Shown here piece by piece: positions 1 through 62,122 of a stretch of DNA of 62,122 nt (its first letter is position 1; each line of letters opens with the position of its first letter). The stretch is from positions 1 to 62,122 of the forward strand of contig JAFPUH010000009.1 of assembly GCA_017395505.1 (NCBI GenBank), written 5' to 3'. Source of the DNA: Kiritimatiellia bacterium (GTDB lineage: Bacteria > Verrucomicrobiota > Kiritimatiellia > RFP12 > UBA1067). Made by a program: the position numbers and the translations under genes. The notes beneath the pieces are model-generated. The model was not told where the DNA came from. It saw only the letters and a program-made list of their open reading frames with translations, and did not search any database.

Positions 1-21
1 AATGCTTTGCAAGACCTCTGA

Positions 22-142
22 TACTCGGGTGGAGACACCTATAGCACCCCAGTGCAACGGGTGTCCATACCCGAGTGGCGGAGGCTTATACACCCGAGTG
101 CCAGAGGTATTACCACCCCAGTGCCAGCGGTGCGGCAAAGCC
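22..142. repeat. 23-bp periodic array, about five units
   Basis: A ten-base core close to CACCCSAGTG recurs at exact 23-base steps, starting at 22 (TACTCGGGTG, diverged), 45, 68, 91 and 114. In three copies the core is an inverted repeat, CAC-CCSA-GTG. The bases between cores are partly shared (gAGg, taTa). The array sits just upstream of a small plus-strand gene. Phased short palindromes suggest a tandem protein-binding array, either operator or iteron-like. That role is inference, and the left edge may be cut by the window. Confidence 0.75.
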
Positions 143-189
143 GGGGCTGAGTTCCGCAATTTCACGACAACAAGAAAGGAAACGAAAAA

Positions 190-411
190 ATGAAACCGAG
201 AAAAGACCAGACCGAAGAACAGCGAATCATGCGCGACATGGGCGCTCTCATAATCTCCAAACTCCCCGACGGCGCAGACAAGAGCCTCGCCTTGCGGATG
301 TTCTGGCGCAAATACCCGTACGGGTACGCAAACTACAACTCGTTCTACAAAAACCTTTTGCGGCTAGCCTCAAAAACCGTCATCAGTTATCGAAACGGCA
401 AGAGGTTTTGA
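190..411 (+). CDS. small hypothetical protein, 73 aa
   Basis: A 73-residue basic protein that I do not recognise. It has no signal peptide or membrane segment; its N-terminus is charged and its centre is aromatic (WRKYPYGYANYNSFYKN). A good ribosome binding site, AAGAAAGGA, lies about 9 bases before the ATG, and the same CAAGAAAGG leader stands before the next two small genes, which supports a real translated cluster. It directly follows the 23-bp array. It could be a phage or plasmid accessory protein that binds the array, but nothing in the sequence proves DNA binding. Confidence 0.5.
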   Translation: MKPRKDQTEEQRIMRDMGALIISKLPDGADKSLALRMFWRKYPYGYANYNSFYKNLLRLASKTVISYRNGKRF

Positions 412-476
412 AAAACTTTTTTATTCATTTCAGCCCCTAAAATCAAGGGTAAAACGCATAGCGTGAAAAAAGTGTC

Positions 477-506
477 TTGCGCACAACTGATGACACCTTC
501 GATAAT
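477..506 (+). promoter_or_regulatory. promoter for the small lipoprotein gene
   Basis: TTGCGC at 477-482 and GATAAT at 501-506 are separated by 18 bases. The start codon follows at 539 after an AAGAAAGG ribosome binding site. The -10 context GATAATAC resembles the TATAATAC boxes elsewhere in the window. Confidence 0.4.
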
Positions 507-538
507 ACACGCATCATCAACCAAGAAAGGCAAAGCTC

Positions 539-712
539 ATGAACAAGCATAAAATCATTGCGGCGATAACGGGTTCGACACTCGCGGCCGTCATCCTTAC
601 CGGCTGCGTCATCGGACACGCCAAGTTCGAGGGCGAGGACATGCACCTCTACCCCTTCTGGCAGACGAACGCCGAAACCTCTTCCGCCCAGGCGAGTGCC
701 GAGGTGGAATAA
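539..712 (+). CDS. tiny predicted lipoprotein, 57 aa
   Basis: The gene begins with ATG at 539 behind AAGAAAGG and encodes 57 residues. A basic start (MNKHK) is followed by a hydrophobic stretch and a lipobox, LTGC, with the lipidation cysteine at residue 23. The mature part is only about 35 residues and ends in a Ser/Ala/Glu-rich tail. Small lysis or entry-exclusion lipoproteins in mobile elements look like this, but no family is recognised. Its own promoter, ribosome binding site and clear lipobox make it likely real. Confidence 0.6.
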   Translation: MNKHKIIAAITGSTLAAVILTGCVIGHAKFEGEDMHLYPFWQTNAETSSAQASAEVE

Positions 713-746
713 AACAAACCAACAAACAAGAAAGGAAAAGCCAAAC

Positions 747-833
747 ATGGCAGCAACACAAATCCGCTTCAAGGCGGTGCCGATAAACAACGGCATAATC
801 GAAGGACCGCTTTCGTGTCCGGCGAGGCGATGA
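747..833 (+). CDS. 28-aa ORF, possibly the start of a frameshifted gene
   Basis: ATG at 747 follows the same AAGAAAGG leader as its neighbours and reads 28 codons to TGA at 831. Beyond the stop, other frames carry protein-like stretches, for example GEAMMTRKG before 846 and LELAEKAEEAG ending about 936. This suggests a longer gene of about 60 codons broken by frameshifts. The alternative is a genuine micropeptide. No family can be assigned. Confidence 0.3.
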   Translation: MAATQIRFKAVPINNGIIEGPLSCPARR

Positions 834-947
834 TGACCCGCAAGGGTTGAAGCGCAACTTGACGAGGGCGAGGCCTTGCCCTCGAGCTCGCCGAAAAGGC
901 TGAAGAGGCCGGGTAAGGCCGCTCTTTGACATCAGAAAACTACAAAA

Positions 948-967
948 CCCCCTCTTTCCGGAGGGGG
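948..967. terminator. GC-rich hairpin, possible minus-strand terminator
   Basis: CCCCCTC at 948-954 and GAGGGGG at 961-967 form a perfect 7-bp stem with a 6-base loop. Read on the minus strand the stem is followed by TTTTG, as in an intrinsic terminator, so it could stop transcripts running out of the smc operon. On the plus strand it lies just ahead of the next gene's ribosome binding site and has no U tract. Confidence 0.35.
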
Positions 968-987
968 ACATCAAAGGACTGCAAACA

Positions 988-1455
988 ATGAGCAACAAAG
1001 AAAACGAAAAAGAAAGCGCTAAAGAAAAAGATAAAGAAATTCATCATCATCAACAGTGCGCAAAGCCGAAGAGGATTCGTTCAAGCCATTCGGACGTCTG
1101 CTTCGGCGAAATCAAGGCCAGTGCCGTATACGACGCCGCAGAGCGCATCGGCATGACAATCGAGGAAGTCAACTGCTGGATGGACTTCATGGACGAAATC
1201 GGATGGCGATTCAAGGATGGCACGGAGGTAGACAAGGACACCTTCGCAAGGTCGCCGCGCATGTGGCACAAGGTTCAGCCGGCAATCGAGGCAAAGGCAA
1301 TAAGCATGCTCCACAAGAGGCAGAGGCGAACGCCGATCGGTTGCGACTGCGACAACTGCCGCCATAAGGAATGTTGCGGCGGCCCGCAATACGGCTGCGT
1401 CCCCGACTACTACCCCGAGCACTTCGGCGCCGGGGTGGATGCCGATGACGACTGA
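988..1455 (+). CDS. hypothetical cysteine-rich protein, 155 aa
   Basis: A 155-residue protein of unknown function. The first 30 residues are highly charged (Lys/Glu, then HHHQQ). The middle looks like a small helical domain (EVNCWMDFMDEIGWRFKDG). Near residues 117-130 there is a dense cysteine cluster, CDCDNCRHKECCGG, that could bind zinc. The tail is acidic (DADDD). AAGGA stands about 9 bases before the ATG. It is the last plus-strand gene of the accessory strip and converges on smc. Phage-type small DNA-associated protein is possible but unproven. Confidence 0.5.
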   Translation: MSNKENEKESAKEKDKEIHHHQQCAKPKRIRSSHSDVCFGEIKASAVYDAAERIGMTIEEVNCWMDFMDEIGWRFKDGTEVDKDTFARSPRMWHKVQPAIEAKAISMLHKRQRRTPIGCDCDNCRHKECCGGPQYGCVPDYYPEHFGAGVDADDD

Positions 1456-1498
1456 TACCGCAACGCTCGAATCAAGCGCGGCGAAAGATGCAGGGAGG

Positions 1499-4400
1499 TT
1501 ATTTGCTCTCTTTTACGCCGAGATCGCTGAGGCGCATCGAAATTATGCGCGATACGCCCTTCTCCTGCTGCGATACGCCGTAGACAAGGTCAGATCCGGC
1601 GATCGTGTGCTGGTTGTGCGTGATGATCAGGAACTGCGACTGTACGAGGAATTCCTTCAGCTGCTCGACGAAACGGCCGATGTTCGCATCGTCAAGCGCG
1701 GCGTCGAGCTCGTCCAGCATGCAGAAAGGCGCAGGCTTGATCATGAAGATCGAGAAGAGAAGCGCTACAGCGGTCATAGTGCGTTCGCCGCCAGAAAGCA
1801 GCGTAACGGACTGCGGACGCTTGCCTGGAGGACGCGCTATGATGTCGATGCCGCATTCGAGGGGATCCTCGGCGTTCTCGAGCAGCACAAGCCTCGCCTC
1901 TCCGCCGCCGAAGAGCTTCGTGAACATCGTCTGGAAGTTGCGGTTGGCCTGCTCGAAGGTCGTACGGAACATCTCGCCTGAAGTCGTGTTCAGGTTGTTG
2001 ATGAGATCCATTATCTGCGCTTTTGCGGCGATCAAGTCGGCTTCCTGCGCCTTTTCGCGGGCGTAGCGCTCCTCTAGTTCGCGGCATTCGTCGATGGCCA
2101 CCATGTTCACGGGACCGAGCGCCGCAATATCTCCCTGCAGCTTCGCGACGCGCTGCTCAAGCTCTTCCATCGGCGGCACGACGCCCTTCTTCCATTCGGG
2201 ATCGGGCTCGCGCATGACGGCGTCGGCAAAAAGTCCATACTCGTCCTGCAGATGGTCGTAGACGTTCTGGCGGCGCATGGACGCTTCGGCGGCCTGGACC
2301 TCGAGCTTGCCGCGGAAATCCCTCGCCTGATCGAGTCCGGAGCGCTTCTCGGCCACAGACCTGTCGACTACGGATATCTCCTGCATCATGTCGGAACGTC
2401 TGCCGCGCTCCTCCTCCATCGCAAGCGTGAGATCGGCGGCGCGCGCCTTGAGGGTATCGAGGCTCTCCAGAAGCTCGCCCGATTCTTCGGTCAGGCGGCG
2501 TATCGACTCCTCATAGCCGCGGATACCCGTTTCGCGTCCCTCGATCGACCTCTCGAGCTCCTCCCTGCGCCTCGCGGCGGACTCCTTCTGCTGTCCGACG
2601 AACGAAAGCTCCTGCTCCATCTGGCTGACGGCGATGCGGCGTTCCGTCAGCGCCTGCGACTCCGAGACGTTCTCGGTCTCGAGCGACCTGAGCTCGGTCT
2701 CGCCCTCGGAGATGTTGTCGAGCAGGGCATCGCGCCTCGCAATCGCCTCGGCGAGATCGTTTGCGAGGGCCTCTCGCCTGGCCGTACCGTCCGCATTGGC
2801 CTGACGCACGGACTCAAGCTCGCGCTCGACGGTCTCGAGACGCGCGCGGACGCTCTCGGCGTCCTTTGCCGTCATCGACTCCTCGCCTTCCGCCTGAGCG
2901 GCGGCGCGGCGGCTCTCCGAGAGATTCGCGTCGGCGGCCTCGAGCTTGGCCGACAACTCGGAGACGCGCTGCGATCCGTTGGCGAGGACGTCATGGGCGG
3001 CGGAGATCCTGTCCTTAAGCTCGGCAAGCGAATGTTCAGCGGCCGTAATCGGCGACTTGCGCCCTGAAGACGACTCGACGGACGCACTTAGCGCCCATTC
3101 GCCCTTCTTGCCGCCCACCAGCACGACGTCGCCGAGCAGATCCTCAGCCATCGAAAGCTGCTCTTCGCCGAGGGGCAGATGCTCGACGAGGCGATCACCC
3201 TCCGATACGGCGGACTTGCCGGTTTCGACGGCGACTATGCGCACATCGCCTTCGCCTCCCTCGAGAATGGACTCGAGCACGACCTTGGCCTTGGCTTCGT
3301 CCTTGAGCATCTCGAGCTGCGCCTCCTTTGCGGCGGCTTCGCTCTGCATCGCGCCGAGGTTTTCGCGAGCCTCGTCTATGCGGCGGCGAAGGTCATCCAG
3401 CTCGGCCTTTACGCCGCCCCTGGCCTCTTCGGCGGCACGTTCGGCGCGCCTCGCCTTGTCGGCGCGAGCCTTTACCTCGGCAAGGCGCTCCTCAGCCGAC
3501 GCGACAGCCGCCTTGAGGTGGGCTTCGTCGGCGGCGAGGCGCTCCGTCTTGATTATCGCCTCGCGTGCCGCAGCCTCCATCCTGGCGATCTCGTCGCGAG
3601 AGGCGGCGGCCCGCCTGTCGCACTGCACGCTCTCGGCACGAGCCGCCTGAATCGTCGAACGCAGACGGTCTATCCTCGACTGCGACTCGCGGAAGATCTC
3701 CTCGCTCGACGCAAGCGCCTCCTGGGCGGCGGAAAGGGAATCGGAAAGAAGCGTCGTCTTCTGGGCGAGCGACTCCACCTGCATCGCTATCTCGTCGAGC
3801 TGGCGGCGGGTGCCCGCGATCTCCAGCCCGTCGCGCTCTGCGAACTGGCGATATTCGGCGATTCGCTGGGCGTTGACCCCGATGACCTCGTTAGCGCGCC
3901 GGTATGCGCCCTCAGCCTCCGCCTGGCTTGTGGCCAGCGCCTGAAGCCTCTCCTCGAGCGAATGGATCTCCTGATGGAGACGCTGCTGCTCCGCCTCGGC
4001 GGCGACTACGACATCGGTGGCCTCCGCAATCGCCTTCTCGATCTCCTCGCGGTTTACGGCGTTCTGCTCGAGCACCTGATCGAAGTCGTTTATCTTGTTC
4101 TTCGAGACGTAGATGTCGAGGCCGCGAAGCTCGTCGCGGAGCTCCTTGTAGCGCTGCGCCTTGCCGACCTGACGCTGCAGCGAGCCGATCTGACGCTTCA
4201 TCTCGCGCAATACGTCCGCCTCGCGAAGCAGGTTCTGCTCGGTCTGGTCGATCTTGCGGAGAGCCTCCTTGCGGTCGGCCTTGAACTTCGTGATTCCGGC
4301 GGCCTCTTCGAACACGGCGCGGCGGTCTTCAGGCTTGGACGAGAGGATCGCGTCGATCTGACCCTGCGCCATGACGGAGTATGAGCTGGTGCCGATGCCG

Positions 4401-4792
4401 GTACCCATGAAAAGGTGCTGGACATCCTTCAGGCGGCACGCCTGCTTGTTGATGAAATATTCGCCGGAGCCGTCGCGGTATACGCGCCTGGTGATCGTCA
4501 CCTCGTGGTATTCGGTGCCTAGCTCCTTCTCGCAGTCGGCAAATGTGATGGAGACCTCGGCGAGGCCAAGGGGCTTTCTGGTGTCGGTGCCGTTGAAGAC
4601 GACGTCAACGAGCTTTGAGCAGCGCAGGGCCGTTGGACGCTGCTCGCCAAGCACCCAACGGATCGCGTCCGACACGTTCGACTTGCCGCATCCGTTAGGC
4701 CCCACGATAGCGATCAAACCAGGGTCGAACGTAAGCCTCGTCTTGTCGGCGAAACTCTTGAATCCGATGATATCCAGTTGCTTCAGATACAT
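1499..4792 (-). CDS. smc: chromosome segregation protein SMC
   Basis: SMC is the ATPase that organises and helps segregate the chromosome. The 1097 residues show the standard plan: N-terminal ATPase half with Walker A (GPNGCGKSN, about residues 32-40), a coiled coil, a hinge near 505-600, a second coiled coil, and the C-terminal half with signature LLSGGERT and Walker B (FCMLDELDAALDD). The hinge looks short: only about 90 residues separate the coils, against roughly 150-200 usually, and the first half of the classical hinge is hard to see. Start ATG at 4792 is one base after the stop of a 7-codon upstream ORF. It ends convergent with the accessory strip. Confidence 0.96.
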   Translation of the reverse strand: MYLKQLDIIGFKSFADKTRLTFDPGLIAIVGPNGCGKSNVSDAIRWVLGEQRPTALRCSKLVDVVFNGTDTRKPLGLAEVSITFADCEKELGTEYHEVTITRRVYRDGSGEYFINKQACRLKDVQHLFMGTGIGTSSYSVMAQGQIDAILSSKPEDRRAVFEEAAGITKFKADRKEALRKIDQTEQNLLREADVLREMKRQIGSLQRQVGKAQRYKELRDELRGLDIYVSKNKINDFDQVLEQNAVNREEIEKAIAEATDVVVAAEAEQQRLHQEIHSLEERLQALATSQAEAEGAYRRANEVIGVNAQRIAEYRQFAERDGLEIAGTRRQLDEIAMQVESLAQKTTLLSDSLSAAQEALASSEEIFRESQSRIDRLRSTIQAARAESVQCDRRAAASRDEIARMEAAAREAIIKTERLAADEAHLKAAVASAEERLAEVKARADKARRAERAAEEARGGVKAELDDLRRRIDEARENLGAMQSEAAAKEAQLEMLKDEAKAKVVLESILEGGEGDVRIVAVETGKSAVSEGDRLVEHLPLGEEQLSMAEDLLGDVVLVGGKKGEWALSASVESSSGRKSPITAAEHSLAELKDRISAAHDVLANGSQRVSELSAKLEAADANLSESRRAAAQAEGEESMTAKDAESVRARLETVERELESVRQANADGTARREALANDLAEAIARRDALLDNISEGETELRSLETENVSESQALTERRIAVSQMEQELSFVGQQKESAARRREELERSIEGRETGIRGYEESIRRLTEESGELLESLDTLKARAADLTLAMEEERGRRSDMMQEISVVDRSVAEKRSGLDQARDFRGKLEVQAAEASMRRQNVYDHLQDEYGLFADAVMREPDPEWKKGVVPPMEELEQRVAKLQGDIAALGPVNMVAIDECRELEERYAREKAQEADLIAAKAQIMDLINNLNTTSGEMFRTTFEQANRNFQTMFTKLFGGGEARLVLLENAEDPLECGIDIIARPPGKRPQSVTLLSGGERTMTAVALLFSIFMIKPAPFCMLDELDAALDDANIGRFVEQLKEFLVQSQFLIITHNQHTIAGSDLVYGVSQQEKGVSRIISMRLSDLGVKESK

Positions 4793-4793
4793 T

Positions 4794-4817
4794 TCAAGAC
4801 ACTTCCATTTCCTGCAT
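4794..4817 (-). CDS. 7-codon upstream ORF preceding smc
   Basis: ATG at 4817 begins 6 bases after the TATAAT box at 4829-4824, so a transcript from that promoter would start at or beside this ATG. It encodes MQEMEVS and stops with TGA at 4796-4794. The smc ATG follows one base later (TGA-A-ATG). No well-placed Shine-Dalgarno stands immediately before smc, so ribosomes may load on the leaderless micro-ORF and reinitiate. The sequence arrangement is seen; the mechanism is inferred. Confidence 0.4.
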   Translation of the reverse strand: MQEMEVS

Positions 4818-4823
4818 GCGCGT

Positions 4824-4832
4824 ATTATACCA
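4824..4832 (-). promoter_or_regulatory. extended -10 promoter of smc
   Basis: TGGTATAAT on the minus strand (TATAAT at 4829-4824). The TAA inside it is the stop codon of miaB. No -35 is evident. Expected start of transcription is at about 4817, at the first base of the upstream micro-ORF. Confidence 0.6.
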
Positions 4833-6153
4833 AATTCTCGGCTATCAGTATCTGCGCATGGGCGTCAATTATCCTGAGCTTAACCATCTCTCCGGTGCGG
4901 AGCGGGGGAGAATCGGGCGAAACGTCCCAGACAACGATCCTGTTGCCGCTGTCGCGTCCGCTGAACCGCGCCTTGTTGCGCTTGGAGGGTCCCTCGACCA
5001 TGACTTCGCGCACCGTGCCGACGAGACGGGAGTTGCGGGCAAGGCCTCGCGCCTCCTGATCGGCGAGCAGGACCTGATCGCGACGCTCCTTTTCGGCCTT
5101 GGGCACGTCGTCGGGCTTTGCGGCGCTCCTCGTGCCGGGGCGCGGGGAATACTTGAAGACGAAGGAATTGTCGAAACCGGCCTCCTGCATGAGAGAGCGC
5201 GTCGCCTCGAAATCGGCCTCGGTCTCGCCGGGGTAGCCGACTATCACATCAGTCGTCAGCGCAAACTCCGGATCGAACCCCCTCAGCTTCGCGACGGCCG
5301 CGAGGTACTCCGCTCGCGTATAGTGGCGCCCCATGTCCTCAAGAATCCTGTCGCTGCCGGACTGCACAGGCAGATGCAGGTGTCGGCAGACCTGCGGAAA
5401 CTCGCGGTATGCGCGCATCAGCTCGTCGGTGCAGCCTTTCGGGTGGGCGGAAGTGAAGCGTATGCGCTTGAGACCGGGTATGGCGGCGAGCGCTTCGAGA
5501 AGCCTTGGGAACGCCTCGCGGTATCCACCCGCACTTGGCGGATCCGAATCGAACCACGCCGGATTCCTCACGCCGTAGCGAAGAACGCTCTGTCCAAGAA
5601 GGCAGACCTCCTTCACGCCGTTCTCGACCAGCGCGCGCACCTCCGCGACCACCTCGCGGGCAGGGCGGGAATATTCGTGACCCCTTACGTCGGGCACTAT
5701 GCAGTAGCTGCAACGGTTGTCGCAGCCGACAAGAACCGTCACGAACGCCTGGACTCCACCCTCCACATGCGAGGCGAGAGCCTGAGACATCATATCGTCG
5801 CCAAGCTCGAGGCGAGGGTAGCGACCATCGGCGATTATCTTCGGTATCAGGCCGATCGCTCTTGGGCCGACGGCGAAGTCGAGTTTGGGGAGGCGCTTGA
5901 AGACATCCTCGCCAAGCCGCTTGACCGCGCAGCCCATAAGCCCCGTAAGCTTGCCTGCGGCGCAGAGGTTGCCCGTCTTTCCGACAGCCTTCTCCTCGGC
6001 CTTCTGGCGGACGGTGCAGCTGTTGACGATCACAAGCTCGGCGTCGTCCTCGCCGGACGCCTTGGTGTGGCCTGCGGCGAGAAGCATCGCTTCGACGGCC
6101 TCCGAATCGCGGACGTTCATCTGGCAGCCGTAGGTGTGGACGAGGAACTTCAT
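4825..6153 (-). CDS. miaB: tRNA-2-methylthio-N6-dimethylallyladenosine synthase MiaB
   Basis: MiaB is a radical SAM methylthiotransferase that converts i6A37 to ms2i6A37 in tRNA. At 442 residues it has the UPF0004 domain (TYGCQMN near the start and a later NSCTV), the radical SAM CX3CX2C motif (GCDNRCSYCIVP), and a C-terminal TRAM domain. The chosen ATG at 6153 overlaps the stop of the upstream methyltransferase gene (ATGA), so the two RNA-modifying enzymes are probably translationally coupled. The last codons, ending in GTA TAA, coincide with the smc -10 box. Confidence 0.93.
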   Translation of the reverse strand: MKFLVHTYGCQMNVRDSEAVEAMLLAAGHTKASGEDDAELVIVNSCTVRQKAEEKAVGKTGNLCAAGKLTGLMGCAVKRLGEDVFKRLPKLDFAVGPRAIGLIPKIIADGRYPRLELGDDMMSQALASHVEGGVQAFVTVLVGCDNRCSYCIVPDVRGHEYSRPAREVVAEVRALVENGVKEVCLLGQSVLRYGVRNPAWFDSDPPSAGGYREAFPRLLEALAAIPGLKRIRFTSAHPKGCTDELMRAYREFPQVCRHLHLPVQSGSDRILEDMGRHYTRAEYLAAVAKLRGFDPEFALTTDVIVGYPGETEADFEATRSLMQEAGFDNSFVFKYSPRPGTRSAAKPDDVPKAEKERRDQVLLADQEARGLARNSRLVGTVREVMVEGPSKRNKARFSGRDSGNRIVVWDVSPDSPPLRTGEMVKLRIIDAHAQILIAENLV

Positions 6154-7346
6154 GCCTTGCGCCTGAGGACGGCGAGCGTCTCGAACCGCGCGGTACGAGG
6201 GAACATGTCTACCCATTTCACGGATTCGAGCTCATAGCCGCGACATATGACGCGAAGATCCCTTACGAGCGTGGCGGGGTCGCAGCTTACGTAAAGCATG
6301 CGCGGCGCGCGTGACTGCGAAAGCCACTCGGGAACCCGCGGCTCGAGACCTCCGCGCGGAGGGTCGAGTATCACAGCCGTAAGCGAGCCGATCTTTATGC
6401 GGCGCATGTTGCGGCCGACCTGCTCGGCGAAGAAGCGGGCTTCGACACCCTGTGCGGCGGCGTTGCGCTTCGCGAATTCGATGGCCTTGCGGCCGGACTC
6501 CACGCCTATCAGGCGGGAGCTGGCGTTAGCGCAGCACAGACCGAAAACACCGACGCCGCAGTAGAGGTCGAGAATGTTGGGCGCCACCTTCACGCCGCGG
6601 CCGTACTCCTCGACGACGGCTTTGACAAGACTCTCGCCAGCGGTCGGGTTGACTTGATAGAAACCATCGGACGGCACCTCGAAAGTCCTGCCGCAGGTGA
6701 CTTCCTTCACGACGGCGTCTTGAGCGTCGTCGCCTATCCACCACACGACGCCGGAACGTGCGGACCAGCGTATGGTCACGTTGCCCTTGCGTTCGGTATC
6801 CTGCCGGACGGACGGCGCGCCCTGCGTCAGCAGTCGCATTATCGCCGCGCGTATCTCAGGGAGCTTCGCGTTTATCTCGGGGCGGGCCAGAGGGTCTTCG
6901 ACGACATCCGTTATCTCGTGGCCCGGCTCTACGCGATAGCCTATCGCCCACGCACCGCGCTGCTTTGCGAAATGGTAGACGACCTTGTTGCGGTAGTTCA
7001 GGGGGCGCTCCTCGCAGGGAATCCGCCCGAACGATTCGGGGGTGAGGCGGGCGCGCTCGAGAAACTCCTTAAGCTGCGATTCCTTGGCCGACATTTCGGC
7101 GGCGTAGCGGAGATTGGCGTAGACCATGCCGGGGATAGGCGCAGGACCTTCGCCAAGCCTGTCGGCGCTGGGCTCGACGATCTCGACAAGGCGCGCGTTG
7201 ACATAGCTGCGCTTGTCTGCGATTATCTCGGCCTTTACGCTCTCGCCGGCGAACGCACCAGGCACGAAGACGACACGGCCGTCGCCAAGCCTACCCAAAC
7301 CGTCGCCGCCGTAGACGTTCTTCGCTATACGAACCGTCAGCGTCAT
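6150..7346 (-). CDS. RNA m5U methyltransferase, RumA/TrmA family
   Basis: A 398-residue SAM-dependent methyltransferase that should make 5-methyluridine in rRNA or tRNA. It has an N-terminal TRAM-like domain (VRIAKNVYGGDGLGR), SAM-binding LYCGVGVFGL, DPPRGG, and the catalytic cysteine motif YVSCDPATLVRDL. The Fe-S cysteines of RlmD (CX5CX2C near residues 75-90) are absent; that segment reads PIPGMVYANLRYAAEMS. This cluster-free form also occurs in some Gram-positive-type enzymes, so the substrate cannot be fixed. It follows rsfS by 3 bases and overlaps miaB. Confidence 0.88.
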   Translation of the reverse strand: MTLTVRIAKNVYGGDGLGRLGDGRVVFVPGAFAGESVKAEIIADKRSYVNARLVEIVEPSADRLGEGPAPIPGMVYANLRYAAEMSAKESQLKEFLERARLTPESFGRIPCEERPLNYRNKVVYHFAKQRGAWAIGYRVEPGHEITDVVEDPLARPEINAKLPEIRAAIMRLLTQGAPSVRQDTERKGNVTIRWSARSGVVWWIGDDAQDAVVKEVTCGRTFEVPSDGFYQVNPTAGESLVKAVVEEYGRGVKVAPNILDLYCGVGVFGLCCANASSRLIGVESGRKAIEFAKRNAAAQGVEARFFAEQVGRNMRRIKIGSLTAVILDPPRGGLEPRVPEWLSQSRAPRMLYVSCDPATLVRDLRVICRGYELESVKWVDMFPRTARFETLAVLRRKA

Positions 7347-7349
7347 GCG

Positions 7350-7667
7350 TCACGCCCAAAGTTTCTCGAGAGCGTAGTATGCGCGAGCCTCGGGCGAAAA
7401 CACATGGACCACTATATCGACGTAATCCACGACTATCCAGCCGCTCTCGGGGTCTCCGCTGGTACGGTAGCTCATTACGCCCGCATCCTTCATCACGGAC
7501 TGCGACTCTGCAATAAGCGCCTTGAGGTGCGGCGCCGCCGAACCTGTCGCAACCACGAAGAAATCCGCAAGCGACGACTTGCCGCGCACGTCATACACCT
7601 TGACGTCGACACCCTTGCGGTCTTCGAGAGCCTTGACTATCGCTTCAACTTGTTCTTCAACTGTCAT
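7350..7667 (-). CDS. rsfS: ribosomal silencing factor RsfS
   Basis: RsfS (Iojap/YbeB family) binds ribosomal protein uL14 and blocks subunit joining under starvation. The 105 residues match the family in length and pattern: DVKVYDVRGKSSLADFFVVATG early, and a C-terminal GDPESGWIVVDYVDIVVHVFSPEARAYYALEKLW. Start ATG at 7667 stands 7 bases after a TATAAT box with no Shine-Dalgarno between, so the message is probably leaderless. The gene heads the group rsfS, m5U methyltransferase, miaB. Confidence 0.93.
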   Translation of the reverse strand: MTVEEQVEAIVKALEDRKGVDVKVYDVRGKSSLADFFVVATGSAAPHLKALIAESQSVMKDAGVMSYRTSGDPESGWIVVDYVDIVVHVFSPEARAYYALEKLWA

Positions 7668-7674
7668 ACCGCGT

Positions 7675-7683
7675 ATTATACCA
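7675..7683 (-). promoter_or_regulatory. extended -10 promoter of rsfS, leaderless start
   Basis: TGGTATAAT on the minus strand, TATAAT at 7680-7675. Seven bases (7674-7668) separate it from the rsfS ATG, so transcription should begin at the start codon. Its TAA (7678-7676) is the stop codon of dnaE. No -35 seen. Confidence 0.65.
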
Positions 7684-10600
7684 TATTTCGCGGCTCAGGT
7701 GGGGGCGCAAGGGTTGTCTTGTCCTCAGGCGAGAACGTAGTATCGTTCTGATGAACGATCTTCGCCAGCTCAGAAAGGAAATCTATCGTACAAGCCACCC
7801 GGTTGAGCTGGCCAAGGTCGACCGACACTATCTGACCGTCGTCATAGACTATGGCGAGCTTGACGGGAAGACGACCGGGGTTCTTCTGTATCGCAGACTT
7901 GAGGCGGGCAACCTTCTCGAGAAGGTCTGCATCGGAGTAGCACAGCTTCAGGGCAAGACCCCTCGAAACGACAGGCATCGCATCCTCCAGCGGATACGCC
8001 TCCTTGACCTGGAACGTCAAGTCGCCTGGCTTGGGATGCTCCTTGAACACATCCTCCTTGTCGTAGACGGTGCGGTGCGAGACCTCTCCGCAGACCATCA
8101 CAAGCCGATCCACCTTCGACTCTATCGCCGAACACGATTCCCACACCTTGGCATAGGTCATGCCTTCGGCTTGACCTGAACCGTCGTCGAGCGAAAGAAT
8201 CGCCCAGCGCTGTCCGATGCTGCCGTCAGGACGAGGCTTCGGAGCTTTTACGGAACATGCGTCAAGAATCGCGACCACACGCACGTCAAGGCTCTTCAGA
8301 AGAAGAGGGTCCAGCTCCTTCTTGTCGAAACGCTTCTTCAGCTTGGCGCGCTCTGCGCTGACAGCCTTGTCGAAGGCGAACTTGTCGCTCCACGACACCT
8401 CGCCCTTGGCCTTTACTATGCTCCTTGCCAAGCCCTTCAACTGCCAGTCGCCGCTCTTGCATCTGGCCAGCAGCTCATCTATCGACGAGCCGTCCGCAGG
8501 ATTCTCGTCCTGCTCCGCGTCAGGCACATCGGGAATCGGCTCTTCGACATCGTCGCCCTCTTGTTCGGCATTGTCGTCGACAGGCTTCTTGGCGATCTTG
8601 GCGAGAGAAAACGGCATGAAGACAAACTGATCCTCCCTGGTGCCTTCAGGCCGAATGCGCAGACAGGCCTGAGACACTTCGGATATCAAGCGGCGGCATG
8701 ACTGAAGGGGATGTCCTGAGATATAGACGCCAAGAAGGTCGCGCTCGTTCTTGAGGTCTTCGGCGGGAGTGAACGGCGGACAGTCCCTGAGCTCCGCATC
8801 GGTCGCCTTCTCTTCACCTCCGGTCATCAGATCGAAGAAGTTGGCCTGTGCGCTCTGCTGCTCTCTGACGCGCTGTTGCGCCTTCTTCAAAGCGAACTCT
8901 ATGTTGTTGAAGAGCTTGGCGCGGTTGGGCTCGAGCGTCGAGAATGCGCCTGTTCTCGTAAGGTTCTCCAGCACACGCTTGTTGACCGCATTCGAACCGG
9001 CAAGCCGCATGCAGAAGTCCATGAAGCACGAATACGGACCATTGGCCTTGCGCTCTGCCACAATCGCCTCGGCGGCCATCTCGCCGACACCCTTGATCCC
9101 GCCCAGGCCATAGCGTATGCCCTTCGAATCGGGAGTGGGCACGAAGCGCGAACCGGATTCGTTCACATCAGGCAGCTTCAGCTCGAGCCCCATCTCCTGC
9201 GCTTCGGCCACGAAGCCGGGCAGCTTGTCGAAGTTGCCTATTTCGGACGAAATCTGGGCGCACATGAATTCGGCGGGATAGTGCGCCTTCATGTATCCCG
9301 TCTGGTAGGCGACCCATGCGTAGCATACGGCGTGGGACTTGTTGAACGCGTAGGATGCGAACGCCTCCCAGTCGGTCCATATCTTCTCGATAAGCTTGGC
9401 CGCTTCAGCCTCGTCCTGCCATTTGTCGATGCGGAACTCGGGGTTCTCCATGCAGCCCTTGACGAACTTTGCCTTGAGTTCGTTCATTATGTCCATGAGC
9501 TTCTTGCCCATGGCCTTGCGAAGCTTGTCCGACTCGCCGCGAGTGAAGCCGGCGAGAAGCCGCGACAAAAGCATGACCTGTTCCTGATAGACCGTGACGC
9601 CGTAAGTATCCTTCAGATACTTCTCCATCAGCGGATGGTCGTAGGTGACCGGCTCGTGGCCCTGCTTTCGCGCGACAAAGCGCGGTATGTACTCCATCGG
9701 ACCTGGGCGGTAGAGAGCATTCATTGCGACCAGGTCGGTAAGACGCTCGGGCTGAAGCGCCATGAGCCACTTCTTCATTCCGTCAGACTCGAACTGGAAA
9801 AGCCCGGTAGTCTCGCCGCGTCCGAAAAGCTCGTAGGTCAGCTTGTCGTCGTCCGGTATCTTGTCAGGATCGAGGTCGATGCCCCGCTCCTTCAAAAGCG
9901 CTACGCATTCCTTCTCGACAGTAAGCGTCTTGAGCCCGAGGAAGTCCATCTTCAGAAGGCCGACAGGCTCGACGTAATGGCCGTCATACTGAGTCGTAAG
10001 CAGCTTCGGGCCCTTCGAGGCGTCATCCGGACCCTTCTTCTTGCCGCCCTTCTCAGGAGTCGGCATGACAGGCAACGTCTCGATAAGAGGATCCCTCGAT
10101 ATGATGACGCCGCAAGCATGCACGCCAGGCTGTCTGATCGAACCTTCGAGACGGGCGGCGCGCTCAAGCAGCTTGTGGACTGTCGGATCAGTCGACTCGA
10201 ACGCGGCATCCAGATCGGGAGACGCCTTTCGCGCCTTCTTGAAGGTGATCTTCGGCGTGTCCGGCACAAGGCCCGCCAGCTTGTTCGTATCGCCAAGCGG
10301 ATAGTCCATCACGCGGCCGACATCCTTGATGGCGGATTTGGCGGCCATCTGGCCGAAGGTTACGATATGCGCCACATGGTCTGCGCCATACTTTCGCGTA
10401 ACGTAATCCAGCACGCGTTCACGACCGGCGTCGTCGAAGTCGACGTCGATATCAGGCATCGAAATGCGGTCGGGGTTGAGGAAGCGTTCGAACAGCAGGT
10501 CGTATTTGAGGGGATCGACGTTCGTGATGCCCAAGGCGTAGGCGACAGCCGAACCTGCCGCGGAACCGCGCCCGGGGCCGACCCACACGCCAAGCCGCCT

Positions 10601-11827
10601 TGCAGCGTCTATGTAATCGTGGACTATCAGGAAGTACCCCGGGAAACCCATCGTACGTATCGTGTCGAGCTCGAACTGAACGCGTTCCGACGTCTCCGCC
10701 GAAAGATTCTCGCCCCAGCGTCGCTTGGCGCCGGCCCACACGAGGGAGGCGAGATATTCGGCCTCGAACTGTATCCTGACGACCTTCTCGTATCCGCCAA
10801 GCTTGTCTACGCGCCCAGGAGGATACATGCCCTTCAAAGTGTCCTCGTCGTATTTCGCGCGCACGTCTTCTTCCGTGCCGAATTCGGGAGGAATCGCAAA
10901 CTTCGGCATTATGGGATCGGAATCGAGCTTGAAGCTCTCGACGCGATCGGCCACCTCTCGAGTAGCGGTTATAAGCTCAGGGTTCTCCGCAAAGAGCTGC
11001 CGCATCTCGTCCTCGGTCTTGAAATACTCCTGTCCGGTATAGATCAGGCGCTTCTCATCTGACATCTTAGCGCCTGACGACAAGGCGAGCAGAACATCAT
11101 GCGAATCGTCGTCATCCTTGTCCAGGAAGTGCACGTCGTTCGTTGCGATGACGCGTATGTCGAGCTTCTTGCCGAGCTCAAGCATGCCCTTCACGACCTT
11201 TGATTGGCGCTCGTACAGATCCGCAAACTCGCGACGAGCAGACATCGGTATGTCGTCGCCTGCCTTTACTGACCTGTGAAGCATCACCTCAAGGGAGTAG
11301 TCGTCGCCAAAAAGGTCCTTATACCACTTCGCTACGCGTTCAGCCTCCTGCATCCTTCCGGAGTCGATCGCGCGGGCGACTTCGCCTGCTATGCATGCAG
11401 ATGAGCAGTGCAGCCCCTCGTGGTACTTCTCAAGAAGGGAATGGTCGATTCGCGGGCGATTGTAGAAGCCGTTGATGTGGGCTTCAGACATGAGGCGGAC
11501 GAGATTGTGGTAGCCAGCCTTGTTCTTGGCGTGAAGGCAAAGATGGTAGCGGCGTTCGTTCTTGTCGCGCGTCGTGTAGTCGCCGGTCGAGGTCACATAG
11601 GCCTCGCAACCCAGTATCGGCTTTATGGGCGGCAGCTCGGCGAACTCCTTCTTCGTCGAACGGCAGGCGTCGTAGAACGCCTTAAGCGCGAAAAGGTTGC
11701 CGTGGTCTGTGACGGCAAGCGCTGGCATACCCCATTTTCTGGCACGGGCGACCAGAGGATTGATCTGGCACTGCCCGTCCAGAAGCGAGTATGTCGTGTG
11801 CAGGTGAAGATGGACGAAGTCGCCCAT
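7676..11827 (-). CDS. dnaE: DNA polymerase III subunit alpha
   Basis: The replicative polymerase catalytic subunit, 1383 residues. The N-terminal PHP domain begins HLHLHTTYSLLDG; the polymerase core carries the catalytic aspartates in PDIDVDFDD (about residue 450); helix-hairpin-helix and OB-fold regions follow. It is about 200 residues longer than the E. coli protein. Much of the excess is an acidic, probably disordered insertion near residues 1120-1165 (DNAEQEGDDVEEPIPDVPDAE) before the OB fold. ATG at 11827 follows the acyl-CoA dehydrogenase stop by 5 bases. The stop codon lies in the rsfS -10 box. Confidence 0.96.
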   Translation of the reverse strand: MGDFVHLHLHTTYSLLDGQCQINPLVARARKWGMPALAVTDHGNLFALKAFYDACRSTKKEFAELPPIKPILGCEAYVTSTGDYTTRDKNERRYHLCLHAKNKAGYHNLVRLMSEAHINGFYNRPRIDHSLLEKYHEGLHCSSACIAGEVARAIDSGRMQEAERVAKWYKDLFGDDYSLEVMLHRSVKAGDDIPMSARREFADLYERQSKVVKGMLELGKKLDIRVIATNDVHFLDKDDDDSHDVLLALSSGAKMSDEKRLIYTGQEYFKTEDEMRQLFAENPELITATREVADRVESFKLDSDPIMPKFAIPPEFGTEEDVRAKYDEDTLKGMYPPGRVDKLGGYEKVVRIQFEAEYLASLVWAGAKRRWGENLSAETSERVQFELDTIRTMGFPGYFLIVHDYIDAARRLGVWVGPGRGSAAGSAVAYALGITNVDPLKYDLLFERFLNPDRISMPDIDVDFDDAGRERVLDYVTRKYGADHVAHIVTFGQMAAKSAIKDVGRVMDYPLGDTNKLAGLVPDTPKITFKKARKASPDLDAAFESTDPTVHKLLERAARLEGSIRQPGVHACGVIISRDPLIETLPVMPTPEKGGKKKGPDDASKGPKLLTTQYDGHYVEPVGLLKMDFLGLKTLTVEKECVALLKERGIDLDPDKIPDDDKLTYELFGRGETTGLFQFESDGMKKWLMALQPERLTDLVAMNALYRPGPMEYIPRFVARKQGHEPVTYDHPLMEKYLKDTYGVTVYQEQVMLLSRLLAGFTRGESDKLRKAMGKKLMDIMNELKAKFVKGCMENPEFRIDKWQDEAEAAKLIEKIWTDWEAFASYAFNKSHAVCYAWVAYQTGYMKAHYPAEFMCAQISSEIGNFDKLPGFVAEAQEMGLELKLPDVNESGSRFVPTPDSKGIRYGLGGIKGVGEMAAEAIVAERKANGPYSCFMDFCMRLAGSNAVNKRVLENLTRTGAFSTLEPNRAKLFNNIEFALKKAQQRVREQQSAQANFFDLMTGGEEKATDAELRDCPPFTPAEDLKNERDLLGVYISGHPLQSCRRLISEVSQACLRIRPEGTREDQFVFMPFSLAKIAKKPVDDNAEQEGDDVEEPIPDVPDAEQDENPADGSSIDELLARCKSGDWQLKGLARSIVKAKGEVSWSDKFAFDKAVSAERAKLKKRFDKKELDPLLLKSLDVRVVAILDACSVKAPKPRPDGSIGQRWAILSLDDGSGQAEGMTYAKVWESCSAIESKVDRLVMVCGEVSHRTVYDKEDVFKEHPKPGDLTFQVKEAYPLEDAMPVVSRGLALKLCYSDADLLEKVARLKSAIQKNPGRLPVKLAIVYDDGQIVSVDLGQLNRVACTIDFLSELAKIVHQNDTTFSPEDKTTLAPPPEPRNMV

Positions 11828-11832
11828 CTTGA

Positions 11833-13578
11833 TCAGTCTGCGGCAGGCACGGCGGGAGCGAGCTTCTCGAAATCGGTCACGGAGGCTATGAAGCCGCTCT
11901 TGGCCTTGGCGAGCTCTGCGCGGGCTGTCGTGAACTTCGTCTTGAGCCAGTAGTCGAGGGCAGGAGCCTTCTCGGCGTACTTGGCCGCGAAGCGAACGAG
12001 CAGCGCGGCCATGATCGCAGCGATCGCGCCGTCAACGAGCTGACGCGCGTGGAGATCGTGGTAGAGCTTGCCTTCGGGATGGCCCTTGACGTACTCGACG
12101 GCGGAGTCGACATCGGCCAGCAGGCCGTCGATCTCTGCCTTCGCTGCGGCGAGAGTCCCGTCAAGCGCGACACCTTCGAGCACGTCGGCAACGACATCGC
12201 GATAAAGACCGGCAGTCACGCCGGCGATAGCGGCAACGACCTGAAGCTGGGAGGTTCCCTCGTAGATCGTCGTGATTCGCGCATCGCGCAGATAGCGCTC
12301 AACAGGATAGTCCTTCATGTAGCCCGAACCGCCGAGCACGGCGACCGCGCCGTTCGATGCGCGCATCGAAAGCTCGGAGGCGTAGTACTTGGCCATCGGC
12401 GTAAGCATCTTGTTGAAGGCGGCATAGAGCTTCATGCGCTTGCGGACGTCCTGAGCCTCGGGAGTGCCCTTGAGCGACTCGAACTTCTTGGTGAGACCCA
12501 TTTCGAGATCGACGCACTTCGACGAGTAGTACGCCAGCAGACGGGAAGCCTGAAGCTCGACCGACATCTCGCTCAGCAGCTCGCGGAGGGCAGGGAAGCT
12601 GTCGATCGTAACCCCGAACTGGCGGCGGCTCGCAGCGTAGTCGCGCGCGGCGCGGTAGGCCGCTTCGGCGATACCGGTACCCTGGGCGGAGATTCCGACG
12701 CGTGCGCCGTTCATGAGCGCCATAACGTATGTGATCAGGCCGCGCTTGCGCTGGCCGATCAGCTTTGCGGGAGCGTTGTTGAAGACGAGTTCGCAGGTGG
12801 GCGAGCCGTTGATGCCGAGCTTGTGCTCAAGTCGGCGAACCTTGACCTGCGGGCACTTCTCGACGAGCAGGCAACTGAGACCTCGGCCATCACTGAATTC
12901 AGGCTCGGTCCGGGCAAGCACGAGCAGCACGTCGCCGCAGCCGTTCGTGATGAAGCGCTTGACTCCGTTTACGAACCAGTTGCCGTTCTCGTCCTGATAG
13001 GCCGAAGTCTTGACGCTCTGGAGGTCGGAGCCGGCGTCAGGCTCGGTGAGCACCATCGCGCCGGTGTACGTTCCGTTGCAGAGCTTCGGAACATACTCCG
13101 CCTTGATCTCCTCGCTGGCGAACTGGTTGATCGTCTCGGCGATGCCCTGAAGTCCGAATATGTTCATGAGCGACGCGTCTGCGCGGCTCACGATGTCGTT
13201 GCACGCAGTGAGTACGACACACGGCATGTTCAGGCCGCCAAGATAGTAGGGGATCGTCGCACCAGACAGCCCGGCCCTTCCGTAGAGCTTGATGGCAAGC
13301 GCGATTCCGGGGGCGTATGTGACGGTTCCGTCCTCGTTGAGGATGTTGCCGACCTTGTCGGTCTCCTCCGCAGTGGGGGCGATCCGGTTGCCGGAGATGT
13401 CGCCGCAGACGTCGAGAGCGCGCTTGTAGTTGTCGATCGCATCCTCTGCGCCGGCAGGAGCAAAGTCGTACTCCTTAGCGAAGCGGAAACCCTCTTCGCA
13501 AAGCTCGGCCACCTCGCTCAGGTCGAGAGCGTCGATCGTCTTCTCAATATCCGGATTGTCCTTGTAGAAATTGCTCAT
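11833..13578 (-). CDS. acyl-CoA dehydrogenase
   Basis: An FAD enzyme that oxidises acyl-CoA to enoyl-CoA and passes electrons to ETF. The 581 residues contain the FAD/substrate motifs GAMVLTEPDAGSDL and WFVNGVKRFITNG and the C-terminal catalytic base segment ITTIYEGTSQLQ, where the glutamate abstracts the alpha proton. The extra C-terminal 120 residues fit the long ACAD class. It lies directly after etfB and etfA, so the three probably act together. In an anaerobe this set could serve fatty or amino-acid oxidation, or run in the reductive direction; the substrate is not readable from sequence. Confidence 0.9.
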   Translation of the reverse strand: MSNFYKDNPDIEKTIDALDLSEVAELCEEGFRFAKEYDFAPAGAEDAIDNYKRALDVCGDISGNRIAPTAEETDKVGNILNEDGTVTYAPGIALAIKLYGRAGLSGATIPYYLGGLNMPCVVLTACNDIVSRADASLMNIFGLQGIAETINQFASEEIKAEYVPKLCNGTYTGAMVLTEPDAGSDLQSVKTSAYQDENGNWFVNGVKRFITNGCGDVLLVLARTEPEFSDGRGLSCLLVEKCPQVKVRRLEHKLGINGSPTCELVFNNAPAKLIGQRKRGLITYVMALMNGARVGISAQGTGIAEAAYRAARDYAASRRQFGVTIDSFPALRELLSEMSVELQASRLLAYYSSKCVDLEMGLTKKFESLKGTPEAQDVRKRMKLYAAFNKMLTPMAKYYASELSMRASNGAVAVLGGSGYMKDYPVERYLRDARITTIYEGTSQLQVVAAIAGVTAGLYRDVVADVLEGVALDGTLAAAKAEIDGLLADVDSAVEYVKGHPEGKLYHDLHARQLVDGAIAAIMAALLVRFAAKYAEKAPALDYWLKTKFTTARAELAKAKSGFIASVTDFEKLAPAVPAAD

Positions 13579-13582
13579 GTCA

Positions 13583-14635
13583 TTAGCCCTTCTGCTTGAT
13601 GGCCTTGATCATCTTGGGGATGACGACGTTCAGGTCGCCCACGATTCCGTAATGCGCCACCTTGAAGATGGGCGCATCCTTGTCGGTGTTGATCGCAATG
13701 ATCTTCGCCGAGTCCTGCATTCCGGCGAGATGCTGCACCGCGCCGGAGATGCCGCAGCTGATGAAGAGCGCGGGACGAACCGTAACGCCCGTCTGTCCGA
13801 TCTGGCGCTCATGCTCGCAGTAGCCAAGGTCGACGGCTGCGCGGCTTCCGCCGACAGCGCCGCCAAGAGCATCGGCGAGATCGTGAAGAAGCTTGAAGTT
13901 CTCCTTCGACCCGACACCGGCACCTCCGGCCACGATGATTCTGGCGCCCTTCAGGTTGATCGAGGAATGGCGACGGACAATCTCGAGCACCTCTACGGGT
14001 ATCTCAACGCCCTCGAGCTTCGCGGCATGGCGAACAAGCTCGCCGGTACGGCCAGGCTGAGGATCGAGAGGCTTCATCACACCCTCGCGGACTGTCGCCA
14101 TCTGCGGCCAGTTGTAGGGGTTGACGATCGTTGCGATGATGTTGCCGCCGAACGCAGGACGAATCTGAAGAAGAACGTCCTTGACGACCTTCGCGCTACC
14201 GTCCTCGCAAGTGCACTTCTTGTCGGTGTAGTCGCCGATCTGAAGATCTGTGCAGTCTGCAGTAAGGCCGCATTTCAGCGCGGACGCGACGGCCGGAGCG
14301 AGGTCGCGGCCCATATGGGTCGCACCAAAGATCACTATCTGAGGCGAACACTCCTTGATCAGCTCAACGAAGGAATGGCGATAGGCCTTGCCACGGAACA
14401 CCTCGAGCGCAGGATCCTCAATGAGATGCACGACATCCGCACCGGCCTCGAAGAGCTGCGAGGAAAGCTTGGCACCAACGCCTTCGCCACCGATCAAAAC
14501 CGCTCCCAGGCGAACGCCAAGCCTCTCGGCGAGTTCGCGACCCTTGCCGAGCAGTTCGCGCGGAACGTCGCTCAGCTTGCCTTCTTCCTGTTCGGCGAAG
14601 ACCCACACTTCGCCCTTGGTTCTGTCTTCCAGCAT
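13583..14635 (-). CDS. etfA: electron transfer flavoprotein subunit alpha
   Basis: EtfA binds FAD and, with EtfB, carries electrons from acyl-CoA dehydrogenases. The 350 residues show the alpha-subunit C-terminal FAD domain: ARIIVAGGAGVGSKENF, then GQTGVTVRPALFISCGISGAVQH and IIAINTDKDAPIF. The start MLEDRTKGE at 14635 has AAGGAG 6 bases upstream. It sits between etfB and the acyl-CoA dehydrogenase gene with gaps of 10 and 4 bases. Confidence 0.93.
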   Translation of the reverse strand: MLEDRTKGEVWVFAEQEEGKLSDVPRELLGKGRELAERLGVRLGAVLIGGEGVGAKLSSQLFEAGADVVHLIEDPALEVFRGKAYRHSFVELIKECSPQIVIFGATHMGRDLAPAVASALKCGLTADCTDLQIGDYTDKKCTCEDGSAKVVKDVLLQIRPAFGGNIIATIVNPYNWPQMATVREGVMKPLDPQPGRTGELVRHAAKLEGVEIPVEVLEIVRRHSSINLKGARIIVAGGAGVGSKENFKLLHDLADALGGAVGGSRAAVDLGYCEHERQIGQTGVTVRPALFISCGISGAVQHLAGMQDSAKIIAINTDKDAPIFKVAHYGIVGDLNVVIPKMIKAIKQKG

Positions 14636-14645
14636 AGATATCTCC

Positions 14646-15512
14646 TTAGCCGATTGTGTGGTCTGCGATAAGTTCCGAAACAAGTGCACCGACGCCCTCA
14701 TCCGTAGGCGCGACCTCCTTGTAGTCTCCTCCGGCGAGAACTACGGACACGATCTTGTTAACGTTGGTCGGGCTGCCGGCAAAACCGCAGCGATCCGCCT
14801 CCGCTCCGATGTCGTCGCACGAAAGCTGGCCTATGGCAAGGTCGCCCTCGAGCGCGACGCCGCCGTTCTCGACAGGCGCCATTGCCTTCTTGTACTTCAT
14901 GACGCGCCTGACTTCGTAGGGACGAAGCTCGCCAAACTTCTCGGTAACCGTGAAGAGCGCAGGCAGTTTCACGCGATCCTTCTCGACACCGGTACCGATG
15001 TCGCGGGTGGCGATGGCGTGGTCGCCGTCCATCTCGATATCCTCAAGGTAGGTGATGGCGGCGAAATCAAGCTTCTCCGCTATCTGAGGACCTGTCTGCG
15101 CCGTATCGCCGTCGATCGCCTGACGACCGCAGAAGACGAGATCAGGATTGAGCTTCTTGACCGCGCACGAGAGTATGTAGCTCGTCGCCAGCGTATCGGA
15201 GCCGGCAGCCTTGCGGTCCGTGACGAGATAAGCCTTGTCTGCGCCACACATGAGCGCTTCGCGAAGGATTGCGCACGCGGCAGGCAATCCCATGGCGATG
15301 GCTGTCACAGTGCCGCCATACAGCTCCTTGACCCGCAGAGCCGCCTCAAGGGCGTTCTGATCCTCGGGGTTGAAGATTGCAGGCAAAGCGGCACGGTTGA
15401 TGGTGCCGTCTGGCTTCATGGCCTCGCCGGTCACCTTCTTCGTATCCGGAACCTGCTTGATGCAGACTACGCAATTGTAGCCGCCCTCGCGTCCTTTTGT
15501 CTGTGCGTTCAT
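14646..15512 (-). CDS. etfB: electron transfer flavoprotein subunit beta
   Basis: EtfB is the AMP- or FAD-binding partner of EtfA. The 288 residues contain CIKQVPDTKKV near the start, NPEDQNALEAALR, the adenine-binding segment VFCGRQAIDGDTAQTGPQIAEKL, and VMKYKKAM near the C-terminus. Family subgroup (simple ETF or bifurcating) is not settled by eye. No separate bifurcating partner such as Bcd-type or CarE-type is seen beyond the adjacent dehydrogenase. Its start lies 24 bases after the transketolase stop, in the same operon. Confidence 0.92.
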   Translation of the reverse strand: MNAQTKGREGGYNCVVCIKQVPDTKKVTGEAMKPDGTINRAALPAIFNPEDQNALEAALRVKELYGGTVTAIAMGLPAACAILREALMCGADKAYLVTDRKAAGSDTLATSYILSCAVKKLNPDLVFCGRQAIDGDTAQTGPQIAEKLDFAAITYLEDIEMDGDHAIATRDIGTGVEKDRVKLPALFTVTEKFGELRPYEVRRVMKYKKAMAPVENGGVALEGDLAIGQLSCDDIGAEADRCGFAGSPTNVNKIVSVVLAGGDYKEVAPTDEGVGALVSELIADHTIG

Positions 15513-15536
15513 TGTTTTTCCAATTTGTTGTTAAAG

Positions 15537-17486
15537 CTATATTGTCTTGGCCACGGCGTAGACGTTGTCGGCCGTAAAGCCAAATTCCTTCGCCAAGACC
15601 TTGTATGGCGCGCTCGCGCCGTAATGGTCGAGGGTCACGAACCTCGTAGTGCGGTGGTCGAGCCGGAAGCGATCCCACCCGAAGCGAGTCGCAGCCTCGA
15701 CGATCACCCTCTTGGTCATCGTCTCGGGTACGACGCTCTCGCGGTAGTCGCACTTCTGGGCGAGGAAAAGCTCTACGGACGGCATCGACACGACGCGCAC
15801 CGAACGGCCCTCCTCCGCAAGGCGCTTCGCAGCATCGATGCATATGGCGACCTCGCTGCCTGTAGCGATGAAGAGCAGCACATCCTTGTCAGACGAACCT
15901 GGAACGCGGCTTTCGTATATGACGTACGCACCCTTCGCAACGCCTTCGTGGCGAACGCCTGTCAGCACAGGAATGTTCTGGCGTGTGGTGAGTATCACGC
16001 TTGGACCAGTCTTGTGCAGGATCATCTCGACAACCGCATAGGCGGTCTCGTTTGCGTCAGCCGGACGGAAGGTCAGCATGTTCGGCATTGACCTCAGCAT
16101 AGCCAGCTGCTCGACAGGCTCGTGTGTCGGCCCGTCTTCACCGACATAGAAGCTGTCGTGTGAGAAGACGAAGAGCGAAGGCAGGTTCATGAGGGCCGCA
16201 AGTCGCATGGCCGGTTTGCAGTAGTCGCTGAACACGAAGAAGGTCGCGCCGAATCCGCGAAGCCCGCCGCCGAACGCAGTTATGCCGTTCGCGATCGCGG
16301 CCATGGCCAGTTCGCGTATGCCATAGCGGATGTTGCGGCCATCGAACGAGCCGGGCGCGACATCGCCAAACCCCTTCATGTACGTCTTGTTGCTTGGGCC
16401 GAGGTCCGCACTTCCGCCGATCACTCCGGAGACCAGCGGAGCAATGGCGTTCAGGACGGCGCCGAACGCGCTTCTCGTCGCCTGAGGCTTCTCGGGGTCG
16501 AACTTGGGCAGCGCCTCGACCAGCTTCATGTAGTCCGGCTCCGGCTGCTTGGCGGCAAGCGCAGGATTCTGCCTTGTCCAGCGCCTTGAAAGGCGGTGCA
16601 TCGCAGCCGTGCGATCCGCAAAGATCGAATAGACCTCTTCCGGAACATAGAAGCTCTTCTCCGGATCGAAGCCAAGCGCCCTCTTGGCGCCAGCCACCTC
16701 TTCAGCTCCGAGAGGAGCGCCGTGGCAGTCGCATGTGCCCTCCTTGGTGGGCGCTCCAAAGCCGATCTTGGTGGTGGCGATAACAATAACCGGCTGTCCG
16801 GAAACCTTCATAGCGCGGCGATACGAGCGATCTATCTCGTCGTAGTTGTGGCCATCGCACGTGAACACCTTCCATCCGTAGCTCTCGAAGCGACGCTTGG
16901 TGTCGTCAGCCATTGCGAGCGCCGTGTCGCCTTCGATCGTTATGTGGTTGAAGTCGTAGACAACTATGAGGTCGTCGAGCTTCATTGCGCCGGCCCAGCT
17001 GCAAGCCTCGTGGGAGATACCCTCCTCGATGTCGCCGTCACCGCAGAAGACCCACGTCTTGTTGCCTGTCTTCATGCGCTTTGCGGCCAGCGCCAGACCT
17101 ACGCCCATCGCAAGGCCCTGACCAAGTGGCCCGGTAGTCACCTCTACGCCCGGCATAAGGCCGCGCTCGGGATGGCCGGCACAACGCGCGCCGAGCTGGC
17201 GGAAATCCTTCAGCTCATCCATCGAAAGGCCGCCCACGCCTGAAAGATGCGCAAGAGCGTAGTAAAGAGAGCTGGCATGGCCGCCCGAAAACACGAGACG
17301 GTCGCGACCCGCCCATTTGACATCCTTCGGATCGACGTTCAAGAACCTGAGCCAAAGCACACTCAGAAGGTCTGCCATACCCATAGGTGCACCCGGGTGA
17401 CCCGAGTTCGCCTTTTCAATCATATCAGCGCAAAGGCAGCGAATCGTGTTCGCCGTCAGCTTCAACTGGTCGTTCGTGAGTTTCAT
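15537..17486 (-). CDS. tkt: transketolase
   Basis: Transketolase moves two-carbon units between sugar phosphates using thiamine diphosphate. The 649 residues hold the TPP motif (FCGDGDIEEGISHEA ... DFNHITIEG), the pyrimidine-domain segment EDGPTHEPVEQLA, and a C-terminal domain with GSEVAICIDAAKRL. The start MKLTNDQLKL at 17486 is 7 bases after a TATAAT box without a Shine-Dalgarno, so it is probably leaderless; an ATG at 17495 overlaps the box and is less likely. It heads the operon tkt, etfB, etfA, acyl-CoA dehydrogenase, dnaE. Confidence 0.95.
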   Translation of the reverse strand: MKLTNDQLKLTANTIRCLCADMIEKANSGHPGAPMGMADLLSVLWLRFLNVDPKDVKWAGRDRLVFSGGHASSLYYALAHLSGVGGLSMDELKDFRQLGARCAGHPERGLMPGVEVTTGPLGQGLAMGVGLALAAKRMKTGNKTWVFCGDGDIEEGISHEACSWAGAMKLDDLIVVYDFNHITIEGDTALAMADDTKRRFESYGWKVFTCDGHNYDEIDRSYRRAMKVSGQPVIVIATTKIGFGAPTKEGTCDCHGAPLGAEEVAGAKRALGFDPEKSFYVPEEVYSIFADRTAAMHRLSRRWTRQNPALAAKQPEPDYMKLVEALPKFDPEKPQATRSAFGAVLNAIAPLVSGVIGGSADLGPSNKTYMKGFGDVAPGSFDGRNIRYGIRELAMAAIANGITAFGGGLRGFGATFFVFSDYCKPAMRLAALMNLPSLFVFSHDSFYVGEDGPTHEPVEQLAMLRSMPNMLTFRPADANETAYAVVEMILHKTGPSVILTTRQNIPVLTGVRHEGVAKGAYVIYESRVPGSSDKDVLLFIATGSEVAICIDAAKRLAEEGRSVRVVSMPSVELFLAQKCDYRESVVPETMTKRVIVEAATRFGWDRFRLDHRTTRFVTLDHYGASAPYKVLAKEFGFTADNVYAVAKTI

Positions 17487-17493
17487 AATGTGC

Positions 17494-17502
17494 ATTATAC
17501 CA
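17494..17502 (-). promoter_or_regulatory. extended -10 promoter of tkt, leaderless start
   Basis: TGGTATAAT, TATAAT at 17499-17494, with 7 bases to the tkt ATG at 17486. No -35 match at the usual distance. Confidence 0.65.
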
Positions 17503-17547
17503 TATTCTCCGTCCGCCGTCTCTGCAAAACGCACGGAGTCGGCTTGA

Positions 17548-20500
17548 TCAGGACAGCTTAAGCCAGACGCGAAGAAGCTCGCTCTCGCTCCAAGCCTGGG
17601 CCGTACAGCCCTTCTGGATGTGCGGCGCATCGCCGTCGGCTATTTCGCTCATGTGGCAGAGACAGCCGGAGTTCAGATTCTCCACAGCCGTGGCCAGGAT
17701 CTCCCGCGCGACCTCGCGCGGACAAAGCCTGGTCATGGCAAGCGCCTCGGCATACAGCGGGAATGGCCACGCCCATACCGTTCCGTTGTGGTAGGCGGGC
17801 TTTCGCCTTGTATCCTCATCACCCTCGTAAAGACCATGGTAAAGCGGATGATTGGCGTTGAGGGAACGCACACCCCCAGGAACAAGCAGCTCCTCGGTCG
17901 CCTCAAGGATCGAGACGTCGTCCGTCACGCCAAGCGTAATGAGGAAAAGCTGGTTGGGACGTATCGTATCCTCAGGCAGCGCATCGGCCGCGCTCTCCCC
18001 GTTCGGCGCCGCAAGACAGTCGCGGTAGCCTCTCTCCCAACGGAAATACCTGTCGACAGAATCCTTGGCGCGCTCTGCCAGCTTGTCGCGCCCAAGATAC
18101 CTGAGAGCCGATATCCAAAGCGCCTGAATCTCGACAGGATATCCGACGCGCGGGGTGCATGCCGGATAGTTGGTATCCATCCATGTGAAGTGGCTCGGGC
18201 TCCACACCAGTCCGGATTCGGCGTCCATATGGATCCCGTTGGGGGTGCCCAGAATATAGGCGTCGGCTATCCTCTGGCAAGTCTGCTTCAGGTCGGCGAG
18301 ATCCCCAATTGTGGACTCGCCCGCCATCTCTCCGGCGAAGTCGAACGAAAGCTGCCCCTGCTCCTTGGTGTTGCGCTTGGAAAGCACCGCCGCCTCAAGC
18401 TCCTCAACGCACCGTATGAACCACAGCTGTGCGTCCGTTGTGTCGCGGTTTCCGGCCGTAGCACCGTAAATTATGTTGGGCAGCGTGCCGTTCTCCTCGA
18501 ATGCGGCAAACGCCTTTAGTATCTCAAGGCTCTCCTCAAGCTTGCCTGCCGCTATCATGCCGCGCATGAATATGAAAGTGTCGCGGCCCCAATCAAGGAA
18601 CCATGGGTAGCCGGCGATCACAGTCTTCAAGTCATCGCGCTTCACGATGAAAAGATCTAGCGCCTGCTTAAGCGCGGAGGTCAGGGGCAACGTCTCGGTC
18701 AGCCTTCCGCGGGAATCCCCCGCATCATGGAAATCAAGGCCCAGCGGAGGTTCGCCAAGGCGACCCACCATCGAGACGCTCTCGCCAACCTTGAGGTCGG
18801 CTGAAATCCACCCCGGGCTGAAAAGATCGCCGGATCCGTCCTGCCCTCGCGCGGCCTCCTCGGCATGCGATACGTTGTAGTCCCACTGCGGTTCATGATG
18901 GTAGTTGCCGTTCTCGACAGTCATCGTGAACGTCTCGCCATACGGGCTGAAGGTGAAACCGCCTGTGGCTCCGTGCGTCGGCAATGGAATCGTCGCCGTG
19001 GCGAAGACGTCTTCCGCTCCGGCATACGCCTTTGTCGTCGAATGGAAGCTGCGCCACTCTATGTCTGGCCGGAACACCAGCCTCACCTGATCGCCGACGT
19101 CGTTCTCGCCAGCATCGTAGCGCGTGACCTTGAGACGCGCGGCGTTCGCCCCGTCCGCGAGGGATATCTCGAACGCAAACGCCGTGTCGCGGCCCATTCC
19201 GCATGGCACATGGAAATCCCATCTCGCCCACTTGCCGGCAGGATCGCCAGCGAAACGCGAAAGGCAGTGGCTGTCAAGTTCGCGCGTATAGCCCTCGCGC
19301 TGCAGCCAGCAGCGCGTGCGCGTCCAGAGGTTGAGCCTGTCGGACGGAACGTCTGGATTCGGGTTCGCCGCAAGTATGGCGTCGTATTGGCTCGCGATTC
19401 CGCCCCAGCCTATGCGCATCTGCGAAGCCGCCCCGGCACCGTTCGAAAGCACAGTGCGCATAAGCGGCGACTTGCGTATTTCATCGCCCGTCATCGAAAG
19501 CTTCACCTTCGCGAGGGAAGCTCTCGGAGGCACCATGAACGTCGAATGCACGCGCATCGAATGTCCCGGCGAATAGACGACGATGAAGAAGTCAAGTTCA
19601 CGGCAGCGCGTGCCGTCACCTTTGTAGTGCGGAGTGATAAAGTACGCACGATGCCCAGCGCCGCTGCGGCAGACGCGAAGCGTCTTGCCGGTCGCAGGGT
19701 CTATTATGCGCATCCTGAAGTGGTAAGGCGCAGAAACCTCGACAGTCTGGTTCTCTGGCACGCACACCACGCGCTTCGTGTCGCGAGGGAACGACCAGTG
19801 GAAATGTATCTTGCGCCCGGACGAAAGCGCAGATGAAGCGTCGACAGGCGAAGCCCACACGTCGGCGCCGTCCATGAGAGCATCCTCCTTAGCCTGGCTG
19901 TCGACCGGGAACAGGCACAGCACCTCGCCGGGAGCAAGCGCGACACCGCTTTCCGTCGAAACCATTCGGCCCGAAACGAGATCGTAGCCTTTGGGCGCTG
20001 TGAAGACATCCTTGCGCCACTGTATTCGGGCAGGTGCCGTGGTATCCAGATTCGCCAGCACTAGAAGCCCGTCGCGTGCCACCGCCAGCGTGTTGCCTTC
20101 ACCCTCGGTCACAACCTGCAGGTGAGATTCACCCCTGAAGGATTCGCATTTCGCGAGTATTTCGTTGAGCCGCGCTATAAGCTTGACCATGTTGCGCGCA
20201 GCGCCCCAGTTGAGGTCGTTCTTGCCGTGCACATCTATCTTCTCGCGGCAGTACCACTCAACTCCGTTGGCGATTCCCCAGGCTCCCTGCCAGCTCAACA
20301 AGGCCGCGAGCTGAACTCGCAACCTCGCATAGCACTCGCCGCGCTTCGCAAGGCGGTCGTTGTCGTGGGTCTCCGCAAAATGCACGAGAGTTCCATACTT
20401 CTCGCTTCGCGCTATGGCGCTAGGCAGATACCACTCGAACGCGCCACGGTCGTAGGTCTGGAAGATCTCTGAATAGGCCCAGTCGAGATTCGCCTCGCCG

Positions 20501-21504
20501 AGCAGCGCATCCGTTATCTTGAGCTCGCCGCCGAGCCCCTCAAGCATGAATACCGTATCGGGATACTCCTCCCTCACGCGCGCCACGATGTATTCCCACG
20601 TCTTGATAGGTATCATGTAACCTGCGTCGCATCTGAAGCCATCCACACCGTTCCTGCACCAGAAGAGGAACACGTCCGCCATGTACGACCGAAGCTGCGG
20701 ATTTGAATAGTCCAGCTCAACCAGATCGGCCCACTTCACTCCCCACGCTCCGGGAGAAATGAAACGCCCGTCGCTTTCGCGGTGGAACCAGTCGGGGTGA
20801 TGGGTCTGAAGGGTCGAAGCCCAGCCGGTATGGTTGGCTGGCAGGTCGACGAAGAAAAGGCCCCTTCGCGCATGGACAGCATCGATCAGTTCCCTGAACT
20901 GGTCGAGCGGCGTTGCGAATTCGTCAAACTCCGCCATCGAAGGATCGACGCTGAAGAAGTCAAGAGCCGCGAACGGACAGCCGTATTCGCCCATAACCGC
21001 ATATGTCGTCGGCACAGGGAAAGGCGGCAGCGTCTGAATGATGCCAAAGCCCATTTCGCCCATTATGAGGTCGAGCCGCCTTGCCACCTCGCGGAACGAC
21101 CCGAACTGGCGGGGGAAAACCGTATAGATGGAGTTGGACTGGCGAATCTCGGCGCTCTCGACCTTTATGTGGGTGTTGGTGCCGTCAGGCCATTCTGGCA
21201 CGGACGACCCCTCAGGAAAGAAGCACGCCTTGCCGGAGAATATGCCCACCTCGTCAAGCAGTATGTCCGCACTGAACAGCCCGGGCTCGACCTCTTGGAG
21301 AGGGATGTCAGTCCAAGCCTTCGCCAACGGCGTCTCACCGCGCTCTGTCTCGGCGATGATTTCGCGGCGCCTTATGCGCGCATGCCCTATGTTTGTTCTG
21401 AAGGCAGCACGCCCCTTTGCGGGACGGTCAAGACGCAACGTAACGTTCAGCACGTCACCGCGCCACTTGAGCAGGAAATCTCCCGTTTGAGGCGTCTGTG
21501 TCAT
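17548..21504 (-). CDS. bifunctional glycogen debranching enzyme (GH13-like plus GH133-like)
   Basis: A 1318-residue enzyme with two glycosidase halves. The N-terminal half is an alpha-amylase-type barrel with GVDGFRCDAGY (nucleophile Asp), MLEGLGGE (acid/base Glu region) and FAETHDNDR. The C-terminal half matches amylo-alpha-1,6-glucosidases: GYPWFLDWGRDTFIFMRG, then NGTLPNIIYG and a final HNGTVWAWPFPLY. This is the plan of the eukaryotic debranching enzyme, where one chain does both 4-alpha-glucanotransferase and 1,6-glucosidase steps. No signal peptide is present, so it is cytoplasmic and acts on stored glycogen. Its ATG overlaps the stop of the FlbD-like gene (ATGA). Confidence 0.88.
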   Translation of the reverse strand: MTQTPQTGDFLLKWRGDVLNVTLRLDRPAKGRAAFRTNIGHARIRRREIIAETERGETPLAKAWTDIPLQEVEPGLFSADILLDEVGIFSGKACFFPEGSSVPEWPDGTNTHIKVESAEIRQSNSIYTVFPRQFGSFREVARRLDLIMGEMGFGIIQTLPPFPVPTTYAVMGEYGCPFAALDFFSVDPSMAEFDEFATPLDQFRELIDAVHARRGLFFVDLPANHTGWASTLQTHHPDWFHRESDGRFISPGAWGVKWADLVELDYSNPQLRSYMADVFLFWCRNGVDGFRCDAGYMIPIKTWEYIVARVREEYPDTVFMLEGLGGELKITDALLGEANLDWAYSEIFQTYDRGAFEWYLPSAIARSEKYGTLVHFAETHDNDRLAKRGECYARLRVQLAALLSWQGAWGIANGVEWYCREKIDVHGKNDLNWGAARNMVKLIARLNEILAKCESFRGESHLQVVTEGEGNTLAVARDGLLVLANLDTTAPARIQWRKDVFTAPKGYDLVSGRMVSTESGVALAPGEVLCLFPVDSQAKEDALMDGADVWASPVDASSALSSGRKIHFHWSFPRDTKRVVCVPENQTVEVSAPYHFRMRIIDPATGKTLRVCRSGAGHRAYFITPHYKGDGTRCRELDFFIVVYSPGHSMRVHSTFMVPPRASLAKVKLSMTGDEIRKSPLMRTVLSNGAGAASQMRIGWGGIASQYDAILAANPNPDVPSDRLNLWTRTRCWLQREGYTRELDSHCLSRFAGDPAGKWARWDFHVPCGMGRDTAFAFEISLADGANAARLKVTRYDAGENDVGDQVRLVFRPDIEWRSFHSTTKAYAGAEDVFATATIPLPTHGATGGFTFSPYGETFTMTVENGNYHHEPQWDYNVSHAEEAARGQDGSGDLFSPGWISADLKVGESVSMVGRLGEPPLGLDFHDAGDSRGRLTETLPLTSALKQALDLFIVKRDDLKTVIAGYPWFLDWGRDTFIFMRGMIAAGKLEESLEILKAFAAFEENGTLPNIIYGATAGNRDTTDAQLWFIRCVEELEAAVLSKRNTKEQGQLSFDFAGEMAGESTIGDLADLKQTCQRIADAYILGTPNGIHMDAESGLVWSPSHFTWMDTNYPACTPRVGYPVEIQALWISALRYLGRDKLAERAKDSVDRYFRWERGYRDCLAAPNGESAADALPEDTIRPNQLFLITLGVTDDVSILEATEELLVPGGVRSLNANHPLYHGLYEGDEDTRRKPAYHNGTVWAWPFPLYAEALAMTRLCPREVAREILATAVENLNSGCLCHMSEIADGDAPHIQKGCTAQAWSESELLRVWLKLS

Positions 21505-22169
21505 TTTATCCAGGTGATGTGGCTTTGGTCGTCGATTGTAATGATGTCGTGCTCGACAAGCGCGCGTACGGTCGTTTCGGGATCTACCACCGCAAACTGC
21601 GATGACAGCGTGTTCGTTAGCCTCTTTACGGATCTGGGCGCCATGCTGCGCACGCGACTCAACTGATCGTCCGTAAGGTCGAGCACCGTCTTGCGCGCAG
21701 CCCTCTTGCGCGGAATCTTGCGTTCGCCCTCTGTCGCCGGCGTCCCAGCCGGAGCTGGCCGCGTCTTTGCCTTCCGCGTACGTTTCGTCGGCTTCTCCTC
21801 CTCAGGCTTCGGCATGAGCTGAGTGACGGCCGCAACTGCCGCGGCGCTCTCGGCCTCGCTGACCTGGGGAACCTCTACGTCCTCGAAGACAGGCTCCGGA
21901 ACCACAGGCTCGTCATGGTCTTGAGCAGACGGCTCGCCACTTGGGGAATCCTGCATGATCGCTTCCTGAAGGGCGACAGCAAGCTCGTCTTCAGTCGTAC
22001 CGTCTGCACGCGCAATTATCGACTCGGGCGACTCGCGAACCTCGTAGTCAAGACCGTCGCCGAAAGGCACAACGATCGCGCCACCGCTTCTGACAGGTTC
22101 GACCGTCACGATGAAACGCGAATTGACCCAGATGCAACTGCCATCTTTCTTGGTGAGTCTTATGAACAT
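21501..22169 (-). CDS. FlbD-like N-domain protein with disordered linker, 222 aa
   Basis: The first 60 residues (MFIRLTKKDGSCIWVNSRFI ... LDYEVRESPESI) resemble the small FlbD family, known from flagellar operons. A Pro/Glu/Lys-rich linker of about 90 residues follows, then a basic stretch (RKIPRKRAARK) and a C-terminal helical region that may be a small DNA- or protein-binding module. No flagellar gene is in view, so a flagellar role is unlikely. Start ATG at 22169 overlaps the uppP end by 10 bases. Function unknown; domain match is by eye. Confidence 0.55.
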   Translation of the reverse strand: MFIRLTKKDGSCIWVNSRFIVTVEPVRSGGAIVVPFGDGLDYEVRESPESIIARADGTTEDELAVALQEAIMQDSPSGEPSAQDHDEPVVPEPVFEDVEVPQVSEAESAAAVAAVTQLMPKPEEEKPTKRTRKAKTRPAPAGTPATEGERKIPRKRAARKTVLDLTDDQLSRVRSMAPRSVKRLTNTLSSQFAVVDPETTVRALVEHDIITIDDQSHITWIK

Positions 22170-22933
22170 ATGAAGCCTTGTTTCGTGAAAAGCAGCGTCA
22201 CCAGACCGGCGACGACGCAATACGGACCGAAGAGCCAGAACCATTTGCCCTTCAGAGCCTTGACAAGAAGCTTGAGCGAAAAGTAGCCTACCACCGCAGC
22301 GACCGCAGCCCCGTAAAGGGTCAGGCCCCAGCCTATCTCGGCATCGTCGGCGGCTAGACCGCTCTTCATGACCTCAAGGAAAGCACCGCCAAGTATCAGC
22401 GGCGCAGACATCAGAAAAGAGAATTCGGCGGCCTTCTCAGACTCGACACCGCCAGCCCGCGCACCGGCGAGCGTCATGCCGCTTCTCGACACGCCGGGCA
22501 GAAGCGCTATCGCCTGACCAATGCCCATCAGAAGCGCACGAAGAAAGCCAACGTCCTTCGAGCCGCGCGGCATGAATCGAGTGCACACGAGAACTGCGCC
22601 GGTGAAGATCAACAACGCACCGACCATGCGAGAATTCTCAAAGAGCCCGTCGATGAAATCCTTGAAAAGGAAATACGTTACAATGGACGGCAAGGCACTT
22701 ACGACAATCTTCGCCACGTAAAGCCACTCGCCACGCCTCAGAATGCGCCATATCGTAGCCCAGTAGAAAACGGCTATGCTGGCGAGAGTCCCGACATGCA
22801 GGAAGAGGTCGAGCCGCATGCCCGCCTCATTGATGCCGAGAAAATTCTGCCCAATGACAAGATGTCCGGAACTTGATATGGGCAAAAACTCGGCGACGCC
22901 TTGCAGAATGGCCAGTATCGTGACCTCTAGCAT
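22160..22933 (-). CDS. uppP: undecaprenyl-diphosphatase
   Basis: UppP (BacA) removes a phosphate from undecaprenyl pyrophosphate so the carrier lipid can be reused for wall synthesis. The 257-residue membrane protein has the two family motifs: QGVAEFLPISSSGHL at residues 11-25 and LPGVSRSGMTLAGARAGG near 145-160. About seven to eight hydrophobic segments are visible. It lies downstream of fusA by 35 bases and overlaps the following gene, so it is probably co-transcribed with fusA. Confidence 0.93.
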   Translation of the reverse strand: MLEVTILAILQGVAEFLPISSSGHLVIGQNFLGINEAGMRLDLFLHVGTLASIAVFYWATIWRILRRGEWLYVAKIVVSALPSIVTYFLFKDFIDGLFENSRMVGALLIFTGAVLVCTRFMPRGSKDVGFLRALLMGIGQAIALLPGVSRSGMTLAGARAGGVESEKAAEFSFLMSAPLILGGAFLEVMKSGLAADDAEIGWGLTLYGAAVAAVVGYFSLKLLVKALKGKWFWLFGPYCVVAGLVTLLFTKQGFICS

Positions 22934-22968
22934 GGCGTCGCCTCGTCCTTATTCGACCCTAATCGCGC

Positions 22969-25071
22969 TTAGTCTGCGCTGAACGGACGAACCTTGCCTT
23001 CCTTGACGCGCTTCTGGACAACCTCCTCAGCGATCGCCTTAGGAACGGCCTCGTACTGCTTGAAGATCATCGTGAAGGTGCCACGGCCCTGAGTGACCGT
23101 ACGGATGGCGTTCGAGTAGCCGAACATCTCGCCTAGCGGAACCGTCGCCTTGATGAGCTTGACACCAGCGCGATCCTCCATGCCCTCGACGCGTCCGCGA
23201 CGCTGGTTGATGGAGCCGTTCGCCGCGCCCATGTACTGCTCGGGAACCGCGACTTCGACATCCATCATAGGCTCGAGCAGCTGCGGCTTGGCCTTCATGA
23301 AGCCCTGCTTGAAGCACTGCATGGCGCAGGTGATGAACGCGAATTCGTTCGAGTCGACCTCGTGATAGCTGCCGAAGTAGACCGTCACCTTGACGTCCAC
23401 GACAGGGAAGCCCGCGAAAGGACCGCTTTCGAGCGCCTTCTTGACGCCCTTCTCGACGGCAGGAATGTACTCGGTCGGGATGACGCCACCCTTGACCTCG
23501 TTGACGAACTCGAAGCCCTTGCCCGGTTCCTGAGGCTCCATCTTGAGGCAGACGTGCGCATACTGACCGCGACCGCCGGACTGCTTGACGTGCTTGTACT
23601 CGTTGTCGACCGGAACGGTGATCGTCTCGCGGTAAGCGACCTGCGGCGCGCCGACGTCGCAATCGACGTTGAATTCGCGCTTCAGACGGTCAACGATGAC
23701 CTCGAGGTAGAGCTCGCCCATGCCGGCGATGATCGTCTCGGAAGTCTCCTGATCGAAGCTGACGACGAAGGTCGGGTCTTCCATCGCGAGAGCGTGCAGA
23801 GCGACGCCGAGCTTCTCGTTGTCGCCACGGCTCTTCGGCTTGACGGCGACCGAGATGACGGGCGCAGGGAAGTCGATGGATTCAAGCGTGATAGGATGCT
23901 CCGGATCGCAAAGCGTGTCGCCCGTACGCGTCTGGGTAAGACCGACGCAAGCGACGATGTCGCCGGCGCGGGCCTCGTCGAGAGGCTCCTGCTTGGCGGC
24001 GTGCATGCGGAAGAGACGGCTGATGCGCTGCTCCTGACCGATCGTCGAGTCGAGAAGCTCGGCACCAAGCTTGAGCGTACCCGAATAGACGCGGACGAAG
24101 GTGATCTTGCCCATGTTCTTGTCGGACATGATCTTGAACGCAAGACCGCAGAAAGGCTCGTCGTCGCTGACCTCGCGCTTCTGGCTGGGATCATCGGCGC
24201 TGACCGCCGCACCAGTATCGAGAGGCGAAGGCAGGTAGTCGCAAATCGCGTCGAGGAGAGGCTGAACGCCCTTATCCTTGAACGCGGAGCCGCAGAACGC
24301 AGGGGTGATCGTACGGGCAAGGCAACCCTTGCGGATCGCCGCCTTGATCTCGGGAACAGTCAGCTCCTCGCCAGCGAAGAACTTCTCCATGAGCGCATCA
24401 TCCTGCTCGGCGGCGCTCTCGACCATCTTCTGGCGGTACTCCTGGGCCTTCTCCATATACTCCTCAGGAATATCCTTCTCGATGACCGTCTTGCCGAGGC
24501 TCTTCATATCGAAGTAGAGAGCCTTCATCGTGATGAGGTCGATTACGCCCTCGAACGTGTCGGCTGCGCCAATCGGCAGAACCATTGGAACGGGGTTCGC
24601 GCCGAGCTGGTTCTTCATCTGCTCCATCACATTGTAGAAGTTGGCGCCAACGCGGTCCATCTTGTTGACGAACGCAATCTTCGGCACCTTGTACTTCTCG
24701 GACTGGCGCCACACCTGCTCGGACTGGGGCTGGACGCCGCCGACCGCGCAGTAGAGCGCGACCGCGCCGTCAAGCACGCGAAGCGAGCGCTCGACCTCAG
24801 CCGTGAAGTCCACGTGTCCGGGAGTGTCGATCAAAGCCAGGCGGTAGTCGCCCCACATGACCGTCGTAGCGGCAGACTGAATCGTAATGCCGCGCTCCTG
24901 CTCCTGAACCATGAAGTCCATCGTAGCGGCGCCGTCATGCACTTCGCCGATCTTGTAGTTCTTGCCGGAATAGAAGAGAATACGCTCGGACGTAGTGGTC
25001 TTGCCACCGTCGATGTGGGCCATAATGCCGAAGTTACGCACTCTCTCAAGCGGAATGTCGCGCTTTGCCAT
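22969..25071 (-). CDS. fusA: elongation factor G
   Basis: EF-G drives ribosomal translocation with GTP. The 700 residues contain the G motifs [38 protein letters not shown] and [10 protein letters not shown], then domains II-V ending with [16 protein letters not shown]. Length is standard. It has its own promoter at 25113-25121 and a leader of about 35 bases with GAAGG before the ATG, in contrast to the leaderless genes nearby. The usual rpsL-rpsG-tuf neighbours are absent. Confidence 0.97.
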
Positions 25072-25112
25072 AGTCTTTCTGCCTTCTTTGGTGAATGAAA
25101 TTTTGAGTGTGT

Positions 25113-25121
25113 ATTATACCA
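25113..25121 (-). promoter_or_regulatory. extended -10 promoter of fusA
   Basis: TGGTATAAT, TATAAT at 25118-25113. The fusA ATG is 41 bases further, leaving a leader of about 35 bases that includes GAAGG. A terminator-like hairpin stands just upstream. Confidence 0.6.
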
Positions 25122-25151
25122 AAACGCCCCCCGCCACGCAAGTGGGGTGTT
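25121..25151 (-). terminator. probable intrinsic terminator of the pil-ychF-thrC-trmD operon
   Basis: On the minus strand ACCCCAC and GTGGCGGGG pair around a TTGC loop with one bulged base, followed by CGTTTT. It follows the stop of the glycoside-hydrolase-like gene and precedes the fusA promoter. Confidence 0.5.
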
Positions 25152-25155
25152 GACG

Positions 25156-26781
25156 CTACCAGATGCCCAACCTCAGGTACGGCAGTATCTGCTTCTCGAG
25201 CGTCACGTCCAGATCGAAGAGCGCGTTGCCGGCAAGCCCGTATTTGCGCGACATCCTTATCTGGTCTATTACCGCCTTGGCGTCCAGCCTCGACTCGTTG
25301 GCCGTCACCCCAACCCCGGCGATCGTCCGTCTGGCATGCGACGCGCTCGAGGCATGCTGGCTCGCGAACGACTCGAACCGCTCAAGCGACTCGGTATAGT
25401 CCATAGGCACAACGTAGTCCACAAGATTCCCCGAGAGCCAGGAATCCCAGTCCTGACCCACCGCCGCGATGCACGAGGGGTATTTCCCGAGAACTGCGGT
25501 CGTCAGCCAGCAAGGACGCTTCACATGGCGCCTCGCCTCCGCAACGAAGCGCGTTATCGTGTCAGTCGCGTCATTCGGCTTTTCGCTGCGCTCGTACCAC
25601 CTCACGAAGTCGAGGTGTACGCCATCAATGCAGTACTTCGCCTGAAGCTCGTCGATTGCTGCAATCAGATGGTCGCGCACCTCCTTGTTCGAAGGGTCGA
25701 GATACTCCGTAAGCCTTCCATCCCTGTCCTTGAGCCGCCAGCCCTTCTTGCGGAAGATCTCGAGCCTGTCGGGGGTGGACCTCGTCGCCGTGAAGCAGAG
25801 CACCCAGGCGTGAACCCTTATGCCGCTGCCCTTTGCCGCCGCCAGGCACTGCGCCAGCTGGTCGCCCTCCTGCTCGAAGGTCTTTGACCTCGGCAGCACC
25901 TTTGACGGATAATGCGCAAACCCCGCTCCGGCCACATTGACGAATAGATCCGTGACCTGCGACGCCTTCAGAAGAGCAATCGTCTTGCCCCAGTCCCCGG
26001 GATACAGTCCGCAGCCGGAGTGATCCCATACGGCGTGTATCTCGCCCTTGCGAGGAACCTGCTTCGCCGCATACGCCTTGAGCGCGTCGGCCTTCGCCTT
26101 CTCCTTGGCCGCGAAAGCCCCCGTATTCCAAAGCGTCTTGTCGGCGCTGCCGCACATAGCCGCCAACAGCTGCGCCTTGAGAGCCTCGTCGCCATCCGCG
26201 AGCAATACGTGCGTCATCCAGAAACCGGCGTCGGTCTTTATCCATGCCGCCTCACCGGACGCCTTGCCTGACCTGTCCAGCCAATTGGCCATGGCATATC
26301 CGCGCCCTTTGACCGGCACCGCCCTCTGAAGCACCGTCGACGTCTGGAGTATCGATCTCGGGCAGCCTGGCAGAGCGGACGTATCGAAGTCCATCCTGCT
26401 CCATGCGCCGGGGTATGGCGCCGTCTTGTATCCGAGAACCTTCACTCCCATCAGATTCGCGAGCGCCGGGGAAGCCGTATAGAAGACGACCGCCTTGCCG
26501 CCCTGCCTGATGAAGCTTGCAATCTGCTTTACCTCGCCTTCAGTCGGCTCCACAAAACCCACGAAAAACGCGATCTTTGCCGCCGCGAGCGCAGACGGCA
26601 TCTCCTTCGGGGTCACGACTGCGCTCTGCACCTCCGCTCCCTTCAGCCACCTCTGGATGTGGTTCGCGAGCGAAGTGTAGTAGCCAGGCTCATGCGCGAC
26701 TACAGCAACCTTTGGCTGAACCGGCGCCGCAAAAGACGCAAGAGCCAGTATCATGCAGAATATCGACACCACACGCTTCAT
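25156..26781 (-). CDS. exported glycoside-hydrolase-like TIM-barrel protein (YngK/GHL10 type)
   Basis: A 541-residue protein with a signal peptide (MKRVVSIFCMILALASFAAP, cleavage near residue 19). Residues 20-230 resemble a flavodoxin-like or glutamine-amidotransferase-like module (VAVVAHEPGYY ... FYTASPALANLMGVKV). From about 255 a TIM barrel of the YngK/DUF187-type family follows: HAVWDHSGCGLYPGDWGKT, VHAWVLCFTATRS, CIDGVHLDFVRWY, VDYVVPMDYTES. Such proteins are thought to act on extracellular or wall glycans, but the substrate is unknown. Its ATG overlaps the trmD stop (ATGA), so it is translated as the last gene of a housekeeping operon. Confidence 0.75.
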   Translation of the reverse strand: MKRVVSIFCMILALASFAAPVQPKVAVVAHEPGYYTSLANHIQRWLKGAEVQSAVVTPKEMPSALAAAKIAFFVGFVEPTEGEVKQIASFIRQGGKAVVFYTASPALANLMGVKVLGYKTAPYPGAWSRMDFDTSALPGCPRSILQTSTVLQRAVPVKGRGYAMANWLDRSGKASGEAAWIKTDAGFWMTHVLLADGDEALKAQLLAAMCGSADKTLWNTGAFAAKEKAKADALKAYAAKQVPRKGEIHAVWDHSGCGLYPGDWGKTIALLKASQVTDLFVNVAGAGFAHYPSKVLPRSKTFEQEGDQLAQCLAAAKGSGIRVHAWVLCFTATRSTPDRLEIFRKKGWRLKDRDGRLTEYLDPSNKEVRDHLIAAIDELQAKYCIDGVHLDFVRWYERSEKPNDATDTITRFVAEARRHVKRPCWLTTAVLGKYPSCIAAVGQDWDSWLSGNLVDYVVPMDYTESLERFESFASQHASSASHARRTIAGVGVTANESRLDAKAVIDQIRMSRKYGLAGNALFDLDVTLEKQILPYLRLGIW

Positions 26782-27461
26782 TTCAACAGGTCGGGCCTCG
26801 CCCCCTCGGTAAGCTTGCGCGCCTCGGAATTGCGCCAAGCATCTATGCGCCGATGGTCGCCGCTCAAAAGAACCTCCGGCACAGCCATGCCGCGAAAGAC
26901 CGGCGGGTGGGTATACTGCGGCGCCTCGAGAAGCCCATCGCGTCCGAAGCTCTCTGACGACGTGGCCGCAGGGCCGCCCCCAAGCACCCCTGGCAGAAGA
27001 CGCACAATCGAATCCACCATCGTAGCCGCCGCAAGTTCGCCGCCTGTCATCACGAAATCGCCTATTGAAACCTCATCCGTGGCGAGAGTCCTTATTCGCG
27101 CGTCGAATCCCTCGTAGTGGCCGCACATGAAAACAAGGTGCGACTCTCCGGCCAGTTCCTCGGCCAGTCTCTGGTCGAACCTTCTGCCGGCGGGCGAAGT
27201 CATTATCACCCTGCGATCAACCCCCTGCTCGGTCTCGCAACTTTCTACGGCCTCGAACCAGGGGCCGCACATCATCAGCATCCCCGGTCCGCCGCCATAT
27301 GGCTTGTCGTCGACCTTGCGCCATTTATCGTGGGTGAAATCCCTTAGATCGTGTATGCGTATCTCGCAGGCACCCTTCTTTACCGCCCGCGCGACGATAG
27401 ACTGCTCAAGAAAGCCCTTGAACATCCCCGGCTGTACGCTTATTATGTCAATCTTCAACAT
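26778..27461 (-). CDS. trmD: tRNA (guanine37-N1)-methyltransferase TrmD
   Basis: TrmD methylates G37 in tRNAs to prevent frameshifting. The 227 residues show the family start (MLKIDIISVQPGMF), KPYGGGPGMLMM, and the trefoil-knot SAM site HLVFMCGHYEGFDAR ... SIGDFVMTGGELAA. The C-terminal part ends YTHPPVFRGMAVPEVLLSGDH. ATG at 27461 overlaps the end of the pseudouridine synthase gene by 14 bases; a TTG at 27470 is an alternative start. The usual rimM-rplS neighbours are not present. Confidence 0.94.
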   Translation of the reverse strand: MLKIDIISVQPGMFKGFLEQSIVARAVKKGACEIRIHDLRDFTHDKWRKVDDKPYGGGPGMLMMCGPWFEAVESCETEQGVDRRVIMTSPAGRRFDQRLAEELAGESHLVFMCGHYEGFDARIRTLATDEVSIGDFVMTGGELAAATMVDSIVRLLPGVLGGGPAATSSESFGRDGLLEAPQYTHPPVFRGMAVPEVLLSGDHRRIDAWRNSEARKLTEGARPDLLK

Positions 27462-28101
27462 GCCAATCAAAGACCTTCCCGGTTTGAGGATGCCTGAACT
27501 TCAGCTCGACAGCCCTCAGATGAAGTCCATCCGCCTTCTTGCCGCCGTATTTCACGTCGCCGACCACCGGATGGCCCGCCTCGGAGAAATGGACGCGTAT
27601 CTGGTTCTTGCGTCCTGACTTGAGATCGACCTCGACAAGCGTCGTGCCCTTCGAGACCGACAACCTGCGCCACTCCGTACGCGCAAGCTTGCCCTGACTG
27701 GGATCCTTCACGCTCGAAACCTTCATCGTCCTCGGATCGTCGCGCAGGTAAGACTCGAACACCCCCGACTCGTCCTTCAGCTCGCCCTCGACCCGCGCGA
27801 CATACCGCTTCTCTGTCAGCGAATTCCAGTTGTCGCGTATGCGATCGGCCAAAGCCTCGCTCTTGGCGAACATCATGACTCCGCTTGTCTCCCTGTCGAG
27901 CCTATGGACAAGCCACACCCTGTTGCGGCTCTTCGCCTGACCCTTCCTCACCCAATCGTTCAGAAGGTTCTCGGCCGTCATCTGGCTCTCCCTCGCCGCA
28001 CGGCCAAGAAGATGCGTATGCGTCGTCAAAAGTCCGGCGGGCTTGTCAATGACAACCAGCTCGCGATCTTCGTAGATTATCGGCAGCGGAGGCTTCTTCA
28101 G
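27448..28101 (-). CDS. RluA-family pseudouridine synthase, probable CTG start
   Basis: A pseudouridine synthase of the RluA group with the catalytic motif VHRLDRETSG and the later GRKNQIRVHFSEAGHPVVGD. If the protein began at the first conventional codon (TTG at 28029) it would lose conserved N-terminal sequence, IIYEDRELVVIDKPAG, which is open and in frame upstream. No ATG, GTG or TTG exists there. The fitting start is CTG at 28101, which overlaps the thrC stop as CTGA, just like the ATGA junctions elsewhere in this operon. That gives 217 residues. Which RNA site it modifies is not clear. Confidence 0.75.
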   Translation of the reverse strand: MKKPPLPIIYEDRELVVIDKPAGLLTTHTHLLGRAARESQMTAENLLNDWVRKGQAKSRNRVWLVHRLDRETSGVMMFAKSEALADRIRDNWNSLTEKRYVARVEGELKDESGVFESYLRDDPRTMKVSSVKDPSQGKLARTEWRRLSVSKGTTLVEVDLKSGRKNQIRVHFSEAGHPVVGDVKYGGKKADGLHLRAVELKFRHPQTGKVFDWHVED

Positions 28102-29477
28102 AACAACCCCCTGACGGTCTCGTCTATCTGCGCGACATCCACAACCTTGTCCTGAACAACGGGCAGCCGCTCAAGGTCGCTGAACGACTTTGGCGGATTC
28201 GTGAGAAGATCGGTCTTGAACGCATTCCGGCACGTCTCGGGAAACTTGTATGGTGTCGCCGTCGAAGCCACGACGACGGGGCGGCCTCCCTTCGGATAGC
28301 CCAAAGCTCTCGCGACGTAAGCCGCAACAGCAGTGTGGGGATCCATCACATACCCGCATGCCGCATGCATCCTGTTCATCTCGGCTTCGGTTTCGTCCGG
28401 ATTCGACACGCCACCCTCGAACTCCGCGAAAAGCCTGGCCTTCGCCTTGTCGTTCAGCTCGTAGCGTCCATTCCGCTCCAGCTCTCCCATGAGCCGCGAA
28501 ACCTCCGCGCAATCGCCGTCGTTCAGAATCCACAAAAGCCTCTCGACATTCGACGACTTGAGTATGTCCATCGAAGGCGAGTTCGTGACCGTCAGCGTCT
28601 TGCCGGGATTGTACCCGCCCGTAGTCATGAACCTCGCCAGCACGTCGTTTATGTTCGACGCGCAGACGAACTTGCGGATGGGAGCGCCAAGCCGCTTCGC
28701 GTACCACGCCGCCAGGAGGTTGCCGAAGTTGCCCGAAGGCACCACAACGTCGAATTCCGTCTTCAGCCTCGCCGCAGCCATTATGTAGTAGGCGATCTGC
28801 GGGACAAGGCGACCTGTGTTTATCGAGTTTGCGCTAGACAGCGTCACACCGTGTGTTGCAGCTTCGGCCGCGATTGCCTTGTCGGCGAAAATCCTCTTTA
28901 CCGCCGCCTGTGCATCGTCGAAGTTGCCCCTTATCGCAAAGGCATGTACGTTCTGCTCTGACGGAGTCGTCATCTGAAGGCGCTGTATGAGAGAGGTTCC
29001 GGTCTCGGGAAAGAACACCGCCACCTCCGCCCCTTCGACTCCGGCGAAACCTTGCATCGCCGCAGACCCCGTATCGCCACTCGTCGCAGTCAGGACAAGA
29101 ACGCGACGTCCTCCAGCCGCATGACGCATGAACACCGGCAGCATCGAAAGCGCGACGTCCTTGAACGCGCCAGTCCTGCCGTGGAACAGCTCGAGCATGG
29201 CAAGTCCGTCGGCCTCGACCATCGGCACTGGATCGCCCGCCGGGAAGCGCGACAGCAACCTCGCGACGGCCTCATCCCTGACGCCTTGCGGCAAGTCGTC
29301 GAAAAGCCGGCCAAGCACGAAATCCTCAGCGCCCTTCAACGTGTCGTAGGCCGATACGTCCGTCGGCTCGACTTCGCGCAAATCTGGAACGTAAAGCCCG
29401 CCGTCGGGCGCAAGCCCCTGGAAGATGCTTTCGGCGCTTGTCGCCCCTAGCCCAGTGCGTGTGCTGATGTAGCGCAT
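28098..29477 (-). CDS. thrC: threonine synthase
   Basis: ThrC makes threonine from O-phosphohomoserine with PLP. The 459 residues start MRYISTRTG, carry the PLP lysine motif HGRTGAFKDVAL near residue 107, the phosphate-binding LTATSGDTGSAA and PSGNFGNLLAAW. Length fits the bacterial class I enzyme. It starts one base after the stop of the ACT-domain gene, which suggests that the ACT protein and ThrC share amino-acid control. Confidence 0.94.
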   Translation of the reverse strand: MRYISTRTGLGATSAESIFQGLAPDGGLYVPDLREVEPTDVSAYDTLKGAEDFVLGRLFDDLPQGVRDEAVARLLSRFPAGDPVPMVEADGLAMLELFHGRTGAFKDVALSMLPVFMRHAAGGRRVLVLTATSGDTGSAAMQGFAGVEGAEVAVFFPETGTSLIQRLQMTTPSEQNVHAFAIRGNFDDAQAAVKRIFADKAIAAEAATHGVTLSSANSINTGRLVPQIAYYIMAAARLKTEFDVVVPSGNFGNLLAAWYAKRLGAPIRKFVCASNINDVLARFMTTGGYNPGKTLTVTNSPSMDILKSSNVERLLWILNDGDCAEVSRLMGELERNGRYELNDKAKARLFAEFEGGVSNPDETEAEMNRMHAACGYVMDPHTAVAAYVARALGYPKGGRPVVVASTATPYKFPETCRNAFKTDLLTNPPKSFSDLERLPVVQDKVVDVAQIDETVRGLF

Positions 29478-29478
29478 T

Positions 29479-29916
29479 CTACCTGCTTGCGTCCAGCACC
29501 TGCTGCTCGTCGAGCGTCGCGACGTCGGCAGACTTCAGCGCAGCCTCAGCCTTGGCGTTGTCGTTGAAGCGGAACACCAGAACCGCCTTCTCGCCCTTGT
29601 GGAAGGCGAACGCGTAGCTGTACTCGATATCGACGCCAGCCTTGTCAAGAACGACCATCACTTCGGCCATTCCGCCCGGACGGTCCGGCACGCACACGGC
29701 TACGACCTTGCAGACGTTCACGACGTGCCCCTTGTCGGTCAGCACATTCTGCGCCTTCTCGTGGTCGTCCACGATCATGCGCACTATGCCGAAGTCGCTC
29801 GTATCCGCCAGCGAGAGCGTCGCGATGTTTATTCCGGCGTCGGCCAGATCGCGGCAGATCTGCGAGAGCTGCCCCGGCTTGTTCTCGAGAAAGATCGATA
29901 TCTGTCTGATCTGCAT
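29479..29916 (-). CDS. tandem ACT-domain protein
   Basis: A 145-residue protein made of two ACT folds: residues 1-65 (MQIRQISIFLENKPGQLSQI) and 70-145 (AVCVPDRPGGMAEVMVVLDKAG). ACT domains bind amino acids and regulate enzymes or transporters; this stand-alone form is common in anaerobes. AGGACAG precedes the chosen ATG at 29916. It lies between ychF and thrC, so a role in sensing threonine-family or branched-chain amino acids is a reasonable guess, not shown. Confidence 0.8.
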   Translation of the reverse strand: MQIRQISIFLENKPGQLSQICRDLADAGINIATLSLADTSDFGIVRMIVDDHEKAQNVLTDKGHVVNVCKVVAVCVPDRPGGMAEVMVVLDKAGVDIEYSYAFAFHKGEKAVLVFRFNDNAKAEAALKSADVATLDEQQVLDASR

Positions 29917-29929
29917 TTTCTGTCCTCCT

Positions 29930-31048
29930 TCAGTTGAACATGAATTCGACGACATCGCCGTCCTTCATCTCGTATTCCTTGCCCTCGGGACGAAGCGCAC
30001 CCGCCGCGCGAGCACCGGACTCGCCGCCGTACTTGACGTAGTCGTCGAACGCGACGACCTGCGCGCGGATGAAGCCCTTTTCGAAGTCGGTGTGTATCAC
30101 TCCGGCGCAGCGAGGCGCCTTCCAGCCGCGCCTGAAGGTCCATGCGCGAACCTCCTTCGGACCAGCCGTCAGATAGCTCGCCAGCCCGAGCGTGTGGTAC
30201 GCGAGCTTGATTGTGCGGTCGAGAGAGCTCTCCTCAAGCCCGTAGCTCTGGAGAAACTCCTTCGCCTCGTCGTCGGTAAGCCCAGCAAGGTCCGCCTCCA
30301 TTTGTGCGCAGATGACGACCAGCTCCGAACCCTGCTTCGCCGCATAGTCCTTGAGCGCCGCAACATGCGGATTGCCCTCGCCCGTCACGTTGTCGTCGGC
30401 GACGTTCGCGCAGAAGATGACCGGCTTGTCGGTGAGGAAGTGCAGCTCCTTCAAGACCTGAAGGATGGGGTCGCCGTCCTTCCTCGGGAACGACCTGACC
30501 GTCCTGCCCTCCTCGAGATGCTTTAGGAGCGCCGCGCAAGCCTCGGCCTCCGGCCTCATCTGCGGCTTGGCCTGAGCCTCCTTGCGGATCTTCTCGTAGC
30601 GCTTCTGAAGCTGCTCCATGTCGGCAAGGATCAGCTCGGTCTCGATGACCTCAGCATCGCCTACGGGATCGATCGGCGCGGACTTGTTGCCGCCCTCCTG
30701 AACGTGTATGATGTCGTCGTTCTCGAAGCAGCGCACGACGTGAAGTATCGCATCGCACTCCCTGATGTTCGCAAGGAACTTGTTGCCGAGGCCCTCGCCC
30801 TTCGACGCGCCTTTCACAAGCCCCGCGATATCGGTGAAATCGACCGTCGCCCTTATGATCTGCTGCGGATGCACAATCTCGGCGAGCTTCTCCAGCCTCG
30901 CGTCAGCAACCTCTACGACAGCCGTGTTCGGCTCGATCGTGCAGAACGGATAGTTCTCGGCCGCAGCCTGCTGTTTCTTCGTCAGGGCGTTGAAAAGCGT
31001 CGACTTGCCTACGTTCGGCAGACCTACAATACCAACTGCAAGACTCAT
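29930..31048 (-). CDS. ychF: redox-regulated ATPase YchF
   Basis: YchF (OLA1) is a conserved P-loop protein that prefers ATP and binds ribosomes. The 372 residues begin MSLAVGIVGLPNVGKSTLFN, contain DIAGLVKGASKGEGLGN and the altered G4 motif seen as IFCANVADDNV, and end in a TGS domain (FEKGFIRAQVVAFDDY). The ATG at 31048 overlaps the coiled-coil gene stop (ATGA), tying this housekeeping gene to the pilus-type cluster. Confidence 0.95.
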   Translation of the reverse strand: MSLAVGIVGLPNVGKSTLFNALTKKQQAAAENYPFCTIEPNTAVVEVADARLEKLAEIVHPQQIIRATVDFTDIAGLVKGASKGEGLGNKFLANIRECDAILHVVRCFENDDIIHVQEGGNKSAPIDPVGDAEVIETELILADMEQLQKRYEKIRKEAQAKPQMRPEAEACAALLKHLEEGRTVRSFPRKDGDPILQVLKELHFLTDKPVIFCANVADDNVTGEGNPHVAALKDYAAKQGSELVVICAQMEADLAGLTDDEAKEFLQSYGLEESSLDRTIKLAYHTLGLASYLTAGPKEVRAWTFRRGWKAPRCAGVIHTDFEKGFIRAQVVAFDDYVKYGGESGARAAGALRPEGKEYEMKDGDVVEFMFN

Positions 31049-32013
31049 TTTTCTTCCTTCTCCCCCTCTTCGGCGAGTTTCAGTTCCCAATCAGGATAAA
31101 GCGATTTTAGGCTCTTGCGGTAGTAGGCCGCATCGACGACGCGGTCTTCCCTGAGAGCCGCGATGTATAGCCTCTCGAGCGTCTCGACAAGTTCGGCCCT
31201 TGTCTCGGCTGCGCGCGCCGCATCGCCCTCGGCCGCAAGCCGTTCCGCCTTTGCGAGAGCCCTTGTTTCGCGCGGCAGCTGCATGTCATTCTCAGGCAGA
31301 GGCTTCGCGGTCCTGCGCACACGGTTCGTCTCACCGCCTATCACATCGGCCTCGCGCTCACCGACCCACGTCAAGTCGGCCGCCGTCTTGTCGGGATGCA
31401 GCGCCCTTTCGCGTTCGTCGAGCTCCTGACTGTATTCGACGAGATTCCTTTCGATTTCCTCAAAGTTTATCTTGCGAAGATAAAGCAGGTTCTCCTCGGC
31501 GATTATCGCGTCCGATTTGAGCTTCTCGGCAGCCAGCGTGTCTGCCGCAGCCTGAGCCTCAGCCTCGGCCTTTCTCTCCTCGGCCTCGGCGACAGCCCTG
31601 GCCGATTCCGCAGCAGCCTTCTCGGCGTCGCTCTTGGCCTTTTCTGCAGCCCTCAAATCGGCGGCTTCGCTTGCGCGCGCCTTGGCTGCCTCGGCATCTG
31701 CCTCGCTCTTCGCCTTCTCTTCCTTGGCTTTGGCGAGGGCAAGACGCTCGGTTTCACGCTCAGCCTCCTTGGCCTTGCGGTTCTGAAGCGCCTTCTCGGC
31801 CTCGCTAGCGGCGGCTGCGGCGCGCGACGCCTCTGCGGATTCCTCGGCTCTCGCCTTCTTGGCCTCGCTCGCGGCACGTGCCTCGTCGCTTTCGGCCTTC
31901 GCCACCTTGGCACGCGCCTCAGCAGCGCGATTGCCGGTTACAATCACGCCAGCGACAGCAGCGGCTATGATCGCCAAGCACACGGCGACTGTAGAAACAA
32001 CCTTCCCGTTCAT
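31045..32013 (-). CDS. membrane-anchored coiled-coil protein, Ala/Glu/Lys-rich
   Basis: A 322-residue protein with one N-terminal membrane segment (VVSTVAVCLAIIAAAVAGVI, residues 5-24) followed by a long, strongly heptad-like Ala/Glu/Lys helix from about 35 to 175. The C-terminal 130 residues are charged and less regular (DLTWVGEREADVIGGETN). No family is recognised; low complexity makes homology by eye unsafe. It overlaps the secretin stop (ATGA) and the secretin itself ends in a similar coiled coil, so the two may pair in the envelope. Confidence 0.7.
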   Translation of the reverse strand: MNGKVVSTVAVCLAIIAAAVAGVIVTGNRAAEARAKVAKAESDEARAASEAKKARAEESAEASRAAAAASEAEKALQNRKAKEAERETERLALAKAKEEKAKSEADAEAAKARASEAADLRAAEKAKSDAEKAAAESARAVAEAEERKAEAEAQAAADTLAAEKLKSDAIIAEENLLYLRKINFEEIERNLVEYSQELDERERALHPDKTAADLTWVGEREADVIGGETNRVRRTAKPLPENDMQLPRETRALAKAERLAAEGDAARAAETRAELVETLERLYIAALREDRVVDAAYYRKSLKSLYPDWELKLAEEGEKEEK

Positions 32014-34559
32014 TCGGCGGGCTCCTCGGTCGATTCGTCGACAGTTTCGTAAAGCTGCTTGAGAAGCGTATTGTTTTCACGGGCGCGGAGGTCGGCCTCG
32101 GCACGCGCCTCGGCCTTCTTCTCCTCTATCTCGTTCAGCTCCTCAACGAGCTTCTTCGCCTCCTTCTCGCGCTTCTCGGATTCCTCCACGGCTCGACGCT
32201 CAAGCTCAACAACACGCTCCGCCTTGGCCTGTTCGATGGCAAGCTCGTTGGCACGCTCCTTATCCTGCTTCTCCCACGCCTCCTGCTGGCGGCGGAGCTT
32301 CTCCTTGGCTTCCATTGGATCTGCCAACGTCGACTCCGACCAGCCGTGGTCATTCCATGGATCGGCCTCACTGAGCGCTTGCTTTCTGCGAGCCGCCTCA
32401 GCCTGAGCCGCCGCACCATCTTCCAGCACATACGGCGTCATAAACACCAGCAGTTCCTTGCGCTCCTCGGAATCTTCGGTTTTCCCGAAGAGATAGCGGC
32501 CAACCCACGGAATGTCCTTCAAAATCGGTATGCCGGCATCAATCTGGACAACCTTTGTTTCGACGAGCCCGCCGATCACAACGGTCTGATGGTTTTCAAG
32601 GCTTATGTCCGCAGACATCTTGCGCGTGATTGTCGTATCGACGTCTACGTTCATGAGACCACCGCCTGTGCCACCCGTGCCAGCCATACCGCTGTTTGTC
32701 TGGATGACCTGCCCCTTTTCGACAAGCTGCGAATACTCCTCCTCAACCGTAAGCATGACAGTGCCGTTAGGATTGATCTTTGGCGTGGTCTTTATGGTTA
32801 TGCCAATTTCCTTCTGAGCGTAGTTCGGCACGGCAATCGTGCTGTAGGACGTACCGGACGACGTGAATCCGGTAAGCATGTATCGCATCTGCGTCGCCTC
32901 GATTGTCGCCTCCTTGTTGTCCACCGTCATGATGATCGGCGAAGCAAGATACTTCGTGCGGCTGTCGCTCTTCGAGGCCTCTATGACAGCACCTACATTT
33001 AGCTTCTTGTTGAGACCCATATAGTTGAGGCCGGAACTGGTCGGTATTGACGCAGGCGTCACCCCGCTGGCGGCTATCGTACCCAAGGCGCTGCCAGTGG
33101 AAGTGCTGCCACCTCCGCCAGACATAGCTTGGCGCTCGGAAATCTGATGCACCCAATCGATTCCAGTCTTGACCGTATCGTTGAGATTGACCTCGACGAT
33201 ACACGTCTCGATCAAAACCTGCGAAAGTTTGACATCCATAGCCTCGATAATCTGCTCGATTACGGGCACGAGATCCTTGTTCGTCATGACGACGAGGCCG
33301 TTGATGCGCTTGTCGGCCAGAACCGTCGTGTTGTCCTTCGTAAGCTCGCCAGCCTTCGCCTCGCCGGTCCTCTGGTTCGCCGACGCCTTCTGCGTCGTCG
33401 TGGTGTTCGAGCCGCTGTTCCTCGTGAGGTTCGCGTTGCTGCCGGACTTCGCATTCGCGTTCTGGTTCTGCTTCGAGCTGGACTTCGAGCCTGACGCGTT
33501 GCCGATCAGGTCGTTTATCATGTCGCTCACCTCTTCAGCCTCGGCGTACTTGAGGCGATAGACCTTCACGACGGTATCGGGCGTCGTCTCTACATCGAGC
33601 TGCTCGATGACCTTCCTGAAGAAGTCCATGTTAGCCTTCTGCGTGACGATGATGAGCTTGTTCGACCTCTCGTCGGCGAGAATCAGCACCTTGCCGCGAA
33701 TCATTCCACGGTCGGCATCCGACACGCTCGTCACGAGCGACGCGTTAACCTCGGGCTGCGCCGCCTGCTGGTTCTGCTGACCCGGCCTGTTGCCGAGAAG
33801 CCTGCTGCCCTGACCCGCCGGACGAGCCAAGGTCGAGGCGTTCTGCTGGTTGACGGCGTTGTTCACGCCCTTGCCGTTCTTCTCCTGCTCCTTCTGCGAC
33901 TCCTGCACAATCGCCTCGAGAGCCTGCTTGATGTCGTTCGCGTTCGCGTTCTTGATCTGCTCGACGAACACGTTCTCCATCACGGGCGACGCCACGTCGA
34001 TAGCCCTCGCGACCTCGAGCATGCGGTTGATGTTCTGCTCCGTATCCGTCACGAGAATCGTATTGGTCCTCTCGAATACGAGCAGAATGCCGCTGTTCGA
34101 CTTGAAGCCCTCCAGCGCCTTCTGAGCCTCGTCCGTCGCGATGTTCTTGAAGGGAATCCACATCGAAACGACCTTCTCGGTCTCGCCCAGCTTGGTGTCG
34201 GGGCTGACGAGCGGAATGCCCTTCTTTCTGACGTCCTTGCGAGGCAGCGCGCGGATGAACTTCTCGCCGTACGGCTCGAGGTGGATGCCGTTCATCTCCA
34301 ACACGACCTCGATCGCGTGCAGATACTCCTCCTTGGTCAGCTTCTGCCCCTCGCGCGTCTTGAGCGTGATCGTCGGGCTGGGCGCCTCGGGATCCTTCAG
34401 GATCGTCTTGTCTGTCTGCTCTGAATACGTCTGCAGCACGATATCGACCGGCGCCGCATCCCAATTGAGCGCGGGGGCCTCTTTCTGCATGTCGTCCTCG
34501 CCCGCCGCGAACAGCGCGGAAGCCACAATGCAGACCAATGCGGTAAAGCTCTTCTTCAT
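32010..34559 (-). CDS. type II/IV secretin (GspD/PilQ family) with C-terminal coiled coil
   Basis: The outer-membrane channel of a type II secretion or type IV pilus-like machine, 849 residues. It has a signal peptide (residues 1-19), repeated N-domains (IVLQTYSEQTDKTILKDP; VPVIEQIIEAMDVKLSQVLIE), a NolW segment (VKVYRLKYAEAEEVSDMI) with a Ser/Asn-rich insertion, and the secretin core (NHQTVVIGGLVE ... PWVGRYLFG). After the core, about 130 residues form a charged coiled coil (EAKEKLRRQQEAWEKQDKER), which secretins normally lack. It sits one base after pilO. Akkermansia Amuc_1098 is the closest known arrangement. Confidence 0.9.
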   Translation of the reverse strand: MKKSFTALVCIVASALFAAGEDDMQKEAPALNWDAAPVDIVLQTYSEQTDKTILKDPEAPSPTITLKTREGQKLTKEEYLHAIEVVLEMNGIHLEPYGEKFIRALPRKDVRKKGIPLVSPDTKLGETEKVVSMWIPFKNIATDEAQKALEGFKSNSGILLVFERTNTILVTDTEQNINRMLEVARAIDVASPVMENVFVEQIKNANANDIKQALEAIVQESQKEQEKNGKGVNNAVNQQNASTLARPAGQGSRLLGNRPGQQNQQAAQPEVNASLVTSVSDADRGMIRGKVLILADERSNKLIIVTQKANMDFFRKVIEQLDVETTPDTVVKVYRLKYAEAEEVSDMINDLIGNASGSKSSSKQNQNANAKSGSNANLTRNSGSNTTTTQKASANQRTGEAKAGELTKDNTTVLADKRINGLVVMTNKDLVPVIEQIIEAMDVKLSQVLIETCIVEVNLNDTVKTGIDWVHQISERQAMSGGGGSTSTGSALGTIAASGVTPASIPTSSGLNYMGLNKKLNVGAVIEASKSDSRTKYLASPIIMTVDNKEATIEATQMRYMLTGFTSSGTSYSTIAVPNYAQKEIGITIKTTPKINPNGTVMLTVEEEYSQLVEKGQVIQTNSGMAGTGGTGGGLMNVDVDTTITRKMSADISLENHQTVVIGGLVETKVVQIDAGIPILKDIPWVGRYLFGKTEDSEERKELLVFMTPYVLEDGAAAQAEAARRKQALSEADPWNDHGWSESTLADPMEAKEKLRRQQEAWEKQDKERANELAIEQAKAERVVELERRAVEESEKREKEAKKLVEELNEIEEKKAEARAEADLRARENNTLLKQLYETVDESTEEPAE

Positions 34560-34560
34560 C

Positions 34561-35097
34561 TTACTTCTCCCTCATGTACGCACACGTAAGCGTGAACGAT
34601 CCCTTGAGATAACCTTTCTTCGAGCTGGGCTTGAAGCTTATCGACCTTATGTCGAACATGCCTTCGTCTGTGTTCTCCAGCTCGTGCATGAACTTGACAA
34701 GCGACTCTAGCGCGCCCTCCCAGCTTCTGACCTCGATAGGCAGTTCCAGCACCTCGCCGCTCTCGACCTCCTTGCCGCTCTGCCTCTGCGAAATGGATAT
34801 GTGGTGCTTCGCGGCCAGGGCATCCATCTTGCCAAGCCACGTGGTGTCGGTCGCCTTGCCGGCCTCGAATGTCGGCATCAGCGCCTTCTCGTCTTCGTAG
34901 GCCTGATTCCACTTGGCCTTTTCGGCGATCAGCCGGTACTCGCTCTCGTATGTCGCCTTCGCCCTGGCGTATGTCTTCGCCGCCTTGGCCCACGCCGCGG
35001 ACTGGCTCGTGAACCACAGAGCGACGGCCACCGCATAGAGCAGCACCATCATGACGGTCGCCAGCGCCGCCTTCTCCTTGAGGGACATCGTGTTCAT
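34561..35097 (-). CDS. PilO-like inner-membrane assembly protein
   Basis: A 178-residue protein with one N-terminal membrane helix (ALATVMMVLLYAVAVALWF), a coiled coil (about 35-75), and a small alpha/beta domain (LPIEVRSWEGALESLVKFMHELEN). This is the plan of PilO/GspM; the position between pilM/N and the secretin supports it. The Akkermansia counterpart by position would be Amuc_1100, but this protein is shorter and no sequence identity can be claimed. ATG at 35097 overlaps the pilM/N stop (ATGA). Confidence 0.65.
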   Translation of the reverse strand: MNTMSLKEKAALATVMMVLLYAVAVALWFTSQSAAWAKAAKTYARAKATYESEYRLIAEKAKWNQAYEDEKALMPTFEAGKATDTTWLGKMDALAAKHHISISQRQSGKEVESGEVLELPIEVRSWEGALESLVKFMHELENTDEGMFDIRSISFKPSSKKGYLKGSFTLTCAYMREK

Positions 35098-36329
35098 TCC
35101 TCGTCCTCCCCCTGATAGCTGCACTCGAGATCGAACTTCTGCTTGCCGCCTCGCCCTGCCGACGGACCGTTCAGCACGACGCTCGTGAATACGCTCTCGC
35201 CGTCCTCGCCCTCGGCACCGGCTTCGGCCATGTTGTCCTTGAAGCGGTAGACCTGCTCAGCTTCGTCGGCCTCACCCGAAACCTTCACGCCCTCGTCGCG
35301 CTTGAAGCTCCAGCTTGTGAGCGTTATGCCCTGCGGCAGCCTGTCGCTGACGGCTTTCATCACCTCAAGCGCGCCGCGCGCATGGTCGGAATACTTCTGC
35401 ACGAGCCTCACCTTGTCGCGCATCGTAGCCACCGCGCGATACTGGCGCGAATGCTCCTTGCACAAGTCGCGCTGGTAGTCCGTCATGAAGCCGTATGCAA
35501 CCGGCACCCCGAAGAGAACGAGCATTATGAGCGCCCAAATGCCGCCGAACACAAAAAGGTTGCGGCGGAGCTTCGCCTTGAAGCGCGTCTCCTCGAGAAC
35601 CTCGCGCCAGCTCTGCGGCAGGGCATTGAGCGTCGCCGCGTCGAGCGACCTTTCGGCGACGCCGACCAGCGCCGCATCCTCGCCGACCTCGATTCGCCTC
35701 ACAGGCGCGAAAGCCTCGACGCCTTCGGCCGCGAGATCGCCGATTATAACAGTCTCCTTTACGGGACGCGCCCCGCCGAAATCCTCGGCCTCCAAAAGCG
35801 AGAGCATCACCTCGCGCCGCAGATCGCTTTCGCCGCTCACTGCGCGTATTGCGCTCGGCGCATCGCCGTCAAGCACGATGATGGATATGCAGTCCGGGCT
35901 CGAAATCAGCAGCAACCGGCGGCTCGACACGTCGCCACCGACCGAAAGCGCTCCCCACGCACCGCGCAAAACGCCTATCGCCAGCGCATCGACGCGCGTT
36001 ACGTTCAGCTTCGCCGCATCAAGCGCCTCGGCTATGTCGTCCGCAGCACTCTCGGGCAGCGCCGCCGCGAGAACCACGAGCCCGCGCTCCGTCTCGCGCA
36101 CCGTCTCGTAGCTCACCGTAAGCGGCTCGTCGGGATACGGACTCATCGCCTGAAGGATCGGCGCGGCATACGCCGCAGGATCGGCGCGCGCTTCATCCGG
36201 CACGCGGACCATCTTGACGATCAACCTTGAAAGAGGCAAGCCGAGAACCGCCTCGCGGGCCTTGCACCCCGAGTCGAGCAATCGCAACGTCCCGCCCTCG
36301 AATGCGGCGGTCTGGACAACATCGGCCAT
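35094..36329 (-). CDS. PilM-PilN-like fusion protein
   Basis: 411 residues with two parts. Residues 1-235 look like the actin-fold PilM/GspL cytoplasmic domain (LPLSRLIVKMVRVPDEARADP; LLLISSPDCISIIVLDGD). A membrane helix at about 255-278 (VFGGIWALIMLVLFGVPVAYGF) follows, then a PilN-like periplasmic part with a coiled coil and GITLTSWSFKRDEGVKVSGEA. So one chain covers both jobs, as in GspL. It heads an operon of at least ten genes. The ATG at 36329 is 8 bases after a TATAAT box: probably leaderless. Confidence 0.72.
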   Translation of the reverse strand: MADVVQTAAFEGGTLRLLDSGCKAREAVLGLPLSRLIVKMVRVPDEARADPAAYAAPILQAMSPYPDEPLTVSYETVRETERGLVVLAAALPESAADDIAEALDAAKLNVTRVDALAIGVLRGAWGALSVGGDVSSRRLLLISSPDCISIIVLDGDAPSAIRAVSGESDLRREVMLSLLEAEDFGGARPVKETVIIGDLAAEGVEAFAPVRRIEVGEDAALVGVAERSLDAATLNALPQSWREVLEETRFKAKLRRNLFVFGGIWALIMLVLFGVPVAYGFMTDYQRDLCKEHSRQYRAVATMRDKVRLVQKYSDHARGALEVMKAVSDRLPQGITLTSWSFKRDEGVKVSGEADEAEQVYRFKDNMAEAGAEGEDGESVFTSVVLNGPSAGRGGKQKFDLECSYQGEDEE

Positions 36330-36337
36330 TTGTGTGT

Positions 36338-36346
36338 ATTATACCA
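36338..36346 (-). promoter_or_regulatory. extended -10 promoter of the pilM/N operon, leaderless start
   Basis: TGGTATAAT, TATAAT at 36343-36338, with 8 bases to the ATG at 36329. TTGCTG lies 18 bases upstream of the hexamer as a weak -35 candidate. Confidence 0.6.
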
Positions 36347-36393
36347 AATACACACCTGCAACAGCAAGAGGCTATGCCTGCCTTGTCGCAGAA

Positions 36394-37443
36394 TTATCGT
36401 GAAATTATCGTTCCGCCGCAGAGTATGGTGCCGTCGGCGGAATAGAGGACGGCCGACTGTCCGGGAGCGACTCCGAACAGTCCGTCCGGCGCACTGACGA
36501 CGCCTCCAGCGAGCGTCACAGGTCCTGCGGGGCGTCCGCTAGAGCGTATCTTGATGAAGCCCTCGATCGGACCTTCCGTAGGCTCGGCTCCCTGCCAGTT
36601 GAGACCCTGAACGGCAAATTCGCGGCTGAACGCCTCTTCGCGCCGCCCTACAACGACTTCGTTGCGGCATGCGTCGATCCGCACGACATAATACGGCGTG
36701 CCGCCGCCTATGCCGAGGCCCTGACGCTGTCCGACAGTGTAGTGCCAAAAGCCGTTGTGCTTGCCGAGCGCCTTGCCCGACATGTCCACGATTCGCCCTT
36801 CCGCATCCTCCTTGCCGACGATTTCGTTGGCGTCGCCGGAGTAGAAGTCCTGCGAATCGGGCTTGTCGGCCATGACAAGTCCCGCTTCGTGCGCGATTCG
36901 GCGCACCTCGCTCTTCGATAGCCCGCCCAGCGGAAACATCACGCGAGCGAGCTGCTCCTGGGTGAGGTTCCAGAGAAAGTAGCTCTGATCCTTCGATTCG
37001 TCCGTGGCGCGGGCGACGGCGAGGCGTCCACCAACCTCAACTCGCCTGGCGTAGTGTCCCGTCGCGAAACGGTCGAAGCCCATCTGCCGCGCCGCCATCT
37101 CCGGCAGCAGGCCGAACTTGAGCTTGCGGTTGCAGACGACACAAGGATTTGGAGTGCGCCCGGCCCTGCGTTCGTCGCGGAAGTATCCGAGCACGATTCG
37201 CTCGTATTCCTCGGAGCAGTCGAAGGTTCTGTACTCTATGCCAAGCGTCGCGGCGAACGACTCGGCGGCGGCGATATCCTTCTCTTCCCCAGGACCGAAA
37301 CACGCGTCGCGGTCGCCCCCCTTGTAGTGCCCTTCGCGCCACAGCCTCATCGTGACGCCGACGACTTCGTGTCCCTCGCGCTTCAGCATGAGCGCGGCGA
37401 CTGCGGAATCGACTCCGCCAGAAAGTCCGACGGCGATCTTCAC
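36394..37443 (-). CDS. mnmA: tRNA-specific 2-thiouridylase MnmA
   Basis: MnmA thiolates U34 of tRNA for Lys, Glu and Gln. The 349 residues contain the PP-loop GLSGGVDSAVAALML, the RTPNPCVVCNRKLKF motif and ATGHYAR, and a C-terminal barrel. The second catalytic cysteine, normally in a DSxxICFI motif, is missing: the equivalent reads DSQDFYSGD. Two cysteines in PCVVC remain, so sulfur chemistry may differ. GTG at 37443 overlaps the bioB stop as GTGA and gives the normal family start. Its place after cysK and bioB groups three sulfur-handling genes. Confidence 0.9.
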   Translation of the reverse strand: MKIAVGLSGGVDSAVAALMLKREGHEVVGVTMRLWREGHYKGGDRDACFGPGEEKDIAAAESFAATLGIEYRTFDCSEEYERIVLGYFRDERRAGRTPNPCVVCNRKLKFGLLPEMAARQMGFDRFATGHYARRVEVGGRLAVARATDESKDQSYFLWNLTQEQLARVMFPLGGLSKSEVRRIAHEAGLVMADKPDSQDFYSGDANEIVGKEDAEGRIVDMSGKALGKHNGFWHYTVGQRQGLGIGGGTPYYVVRIDACRNEVVVGRREEAFSREFAVQGLNWQGAEPTEGPIEGFIKIRSSGRPAGPVTLAGGVVSAPDGLFGVAPGQSAVLYSADGTILCGGTIISR

Positions 37444-38387
37444 GACCCGCGCCTCCCGACGGAATATCCGGCCTTGAGAGCCAGTTCGCGGTCGTCGTCG
37501 AAGTCTGCGCCGGGCGTGGTAAGAAGAGGACCCGCAATTCCGGCCGACATTCCGACATATATGCACTTGGCGGCAGTCTCGTCCGACATGTCGCGGCGGC
37601 CGCCCGCAAACCTCAGCGGCGTCGAGGGATTTACGAGGCGAAGAAGCGCCACGGAATCAATCACGCGCTCCGGGTCGAGTATGCCCTTCTCGCCAAGCGG
37701 CGTTCCCTCGATCGGATGCAGAACGTTGACGGGAATCGAGTCCGGCGCGATCTCCTTAAGCGCGAACGCGAACTCGACAAGCTGCTCGTCAGTCTCGCCC
37801 ATGCCGATTATTCCGCCGCAGCATACCTGAAAGCCAAGCGCCTTCGCGGCGCGGAGAGTCGCGAGCTTGTCCGCCGTCGAGTGGGTGGAGCAGAGCGAGG
37901 GGAAAAGCGAGGGCGCTGTTTCGAGGTTGCAGTGTACGCGCTGGAGTCCAACGGACTTGAGACGCTTCAGGTCATCCTCCGTGAGAAGCCCGAGCGAGGC
38001 GCAAAGTCCGATTCGGGACGCCTTGCGCATTTCGTGGAGCGCCGCACAGACGTTGTCGACATCCTCGTGCGAAAGTGTGCGCCCTGAAGTCACGATGCCG
38101 ATTCTGTCCGCGCCGTTCGCCTCGGCCTCCTTTGCGGCCTTTACGCAAGCCTCGGAGCCGACCCAGCCGTATGTCTCGCAGCCGGTCTTCCAATGCGCGG
38201 ACTGCGCGCACCACTTGCAGTTCTCGGTGCAGCGTCCCGACTTCGCGTTGATTATCGCGCAGAAGTCGAAGCGCTTCTCGACGCAACGCTCCGTGACTTC
38301 GTGCGCCCGCTCGCGCAGTTCGTTGCGGCGCTCCGGTTTAAGGAGCGCCAGAGCATCCTCGCGGCTTATACCCTCTTCGCTCGCCAT
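37440..38387 (-). CDS. bioB: biotin synthase
   Basis: BioB is a radical SAM enzyme that inserts sulfur into dethiobiotin. The 315 residues show CTENCKWCAQS (SAM cluster), NLETAPSLFPSLCSTHS, and ALGFQVCCGGIIGMGET, followed by IPVNVLHPIEGTPL, all typical of BioB rather than HydE or ThiH. Other bio genes are not nearby, so the cell may complete biotin from a precursor or have the rest elsewhere. ATG at 38387 shares a base with the cysK stop (TAATG). Confidence 0.87.
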   Translation of the reverse strand: MASEEGISREDALALLKPERRNELRERAHEVTERCVEKRFDFCAIINAKSGRCTENCKWCAQSAHWKTGCETYGWVGSEACVKAAKEAEANGADRIGIVTSGRTLSHEDVDNVCAALHEMRKASRIGLCASLGLLTEDDLKRLKSVGLQRVHCNLETAPSLFPSLCSTHSTADKLATLRAAKALGFQVCCGGIIGMGETDEQLVEFAFALKEIAPDSIPVNVLHPIEGTPLGEKGILDPERVIDSVALLRLVNPSTPLRFAGGRRDMSDETAAKCIYVGMSAGIAGPLLTTPGADFDDDRELALKAGYSVGRRGS

Positions 38388-39310
38388 TATTCGAAAAGCC
38401 AGGTTGAGAGGTAGCGCTCGCCAGTGTCGGGAAGGAGCACGACAATCGTCTTGCCCGCGAACTCTGGACGCTTCGAAAGCTCGAGAGCCGCCCAAAGTGC
38501 CGCCCCGGACGAAATGCCGACCAACAGCCCTTCCTTGGCCGCAGCTGCGCGGGCAGTCGCGCCGGCGTTCTCGGCCGACGCTGCAATCACTTCGTCGTAG
38601 ACGGAGGTATCGAGCGTCTTGGGCACGAAGCCGGCTCCGATGCCTTGGATCTTGTGCGGCCCGGCCTTGCCTTGAGAGAGCACGGGGCTTGTATCAGGCT
38701 CTACGGCGAACACCTTGGCCGCAGGGTTCTTCGACTTCAGGAATCGCCCGACGCCCGAGAGCGTTCCGCCTGTACCGACACCCGCGACAAACGCCGCGAC
38801 TTCGCCGTCGGTGGCGTTCCATATCTCAGGGCCTGTCGTCACCTCGTGCTTTGCCGGATTCGCCGGATTCTCGAACTGCTGAAGAATCACCGCGCCAGGA
38901 ATGGAATCGCGAAGCTCGTTCGCCTTCGCAATCGCGCCCTTCATTCCCTCTGCGCCGGGCGTAAGGACGATCTCCGCTCCATACGCCGCCGCGAGCTTGC
39001 GACGCTCGATCGACATCGTCTCGGGCATGGTAAGGATAAGGTGGTATCCGCGAACAGCCGAGACGAGGGCGAGGCCGACGCCGGTGTTGCCGCTCGTGGG
39101 CTCTATGATCGTCGCACCAGGCTTGAGGGTTCCGTCCTTCTCCGCCGCTTCGACCATCGCGAGGGCGATGCGGTCCTTGACGCTGCCGCCGGGATTGAAG
39201 AACTCGACTTTTGCGAGAACGCGCGCGCCGCCCCTGTTCAGCTTGGACGAAATCTCCACGAGCGGCGTTCCGCCGACCTTCTCAAGAATGTTCTTTGCGA
39301 TGTTGCTCAT
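38387..39310 (-). CDS. cysK: cysteine synthase A
   Basis: CysK makes cysteine from O-acetylserine and sulfide. The 307 residues carry the PLP lysine segment FFNPGGSVKDRIALAM, the substrate loop EPTSGNTGVGLA, and GTGGTLSGVGRFLK. The ATG at 39310 is preferred over the one at 39316 because AAGGA lies 8 bases before it but only 2 before the other. It has its own promoter at 39339-39347 and leads cysK, bioB, mnmA. Confidence 0.95.
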   Translation of the reverse strand: MSNIAKNILEKVGGTPLVEISSKLNRGGARVLAKVEFFNPGGSVKDRIALAMVEAAEKDGTLKPGATIIEPTSGNTGVGLALVSAVRGYHLILTMPETMSIERRKLAAAYGAEIVLTPGAEGMKGAIAKANELRDSIPGAVILQQFENPANPAKHEVTTGPEIWNATDGEVAAFVAGVGTGGTLSGVGRFLKSKNPAAKVFAVEPDTSPVLSQGKAGPHKIQGIGAGFVPKTLDTSVYDEVIAASAENAGATARAAAAKEGLLVGISSGAALWAALELSKRPEFAGKTIVVLLPDTGERYLSTWLFE

Positions 39311-39338
39311 TGCCATGTTCCTTTTATTGTGGTTTTGT

Positions 39339-39347
39339 ATTATATCA
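39339..39347 (-). promoter_or_regulatory. extended -10 promoter of cysK
   Basis: TGATATAAT on the minus strand, TATAAT at 39344-39339. A leader of about 20 bases with AAAGGA follows. Confidence 0.55.
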
Positions 39348-39363
39348 TTTTATCGTCTCTTCA

Positions 39364-40659
39364 TCATATCGCCGCGAGGGCTTCATCCAACGCATCGATT
39401 ATGTCGTCGATGTGCTCAAGGCCGATTGAGAGGCGAATCAACTCCGGCAGCACGCCACCTTTCCTGAGATCTTCGTCCGAAAGCTGCGAATGTGTCGTCG
39501 ATGCGGGATGTATCACTAGCGACTTCGCGTCGCCGACATTGGCGAGAATAGAGAATATCTCGCCGTTGAGTGCATCCGTGACCTTGCGCGCTTCATCAGA
39601 GCCGCCCTTGACGCCGAACACGACCATCCCGCCCGCGCCGCGGGTCAGGTACTTCGCCGCAAGCTCAGGTTGCGTCAGCGAAGGATACTTTACCCACGCG
39701 ACCTTCGGGTGCTTCTCCAGCCACTTCGCGACTGCGAGCGCGTTTTCGCTATGGCGCGCAATGCGAACAGGCAGCGACTCCACGCCTTGCAGGAAGAGCC
39801 ATGCGGCGTCCGGCGCGAGCGTCGGACCCTGATTGCGGATGCCGACCGTCAAAAGGCGTATCGAGAACGCTATCGGCTTGAGCGCCTCCGGCAGATCGTG
39901 CGCGAAGCGAAGGCCGTGGTAGCCTTTATCTGGCTCGTTGTAGAGCGCGAACTTGGGATCGCTCCAGTCGAAGCCGCCCTTCTCTACGACAACGCCTCCG
40001 ATGCCCGTGCCGTGTCCGCTGATCCACTTCGAAAGCGAATGGATGACGAAATCCGCACCGTGGTCAAGCGCCCTAAGGAGAGGTGGGGGCGTAAACGTGG
40101 CGTCAACCACGAGCGGAAGATGATGACGATGGGCAATCGCTGCATACTTCTCGATGTCCGCGATATCGAGCGCGGGATTGCCGACAGTCTCGATGAATAC
40201 GAGTCTGGTCTTATCGTTTATCGCCGCCTCGACCGCCGCGAAGTCGTTGACCGGCGTGAAGTTGACCTTTATGCCGATGTTCGGCAGGATCGCATCGAAC
40301 TGCGAGAACGTTCCGCCGTATAGGTTGCTGGCCGCAACAATCTCGTCCCCCGCGCGGGCGATGTTCGTTATGGTGAAGTAGATCGCCGCCGTGCCGCTCG
40401 AAAGCGTCTGCGCCGCCGCGCCGCCTTCAAGCGCCGCGATGCGCTTTGCGAGCACATCGTTCGTCGGGTTCATGAGGCGGGCGTATATGTTGCCCAGCTC
40501 GCGCAAGGCGAAGAGATCCGCGCCATGCTTCGAATCGCGGAAGTTGTATGCTGTCGTTCGATAGACGGGAACCGCCCTGGACTTCGTCGCCGGGTCGCCG
40601 AATGCGTCCTGTCCTGCGTGGACGGCCAATGTCTCGATGTGGTACTGTTTTGTGCTCAT
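39364..40659 (-). CDS. metY: O-acetylhomoserine sulfhydrylase (MetY type)
   Basis: A PLP enzyme of the Cys/Met metabolism family that joins sulfide to O-acetylhomoserine to give homocysteine. The 431 residues have VYRTTAYNFRDSKHGADLF at the start, LSSGTAAIYFTI, and the PLP lysine in HSLSKWISGHGTGIGG. Length of about 430 and the GHGTGIGG form fit MetY rather than MetB or MetC. AAAGGAG stands 9 bases before the ATG. A promoter and a LysR-type site lie upstream, next to the lysR gene. Confidence 0.93.
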   Translation of the reverse strand: MSTKQYHIETLAVHAGQDAFGDPATKSRAVPVYRTTAYNFRDSKHGADLFALRELGNIYARLMNPTNDVLAKRIAALEGGAAAQTLSSGTAAIYFTITNIARAGDEIVAASNLYGGTFSQFDAILPNIGIKVNFTPVNDFAAVEAAINDKTRLVFIETVGNPALDIADIEKYAAIAHRHHLPLVVDATFTPPPLLRALDHGADFVIHSLSKWISGHGTGIGGVVVEKGGFDWSDPKFALYNEPDKGYHGLRFAHDLPEALKPIAFSIRLLTVGIRNQGPTLAPDAAWLFLQGVESLPVRIARHSENALAVAKWLEKHPKVAWVKYPSLTQPELAAKYLTRGAGGMVVFGVKGGSDEARKVTDALNGEIFSILANVGDAKSLVIHPASTTHSQLSDEDLRKGGVLPELIRLSIGLEHIDDIIDALDEALAAI

Positions 40660-40696
40660 GTGTGTCGCTCCTTTCTTTCTTGCGTCAACGAGGCAT

Positions 40697-40705
40697 AGTA
40701 TACCA
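40697..40705 (-). promoter_or_regulatory. extended -10 promoter of metY
   Basis: TGGTATACT on the minus strand, hexamer TATACT at 40702-40697. The leader of about 30 bases contains GAAAGGAG. Confidence 0.55.
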
Positions 40706-40749
40706 CGCCGGGTGGCTCATCGGCCAATCGGAAGATTTTTGCGTTATGT

Positions 40750-40764
40750 ATAGGATTAGCCTAT
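40750..40764. promoter_or_regulatory. candidate LysR-type operator for metY
   Basis: ATAGGATTAGCCTAT is a perfect 5-5-5 inverted repeat and fits the LysR pattern T-N11-A (T 40751, A 40763). Its centre is about 67 bases before the predicted metY start of transcription, the usual LysR activation position. It overlaps the stop codon of the lysR gene. Confidence 0.5.
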
Positions 40765-41669
40765 CGCTTGGCGGTGCGCTTGCGAATCTCCTCGACGAAC
40801 GCCTTGCCTGCGTCGGAGAGCGGAATGCCGTCGCGCAGGACTAGCCCGACGCGAATAAAATCGTCCATCTTGAGGGGCACCGCCACGACATCGGGTCCGT
40901 TGAGTTCGCGTGATAGCGCGCCCGATGCGATGGTGTAGCCGTCAAGGCCGAGGATGAGGTTAGTCATCGTGGCGCGGTCGCGCACGCGGATGTTCTTCTT
41001 GCGGTCTATCGAGGGCATGACCTCCTCGGCAAAGTAGAGCGCGTTCTCCACGCCCTGCTCGAAGGAGATGAACGGATATGCATCCAGCTCCTTGGGCGAG
41101 ATGACGCTCTTCTTCTTCGCAAGCGGATGGTGCTTGCCGAGGAACACGTGCGGACGCGACACGAACAACTCTTCGAACCGAAGCTCCTCTTTCTTAAGTA
41201 TCTTCATTAGCGCGCGCTCGTTGCGGCGCGAGAGGTAGAGGATTCCGATTTCGCTGCGGTGACGCGCCACGTCGTCGATTATCTCGCTCGTCACAGTCTC
41301 GCGCAAGGTGAAGTCGTAGCTGTCCGCACCGTTGGCCTTTACGACCTCCATGAACGCCTCAACGGCGAACGCGTAATGCTGGCACGAGACGGCGAATTGC
41401 GGACGCCGCACCGCCTTTCCGGTGTACTTCGACTGGATGCGCGCCGCATCATCAAGGATCTGGCGGGCGGAGGCAAGGAACTCTTCGCCCTCGCGGGTGA
41501 CGGACACTCCACGGCTCGAGCGCGTGAAGATGGCGATGCGAAGCTCCTCTTCAAGCGAGCGGATCGCCTCGGTCAAGGTGGGCTGCGTCGCGAACACGCG
41601 GCGGGCAGCCTCGCTCACCGAGCCGCACGACGCCACCGCATCGACATACTTAAGCTGCTGTAGGGTCAC
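40761..41669 (-). CDS. LysR-family transcriptional regulator, probably of sulfur genes
   Basis: 302 residues: N-terminal winged helix-turn-helix (LKYVDAVASCGSVSEAARRVFATQPTL split over residues 6-32), then a periplasmic-binding-like effector domain (QFAVSCQHYAFAVEAF; YPFISFEQGVEN). The neighbours cysK and metY suggest that it responds to a sulfur metabolite such as O-acetylserine, as CysB does; this is inference. GTG start at 41669 has AGGAGG 6 bases upstream, which sets the start. Its own extended -10 lies at 41700-41708 and the 22-bp array is 110 bases further upstream. Confidence 0.88.
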   Translation of the reverse strand: MTLQQLKYVDAVASCGSVSEAARRVFATQPTLTEAIRSLEEELRIAIFTRSSRGVSVTREGEEFLASARQILDDAARIQSKYTGKAVRRPQFAVSCQHYAFAVEAFMEVVKANGADSYDFTLRETVTSEIIDDVARHRSEIGILYLSRRNERALMKILKKEELRFEELFVSRPHVFLGKHHPLAKKKSVISPKELDAYPFISFEQGVENALYFAEEVMPSIDRKKNIRVRDRATMTNLILGLDGYTIASGALSRELNGPDVVAVPLKMDDFIRVGLVLRDGIPLSDAGKAFVEEIRKRTAKR

Positions 41670-41699
41670 TAATATCCTCCTTTCGCGTTAATGTGGCAT

Positions 41700-41708
41700 A
41701 TTATATCA
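41700..41708 (-). promoter_or_regulatory. extended -10 promoter of lysR gene
   Basis: TGATATAAT, TATAAT at 41705-41700. A leader of about 24 bases ends in AGGAGG before the GTG start. Confidence 0.55.
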
Positions 41709-41819
41709 TATTACTCGGCATCCGACCACACTAAACACAGGCAAATTCCATCAGTTCAGTAGCCTTATTTTGGCATGGCCTGCGCGTCTATTGCCAAGCC
41801 CCTGCCCCCTATTGGGAAA

Positions 41820-41965
41820 TCTACCGCGGTAGACTGGAAAGTCTACCGCGCCTAACTGGAAAGTCTACCGCGCCAGACTGACGAATCTACCGCGGTAGAC
41901 TTCATAATCTACCGCGCTAGACTTCCCAGTCTACCGCGCTTAATTTCCCAGTCTACCGTGGTAGA
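41820..41965. repeat. seven-unit 22-bp array with palindromic cores
   Basis: A 14-base core close to TCTACCGCGGTAGA recurs at exactly 22-base steps, starting at 41820, 41842, 41864, 41886, 41908, 41930 and 41952. The left half TCTACCGCG is identical in six copies (TCTACCGTG in the seventh). Copies 1 and 4 are perfect palindromes, copy 7 nearly so, copy 5 differs by one base; copies 2, 3 and 6 have a decayed right half. The 8-base spacers read CTGGAAAG on the left side and CTTCCCAG or TTTCCCAG on the right, nearly reverse complements, so the array has overall dyad symmetry. A decayed eighth unit may precede it. The rest of 41709-42040 holds no gene. Confidence 0.92.
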
Positions 41966-42040
41966 CTTACCAAGTCGTGCTGAGATGATTGTCAAAACGC
42001 CAGGTACGACGTCCTACCGCATGCGGTACAAGTAGTCCGT

Positions 42041-43360
42041 TCAGCGTCCGCGCAGCTTCAGCATGGAAAGCAGAACGGCAAGCGCGAGAAGCGGCTGGTA
42101 GTAGAGGCTCTTTGCGAGCGAAAGCGAATCGACCTGGATGTCGAGCCCCTTGGCGACGCCCATCGCAATCAGGATCTGCGCACCATACGGCAAAAGCCCC
42201 TGCACGACGCAGGAAGCCGTGTCTAGCACGGACGCGACGCGCACCGGGTCGACCTTGAACTTCTCGGAGCAGGCCTTGGCGATCGGCCCCGCGATGACGA
42301 TTGCGACCGTGTTGTTGGCGGTGAAGCAGTTCACGGCGGATACGAGAAGGAATACGCCGAGTTCGCAGGAGCGAGGCCCCCTTATCACCTTCGCGATGCG
42401 GTCCGTGAGCCATGCGATGCCGCCGTTCTCGCGCACCGACCTGAAAAGTCCACCCGCGAGCAGGGCCACTATGAGGGTTTCGCCCATTCCGAGCGCGCCC
42501 TTGCCCAGAAGGTCCATCGCATCGAAGAACGCGAACCTTCCGAGCGCGCCGCCGATGGCTGCGGAGAGGAGCGTTCCGAAGAAGAGGAGCGCCATCACGT
42601 TGAAGCCGGCCAGCGCGAGCGCCAGGACGAACACATAGGGAGCGACGAGTATGAAATGCTCTCCAGACACTGGAGCGGCCTCGACGACGCCTGCGGCGGA
42701 AGAGCCGGACATCGCGTAGAGGAAGAGCGCGACGAGCGCGGCGGGCGAGGCGATGAAGCCGTTGGCAAGAAACTTGTCCTTCATCCTCACGCCCTGCGTA
42801 CGGGTTGCGGCGATCGTCGTGTCGGAGATCATCGACATGTTGTCGCCGAACATCGCCCCGCCTATCGTCGCGCCCATCAGGAGCGCATGGCTGAGGTGAA
42901 GCGGTTCCGCGAAGCCAAGCGCAATCGGAGCAACGGCGGCGATCGTTCCGCAGGACGTCCCTATCGCGAGCGAAATGAGGCACGAGACGAGAAACACCCC
43001 GGCCACCATGAACTGCGCCGGCACGAAGCGCTCCGCGATTGCGACCGCCGCATCGACGGCACCGGCCCCCTTCGCGATCGTGGCGAACGCGCCCGCGAGT
43101 ATGAAGACGAGGCACATGACCATGATGTTCGTGTCGCCCATGCCGCGCGCGTACGTCTCGACCTTCTCGTCGAGGGAGCGGCGGCCGAAGAGAAGCGACG
43201 CCGCGGACGCCACGATGAACGCGACGGGCATCGACACCTTGTACCACGGCATCTCGAACCCGAGGTGCGCGGCGAAAAGCGAAAGCCCCACATAGAACGC
43301 CGCGAACACGGCGAACGGAACCAGCGCGGTGCCGCTAGGCTTGATTGGGTCGCCGCTCAT
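42041..43360 (-). CDS. nhaC: Na+/H+ antiporter, NhaC family
   Basis: A 439-residue membrane protein with about 11-12 hydrophobic segments. The NhaC/IT-superfamily repeats are visible: SLAIGTSCGTIAAVAPIALG, GGAMFGDNMSMISDTTIAA and NCFTANNTVAIVIAGPIAK. Proteins of this family exchange sodium for protons or carry malate/lactate with them. ATG at 43360 overlaps the capD-like stop (ATGA), so it is the last gene of the cdsA-uppS group. Exact substrate unknown. Confidence 0.86.
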   Translation of the reverse strand: MSGDPIKPSGTALVPFAVFAAFYVGLSLFAAHLGFEMPWYKVSMPVAFIVASAASLLFGRRSLDEKVETYARGMGDTNIMVMCLVFILAGAFATIAKGAGAVDAAVAIAERFVPAQFMVAGVFLVSCLISLAIGTSCGTIAAVAPIALGFAEPLHLSHALLMGATIGGAMFGDNMSMISDTTIAATRTQGVRMKDKFLANGFIASPAALVALFLYAMSGSSAAGVVEAAPVSGEHFILVAPYVFVLALALAGFNVMALLFFGTLLSAAIGGALGRFAFFDAMDLLGKGALGMGETLIVALLAGGLFRSVRENGGIAWLTDRIAKVIRGPRSCELGVFLLVSAVNCFTANNTVAIVIAGPIAKACSEKFKVDPVRVASVLDTASCVVQGLLPYGAQILIAMGVAKGLDIQVDSLSLAKSLYYQPLLALAVLLSMLKLRGR

Positions 43361-44721
43361 CTGGTCACGTATATCTTGGCCATGTCGGTCTTGAAGGCCG
43401 AGCGCTCGGAGACGTCGATCTCCTCGAACAGCTTCTCTCCGGGACGGATTCCGGTGAATACGATCGGAATGTCCACATACGGCCTGTATCCCGCCTGGGA
43501 GATCATGTTCTCGGCGAGGTCGAGTATCCTTACAGGCTCGCCCATGTCGAGCGTGTATATGGCGCGCTCTACGCGCGACGCTGCCTGAAGCACGAGACTG
43601 ACCGCTTCTTGGATGGTCATGAAGTAGCGCTTCATGTCCGGATGGGTCACGGTGACAGGCCCGCCCTGGGCTATCTGGTCCTTGAAGAGCGGCACCACCG
43701 AACCCGAGGAACCGAAGACGTTGCCGAAGCGGACGGCGCAGAAAGACGTGGCGGACGAATCGTTCATCGCCATAATGGCCTGTTCGGCGGCGAGCTTGGT
43801 CTTGCCCATGACTGAAACGGGATTTACGGCCTTGTCCGTCGAAATCATGACGAAGCGCTCCACGCCATTCTCCTTTGCGAGGGCGGCGAGGGTTCGGGTA
43901 GCCTCGGTGTTGTTGCGCCAGCCCTCTTCAGGGTTCATCTCGACCATGGGGACATGCTTGTAGGCGGCGGCGTGCAATACGATCGACGGCCTCTCGGCGG
44001 CGAACACGGCGGACATGCGATCGCGGTCGCCGCAGTCGACCATCAGCGGACTGAACGATGCGGCGCACTTCGACTTCGCCATCTCGCGGTTTATCTCGTA
44101 GAGCGCATTCTCGCCACGTTCGACGAGAAGCACCCTGGCCGCGCCGGCGGCAGAGACCTGCCTGACGATCTCGGAACCTATCGACCCGCCTGCGCCCGTG
44201 ACCATCACGGTGCGCCCGGCGAAGAACCGCGCGGCGACGGAGTTGTCGAACGTCTTTTCGCTGCGCTCCAGAAGCGCAGACTCCTTCTGGCGCGAAAGCC
44301 AGTAGGCGCGCCACATGTAGCGCACGCCGACGAGGCCGGCGGTCGCGAAGAAGAAGCATATGACAGTTATCGAGTACGGCGGGCGTATGTGGGCAAAGCC
44401 AAGCTCGGGCATCAGAAAGCGCATGGCCGTCAGCAAGGCCGCCGCAAGGGCGGCGGCGCCGACATAGCGCGGCAGCTGGGAGGCGCGAATCCGCCGCCAC
44501 GCCAGGCGGTAGCATCCGCAGGCCATGAGCGAAAGGATGTGCACGACGCAGACGGTGACGTATGACATCGCCACCTTGCGCCAGCCCCACGAAGGTTCCG
44601 CAAAATCGAAGCGGAGGATGAACGCCGCAAGATAGGCCGCACCCACTACGGCGGAATCGACCGCGAGGCCGACAAGACGCGTCAGGATGAAGGCAGACCA
44701 GGCTTCGCGGCTACGGTTCAT
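43357..44721 (-). CDS. polysaccharide biosynthesis nucleotide-sugar dehydratase (CapD/WbpM family)
   Basis: 454 residues: four N-terminal membrane helices (about 10-130), then a Rossmann domain with VMVTGAGGSIGSEIVRQV and MISTDKAVNPVSVMGKTKLAAE. The catalytic site has Met in place of the usual Tyr of YxxxK, as is normal for WbpM-type UDP-GlcNAc 4,6-dehydratases. Family members are commonly about 600 residues; this one lacks part of the cytoplasmic linker and is compact but looks intact. Start ATG at 44721 shares a base with the cdsA stop (TGATG). Likely role: first step of a modified sugar for surface glycan. Confidence 0.86.
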   Translation of the reverse strand: MNRSREAWSAFILTRLVGLAVDSAVVGAAYLAAFILRFDFAEPSWGWRKVAMSYVTVCVVHILSLMACGCYRLAWRRIRASQLPRYVGAAALAAALLTAMRFLMPELGFAHIRPPYSITVICFFFATAGLVGVRYMWRAYWLSRQKESALLERSEKTFDNSVAARFFAGRTVMVTGAGGSIGSEIVRQVSAAGAARVLLVERGENALYEINREMAKSKCAASFSPLMVDCGDRDRMSAVFAAERPSIVLHAAAYKHVPMVEMNPEEGWRNNTEATRTLAALAKENGVERFVMISTDKAVNPVSVMGKTKLAAEQAIMAMNDSSATSFCAVRFGNVFGSSGSVVPLFKDQIAQGGPVTVTHPDMKRYFMTIQEAVSLVLQAASRVERAIYTLDMGEPVRILDLAENMISQAGYRPYVDIPIVFTGIRPGEKLFEEIDVSERSAFKTDMAKIYVTR

Positions 44722-45404
44722 CAGATGAAGAAGTAAAGGACCGCAGGCGCTATGAGAAGCGAATCGAACATGTCGAGGAATCCGCCCATGCCGTTCGTGA
44801 TCTTCATGGTCGATGAATCCTTGACGCCGACCCAACGCTTCAACTTCGACTCGACGAGATCGCCGAACGTACCCACGACGGCCGCTGCGACGCCAAACGC
44901 CAGAGCCTTTGGAAACGCGAAGCCGGTCGCGGGAATGAAGCAGCCCGAAACGAGACAGGAGGCGAATATCGACCCCGCCATGCCCTCCCAGCTCTTGTTG
45001 GGCGAGATCGTCGGGCACATCTTGTGGTTGCCGCCCTTCATAAGCTTCGCGGAGCTGAGGCCGAAAGCGAACCCTCCGACGTCGGAGAACTTGACGATCG
45101 CTATGATGTAGAGCAGCATGACGTTGCCGTGGACAAAAGCCGTCTTGGCGAGCATCCAAAGCCCGCCGGCGATAACGGCTGCGCCAATTGCGGAGAACGC
45201 GGTGAAGGCGATTGGCGATGGCGCGGCGGAAGATCCGCGCGAGGCGATCTTCATCTTCAGAAGCTGCACATACTCCATCTCCGCAAGCGCTATGAGGCAG
45301 CACACGACAGGCATTATCGCGATCGGCGGCGTGAACAGAACGGCGCATATCACTATCGCACCGACGAAAAGCCCGGTGAACGTACGCTTGGCAACAGGAT
45401 TCAT
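44721..45404 (-). CDS. cdsA: phosphatidate cytidylyltransferase
   Basis: CdsA makes CDP-diacylglycerol for phospholipid synthesis. The 227 residues contain ISPNKSWEGMAGS and the signature GDLVESKLKRWVGVKDSS ... GMGGFLDMFDSLL, with about six membrane helices. It is somewhat short for the family. ATG at 45404 overlaps the uppS stop (ATGA), the classic uppS-cdsA order. Confidence 0.93.
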   Translation of the reverse strand: MNPVAKRTFTGLFVGAIVICAVLFTPPIAIMPVVCCLIALAEMEYVQLLKMKIASRGSSAAPSPIAFTAFSAIGAAVIAGGLWMLAKTAFVHGNVMLLYIIAIVKFSDVGGFAFGLSSAKLMKGGNHKMCPTISPNKSWEGMAGSIFASCLVSGCFIPATGFAFPKALAFGVAAAVVGTFGDLVESKLKRWVGVKDSSTMKITNGMGGFLDMFDSLLIAPAVLYFFI

Positions 45405-46078
45405 TTCAGCCTACCCCCCATTCTTCGTTCGCGCTTCGAGTATGAAGCCAACGCCTTGTCGAACTCGGCCCGGTCGAAGTCGGGCCAAAGCACGTCCGTG
45501 AAATAATATTCGCTGTATGCGGATTCCCAGAGAAGGAAATTGCTCGTCCTCAGTTCTCCGCTCGTCCTGACTATGAGGTCGGGGTCGGGAATGTCGGGCG
45601 CATAAAGGAAAGACCTGAAGTCCTCTTCGGTTAGAGGCTTGCCGGGATTGGTCTTGCGCCATTCGTTGGCGGCGTCGACTATCTCGGCGCGCCCGCCATA
45701 GCTCAGCGCAACGGCCAAGGTAAAGTCGCCGCCCCTGGTATGCTCCTCAAGCGCCGCTATCTCGCGCTGTATCTTCGTCGAGAGGTCGGCCTTGCGACCT
45801 ACGACGCGGAAACGGACGCCGTTCGAGACGAGCTCCTTCTCCTTAGAGCGCATGTAGTTGGACAAAAGCTTCATCAGTCCGGAGACCTCGGCCTTGGAGC
45901 GCTTCCAATTCTCCGTCGAAAAGGCGTAGACCGTGAGGTACCGTATGCCGGCTTCGCGACAGTAGTGCATGACGCGGTCAAGCGCCTCGGCACCGGCGCG
46001 GTGGCCGGAGATCCTCGGCTTGTTGCGGGCCTTGGCCCACCTGCCGTTGCCGTCCATGATTATCGCGAGATGTTCCAT
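45401..46078 (-). CDS. uppS: undecaprenyl diphosphate synthase
   Basis: UppS builds the C55 lipid carrier for wall synthesis. The 225 residues start MEHLAIIMDGNGRWAK and include GHRAGAEALDRVM, YAFSTENWKRS and DLIVRTSGELRTSNFLLW, all diagnostic. The ATG at 46078 is 7 bases after TATAAT, so the message for uppS-cdsA-capD-nhaC is probably leaderless. Confidence 0.95.
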   Translation of the reverse strand: MEHLAIIMDGNGRWAKARNKPRISGHRAGAEALDRVMHYCREAGIRYLTVYAFSTENWKRSKAEVSGLMKLLSNYMRSKEKELVSNGVRFRVVGRKADLSTKIQREIAALEEHTRGGDFTLAVALSYGGRAEIVDAANEWRKTNPGKPLTEEDFRSFLYAPDIPDPDLIVRTSGELRTSNFLLWESAYSEYYFTDVLWPDFDRAEFDKALASYSKRERRMGGRLK

Positions 46079-46085
46079 TGGCGAT

Positions 46086-46094
46086 ATTATACCA
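46086..46094 (-). promoter_or_regulatory. extended -10 promoter of uppS, leaderless start
   Basis: TGGTATAAT, TATAAT at 46091-46086, seven bases before the uppS ATG. It lies just after the pyrD stop. Confidence 0.65.
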
Positions 46095-46098
46095 AAAA

Positions 46099-47037
46099 TC
46101 AGTCCTGAAGCGCACCCGTAAGGTCGCCGACGGATGAGAAGCCATGCCGCGCGCAGTAGTCGGCGATGCCGTCGCACACCTTCCCGGCGACTGAAGGATC
46201 GGTGAATGTGGCCGTTCCGACAGCTACAGCGGTGGCACCGGCAAGCAGGAACTCTATCGCATCAGATGCATCGTAGACCCCGCCCATGGCGAGAATCGGC
46301 AGATTGGTGGCCTTGTGGGCGTCATAGACAAGCTTCACGGCGGCAGGATGTATTCCGCGGCCTGAAAGTCCGCCAGTCCTGTTGGCAAGCACCGGGCGGC
46401 GCTTCTCGATGTCTATCACCATGGCCGGGATGGTGTTTATCATCGAGAGGGCGTCGGCCCCGCCATGCTCGCACGCCTTTACGTAAAGCCTGATATCGGG
46501 AACGTTCGGCGCAAGCTTCACGATAAGAGGCAGCGTAGTCTTCTCGCGGACCGCCGAAACAAGGCGCCGCAGCACTTCGGGATCTTGTCCGAAGGTGTGG
46601 CCGCCCTCCTTCACGTTGGGGCAGCTGACGTTGCACTCTATGGCACGGATGACCCGGCCGGACTCGCCCTGGCTGGCCTCGGTAAGGCGCTTCGCGACCT
46701 CGGCATACTCCTCAATGCTGCCGCCCCATATGTTGACTATCATGGGCGGCGCATCCTTCACCTGGTCCATGTAATGGGGAACGGTAATGTCGAGGAAGTG
46801 GTCGATTCCCGTGCCTTGAAGACCAATGGCGTTGACGAGGCCACCCGGAACCTCTGCATGGCGCGGCATGGAGTTGCCGGGCCAGGGATCGAGCCGAATG
46901 CCCTTCGCGGTGACCGCACCGAGCTTCGAGTAGTCGAGCGCGCCGAGGTATTCGAAACCGTATCCGAACGTTCCGCTCGCGGTTGCGACCGGCGTCGACA
47001 TGGCAAGTCCGCCCAGATTTACGCTCAAGTCAACCAT
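46099..47037 (-). CDS. pyrD: dihydroorotate dehydrogenase, class 1B
   Basis: PyrD oxidises dihydroorotate to orotate in pyrimidine synthesis. The 312 residues begin MVDLSVNLGGLAMSTPVATASGTFGYG, with NVSCPNVKEGGHTFG, the FMN-binding TGGLSGRGIHP, and GGVYDASDAIEFLLAGA. The neighbouring pyrK shows it is the NAD-linked 1B form. It starts 4 bases after the pyrK stop. Confidence 0.94.
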   Translation of the reverse strand: MVDLSVNLGGLAMSTPVATASGTFGYGFEYLGALDYSKLGAVTAKGIRLDPWPGNSMPRHAEVPGGLVNAIGLQGTGIDHFLDITVPHYMDQVKDAPPMIVNIWGGSIEEYAEVAKRLTEASQGESGRVIRAIECNVSCPNVKEGGHTFGQDPEVLRRLVSAVREKTTLPLIVKLAPNVPDIRLYVKACEHGGADALSMINTIPAMVIDIEKRRPVLANRTGGLSGRGIHPAAVKLVYDAHKATNLPILAMGGVYDASDAIEFLLAGATAVAVGTATFTDPSVAGKVCDGIADYCARHGFSSVGDLTGALQD

Positions 47038-47041
47038 GCCA

Positions 47042-47821
47042 TCACTCCCAGACAAGATCCTCGGCCCGAAATACCGGACCCTCGACACAGCAGCGCGAAT
47101 TGCCGCGGACGGTCTTCTGTATGCATGCGTAGCACGCGCCTACGCCGCAGATCATATGGCGATCCATCGAAATCCATCCGCGCGAGGCGGTGCCTGTCGC
47201 CCGCAAGGCCACAGCCTTCAGCATGGGATCGGGACCGCAGGCGAAAAGCTCGAACCTGCCACCGGTCTCGCGAAGACGCGCCAGCTCGTCGTCGAGGGGA
47301 TCTGTCACGAGCCCCTTCACGCCCTCGCTGCCGTCGTTGGTCGCAAGAAACACATCTACGCCAAGCGAACGAAACCTGTCGACCGCAAGAAGGTCGGCCT
47401 TTGTCCTGCCGCCGATGAAAATCTTGACGTCGGCCTGCCCCGAAGACTTGAGCGCACGCGCCAGAAAGTGGAGAGGCGCGACGCCGTAGCCACCGCCGAC
47501 AAGCATGGCGGATCCGTCGCAAACCGTCGGGAAGCCATGTCCGAGAGGACCAAGCACGCGCAGGACATCGCCGACCTTTACGGAATTCAGGGCGGCGGTT
47601 CCCCTGCCTACCGTCTTGTAGAGGATAGAGACCTTTCCGTCGGCCGCGTCGAAAACGCTGAACGGACGCCTCAGGGCGCTCGCCTCGAGAGAGGGAACCT
47701 TGACGTGCACAAACTGCCCGGGCGAGAGCGACTTCGCCATTTCCGGCGCCTCGAAGACGAGGAAACGGTAGCCCGCACCTATCTCGCTGTGCTCCAAGAC
47801 CTTTGCTGAAGCGTCTTGCAC
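47042..47821 (-). CDS. pyrK: dihydroorotate dehydrogenase electron transfer subunit
   Basis: PyrK carries FAD and a [2Fe-2S] cluster and links PyrD to NAD. The 259 residues show FAD binding (ALRRPFSVFDAADGKVSIL), NAD binding (MLVGGGYGVAPLHFLA) and the cluster cysteines in CGVGACYACIQK ... CCVEG. GTG at 47821, five bases after the SPFH gene stop, is taken as start because no ATG fits the expected N-terminus. Confidence 0.92.
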   Translation of the reverse strand: MQDASAKVLEHSEIGAGYRFLVFEAPEMAKSLSPGQFVHVKVPSLEASALRRPFSVFDAADGKVSILYKTVGRGTAALNSVKVGDVLRVLGPLGHGFPTVCDGSAMLVGGGYGVAPLHFLARALKSSGQADVKIFIGGRTKADLLAVDRFRSLGVDVFLATNDGSEGVKGLVTDPLDDELARLRETGGRFELFACGPDPMLKAVALRATGTASRGWISMDRHMICGVGACYACIQKTVRGNSRCCVEGPVFRAEDLVWE

Positions 47822-47826
47822 AGAGC

Positions 47827-48750
47827 TCAGGCCTCGACTTTCTTGACAACGCTCGTACAAGCCTTGAGAACGCCCGCGACATCCGCCAGATTCGACGGAA
47901 TGATCATCGTGTTGTTCGTCTTGGCCAGGTTGCCGAACTGCGAAAGGTACTGCTGCGCAAGCTGCATGTTGACCGACTCTATGCCGCCCTTGCCGTTGAT
48001 CGCCTCAGCGACCTTGGTTATTCCGGCGGCCTGAGCCTCGGCGACAAGCAGTATCTCCTTGGCGCGGCCCTCGGCCTCGTTTATGCGGCGGGCCCGCTCG
48101 CCTTCCGAAAGCGCAATCGCCTGCTGGCGCTCGCCTTCCGCACGGTTTATCTTGGACTGCCGCTCGCCTTCAGACTCCGCAATCATGGCGCGCTTCTCGC
48201 GCTCAGCACGCATCTGCTTCTCCATCGCGTCGCGGATGGACTGAGGAGGCGTAATGTTCTTTATCTCGTAGCGCGTCACCTTTATGCCCCAGGGATCGCT
48301 CGCCTTGTCAACGGCGGCGACGATGGCGGCGTTGATCGAGGTTCGCTCCTCGAAGCTGCGGTCAAGGTCAAGCTTGCCCATTTCCGAACGCATGGTGGTC
48401 TGGGCGAGCTGGGTAGTGGCGAAGAGGTAGTTGCCGATGCCGTAGCTGGCCTTTGCGGCATCCATGACCTGCATGTAGAGTATGCCGTCGACGGACACGG
48501 CTATGTTGTCCTTCGTTATGCACTCCTGCGGGGGCACGTCGATCGCCTGCTCCTTGAGCGTGTGCCTGTAGGCGACACGGTCGAAGAACGGTATGAGTAT
48601 GTGGAAGCCGGCGTCGAGGGTGCAGCGGTAGCGGCCGAGACGCTCGACTATGTATGCAGTCTTCTGCGGCACTATGACCGCTGTCTTCATTATGGCGATC
48701 AGCACTATGAGTGCGACTATCGCAAAGAATATCAAGCCTCCACTTACCAT
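47827..48750 (-). CDS. SPFH/stomatin-family membrane protein
   Basis: 307 residues: an N-terminal membrane helix (IFFAIVALIVLIAIM), an SPFH domain (VIVPQKTAYIVERLGRYRCT; ITKDNIAVSVDGILYMQV), then an Ala/Glu-rich coiled coil (EREKRAMIAESEGERQSKIN). This is the QmcA/YbbK type that forms oligomers in the membrane and partners NfeD proteins. The NfeD gene lies just upstream. AAGGAGG stands 7 bases before the ATG. Confidence 0.9.
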   Translation of the reverse strand: MVSGGLIFFAIVALIVLIAIMKTAVIVPQKTAYIVERLGRYRCTLDAGFHILIPFFDRVAYRHTLKEQAIDVPPQECITKDNIAVSVDGILYMQVMDAAKASYGIGNYLFATTQLAQTTMRSEMGKLDLDRSFEERTSINAAIVAAVDKASDPWGIKVTRYEIKNITPPQSIRDAMEKQMRAEREKRAMIAESEGERQSKINRAEGERQQAIALSEGERARRINEAEGRAKEILLVAEAQAAGITKVAEAINGKGGIESVNMQLAQQYLSQFGNLAKTNNTMIIPSNLADVAGVLKACTSVVKKVEA

Positions 48751-48786
48751 GACTTACCTCCTTAGTGCAGTTGCCTGCCTGTTGCT

Positions 48787-49233
48787 TCAAACGGCCGCCA
48801 CCTTGACGGTCAGATTGTTTTGCGAGACTACGCGAACATCGACTCCGGCATCGAGCGAGGAATCGGACGCAGCGGTCCACTCCGCATCACCCAGCATCAC
48901 GCGCCCTGTGAGCGGAGGTTTGATCGCGACGGTCACCTTGCCTAGGCGACCGACGTTTTCGTTCTCGAAATCGGTTCCATCCGTCACGACCCTTCCGGTG
49001 AACACCTTCTGAACCCAGCGACGAAGGAATACGAGATAGAGAATCGAAAACGCGGAAAAGGCGGCGAGCTGCCATGTCAGATCGAAAGCGTCGCCTATCG
49101 CAAAGCGGAAAACACCCACGGTCGCTGCCGAAAGGCCGAAGAAGAAGATCACGAAGCCCGGGGCCATGAGCTCCATGAGCATCAAGAAGGCGCCAAGATA
49201 CATCCAAAGCCAGCCACAAGAGAGAAAGCTCAT
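48787..49233 (-). CDS. NfeD-family protein, short form
   Basis: 148 residues with three to four membrane helices (WLWMYLGAFLMLMELMAPGFVIFFFG) and a C-terminal OB-like domain (VGRLGKVTVAIKPPLTGRVMLGDAEW ... VRVVSQNNLTVKV, split here). The protease part of long NfeD proteins is absent. It pairs with the SPFH gene downstream. ATG at 49233 overlaps the dnaX stop (ATGA). Confidence 0.88.
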   Translation of the reverse strand: MSFLSCGWLWMYLGAFLMLMELMAPGFVIFFFGLSAATVGVFRFAIGDAFDLTWQLAAFSAFSILYLVFLRRWVQKVFTGRVVTDGTDFENENVGRLGKVTVAIKPPLTGRVMLGDAEWTAASDSSLDAGVDVRVVSQNNLTVKVAAV

Positions 49234-50579
49234 ATCTTATGTTCCTTTATGTCGACGACCGTCGCACCGGGCATGATCGCCAGCAGGTCGTTCAGTTTCT
49301 TGTCGTTGAGGATATCCTCGCGAGAGATTGCAGGGGCTGGGGCGGCCACAGGCGGCTCGACCGCAGGCGACTCGGGCCGAAGCTGCGGGGTTTGCGGCTG
49401 GCGAATCTCTATCTTCGCGGCAAAACCCTCAGTCTTGAGCGCTCGCACAGCACGCATAAGCTCCTCTATCGTAGCTGTCGTGGCTATGCGCGAGGCGCGA
49501 ATCAGAGACATTTCGATCAAGGTACGAACGCTAAGCACGTAGCGGAGCCGGTCCTCCATATCCGCTATCTGGTCGCAGACGCGAAAGACGCGTCCGGCAT
49601 CGACCTTCTTGGCCTGTTCGACAAGAACCTTGATCTGGTCCGCCGTCGCGGTAAGCGACTTGGAATTGGGCCCAAGCGCCTGTACTACGACTAGATTGCG
49701 GAAATGCTGCAGCAGTTCGCCGGCGAGCCGGCGCATATTCTTGCCGGCCGAATCGAACATCTCTATGGAGGAGAGTATCCCGGCCGTGTCGCCGGACAGT
49801 ATCGCGCCGGCAAGCGTCTCGAGGGCGGAACGCGACACGAGGCCGAATACGCCGAGGGCATCCTCTTCGGTCACCCTGTCGCCCTTGAAGGAAATAAGCT
49901 GGTCAAGGGAGGATAGCGCGTCGCGCATACCGCCCTCCGCTCCTCGGGCGATGGCCAACAGGGCGTCGTCTTCAGCGGATATCCCCTCGCAGGCGCAGAC
50001 GTGCCTAAGGCGCGAGACGATATCGTTCGTCTGGATACGGCGAAGGTCGAAGCGCTGGCAGCGCGAGATTATCGTCGGCAGAACCTTGTCGCCCTCAGTA
50101 GTAGCAAAGATAAACCGCACATGGGGCGGCGGCTCCTCAAGCGTCTTGAGAAGCGCGTTCCAAGCCGCATTCGAAAGCATGTGGCACTCGTCGATTATGT
50201 AGATCTTGTAGCGGGACGAGGCCGGCTTGAACTCGACGGACTCTATTATCGGCTTTACATCGTCGACCTTGTTGTGGGAGGCTGCGTCCAGTTCGGTAAC
50301 GTCGAGGGAACGCCCGGCAGCGATCTCGCGGCAGTTTACGCACTCGCCGCAAGGCTCCACGCCCTTGGGGGTCTGACAGTTGAGGGCCTTGGCGAATATT
50401 CTCGAAAGCGTCGTCTTGCCGATTCCGCGCGGCCCGATGAATAGATACGCGTTCGCGATCCTGTTCGACTCGATGGCGTGACGCAAAGTCTTGACCACAT
50501 GCTCCTGCCCGACAACGTCGTCAAACGTCTTGGGACGGTACTTCAGCGGCAGGGCGATGTGTTGATTCGTTTCTAGCAT
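49230..50579 (-). CDS. dnaX: DNA polymerase III subunits gamma/tau
   Basis: DnaX is the clamp-loader ATPase. The 449 residues have Walker A GPRGIGKTTLSR, a zinc site CQTPKGVEPCGECVNC, IDECHMLSNAAWNALLKTLEEPP and the sensor region. The C-terminal part beyond residue 370 is short, Ala/Pro-rich, and no slippery sequence for a frameshifted product was found. ATG at 50579 is 7 bases after TATAAT: probably leaderless. It leads dnaX, nfeD, SPFH, pyrK, pyrD. Confidence 0.95.
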   Translation of the reverse strand: MLETNQHIALPLKYRPKTFDDVVGQEHVVKTLRHAIESNRIANAYLFIGPRGIGKTTLSRIFAKALNCQTPKGVEPCGECVNCREIAAGRSLDVTELDAASHNKVDDVKPIIESVEFKPASSRYKIYIIDECHMLSNAAWNALLKTLEEPPPHVRFIFATTEGDKVLPTIISRCQRFDLRRIQTNDIVSRLRHVCACEGISAEDDALLAIARGAEGGMRDALSSLDQLISFKGDRVTEEDALGVFGLVSRSALETLAGAILSGDTAGILSSIEMFDSAGKNMRRLAGELLQHFRNLVVVQALGPNSKSLTATADQIKVLVEQAKKVDAGRVFRVCDQIADMEDRLRYVLSVRTLIEMSLIRASRIATTATIEELMRAVRALKTEGFAAKIEIRQPQTPQLRPESPAVEPPVAAPAPAISREDILNDKKLNDLLAIMPGATVVDIKEHKI

Positions 50580-50586
50580 CGGTTAT

Positions 50587-50595
50587 ATTATACCA
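50587..50595 (-). promoter_or_regulatory. extended -10 promoter of dnaX, leaderless start
   Basis: TGGTATAAT, TATAAT at 50592-50587, with 7 bases to the dnaX ATG at 50579. Confidence 0.65.
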
Positions 50596-50603
50596 TAAGG
50601 GTG

Positions 50604-50621
50604 GCGGTATGGCTATACCGC
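50604..50621. promoter_or_regulatory. perfect inverted repeat next to the dnaX promoter
   Basis: GCGGTAT-GGCT-ATACCGC: a 7-bp perfect inverted repeat around a 4-base centre. It touches the prmC stop codon and covers the place where a -35 would be for the dnaX promoter. It may be an operator or a transcript-end hairpin of prmC; no U tract follows. Confidence 0.4.
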
Positions 50622-51481
50622 TACGGCAAAATCGCAGATGCGTAGCGGTCGTGTCCGGCGAAGTCCCGCTCGATGGATATGCTCTCAAAACCGTAGCCTT
50701 GCATGAGCATTCTGAGCGATTCGCCTTGGCCTTCGCCGATTTCAAAGAAAACGGCGCCTCCCGGCTTGAGAATGTTCATGGCATCGCCGAGATACCTGTC
50801 ATAGAAGTCAAGGCCAGAGGCGCCTCCGTCCAAGGCAAGGCGCGGCTCAAAGTCGCGTACGCGCGGATCAAGCCGTTCGCACACAGCGCTCTCTATGTAT
50901 GGAGGGTTCGAGACGATCACGTCGACTATGCCTGGCTCGTCAAAATCGTCAAGTCCGTCCATCACAGCAAACTTTACGCGTCCATCCAAAAAGCACCTTG
51001 CGGCGTTCTCCTTCGCGAGAGTGACGGCATCCTCGCTGATGTCCGTCCCGAGAAACACTCCGCCGGCGGTGAACTCCTTTGCGATGCTGAGTATTATTGC
51101 CCCTGTGCCTGTGCCGACATCAACGACAAATGGATTGGCGTCTGCCGGCATTTTGCGAAGATGCTTCAAGACGCGAGTTACGAGCTCTTCGGTCTCTGGA
51201 CGCGGTATAAGCGCACGCCTGTCGCACTTGAGCGTAAGCGAGCGGAAGTCCCACTCGCCAAGCACATACTGCAGAGGCTCGCCGGCGATCAGCCGGCGCA
51301 TGCCCCTGCGCATCGCATCAAGATGCCTTTCGTGGGTCTCGTGATCGAGCACGGACACCAGAAAGCCGCGCGACGTCTTTGTGAGGCGCGAAGCCAAAAG
51401 CTCTGCGGCGACTTGAGCGTCGGGAACCCCCTTGGCATCAAGAAAAGACGCCGCCTTGGCAATCGTCTCGCGCCAGAGCAT
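50621..51481 (-). CDS. prmC: release factor glutamine methyltransferase
   Basis: PrmC methylates the GGQ glutamine of peptide release factors. The 286 residues contain an N-terminal helical domain (TSRGFLVSVLDHETH; GEPLQYVLGEWDF), SAM motif VVDVGTGTGAIILSIAKE and the active-site VSNPPYIES. The expected partner prfA is not adjacent. It follows the SSB-like gene by 3 bases. Confidence 0.93.
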   Translation of the reverse strand: MLWRETIAKAASFLDAKGVPDAQVAAELLASRLTKTSRGFLVSVLDHETHERHLDAMRRGMRRLIAGEPLQYVLGEWDFRSLTLKCDRRALIPRPETEELVTRVLKHLRKMPADANPFVVDVGTGTGAIILSIAKEFTAGGVFLGTDISEDAVTLAKENAARCFLDGRVKFAVMDGLDDFDEPGIVDVIVSNPPYIESAVCERLDPRVRDFEPRLALDGGASGLDFYDRYLGDAMNILKPGGAVFFEIGEGQGESLRMLMQGYGFESISIERDFAGHDRYASAILP

Positions 51482-51484
51482 TCT

Positions 51485-51874
51485 TTAGAACGGCATGTCG
51501 TCCAGATCGCCCGCGTCGACGAAATCCTCAGCCTCGACGGGAGCGGGAATCGGCTCGGTGGACGAACCGTCTTCCCTGATGATTTCAATCTTAAGGCCTG
51601 TCAGATCCGTGAAATAGCGATCTTTGCCGGATTTGGGGTCGTTCCATACGCGTCCGTCGATCGCAAAACGCACCTTGGCACGCTGCCCCTGCGAAATCCC
51701 GTCGAGAAGGCTGGTGGAATCCTTTTTGAAGGTAAATGCGATGTGGTTTGGCCACTTGGTCTCAGTGCCGATATCATCAGTAAGCACGATGTCACGCTTG
51801 GTGAAACCGCTGGAAAACGTCTGGAGATCGAGAACCTTCTCCACAACTCCAGTATATTCGTATATAGCCGCCAT
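51485..51874 (-). CDS. SSB-like OB-fold protein (DUF3127 type)
   Basis: 129 residues. The N-terminal 95 look like an OB fold (YEYTGVVEKVLDLQTFSSGFTKRDIVLTDD, split by loops). The acidic tail ends DAGDLDDMPF, the same kind of tip that SSB uses to recruit repair and replication proteins. DUF3127 proteins share this layout, so DNA binding is likely. AAGGAG lies 10 bases before the ATG. Co-transcribed with prmC. Confidence 0.7.
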   Translation of the reverse strand: MAAIYEYTGVVEKVLDLQTFSSGFTKRDIVLTDDIGTETKWPNHIAFTFKKDSTSLLDGISQGQRAKVRFAIDGRVWNDPKSGKDRYFTDLTGLKIEIIREDGSSTEPIPAPVEAEDFVDAGDLDDMPF

Positions 51875-51904
51875 TTATATTTGTCTCCTTGAAACTGTTG
51901 ATGA

Positions 51905-51912
51905 ATTATACA
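51905..51912 (-). promoter_or_regulatory. -10 promoter box of the SSB-like gene
   Basis: TATAAT at 51910-51905 preceded directly by TG. A leader of about 25 bases with AAGGAG follows. Confidence 0.45.
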
Positions 51913-51930
51913 TAAAATCAGCTATCGAAG

Positions 51931-52695
51931 TCAAGCGCGACGGCCCAGAAGCATGGCGGCTATTGTCCGCAAGGCAGAGACATCCCCCGGCAACCCCTCG
52001 AGAGCGGCTATGGCCGCATCTGTCGTCGCCTTTGCCAAGGCCTCGGTCTTTTCCAATCCGTACGGCGAGTCGCCGTCGAGGATATCGTCCTCGTACTGGA
52101 ATGCGAGCCCCAGGTTCAACGCGAACTTCTGAAGTCTCGCTATATCATCGTCGCCACCTCCGGCGGCAAGGCCACCCATCACGGCGGCAGCCACGAAGAG
52201 GTCTGCCGTCTTGTGCGTATAGATGTATTCGACATCCTTAGTCGCGGCAATGTCCTCAACTTGTCCCTGAACGACTCCTACGCCTGCGGCACCAAGCGCA
52301 TCGGCGATCCGGGCGACATTACGCGGAGCCTTTGCAAGAGACAGATAGGCCAGCGCCTGCAACGCGTCACCGACGAGAATCGCGTTTGCCTCGCCAAACT
52401 TCTTCCACACCGTGGGCTGGCCTCGACGCTCCTCGTCATTGTCCATGGCAGGAAGGTCGTCGTGGACAAGCGTATAGTTGTGCAGGATCTCTATCGCAGC
52501 AGCTGGATATCTGGCGTCTTCCGCCCTTCCACCAACGGCAAGCGCAGAGGCAAGGCAGATGAGCGGACGAATCCTCTTGCCTCCGGATCCGACAGCATAG
52601 CGCATCGCCTCTGAAAGTTCTGCGGGACGCTCGCCCTGCTTCGGCAGCACCTCATCGAGCGTCGCCTCGACCACAGCCTTGAGATCTTCTAACAT
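51931..52695 (-). CDS. ispA: polyprenyl (farnesyl/geranyl) diphosphate synthase
   Basis: A trans-prenyl synthase of 254 residues, making C10-C20 isoprenoid diphosphates. It has GSGGKRIRPLICLA, the first Asp-rich motif LVHDDLPAMDNDEERRG and the second FQYEDDILDGD. The two-residue insertion in the first motif (DDxxxxD) is that of IspA-type enzymes. It is slightly short at the C-terminus. It starts one base after the purN stop. Confidence 0.88.
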   Translation of the reverse strand: MLEDLKAVVEATLDEVLPKQGERPAELSEAMRYAVGSGGKRIRPLICLASALAVGGRAEDARYPAAAIEILHNYTLVHDDLPAMDNDEERRGQPTVWKKFGEANAILVGDALQALAYLSLAKAPRNVARIADALGAAGVGVVQGQVEDIAATKDVEYIYTHKTADLFVAAAVMGGLAAGGGDDDIARLQKFALNLGLAFQYEDDILDGDSPYGLEKTEALAKATTDAAIAALEGLPGDVSALRTIAAMLLGRRA

Positions 52696-52696
52696 T

Positions 52697-53317
52697 TCAG
52701 GCCTCCCCTATCCTTACGCGGCGGCCTTCTATGCGATAGCGTCCGGACGCGATTATGTTGAGAGCTTCGGGGAAGGCCAAATGCTCCTGAACCTGTATGC
52801 GGGCATGAAGCGACTCCGGGGTGTCGTCCTCAAGCACAGGCACGGCCTTCTGCACGATTATCGGCCCGGAGTCGGTTCCGGCATCCACGAAATGAACGGT
52901 CACACCTGCCACCTTGCAGCCATAGTCCAAGGCCTGAGTCCAGCTGTGCACACCCGGGAAAGCGGGCAACAGGGCGGGATGTATGTTGAGGACGCGGTTT
53001 GGGAAAGCCTCGAGAAGCTTCGGCTTTACTATGCGCATGAAGCCGGCAAGGACAACAGTATCCACACCTGCCGCCTTTAGCATCTCAATGCAGCGGTCTT
53101 CCGCCTGTCCCTCAAGCTTAGTCTTCCACGGGGCGCAGTCGAGATATTGGCACGGAATTCCGTGACGTTTTGCGCGGTCCAGTATCTTGGCGTCCTCCAC
53201 ATCGGCCAAGACAATCCTTATGTCGGCATCAAGCGAGCCTGCCTCTATGGCGTCGACTATCGATTGCATGTTCGAGCCTGCGCCCGAACCGAGAACCCCT
53301 AGATGTAGCTTACCCAT
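52697..53317 (-). CDS. purN: phosphoribosylglycinamide formyltransferase
   Basis: PurN formylates GAR in purine synthesis using formyl-THF. The 206 residues begin LHLGVLGSGAGSNMQSIVDA and contain the active-site segment RVLNIHPALLPAFPGVHSW and VHFVDAGTDSGPI. Its cofactor is made by the fhs product encoded 7 kb away. GGAAC lies before the ATG. Confidence 0.94.
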   Translation of the reverse strand: MGKLHLGVLGSGAGSNMQSIVDAIEAGSLDADIRIVLADVEDAKILDRAKRHGIPCQYLDCAPWKTKLEGQAEDRCIEMLKAAGVDTVVLAGFMRIVKPKLLEAFPNRVLNIHPALLPAFPGVHSWTQALDYGCKVAGVTVHFVDAGTDSGPIIVQKAVPVLEDDTPESLHARIQVQEHLAFPEALNIIASGRYRIEGRRVRIGEA

Positions 53318-53339
53318 AGTCTGTTGTTCCTGTTTGTGG

Positions 53340-54266
53340 TTAAGACCAGATTGAACGTATGTACTTTAGCCCCGCCTCAAGGTTTTCACGCTTTACGCCG
53401 GCCGATGGCTCGACGACAATGTGGGGCGTCCTTTCTGCGAGATCCTTGAGCGCAGCAAAATCGACACCACCTTCACCCGGCGGAAGATGATCGTCAAAAT
53501 AGTCCCTGACATCGTTGAGGTGCATCCCGGCAAAGGCGCCGTCGATCCTGTCAAGCGCAGTCACCTTCTCCACCCAGCCGTGCATCTTTCTCACACGGTC
53601 ATGGCCGGTGTCGAACCAAGCCCGTATTGGAGAGCCCTTGAATTCGGCAAGAAGTTGCGCCATCTCGTCTTCGTTCGGGAAACCCTCGTAATACGGCAGA
53701 TTTTCAAGCGCCAGCACAACCTTGCGCTCCTCAAGAACCGGCAACAGCAGAGAAAGCTCCTTCTTGAAAAATTCCAGAAGCCTTTCGCCCCGCGAAACGC
53801 GAAGATCCTTGGCCCTCGCAAGCACATGCCGGTATGCCGGAGAGTCGATGTCGTTGCCGCACTTGGCAAGCGTGCTGCGCAAGACTTCGGAGTCGTTCAC
53901 ACGGAACAGCCCTGAAAACGCGACTCGTCCCGCATGCAGCACAACCGCGTCAGCGCCAATGTCTGCGGCAAAACGGACGTTGTTTGCCACGTGTACCCTC
54001 GCAAGCGCCCGTGCCGCCGAGTCAAAGCTGGCAAGGGTGAAAAGCTCCGGATGCCCTTGCGGAGCGGAAATCGGCACCGGGCAGAATGCGTGCACACTGC
54101 CGACCGGCATCTCATCCAGTCTCGCCTTGAATCCGGCAACCTGCTCGACTGAAGTGCGGAACCCGAGTTCAAGGGCGTCAAACCCTAGCGAAAGCGCCTC
54201 TTCAACTATCGCCTCGCCGGACTCAAGCCGCCGGTTGCACCAGTTTGTGGAAAGGGCGAACTTCAT
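53340..54266 (-). CDS. sugar phosphate isomerase/epimerase-like TIM barrel
   Basis: 308 residues of the AP-endonuclease-2-like (xylose isomerase-like) barrel family: [20 protein letters not shown] at the start, ALENLPYYEGFPNEDEM, RAWFDTGHDRVRKM and FAGMHLNDVRDYFDDHLPP, with conserved Glu, His and Asp suited to bind a metal. Substrate unknown. ATG at 54266 overlaps the holB stop (ATGA). Confidence 0.78.
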   Translation of the reverse strand: MKFALSTNWCNRRLESGEAIVEEALSLGFDALELGFRTSVEQVAGFKARLDEMPVGSVHAFCPVPISAPQGHPELFTLASFDSAARALARVHVANNVRFAADIGADAVVLHAGRVAFSGLFRVNDSEVLRSTLAKCGNDIDSPAYRHVLARAKDLRVSRGERLLEFFKKELSLLLPVLEERKVVLALENLPYYEGFPNEDEMAQLLAEFKGSPIRAWFDTGHDRVRKMHGWVEKVTALDRIDGAFAGMHLNDVRDYFDDHLPPGEGGVDFAALKDLAERTPHIVVEPSAGVKRENLEAGLKYIRSIWS

Positions 54267-55063
54267 TTTGGCCACGTCATCCTGTCGGCCATGAAGCAAA
54301 GCACGGCTTCGTCTCCCATTGAGCGTTCGCTCTGACGATATGCGTCTTCCACGGCCTCGATGTCGCGAAACGCCTGATATCGCTCTAGCCGCCCTTCTAT
54401 CATCCAGGCACGGACGAAACCCATGACCGTCTTGTAGAACGATTTGCGAACAAGCGCTACATCCTCATCCTCGGCCTCTGCCTTTAACTCGCCGAGAATC
54501 TCGGCAAGCCGTCTGCCGGCCTGGGCCTTTTGCAGTATGCCGTCACATCCCTCGCCCTGCATTACCTCGGCGACCTGCTCATATGCGTCGCCTTCAAGCA
54601 CACCGGAAGGCATTGGCAGATCGATGCGCTGAGTACGCGAAACTATCGTTGGAAGTATCGAATCCGGTTGATCGGTCAGAAGAAGGTAAAGCGTCTTAGG
54701 CGGTGGCTCCTCAAGAGATTTGAGGAACGAATTGGCCGCAGCGACCTCGAGCCTGTCTGCCCCGACGATGACACCGACCTTCCAGCCGCCAGAGAACGCC
54801 GTTGTGGACATCGGCTCTATCAGCCTCTCACGCATCGACGCCGTGTGTATGGTACGGCTCTTGCCTTCAGGCGTAAGATAGACGACGTCAGGATGGCAGC
54901 GCTTTTCTATCTGGGCGACTTCGTTGGGGAAAAGCTTAAGCAGCAGACGCTCGGTTATATCCGAGCATCCGCCGCCTAGATCTCCACAGATAAGATAGCC
55001 ATGGGCGGCATGGCCGCCATCAATGGCGCGGGAGATCAGATCGTATGCATCAAGCGGGTTCAA
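54263..55063 (-). CDS. holB: DNA polymerase III subunit delta-prime-like
   Basis: 266 residues resembling the clamp-loader delta-prime subunit. The Walker A region is degenerate ([15 protein letters not shown]), while [29 protein letters not shown] and RTQRIDLP match the AAA+ clamp loader core. Family members often lack ATPase. No ATG fits; TTG at 55063 is the start and it overlaps the rubredoxin gene by 14 bases. It lies in the same strand block as tmk, the usual partner. Confidence 0.82.
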
Positions 55064-55184
55064 ACTCGCTCTTGCCTACGCCACACGTCGGGCACGTCCA
55101 GTCATCCGGAAGGTCCGCGAACTCGACGCCGTTGTTCTCAGCCGGATCATAAACCCAGCCGCAAATTTTGCAAACGTACTTCAT
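55050..55184 (-). CDS. rubredoxin
   Basis: 44 residues, with the two iron-binding pairs CKICGW (residues 5-8) and CPTCGV (31-34) and the aromatic YDPAE segment. Rubredoxins carry single electrons in anaerobes, often for oxygen or peroxide detoxification. The final residues are short for the family (typically 50-54). AAGGAAAG precedes the ATG at 55184. Its promoter is at 55223-55231 and it leads holB, the TIM-barrel gene and purN. Confidence 0.93.
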
Positions 55185-55222
55185 TGGTGTCTTTCCTTTC
55201 TTTTACCGCAATGGTTTGTTGT

Positions 55223-55231
55223 ATTATACCA
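55223..55231 (-). promoter_or_regulatory. extended -10 promoter of rubredoxin gene
   Basis: TGGTATAAT, TATAAT at 55228-55223. The TAA at 55226-55224 is the stop codon of tmk. A leader of about 30 bases with a Shine-Dalgarno follows. Confidence 0.6.
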
Positions 55232-55847
55232 TATTCTGCAGTATCTGCGCCCATACTTCGTCAGGCGAACCGTTGGCGTCGATCACTTTCATGCGATCAG
55301 GCTCAGCCTTGGCCAACTCCAGGAATCCGGCCCTGAGACGAGAATGGAAGTCGTCGCCCGCGAGTTCTATCCTGTCGGCCGAAGTGTTTGTGGCAGCCTC
55401 GCGACGACGCATGCGGGCGGCGGCAACATCGGGGCGGACGTCAAGAAGAAGCGTCAGATCTGGCTTCAGCCCTTCGCAAGCGAAGCAATTCATGAGTCTG
55501 AGCGAGTCAAGCGGGAGACCACGGCCATAACCCTGGTATGCAAATGTGGAATCGCTGAAGCGATCCGACAAAACCCACTTGCCGGAATCAAGCGCAGGGA
55601 CGATTACATTTCGCACAAGTTGAGCACGAGCCGCAAGGAACAGCAGCAGCTCGCTCCTGTCACAAGGCGGATCCTCACGCTCGTCCTTGAGCAGCCCCCT
55701 TATGAGTTCGGCAAGGCGAGTTCCACCTGGCTCGCGAGTCAATACGACCTCTACACCTTTCGATCTGAGGTGCTCGGCAAGACGCTTCACCTGAGTCGAC
55801 TTGCCGCAACCCTCTCCACCCTCAAATGTTACGAACCTTCCGCGCAT
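55224..55847 (-). CDS. tmk: thymidylate kinase
   Basis: Tmk phosphorylates dTMP. The 207 residues have the P-loop FEGGEGCGKSTQ, LTREPGGTRLAELIR, and the lid/DR motif LSDRFSDSTFAYQGYGRG. Its ATG is 4 bases after the tadB stop, so a nucleotide enzyme is co-transcribed with pilus genes. The last codons, ATG GTA TAA, are also the -10 region of the next promoter. Confidence 0.95.
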   Translation of the reverse strand: MRGRFVTFEGGEGCGKSTQVKRLAEHLRSKGVEVVLTREPGGTRLAELIRGLLKDEREDPPCDRSELLLFLAARAQLVRNVIVPALDSGKWVLSDRFSDSTFAYQGYGRGLPLDSLRLMNCFACEGLKPDLTLLLDVRPDVAAARMRRREAATNTSADRIELAGDDFHSRLRAGFLELAKAEPDRMKVIDANGSPDEVWAQILQNMV

Positions 55848-55851
55848 TTCG

Positions 55852-56547
55852 TCAAACGTCTATCTTTATGATTTTCCCGATAAGAAGCCATCCTGCGGTT
55901 ATTAGCGACGCAACAACCACAACCGCAACCACACCAGGCAGGCTGCAGAGGAACGGTATCATCATATTCGGCTTGATGATTGTCATCACCAAGCCCAGCA
56001 ACACGGGCATGGCCGACACGATTACACCCTGCATCCGGCCCTGAGCCGTAAGTGAACGAACCTTGCGCTCTATCTTCTGACGGGAACGGATCGTCTCGGA
56101 TATCTTGTCGAATATCTCCGTAACGTTTCCACCTGTCTTGCGGCTTATCATGATCGCTGTCGTAACCAGCGAAAGATCGTCGGAGCCAACACGCCTTGCC
56201 AACGCGTCAAGCGCGTCCTCAAAACCCATGCCAATCCTGAGCTGCTGCTGAAGAACCCTGAACTCGTCGCTTATGGGCTGTTCACCCAGGTCAACTACGG
56301 TATCGAACGCCTGCGAAACCGAAAAGCCCGCGCGAAGCGCATTGGACATCGTCGCAAGCACTTCCGGAAGCTGCCTGTCGAACGCAGCCCTCCGCCGGCC
56401 GTCCAGCCACCTGGCTATCGGAGAACCGCCATTCTGCCAGCCTGTCTTGATCTTTACGGCCGTGGCAAGGTACCATGCAATTCCGCCGAACGCAATCGCG
56501 AAAAGCGATGTCGCCACCCAAGGGATGATCTCAACTCCGCCCGTCAT
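55852..56547 (-). CDS. tadB: Tad/Flp pilus membrane platform protein TadB
   Basis: 231 residues with a T2SF domain ([47 protein letters not shown]) flanked by membrane helices at the N-terminus and two at the C-terminus ([34 protein letters not shown]). It anchors the pilus ATPase. Somewhat shorter than usual TadB. ATG overlaps the tadA stop (ATGA). The partner TadC is not in the window. Confidence 0.87.
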
Positions 56548-58214
56548 GCCCTGACTATACTTACATCTGCCGGCGAATCCGGGTCAAACATGGCAGGGCT
56601 GACAGAGAAGCCTCGCCCGGAGAGCTGGTCAAAGAACGTCGGCATTGCGCCGGTTGGAGCGAACTTGCCGATTATCCTGCCGCCTTCGCCGACTCCAGTC
56701 TGGCAGAAGGCAAAAAGATCCTGCATGACGATCTGGCTGCCTTCAAGGCCAGTCACCTCGGAGATGGCGACAACCTTTCGCGAACCGTCCGAGAGACGAG
56801 ACTCGTGTATTATAATGTCTACAGCGCTGGCTATCTGCTCTCGTATGGCTCGGGACGGCAGTTCCATGCCGCTCATGAGCACCATGGTCTCAAGTCGCGA
56901 TATGACATCGCGCGGCGAATTGGCGTGCACGGTCGTAAGCGAACCGTCATGGCCTGTATTCATGGCCTGCAGCATGTCAAGCGCCTCTCCGCCGCGGCAT
57001 TCGCCGACGATTATCCTGTCGGGCCGCATTCTCAGGCAGTTGCGCACAAGATCGCGTATCGTCACGGCGCCTCTGCCTTCTATGTTGGCAGGCCGCGCCT
57101 CAAGTCTTACCACGTGCGGCTGCTGCAGCCTGAGCTCTGCGGCATCTTCGACGGTAACTATGCGCTCGCTGCCCGGCACATAGCCTGAAAGCAGGTTGAG
57201 CAATGTGGTCTTTCCCGAACCAGTGCCGCCAGCGACGATTATGTTCTTTCGGAGAAGCACGCAAAGCTTCATGAACTCCGCCATGTTGTGCGTCCAGGTT
57301 CCAAAACGGATGAAGTCGTCCGCAGCAAGGGCTTTCCTGGAAAACTTTCTTATGGTTATCGTAGGCCCGGAAAGAGACAATGGCGCTATGATCGCGTTTA
57401 CGCGCGAACCGTCAGGAAGCCTCGCGTCGACATACGGCTGCGACTCGTCTATGCGTCTGCCAAGCGGGGAGACTATCCTCTCAATGACGGAGAGAACACT
57501 GGCGTCGTCGGTGAACTGGCAGTCGGACAGCTCTAGCCTGCCGTTGCGCTCGACATACACCTTCGATGGCCCGTTCACCATGATTTCGCTGACGCTATCA
57601 TCGTTCAGGAGACCCTCGAGCGGACCCAGACGCATAGCCTCGTTGAATACTGCGTCCTCGAGCCATATTGCGTCTATACCCGCGGGGAGTCGTCCGTTGG
57701 CCACGACCTCATCTATGATCTGGCCTATCTTCTCGCGCGCAAGATCCTCAAGCTCATCGTGATTTGCGCCTTGAAGCGTGAGACGCTTCATATCCATGCG
57801 CTTCAGAAGCTCGCGATGAACCTGCTGCTGAACGCTTCGACGAAGCTCGCGCAATGGATCCGGCGCCTGTACAGCATCCTCATCGATCTCAATCTTTTCT
57901 TCCGTGTGCTGGGGCTCCTGTACGTCATCCGCCTCGTCAGAGACGCGAAGCATGCTTGAGCCGATCTGCACGATGTGCCCGCCATCAAGCATGAAGCGCC
58001 CTTCAAGCGGTTCGCCATTGACGTATGTGCCGTTCGCCGAATGCAAGTCTTCGATAGCCACCTTGTCGCCACGGACTGAAAGTATCGCATGGCGCTCGGA
58101 GACATCCGGGAAATCGAACCTTATGTGGCAGTTCTCGCCACGGCCGATTATATAGTTGCCGTCCGCAAGCTCGCGCGTTTCGCGCCTACCCTCGACGAGA
58201 GTCGTAAGCAGCAT
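56544..58214 (-). CDS. tadA: FHA domain fused to TadA/CpaF secretion ATPase
   Basis: 556 residues. Residues 15-100 form an FHA domain ([38 protein letters not shown]), which binds phosphothreonine. The rest is Cpa[16 protein letters not shown], Walker [16 protein letters not shown], the Asp box and Walker B ([20 protein letters not shown]). The fusion suggests pilus assembly or retraction is gated by protein phosphorylation. ATG at 58214 follows GGAGG and lies one base after the cpaB stop. Confidence 0.9.
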
Positions 58215-58215
58215 T

Positions 58216-59025
58216 TCAGCGGCCTCCGAGATTGCGTTGACGCTCAAGGTTCAGCGACTCTATCTCGCTCTTTATCATCTCGAAGTCCACCTTAGGCAGC
58301 TCGCGCTCGTATGTGACATCAGTGCGGGAGCGCAGGGTCAGCACAAGGCGTCCCTTCATCTGCTCTGCGAAAACGAGCATCTCCGCCTCACGCGGGGTCA
58401 CCTCAAGCGTTACTGTAGCGTAGCCTCGGCCGAATTCACTCTCCCCGGCAGCTGTCTTTGCGGTAGTCTGTCCCGTAGCCAGCACGAGAACGTTCTGGAG
58501 TATTGTGCGCGTCTCTATGTCGCCGTTGCGTATCTTGCCGTCCGCTCCAGGAAACGCGAACGTGCCTATCACGTCCACATGGTCGTTCGGCTTGACCATG
58601 CCCGACACCGCCGCGGCTCCACTGCAGTTTATGGATATGGCACGCATCTTCGGCTTGAGATCGGCAGAGAGCCCGCGGTCGGCAGGGTTGCCGCCGTCGA
58701 TGTCGCTCCAGAACACGACCTCGCCGGCCTCGTGGCTCAGAAGCACCTTCCGGCCTACGACATCAACCAGGCTTTCGCGCGTAATCGCCTGCCCGCGAAG
58801 ACCGAGCTTGGGCGCGACACGAGGCTCGAGGTCAGTCGCAGCCAGCACAGTGCCGGTAGGTATGTCCCTCGCGAACACGAGTATCTCAATCGTTCCGTAG
58901 CGACGGTTCAATGCGTCCTTCTGCTCCTTTATCTCGGCCTCCTTGACAGAGACGTAAACGCGCGTAAGGACAGCCGCCGCAACGCCGACCAGAATGCTTG
59001 CGGCCAGAACGATTGTGCGTTTCAT
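58216..59025 (-). CDS. cpaB: Flp pilus assembly protein CpaB/RcpC
   Basis: 269 residues: an N-terminal membrane anchor (IVLAASILVGVAAAVLTRV), an SAF domain (VFARDIPTGTVLAATDLEPR), and the RcpC segment (NCSGAAAVSGMVKPNDHVDVIGTF, split). It helps stabilise the pilus pore in the periplasm. It starts one base after the fhs stop. The usual RcpA secretin, CpaE, TadC and Flp pilin are not in this stretch. Confidence 0.86.
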   Translation of the reverse strand: MKRTIVLAASILVGVAAAVLTRVYVSVKEAEIKEQKDALNRRYGTIEILVFARDIPTGTVLAATDLEPRVAPKLGLRGQAITRESLVDVVGRKVLLSHEAGEVVFWSDIDGGNPADRGLSADLKPKMRAISINCSGAAAVSGMVKPNDHVDVIGTFAFPGADGKIRNGDIETRTILQNVLVLATGQTTAKTAAGESEFGRGYATVTLEVTPREAEMLVFAEQMKGRLVLTLRSRTDVTYERELPKVDFEMIKSEIESLNLERQRNLGGR

Positions 59026-59026
59026 A

Positions 59027-60790
59027 TCAGAACAATCCCTTCACCTTGCCGGTCTCTACGTCGACATCGATCCTGCGGTAGGCTGGAGATGCCGAGGTGC
59101 CGGGCATAAGCTTGATTTCGCCTGCGACCGGAACGATAAGCCCCGCACCCTGGTAGATGAGAACATCCTTGACCGGCATGCGCCAGCCCCTGGGACGGCC
59201 CAGAAGCTTCGGATCGTGCGAAAGCGAGTATTGGGTCTTGGCTATGCATATGGGAAGCTTGGCGGTCTCGGGATTCGACTGGAAAAGCTCCAGTTTCCTC
59301 AGAGCCTCTGGCTCGAAGTCGACTCCATCGCCGCCATACACCTCCTTGACCTGCTTTTCGATGCGATCCTTCAAGGGCTCGTCGAGATCGCAGAGAAACG
59401 CAAAATTGTTGGGCGCCTCGCACGCCTTGATCACCGCTTCGGCCAGCTCAAGCGCGCCATCGCCGCCCTTCAGCCAGTGGTCGCTTACCGCAAACGTGGC
59501 GCCGGCCTTCTCCGCGACGCTTCTGACGAGGTCACGCTCAGCCTGCGTATCTGTGTAGAACGCGTTGAGGCAGACCACCGGCTGAATACCGGAGCGGCGG
59601 ATTATGTCGATGTGGGCGAGCAGGTTGTCGCAACCCTTTTCGAGAAGCTCCAGGTTCTCTGCCGTATAGACGGGATCAAGCGGAAGCCCCGCCTTGACTG
59701 CAGGCGCACCACCGTGCGCCTTGAGCGCACGAACTGTCGCGACCAGCACAACTGCGTCGGGCTTAAGCCCTGAGCAACGGCACTTTATGTTCCAGAACTT
59801 CTCGAAGCCCATGTCGCTCGCGAAGCCGCTCTCGGTAACGACATAATCGCCTAGCGCGCATGCGAGGCGGTCGGCGACGACAGAATTCTGCCCGATGGCT
59901 ATGTTGGCGAAAGGCCCGGCGTGCACGAAGACGGGCTGACCTTCTATGGACTGCATCAGCGTCGGCTTGATCGCGTTCACCAGAAGCGCGCACATCGCGC
60001 CATCGACCTCCAGGTCTGCTGTGGTCACAGGCGCCCCGCTCTTCGTGTAGGCGACGATTATCCTGGAAAGGCGCCTTCTCAAGTCGGCAAGATCGGCACT
60101 CATGGCGAGAATAGCCATCACCTCCGAAGCAACAGTGATGTAGAAGCCGCTCGCGCAGTTGAATCCGTCAAGCTTGCCGCCACGACCGATTTCTATGTTC
60201 CTTAGCCCCTGTGCGCAGAAGTCCATTGCCCAGCGGAACTGTATTCTCTCAGGGTCGATGTCCAAACGCTTAAGCCCGCGTTCCGCAAGCCATGCGTCAT
60301 CATGGTTGCGTTCATGCTGCATGCGCGAATTGAGCGCGACCATCGCGAGGTTGTTGGCGTTGGTTATCGCATCGATGTCGCCGGTAAGTCCGAGCGAAAG
60401 CGAAGTAAGCGGCACAACCTGGGCGAGACCACCGCCGGCAGCGCTGCCCTTGATGTTGAAGGTCGGCCCGCCTGACGGCTGACGCACGCAACCTACAACC
60501 TTCTTGCCGAGCTTGCCGAGGCCCTCGACCAGGCCAAGCGTAGTAGTGGTCTTGCCTTCGCCCAACGCAGTCGGAGTTATGGCCGTAACATCGATGTATT
60601 TGCCCTTGCGCCCAGAGCCTACGCGCCGCAGCACCTTCGTCACATCGACCTTCGCGAGAACGCGCCCGTAAGGCTCCCACTCGTCATCATTCAGGCCAAG
60701 TTCGGCTATAAGATCCTTGGCGGGTTTCAACGTTTCTTCGGCAGCCTCGGCGATCTGCCAATCCTTCATCTTCGTTGGATCAAGTTTCAT
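59027..60790 (-). CDS. fhs: formate-tetrahydrofolate ligase
   Basis: Fhs makes 10-formyl-THF from formate with ATP, feeding purine synthesis and the methyl branch of acetogenesis. The 587 residues contain the P-loop TPTALGEGKTTTTLGLVEGL, KLDGFNCASGFYITVASEVMA (split), and TVRALKAHGGAP. Start ATG at 60790 is 7 bases after TATAAT: probably leaderless. It heads fhs, cpaB, tadA, tadB, tmk. Confidence 0.96.
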   Translation of the reverse strand: MKLDPTKMKDWQIAEAAEETLKPAKDLIAELGLNDDEWEPYGRVLAKVDVTKVLRRVGSGRKGKYIDVTAITPTALGEGKTTTTLGLVEGLGKLGKKVVGCVRQPSGGPTFNIKGSAAGGGLAQVVPLTSLSLGLTGDIDAITNANNLAMVALNSRMQHERNHDDAWLAERGLKRLDIDPERIQFRWAMDFCAQGLRNIEIGRGGKLDGFNCASGFYITVASEVMAILAMSADLADLRRRLSRIIVAYTKSGAPVTTADLEVDGAMCALLVNAIKPTLMQSIEGQPVFVHAGPFANIAIGQNSVVADRLACALGDYVVTESGFASDMGFEKFWNIKCRCSGLKPDAVVLVATVRALKAHGGAPAVKAGLPLDPVYTAENLELLEKGCDNLLAHIDIIRRSGIQPVVCLNAFYTDTQAERDLVRSVAEKAGATFAVSDHWLKGGDGALELAEAVIKACEAPNNFAFLCDLDEPLKDRIEKQVKEVYGGDGVDFEPEALRKLELFQSNPETAKLPICIAKTQYSLSHDPKLLGRPRGWRMPVKDVLIYQGAGLIVPVAGEIKLMPGTSASPAYRRIDVDVETGKVKGLF

Positions 60791-60797
60791 GGCTTGT

Positions 60798-60806
60798 ATT
60801 ATACCA
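60798..60806 (-). promoter_or_regulatory. extended -10 promoter of fhs, leaderless start
   Basis: TGGTATAAT, TATAAT at 60803-60798, seven bases before the fhs ATG. It is divergent from dapB. Confidence 0.65.
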
Positions 60807-60867
60807 AATTTTGCGACCGCATGTTGCAGAAAAGTATTCACATCGTCAACATCGACTGCACGAATTA

Positions 60868-60876
60868 TGGTAAAAT
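60868..60876 (+). promoter_or_regulatory. extended -10 promoter of dapB
   Basis: TGGTAAAAT on the plus strand. A leader of about 17 bases with AAAGGAG (60885-60891) precedes the ATG at 60900. Confidence 0.55.
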
Positions 60877-60899
60877 ATCCGCCGAAAGGAGTTTTCGAA

Positions 60900-61634
60900 A
60901 TGAAGATAGCCATACTTGGAGCCGCAGGCCGCATGGGCCGCAAACTTTGCGAACTCGCTTCCGGAACCCCGCTCGAGGTTGTCGCGAAGATAGACGTCGC
61001 TGATGGCTTCGACCGCACCTGGCCCGCCGAAACAGAGGGCATAATCGATTTCTCATACCACACGGCGCTGCCGTCAGCCATAGACAAGGCGGCCCAAGAT
61101 GGCATCGCGTACGTGATTGGCACAACCGGCATAACCCCAGAGGAGCAGGCGCATGTGGATGCTGCGGCGAAGAAGATACCGGTCGTGCAGAGCGGAAACT
61201 ACTCGCTTGGGGTGAACCTTCTTCTTGCGCTAGTCAGGCAGGCGGCGGCAACCCTCGGTCCCGATTACGACGTCGAGATAACCGAGATGCACCACAAGCA
61301 CAAGAAGGATGCCCCTAGCGGAACGGCTCTGATGCTCGCGAAAAGCGCGAACGAGGGGCGTGCCGAAATCAATGCGGCGACCGACGGCTTCATATATGGG
61401 CGCAAGGGCGACACAGGCGAAAGACCGGCCGGAGAGATCGCGATACATGCACTGCGCGGAGGTTCGGTGGTCGGCGACCACACCGTTATGTTCGCCGGCG
61501 AACTGGAGCGCGTCGAGCTGACCCACAAGGCACAGGACCGCGCCGCATTCGCAGCCGGCGCGCTGAAGGCGATGGCTTGGGCCAAGGGCAAGTCCCCCGG
61601 AATCTACACCATGCGCGACGTGCTCGGTCTCTGA
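60900..61634 (+). CDS. dapB: 4-hydroxy-tetrahydrodipicolinate reductase
   Basis: DapB reduces HTPA for lysine and diaminopimelate synthesis. The 244 residues have the nucleotide-binding MKIAILGAAGRMGR, YVIGTTGITPEEQ, the catalytic EMHHKHKKDAPSGTAL and GGSVVGDHTVMFAG. Length is standard. It is the only plus-strand housekeeping gene in the window and stands alone, divergent from fhs by 109 bases. Confidence 0.95.
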   Translation: MKIAILGAAGRMGRKLCELASGTPLEVVAKIDVADGFDRTWPAETEGIIDFSYHTALPSAIDKAAQDGIAYVIGTTGITPEEQAHVDAAAKKIPVVQSGNYSLGVNLLLALVRQAAATLGPDYDVEITEMHHKHKKDAPSGTALMLAKSANEGRAEINAATDGFIYGRKGDTGERPAGEIAIHALRGGSVVGDHTVMFAGELERVELTHKAQDRAAFAAGALKAMAWAKGKSPGIYTMRDVLGL

Positions 61635-61702
61635 GCCCCAAGCTCGCCCGCTCACGTCCATATGGTACGACCCCATAGCAACCCACATACCGGTAACCCC
61701 AC

Positions 61703-61731
61703 CTCCCGACACTTCCCGGGAAGTGCGGGAG
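61703..61731. repeat. inverted repeat, 14-bp arms with one bulge
   Basis: CACTTCCCGGGAAGTG is a perfect 16-base palindrome. The arms extend with CTCCCG on the left and CGGGAG on the right, with one bulged A. It lies 70 bases after the dapB stop and may help end that transcript. Confidence 0.7.
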
Positions 61732-61812
61732 AACCCTCCTCCTGCGCTAAAAGGGCATAGTGGAGTGCGCCGGGCGGCGTGCGCAAGCTAAAGCCGCAGC
61801 CCCCGAACCCCA

Positions 61813-61874
61813 CCTAACCCCCCCCCCTCCCCGCATCTCTTTATAGATGCGGGAGGTGGTGGTAGGGGGCTAGG
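61813..61874. repeat. long imperfect inverted repeat
   Basis: Inner stem GCATCT/AGATGC with CTCCCC and GGGAG, loop CTTTAT; outer arms CCTAACCCCC (61813-61822) and GGGGGCTAGG (61865-61874) match at nine of ten positions. Shares its leading motif with the hairpin at 61703-61731. Confidence 0.65.
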
Positions 61875-61977
61875 CAGCGCTCCTATGCCCGGGGAAAACC
61901 ACTGTTTTAATGGCTAGCGTGGCAAAGGCCAGGGGCGGGCAACCTGCCGGACAGGGCCAGGCGGGCAAGGCGTCAAA

Positions 61978-62122
61978 GGGCAATGCAAGTGTTCTTTCTG
62001 TAAATTCGCATCGGTTCATAGCTTGCTTACGGTTGACATGTACTTGTAGTTCGAGCTTTCCCATTCGTCGCTCATCTCCGCGCAGATGGCGCTGACGAGC
62101 CGCATGAGCGAATCCGTGTTGG
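61978..62122 (-). mobile_element. IS256-family insertion sequence, end fragment
   Basis: The inferred element end begins near 61978 with GGGCAATGCAAGTGTTCTTT followed by CTGTAAA; IS256 relatives often end with a similar GGG...CTTTCTGTAAA sequence. The transposase stop lies 38 bases inside. The other end is outside the window. Confidence 0.6.
62016..62122 (-). CDS. IS256-family transposase, C-terminal fragment
   Basis: The last 34 codons of a minus-strand gene cut by the window edge: NTDSLMRLVSAICAEMSDEW and then a Tyr-rich tail ending STVSKL. The pattern N-S-L-RLV-A-E--EEW is that of the end of IS256-type (mutator) transposases. The DDE catalytic region is outside the window, so activity cannot be judged. 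Confidence 0.65.
   Translation of the reverse strand, partial: NTDSLMRLVSAICAEMSDEWESSNYKYMSTVSKL

Follow-up and report, generated by a model that had tools for sequence, protein, structure and literature searches.

In the parC/ParR and tubC/TubR plasmid centromeres, tandem repeats with their sites on one face of the helix lie directly upstream of the gene for the protein that binds them, and autoregulation is achieved through cooperative assembly. The BOX elements of S. pneumoniae are dispersed and intergenic, with symmetrical ends and variable internal modules. The usual view of HU proteins is that they bend DNA with low specificity. The phage protein TF1 of SPO1 (PDB 1exe) is a member of the HU superfamily with a sequence preference, and we know of no tandem operator array for it of the form described below. 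Proteins that combine an HU domain with an Ig-like domain belong to the uncharacterised family PF14848/PF14734 and include BVU_2165 of B. vulgatus (PDB 4fmr) and TDE_2259 of T. denticola, whose locus tag neighbors that of the BspA gene TDE_2258 (PMC12724145); no description of operator arrays for these proteins was found in the literature searched.

The window, a stretch of 62,122 nucleotides that forms contig C55 of a 1.8-Mb MAG (G000) of a Kiritimatiellia bacterium, contains a tandem array (array A) flanked on both sides by core metabolic genes. The evidence set out below suggests that array A is probably a cooperative operator array for a sequence-specific DNA-binding protein of HU-like type, in which an HU fold is followed by an Ig-like domain.

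Architecture of array A and its surroundings

Array A consists of seven units starting at 41820, 41842, 41864, 41886, 41908, 41930 and 41952, a period of exactly 22 bp, so that the constant spacing claimed in the original prediction was reproduced with zero deviation. That prediction placed the half-site TCTACCGCG in all seven units; it is perfect in units 1–6, while unit 7 (TCTACCGTG) carries one change. The predicted retention of a palindrome in every third unit was borne out, with the full palindrome TCTACCGCGGTAGA in units 1 and 4 and a nearly full version (TCTACCGTGGTAGA) in unit 7; unit 5 (TCTACCGCGCTAGA) is likewise one base away from it. Only units 1, 4 and 7 have an intact right half-site; in the others it is degenerate, its initial G being changed to C. 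The spacers switch from CTGGAAAG to CTTCCCAG at the center, and the proposed symmetry about unit 4 is seen in an overall dyad with arms of 83 nt that are 73% complementary. Over 66 bp the best lag identity was 0.80, whereas none of 500 dinucleotide shuffles exceeded 0.53. The location first given for the array was right, but the element is longer than 146 bp, extending at either end into terminal sequences of some 20 bp (which read GCACC...GGTGC in several copies). The window copy aligns with a copy on contig C18 over 221 bp at 90%. As judged by eye, the copy at C34:32311 has a perfect or almost perfect terminal inverted repeat, while those of the others are imperfect. The array was assigned to the minus strand because the gene downstream of it, in the sense defined by the HU locus described below, is the minus-strand lysR (Table 1).

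The dyad symmetry has a consequence at the level of single strands, in that the minus strand folds at -107.5 kcal/mol, with a z of -11.8 against shuffles that is inflated because the shuffles do not keep the repeats. Such a fold would be expected of a structured RNA or a single-strand DNA hairpin, for example an attenuator or an attC-like site. This explanation is nevertheless highly improbable, as the fold comes from a dyad peculiar to the array A family while many of the arrays found before HU-like genes keep a single orientation throughout, and the window gave 0 Rfam matches. By eye, the RYYYAAC/GTTRRRY core sites of integron attC are absent from the aligned ends of array A.

Regulation of lysR, as raised in the original prediction, found nothing but position to recommend it: some 110 bp separate the array from the putative -10 box of lysR downstream of it, and the lysR/nhaC pair was not found adjacent in the relatives examined. 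Action on lysR is the weakest step of the proposal made here. No good sigma-70 promoter was found overlapping array A in the window; the sequence of the putative box, TATGATATAAT, also precedes several HU-like genes. The missing adjacency had suggested that array A marks a synteny breakpoint, a candidate that was set aside because the genus keeps little of its gene order and breakpoint evidence therefore carries little weight. A second, weaker array in the window, separate from array A and of the same class by period, stands before an ORF of 73 aa (190-411).

Table 1. Coordinates of features in the window and of the second dispersed array family
Feature	Position	Strand	Basis
Weaker 23-bp array, unit CACCCGAGTGCCAGAGGTATTA	43..134	.	
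lysR-type regulator gene, transcribed away from array A	40761..41669	-	gene call
Putative -10 box of lysR, TATGATATAAT, downstream of array A	41700..41710	-	sequence
Left terminal segment, resembling other copies (TGCACCTATTGGGAA in the C18 copy)	41799..41819	.	copy alignment
Array A, seven 22-bp units, half-site TCTACCGCG	41820..41965	-	unit reading
Right terminal segment, matching the left one in inverted orientation	41966..41983	.	copy alignment
Right flank in common with the C18 copy	41984..42030	.	221-bp alignment, 90%
nhaC-like antiporter gene, 3' end towards array A	42041..43360	-	gene call
AAGTCCTAGGACTT arrays (L187, L191, L207, L214)	G000 C34:77130, C18:128, C54:7504, C19:27519		

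Dispersed copies of array A

Rather than occurring once and varying freely in unit number, the outcome named in the original prediction as speaking against it, array A is present eight times in G000, on contigs C8, C18, C19, C33, C34 (two), C46 and C55, and three times in G022 (RUG712), the only congener among the 61 searched in all that contains it. The 11 copies have 6–8 units, mostly seven, and spacing is strict in all of them. Over 77 units, the nine positions of the half-site are 95–100% conserved, and the divergence per position between seven-unit copies is 0.033 in the half-site, 0.253 in the right half and 0.175 in the spacer, which makes the half-site five- to eightfold better conserved than the remaining positions of the unit. 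Copies differ by gains and losses of entire units, as a neutral minisatellite might produce, but the eight sites, the lack of drift in spacing and the conservation of the half-site render such an origin scarcely credible; chance or a lone minisatellite was ruled out by the dinucleotide shuffles together with the eight copies. An iteron or plasmid reading, also put forward at the outset, drew no support from a window array set among core metabolic genes and from eight copies in the genome. Further exact matches in collections of genome contigs and viral contigs look like chance or unrelated repeats and were discarded.

Several copies retain traces of their history. Pairs of copies have flanks in common, and the copy at C34:140211 is preceded by a fragment (102 bp at 99%) of the HU-like gene found on C46, joined at a TGCACC repeat. 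This fragment ties the C34 copy to the HU locus by segmental duplication, which, given that the intact gene resides at the HU locus, most simply started from that locus. The 5' end of glnA accompanies the copy on C33 (L008), and the carB 3' end lies beyond a variable segment, indicating that this copy came from a glnA locus; with its array between carB and glnA fragments, this region is apparently a duplicated or imported intergenic island. A second dispersed family, built on the palindrome AAGTCCTAGGACTT with a period of 23 bp, has four copies with shared flanks (Table 1), no HU-like gene was found beside any of the four, and several single arrays occur besides.

These observations bring to mind a dispersed non-autonomous repeat (MITE-, REP- or BOX-like) that spread by transposition or duplication and is mostly devoid of a regulatory role. 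Eight copies of 6–8 units with terminal inverted segments (best in C34:32311), the flanks common to pairs of copies and the existence of the second family all agree with such an element. It is unlikely as an explanation, however, since the half-site is constrained, the neighbors of the copies differ, no target-site duplication was seen in the copies read, and no transposase was noticed beside the 11 copies. Moreover, arrays of unrelated sequence before HU-like genes have the 21–23-bp period and a palindromic core as well, a recurrence for which one MITE family does not account. No empty sites were seen for array A among relatives, in which gene order is too diverged to reveal them.

The glnA copy of array A occupies an orthologous site in G000 and G022. 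Identity between the two genomes at this locus is 91% in the coding region, 90% in the 5' flank, 85% in the array and 52%, hence unalignable, beyond it, so that homology ends at the right edge of the array. Several copies also have a lower G+C to their right. This pattern would be given by a site that a tyrosine recombinase uses for recombination or as an island boundary, and to the right of which variable DNA is inserted, and a gene for a probable tyrosine recombinase (L046:5661-6608) ends about 100 bp from the array on contig C92 of G022. Such a gene is present at only 1 of the 11 copies, though, synteny is weak across the genus in any case, and neither a repeated far boundary nor direct repeats were noticed, making a recombinase site very unlikely. 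On contig C17 of G000, the gene for a homologue that is 45% identical to the L046 recombinase and weakly matches Phage_integrase is separated from an HU-like gene by about 4 kb. More broadly, 22–23-bp arrays with three different cores precede glnA in 4 of 29 genes tested (L102, L115, L005 and L044, in four genomes; p 0.018), an association that is a lead only.

Two further regularities were considered and dropped. Array A lies between co-directional genes, with its left end facing a gene start, in 8/8 cases in G000, some with weak gene calls, and in 1/3 in G022; a portable promoter on the right flank is near-consensus solely in the C46 and C34:140211 copies.

Pairing of 21–23-bp arrays with HU-like genes

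The C46 copy of array A ends 30 bp upstream of a gene (G000:C46:4981-5745) for an HU-like protein of 254 aa. This protein has a weak match to PF14848 (HU-DNA_bdg), and its predicted structure (pLDDT 85) has a secondary-structure order corresponding to an HU domain followed by a beta (Ig-like) domain, the same domain order as in BVU_2165 and TDE_2259. Its best PDB match is 4fmr (E 4e-12); a profile of the HU-like family matches 4fmr strongly, and HU (5eka) and SPO1 TF1 weakly. The other seven A arrays in the genome, including the window copy, have no intact HU-like gene beside them. No homologue of the C46 protein was detected in G022, which has three A arrays in a MAG that is about 82% complete, and the C46 gene was accordingly rejected as the partner of array A in both genomes. 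An origin in phages or plasmids was likewise rejected, as the related HU-like protein L126 had no tblastn match in phages or plasmids and none was found in viral contigs.

Homologues of the C46 gene in G000 and its congeners mostly have upstream arrays of their own, with other cores. PF14848 was searched over the genus independently of the arrays, with 40 matches in 20 of the 61 genomes, all of those in the pairing test being draft MAGs; the seeds of the HU profile were array-bearing members, though the majority of loci in the test derive from the independent search. A 21–23-bp array was found upstream of 27 of the 38 HU-like genes that are first in their operon and have upstream DNA, against 15 of 625 non-HU genes (Fisher p 1.1e-28). 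The remaining 11/38 had no array by the same test, nor did any of seven HU-like genes second in an operon (0/7), and HU-like genes outside the genus but in the same phylum mostly have none. Array A, with its 22-bp same-face period, its mostly palindromic core and one copy upstream of an HU-like gene, has the features of this class. Because arrays of the class sit before HU-like genes, the window copy is most likely a docking site for an HU-like protein, for which the product of the C46 gene is the most likely candidate.

The arrays upstream of HU-like genes are regular in form and diverse in sequence. Twelve have 4 units and ten have 7, and spacing in the 27 arrays shows two one-base departures in all. 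The cores are gene-specific and mostly palindromic, for example GTC(A/T)GAC, GGTGTCACC, TCGTACGA, TTGTCAACTGACAA and GCCTAAGGCG. Some are shared: AGTACT is common to close homologues in G022, G006 and G053, GACGTC occurs in two G001 genes, GTC(A/T)GAC in G050 and G053, and ACCCTGAGGGT in two G000 genes. Array similarity tracks protein similarity (Mantel r 0.22, reached by 2 of 2000 permutations), and the 10 pairs with a protein identity of at least 0.4 have an array score of 8.8 vs 4.6 (sd 1.1), a covariation that is partly joint inheritance of the gene and its upstream DNA.

Among neighboring genes, BspA-like genes adjoin some HU-like genes. Genes for CesT-family chaperones lie downstream of arrays in L218 (about 8760-8920; about 28.8 kb on contig C46 of G000) and L116 (2036-2551), and in L116 the chaperone gene immediately follows an HU-like gene of the same strand. 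In the portion of G000 surveyed (739,055 bases, 41% of the genome), 17 of the 18 repeated arrays judged by eye to be intergenic have a period of 22 or 23 bp; rows with repeats of 15, 21, 24 and 30 bp look like coding repeats. Elsewhere, Sporosarcina (L018) has a long array with a period of about 21 bp and the unit GGTCTACCGCGGGATATGGTC. A three-unit 22-bp array with a core resembling TCTACCGCG in a Bacteroides MAG (L014:2913-2982) was considered and dropped, there being no PF14848 gene in that genome.

A proposed operator array and its relation to known systems

Binding of one protein cooperatively to same-face sites, as originally predicted, gains indirect support from three observations: all 11 copies are strictly spaced, the half-site is strongly constrained, and arrays of this type are associated with HU-like genes. 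In the proposed mechanism, HU-like dimers would bind successive sites two helical turns apart; at that distance all sites lie on one face, and the dimers would touch. HU-superfamily dimers bend DNA, and so 4 or 7 in-phase sites could give a compact, bent nucleoprotein complex, which may repress, or tune, the promoter of the HU-like protein itself. Same-face sites, a preferred number of them and a position before a gene for a DNA-binding protein are features to be expected if an operator is cooperative and autoregulatory. On this view, seven dispersed ('orphan') copies would draw the HU-like protein to positions upstream of other genes, and the window array, upstream of lysR, would be one of these secondary targets. 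Extended to the whole family, the proposal is more tentative: a family of HU-superfamily proteins in rumen Kiritimatiellota may have become sequence-specific, self-addressed regulators or DNA organizers, each with its own same-face array of 4 or 7 palindromes, with fast change of specificity between paralogues and with some arrays, such as array A with its eight copies, spread as a private regulon or as DNA-folding sites.

It could instead be that array A is a centromere-, iteron- or nucleoid-organizing site, at which the HU-like protein positions or folds DNA and autoregulation is secondary, as in parC/ParR. The location of an array upstream of the gene for its presumed binder, the 4 or 7 same-face sites, the several chromosomal copies and the membership of the binder in a superfamily of nucleoid proteins are all compatible with this role. 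It appears quite unlikely, however, as no ParM/TubZ/ParA-type gene was seen by eye beside the HU-like loci examined, and several of the HU-gene arrays occur once in the surveyed part of the genome.

If the operator array proposal is true, the genus offers many natural protein/operator pairs of diverged specificity from which to learn how the HU fold reads sequence, could show why 4 or 7 sites are favored, and would provide a function for PF14848/PF14734. HU-superfamily proteins with such operator arrays were not found in the open-access literature, subscription journals lying mostly outside the search.

Compared with the systems described at the outset, array A most resembles parC and tubC in its tandem same-face repeats directly upstream of the presumed binder's gene and, if the proposal holds, in autoregulation by cooperative assembly. 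Unlike them, its presumed binder belongs to the HU superfamily rather than having a ribbon-helix-helix or winged HTH fold, no gene for a filament-forming NTPase was seen adjoining, and the copies are chromosomal and dispersed, with locus-specific cores across the class. Both the superfamily of the presumed binder and the failure to see a partner NTPase spoke against classing array A as a parC-type centromere. Array A shares dispersal, intergenic location, symmetrical ends and internal modules of variable number with BOX, but its 22-bp units are in strict helical phase and the same architecture recurs in unrelated sequences before HU-like genes. TF1, as a phage protein, differs from the C46 protein. 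The cooperative operator array would be of a known kind, and its pairing with an HU-like protein would be the new part.
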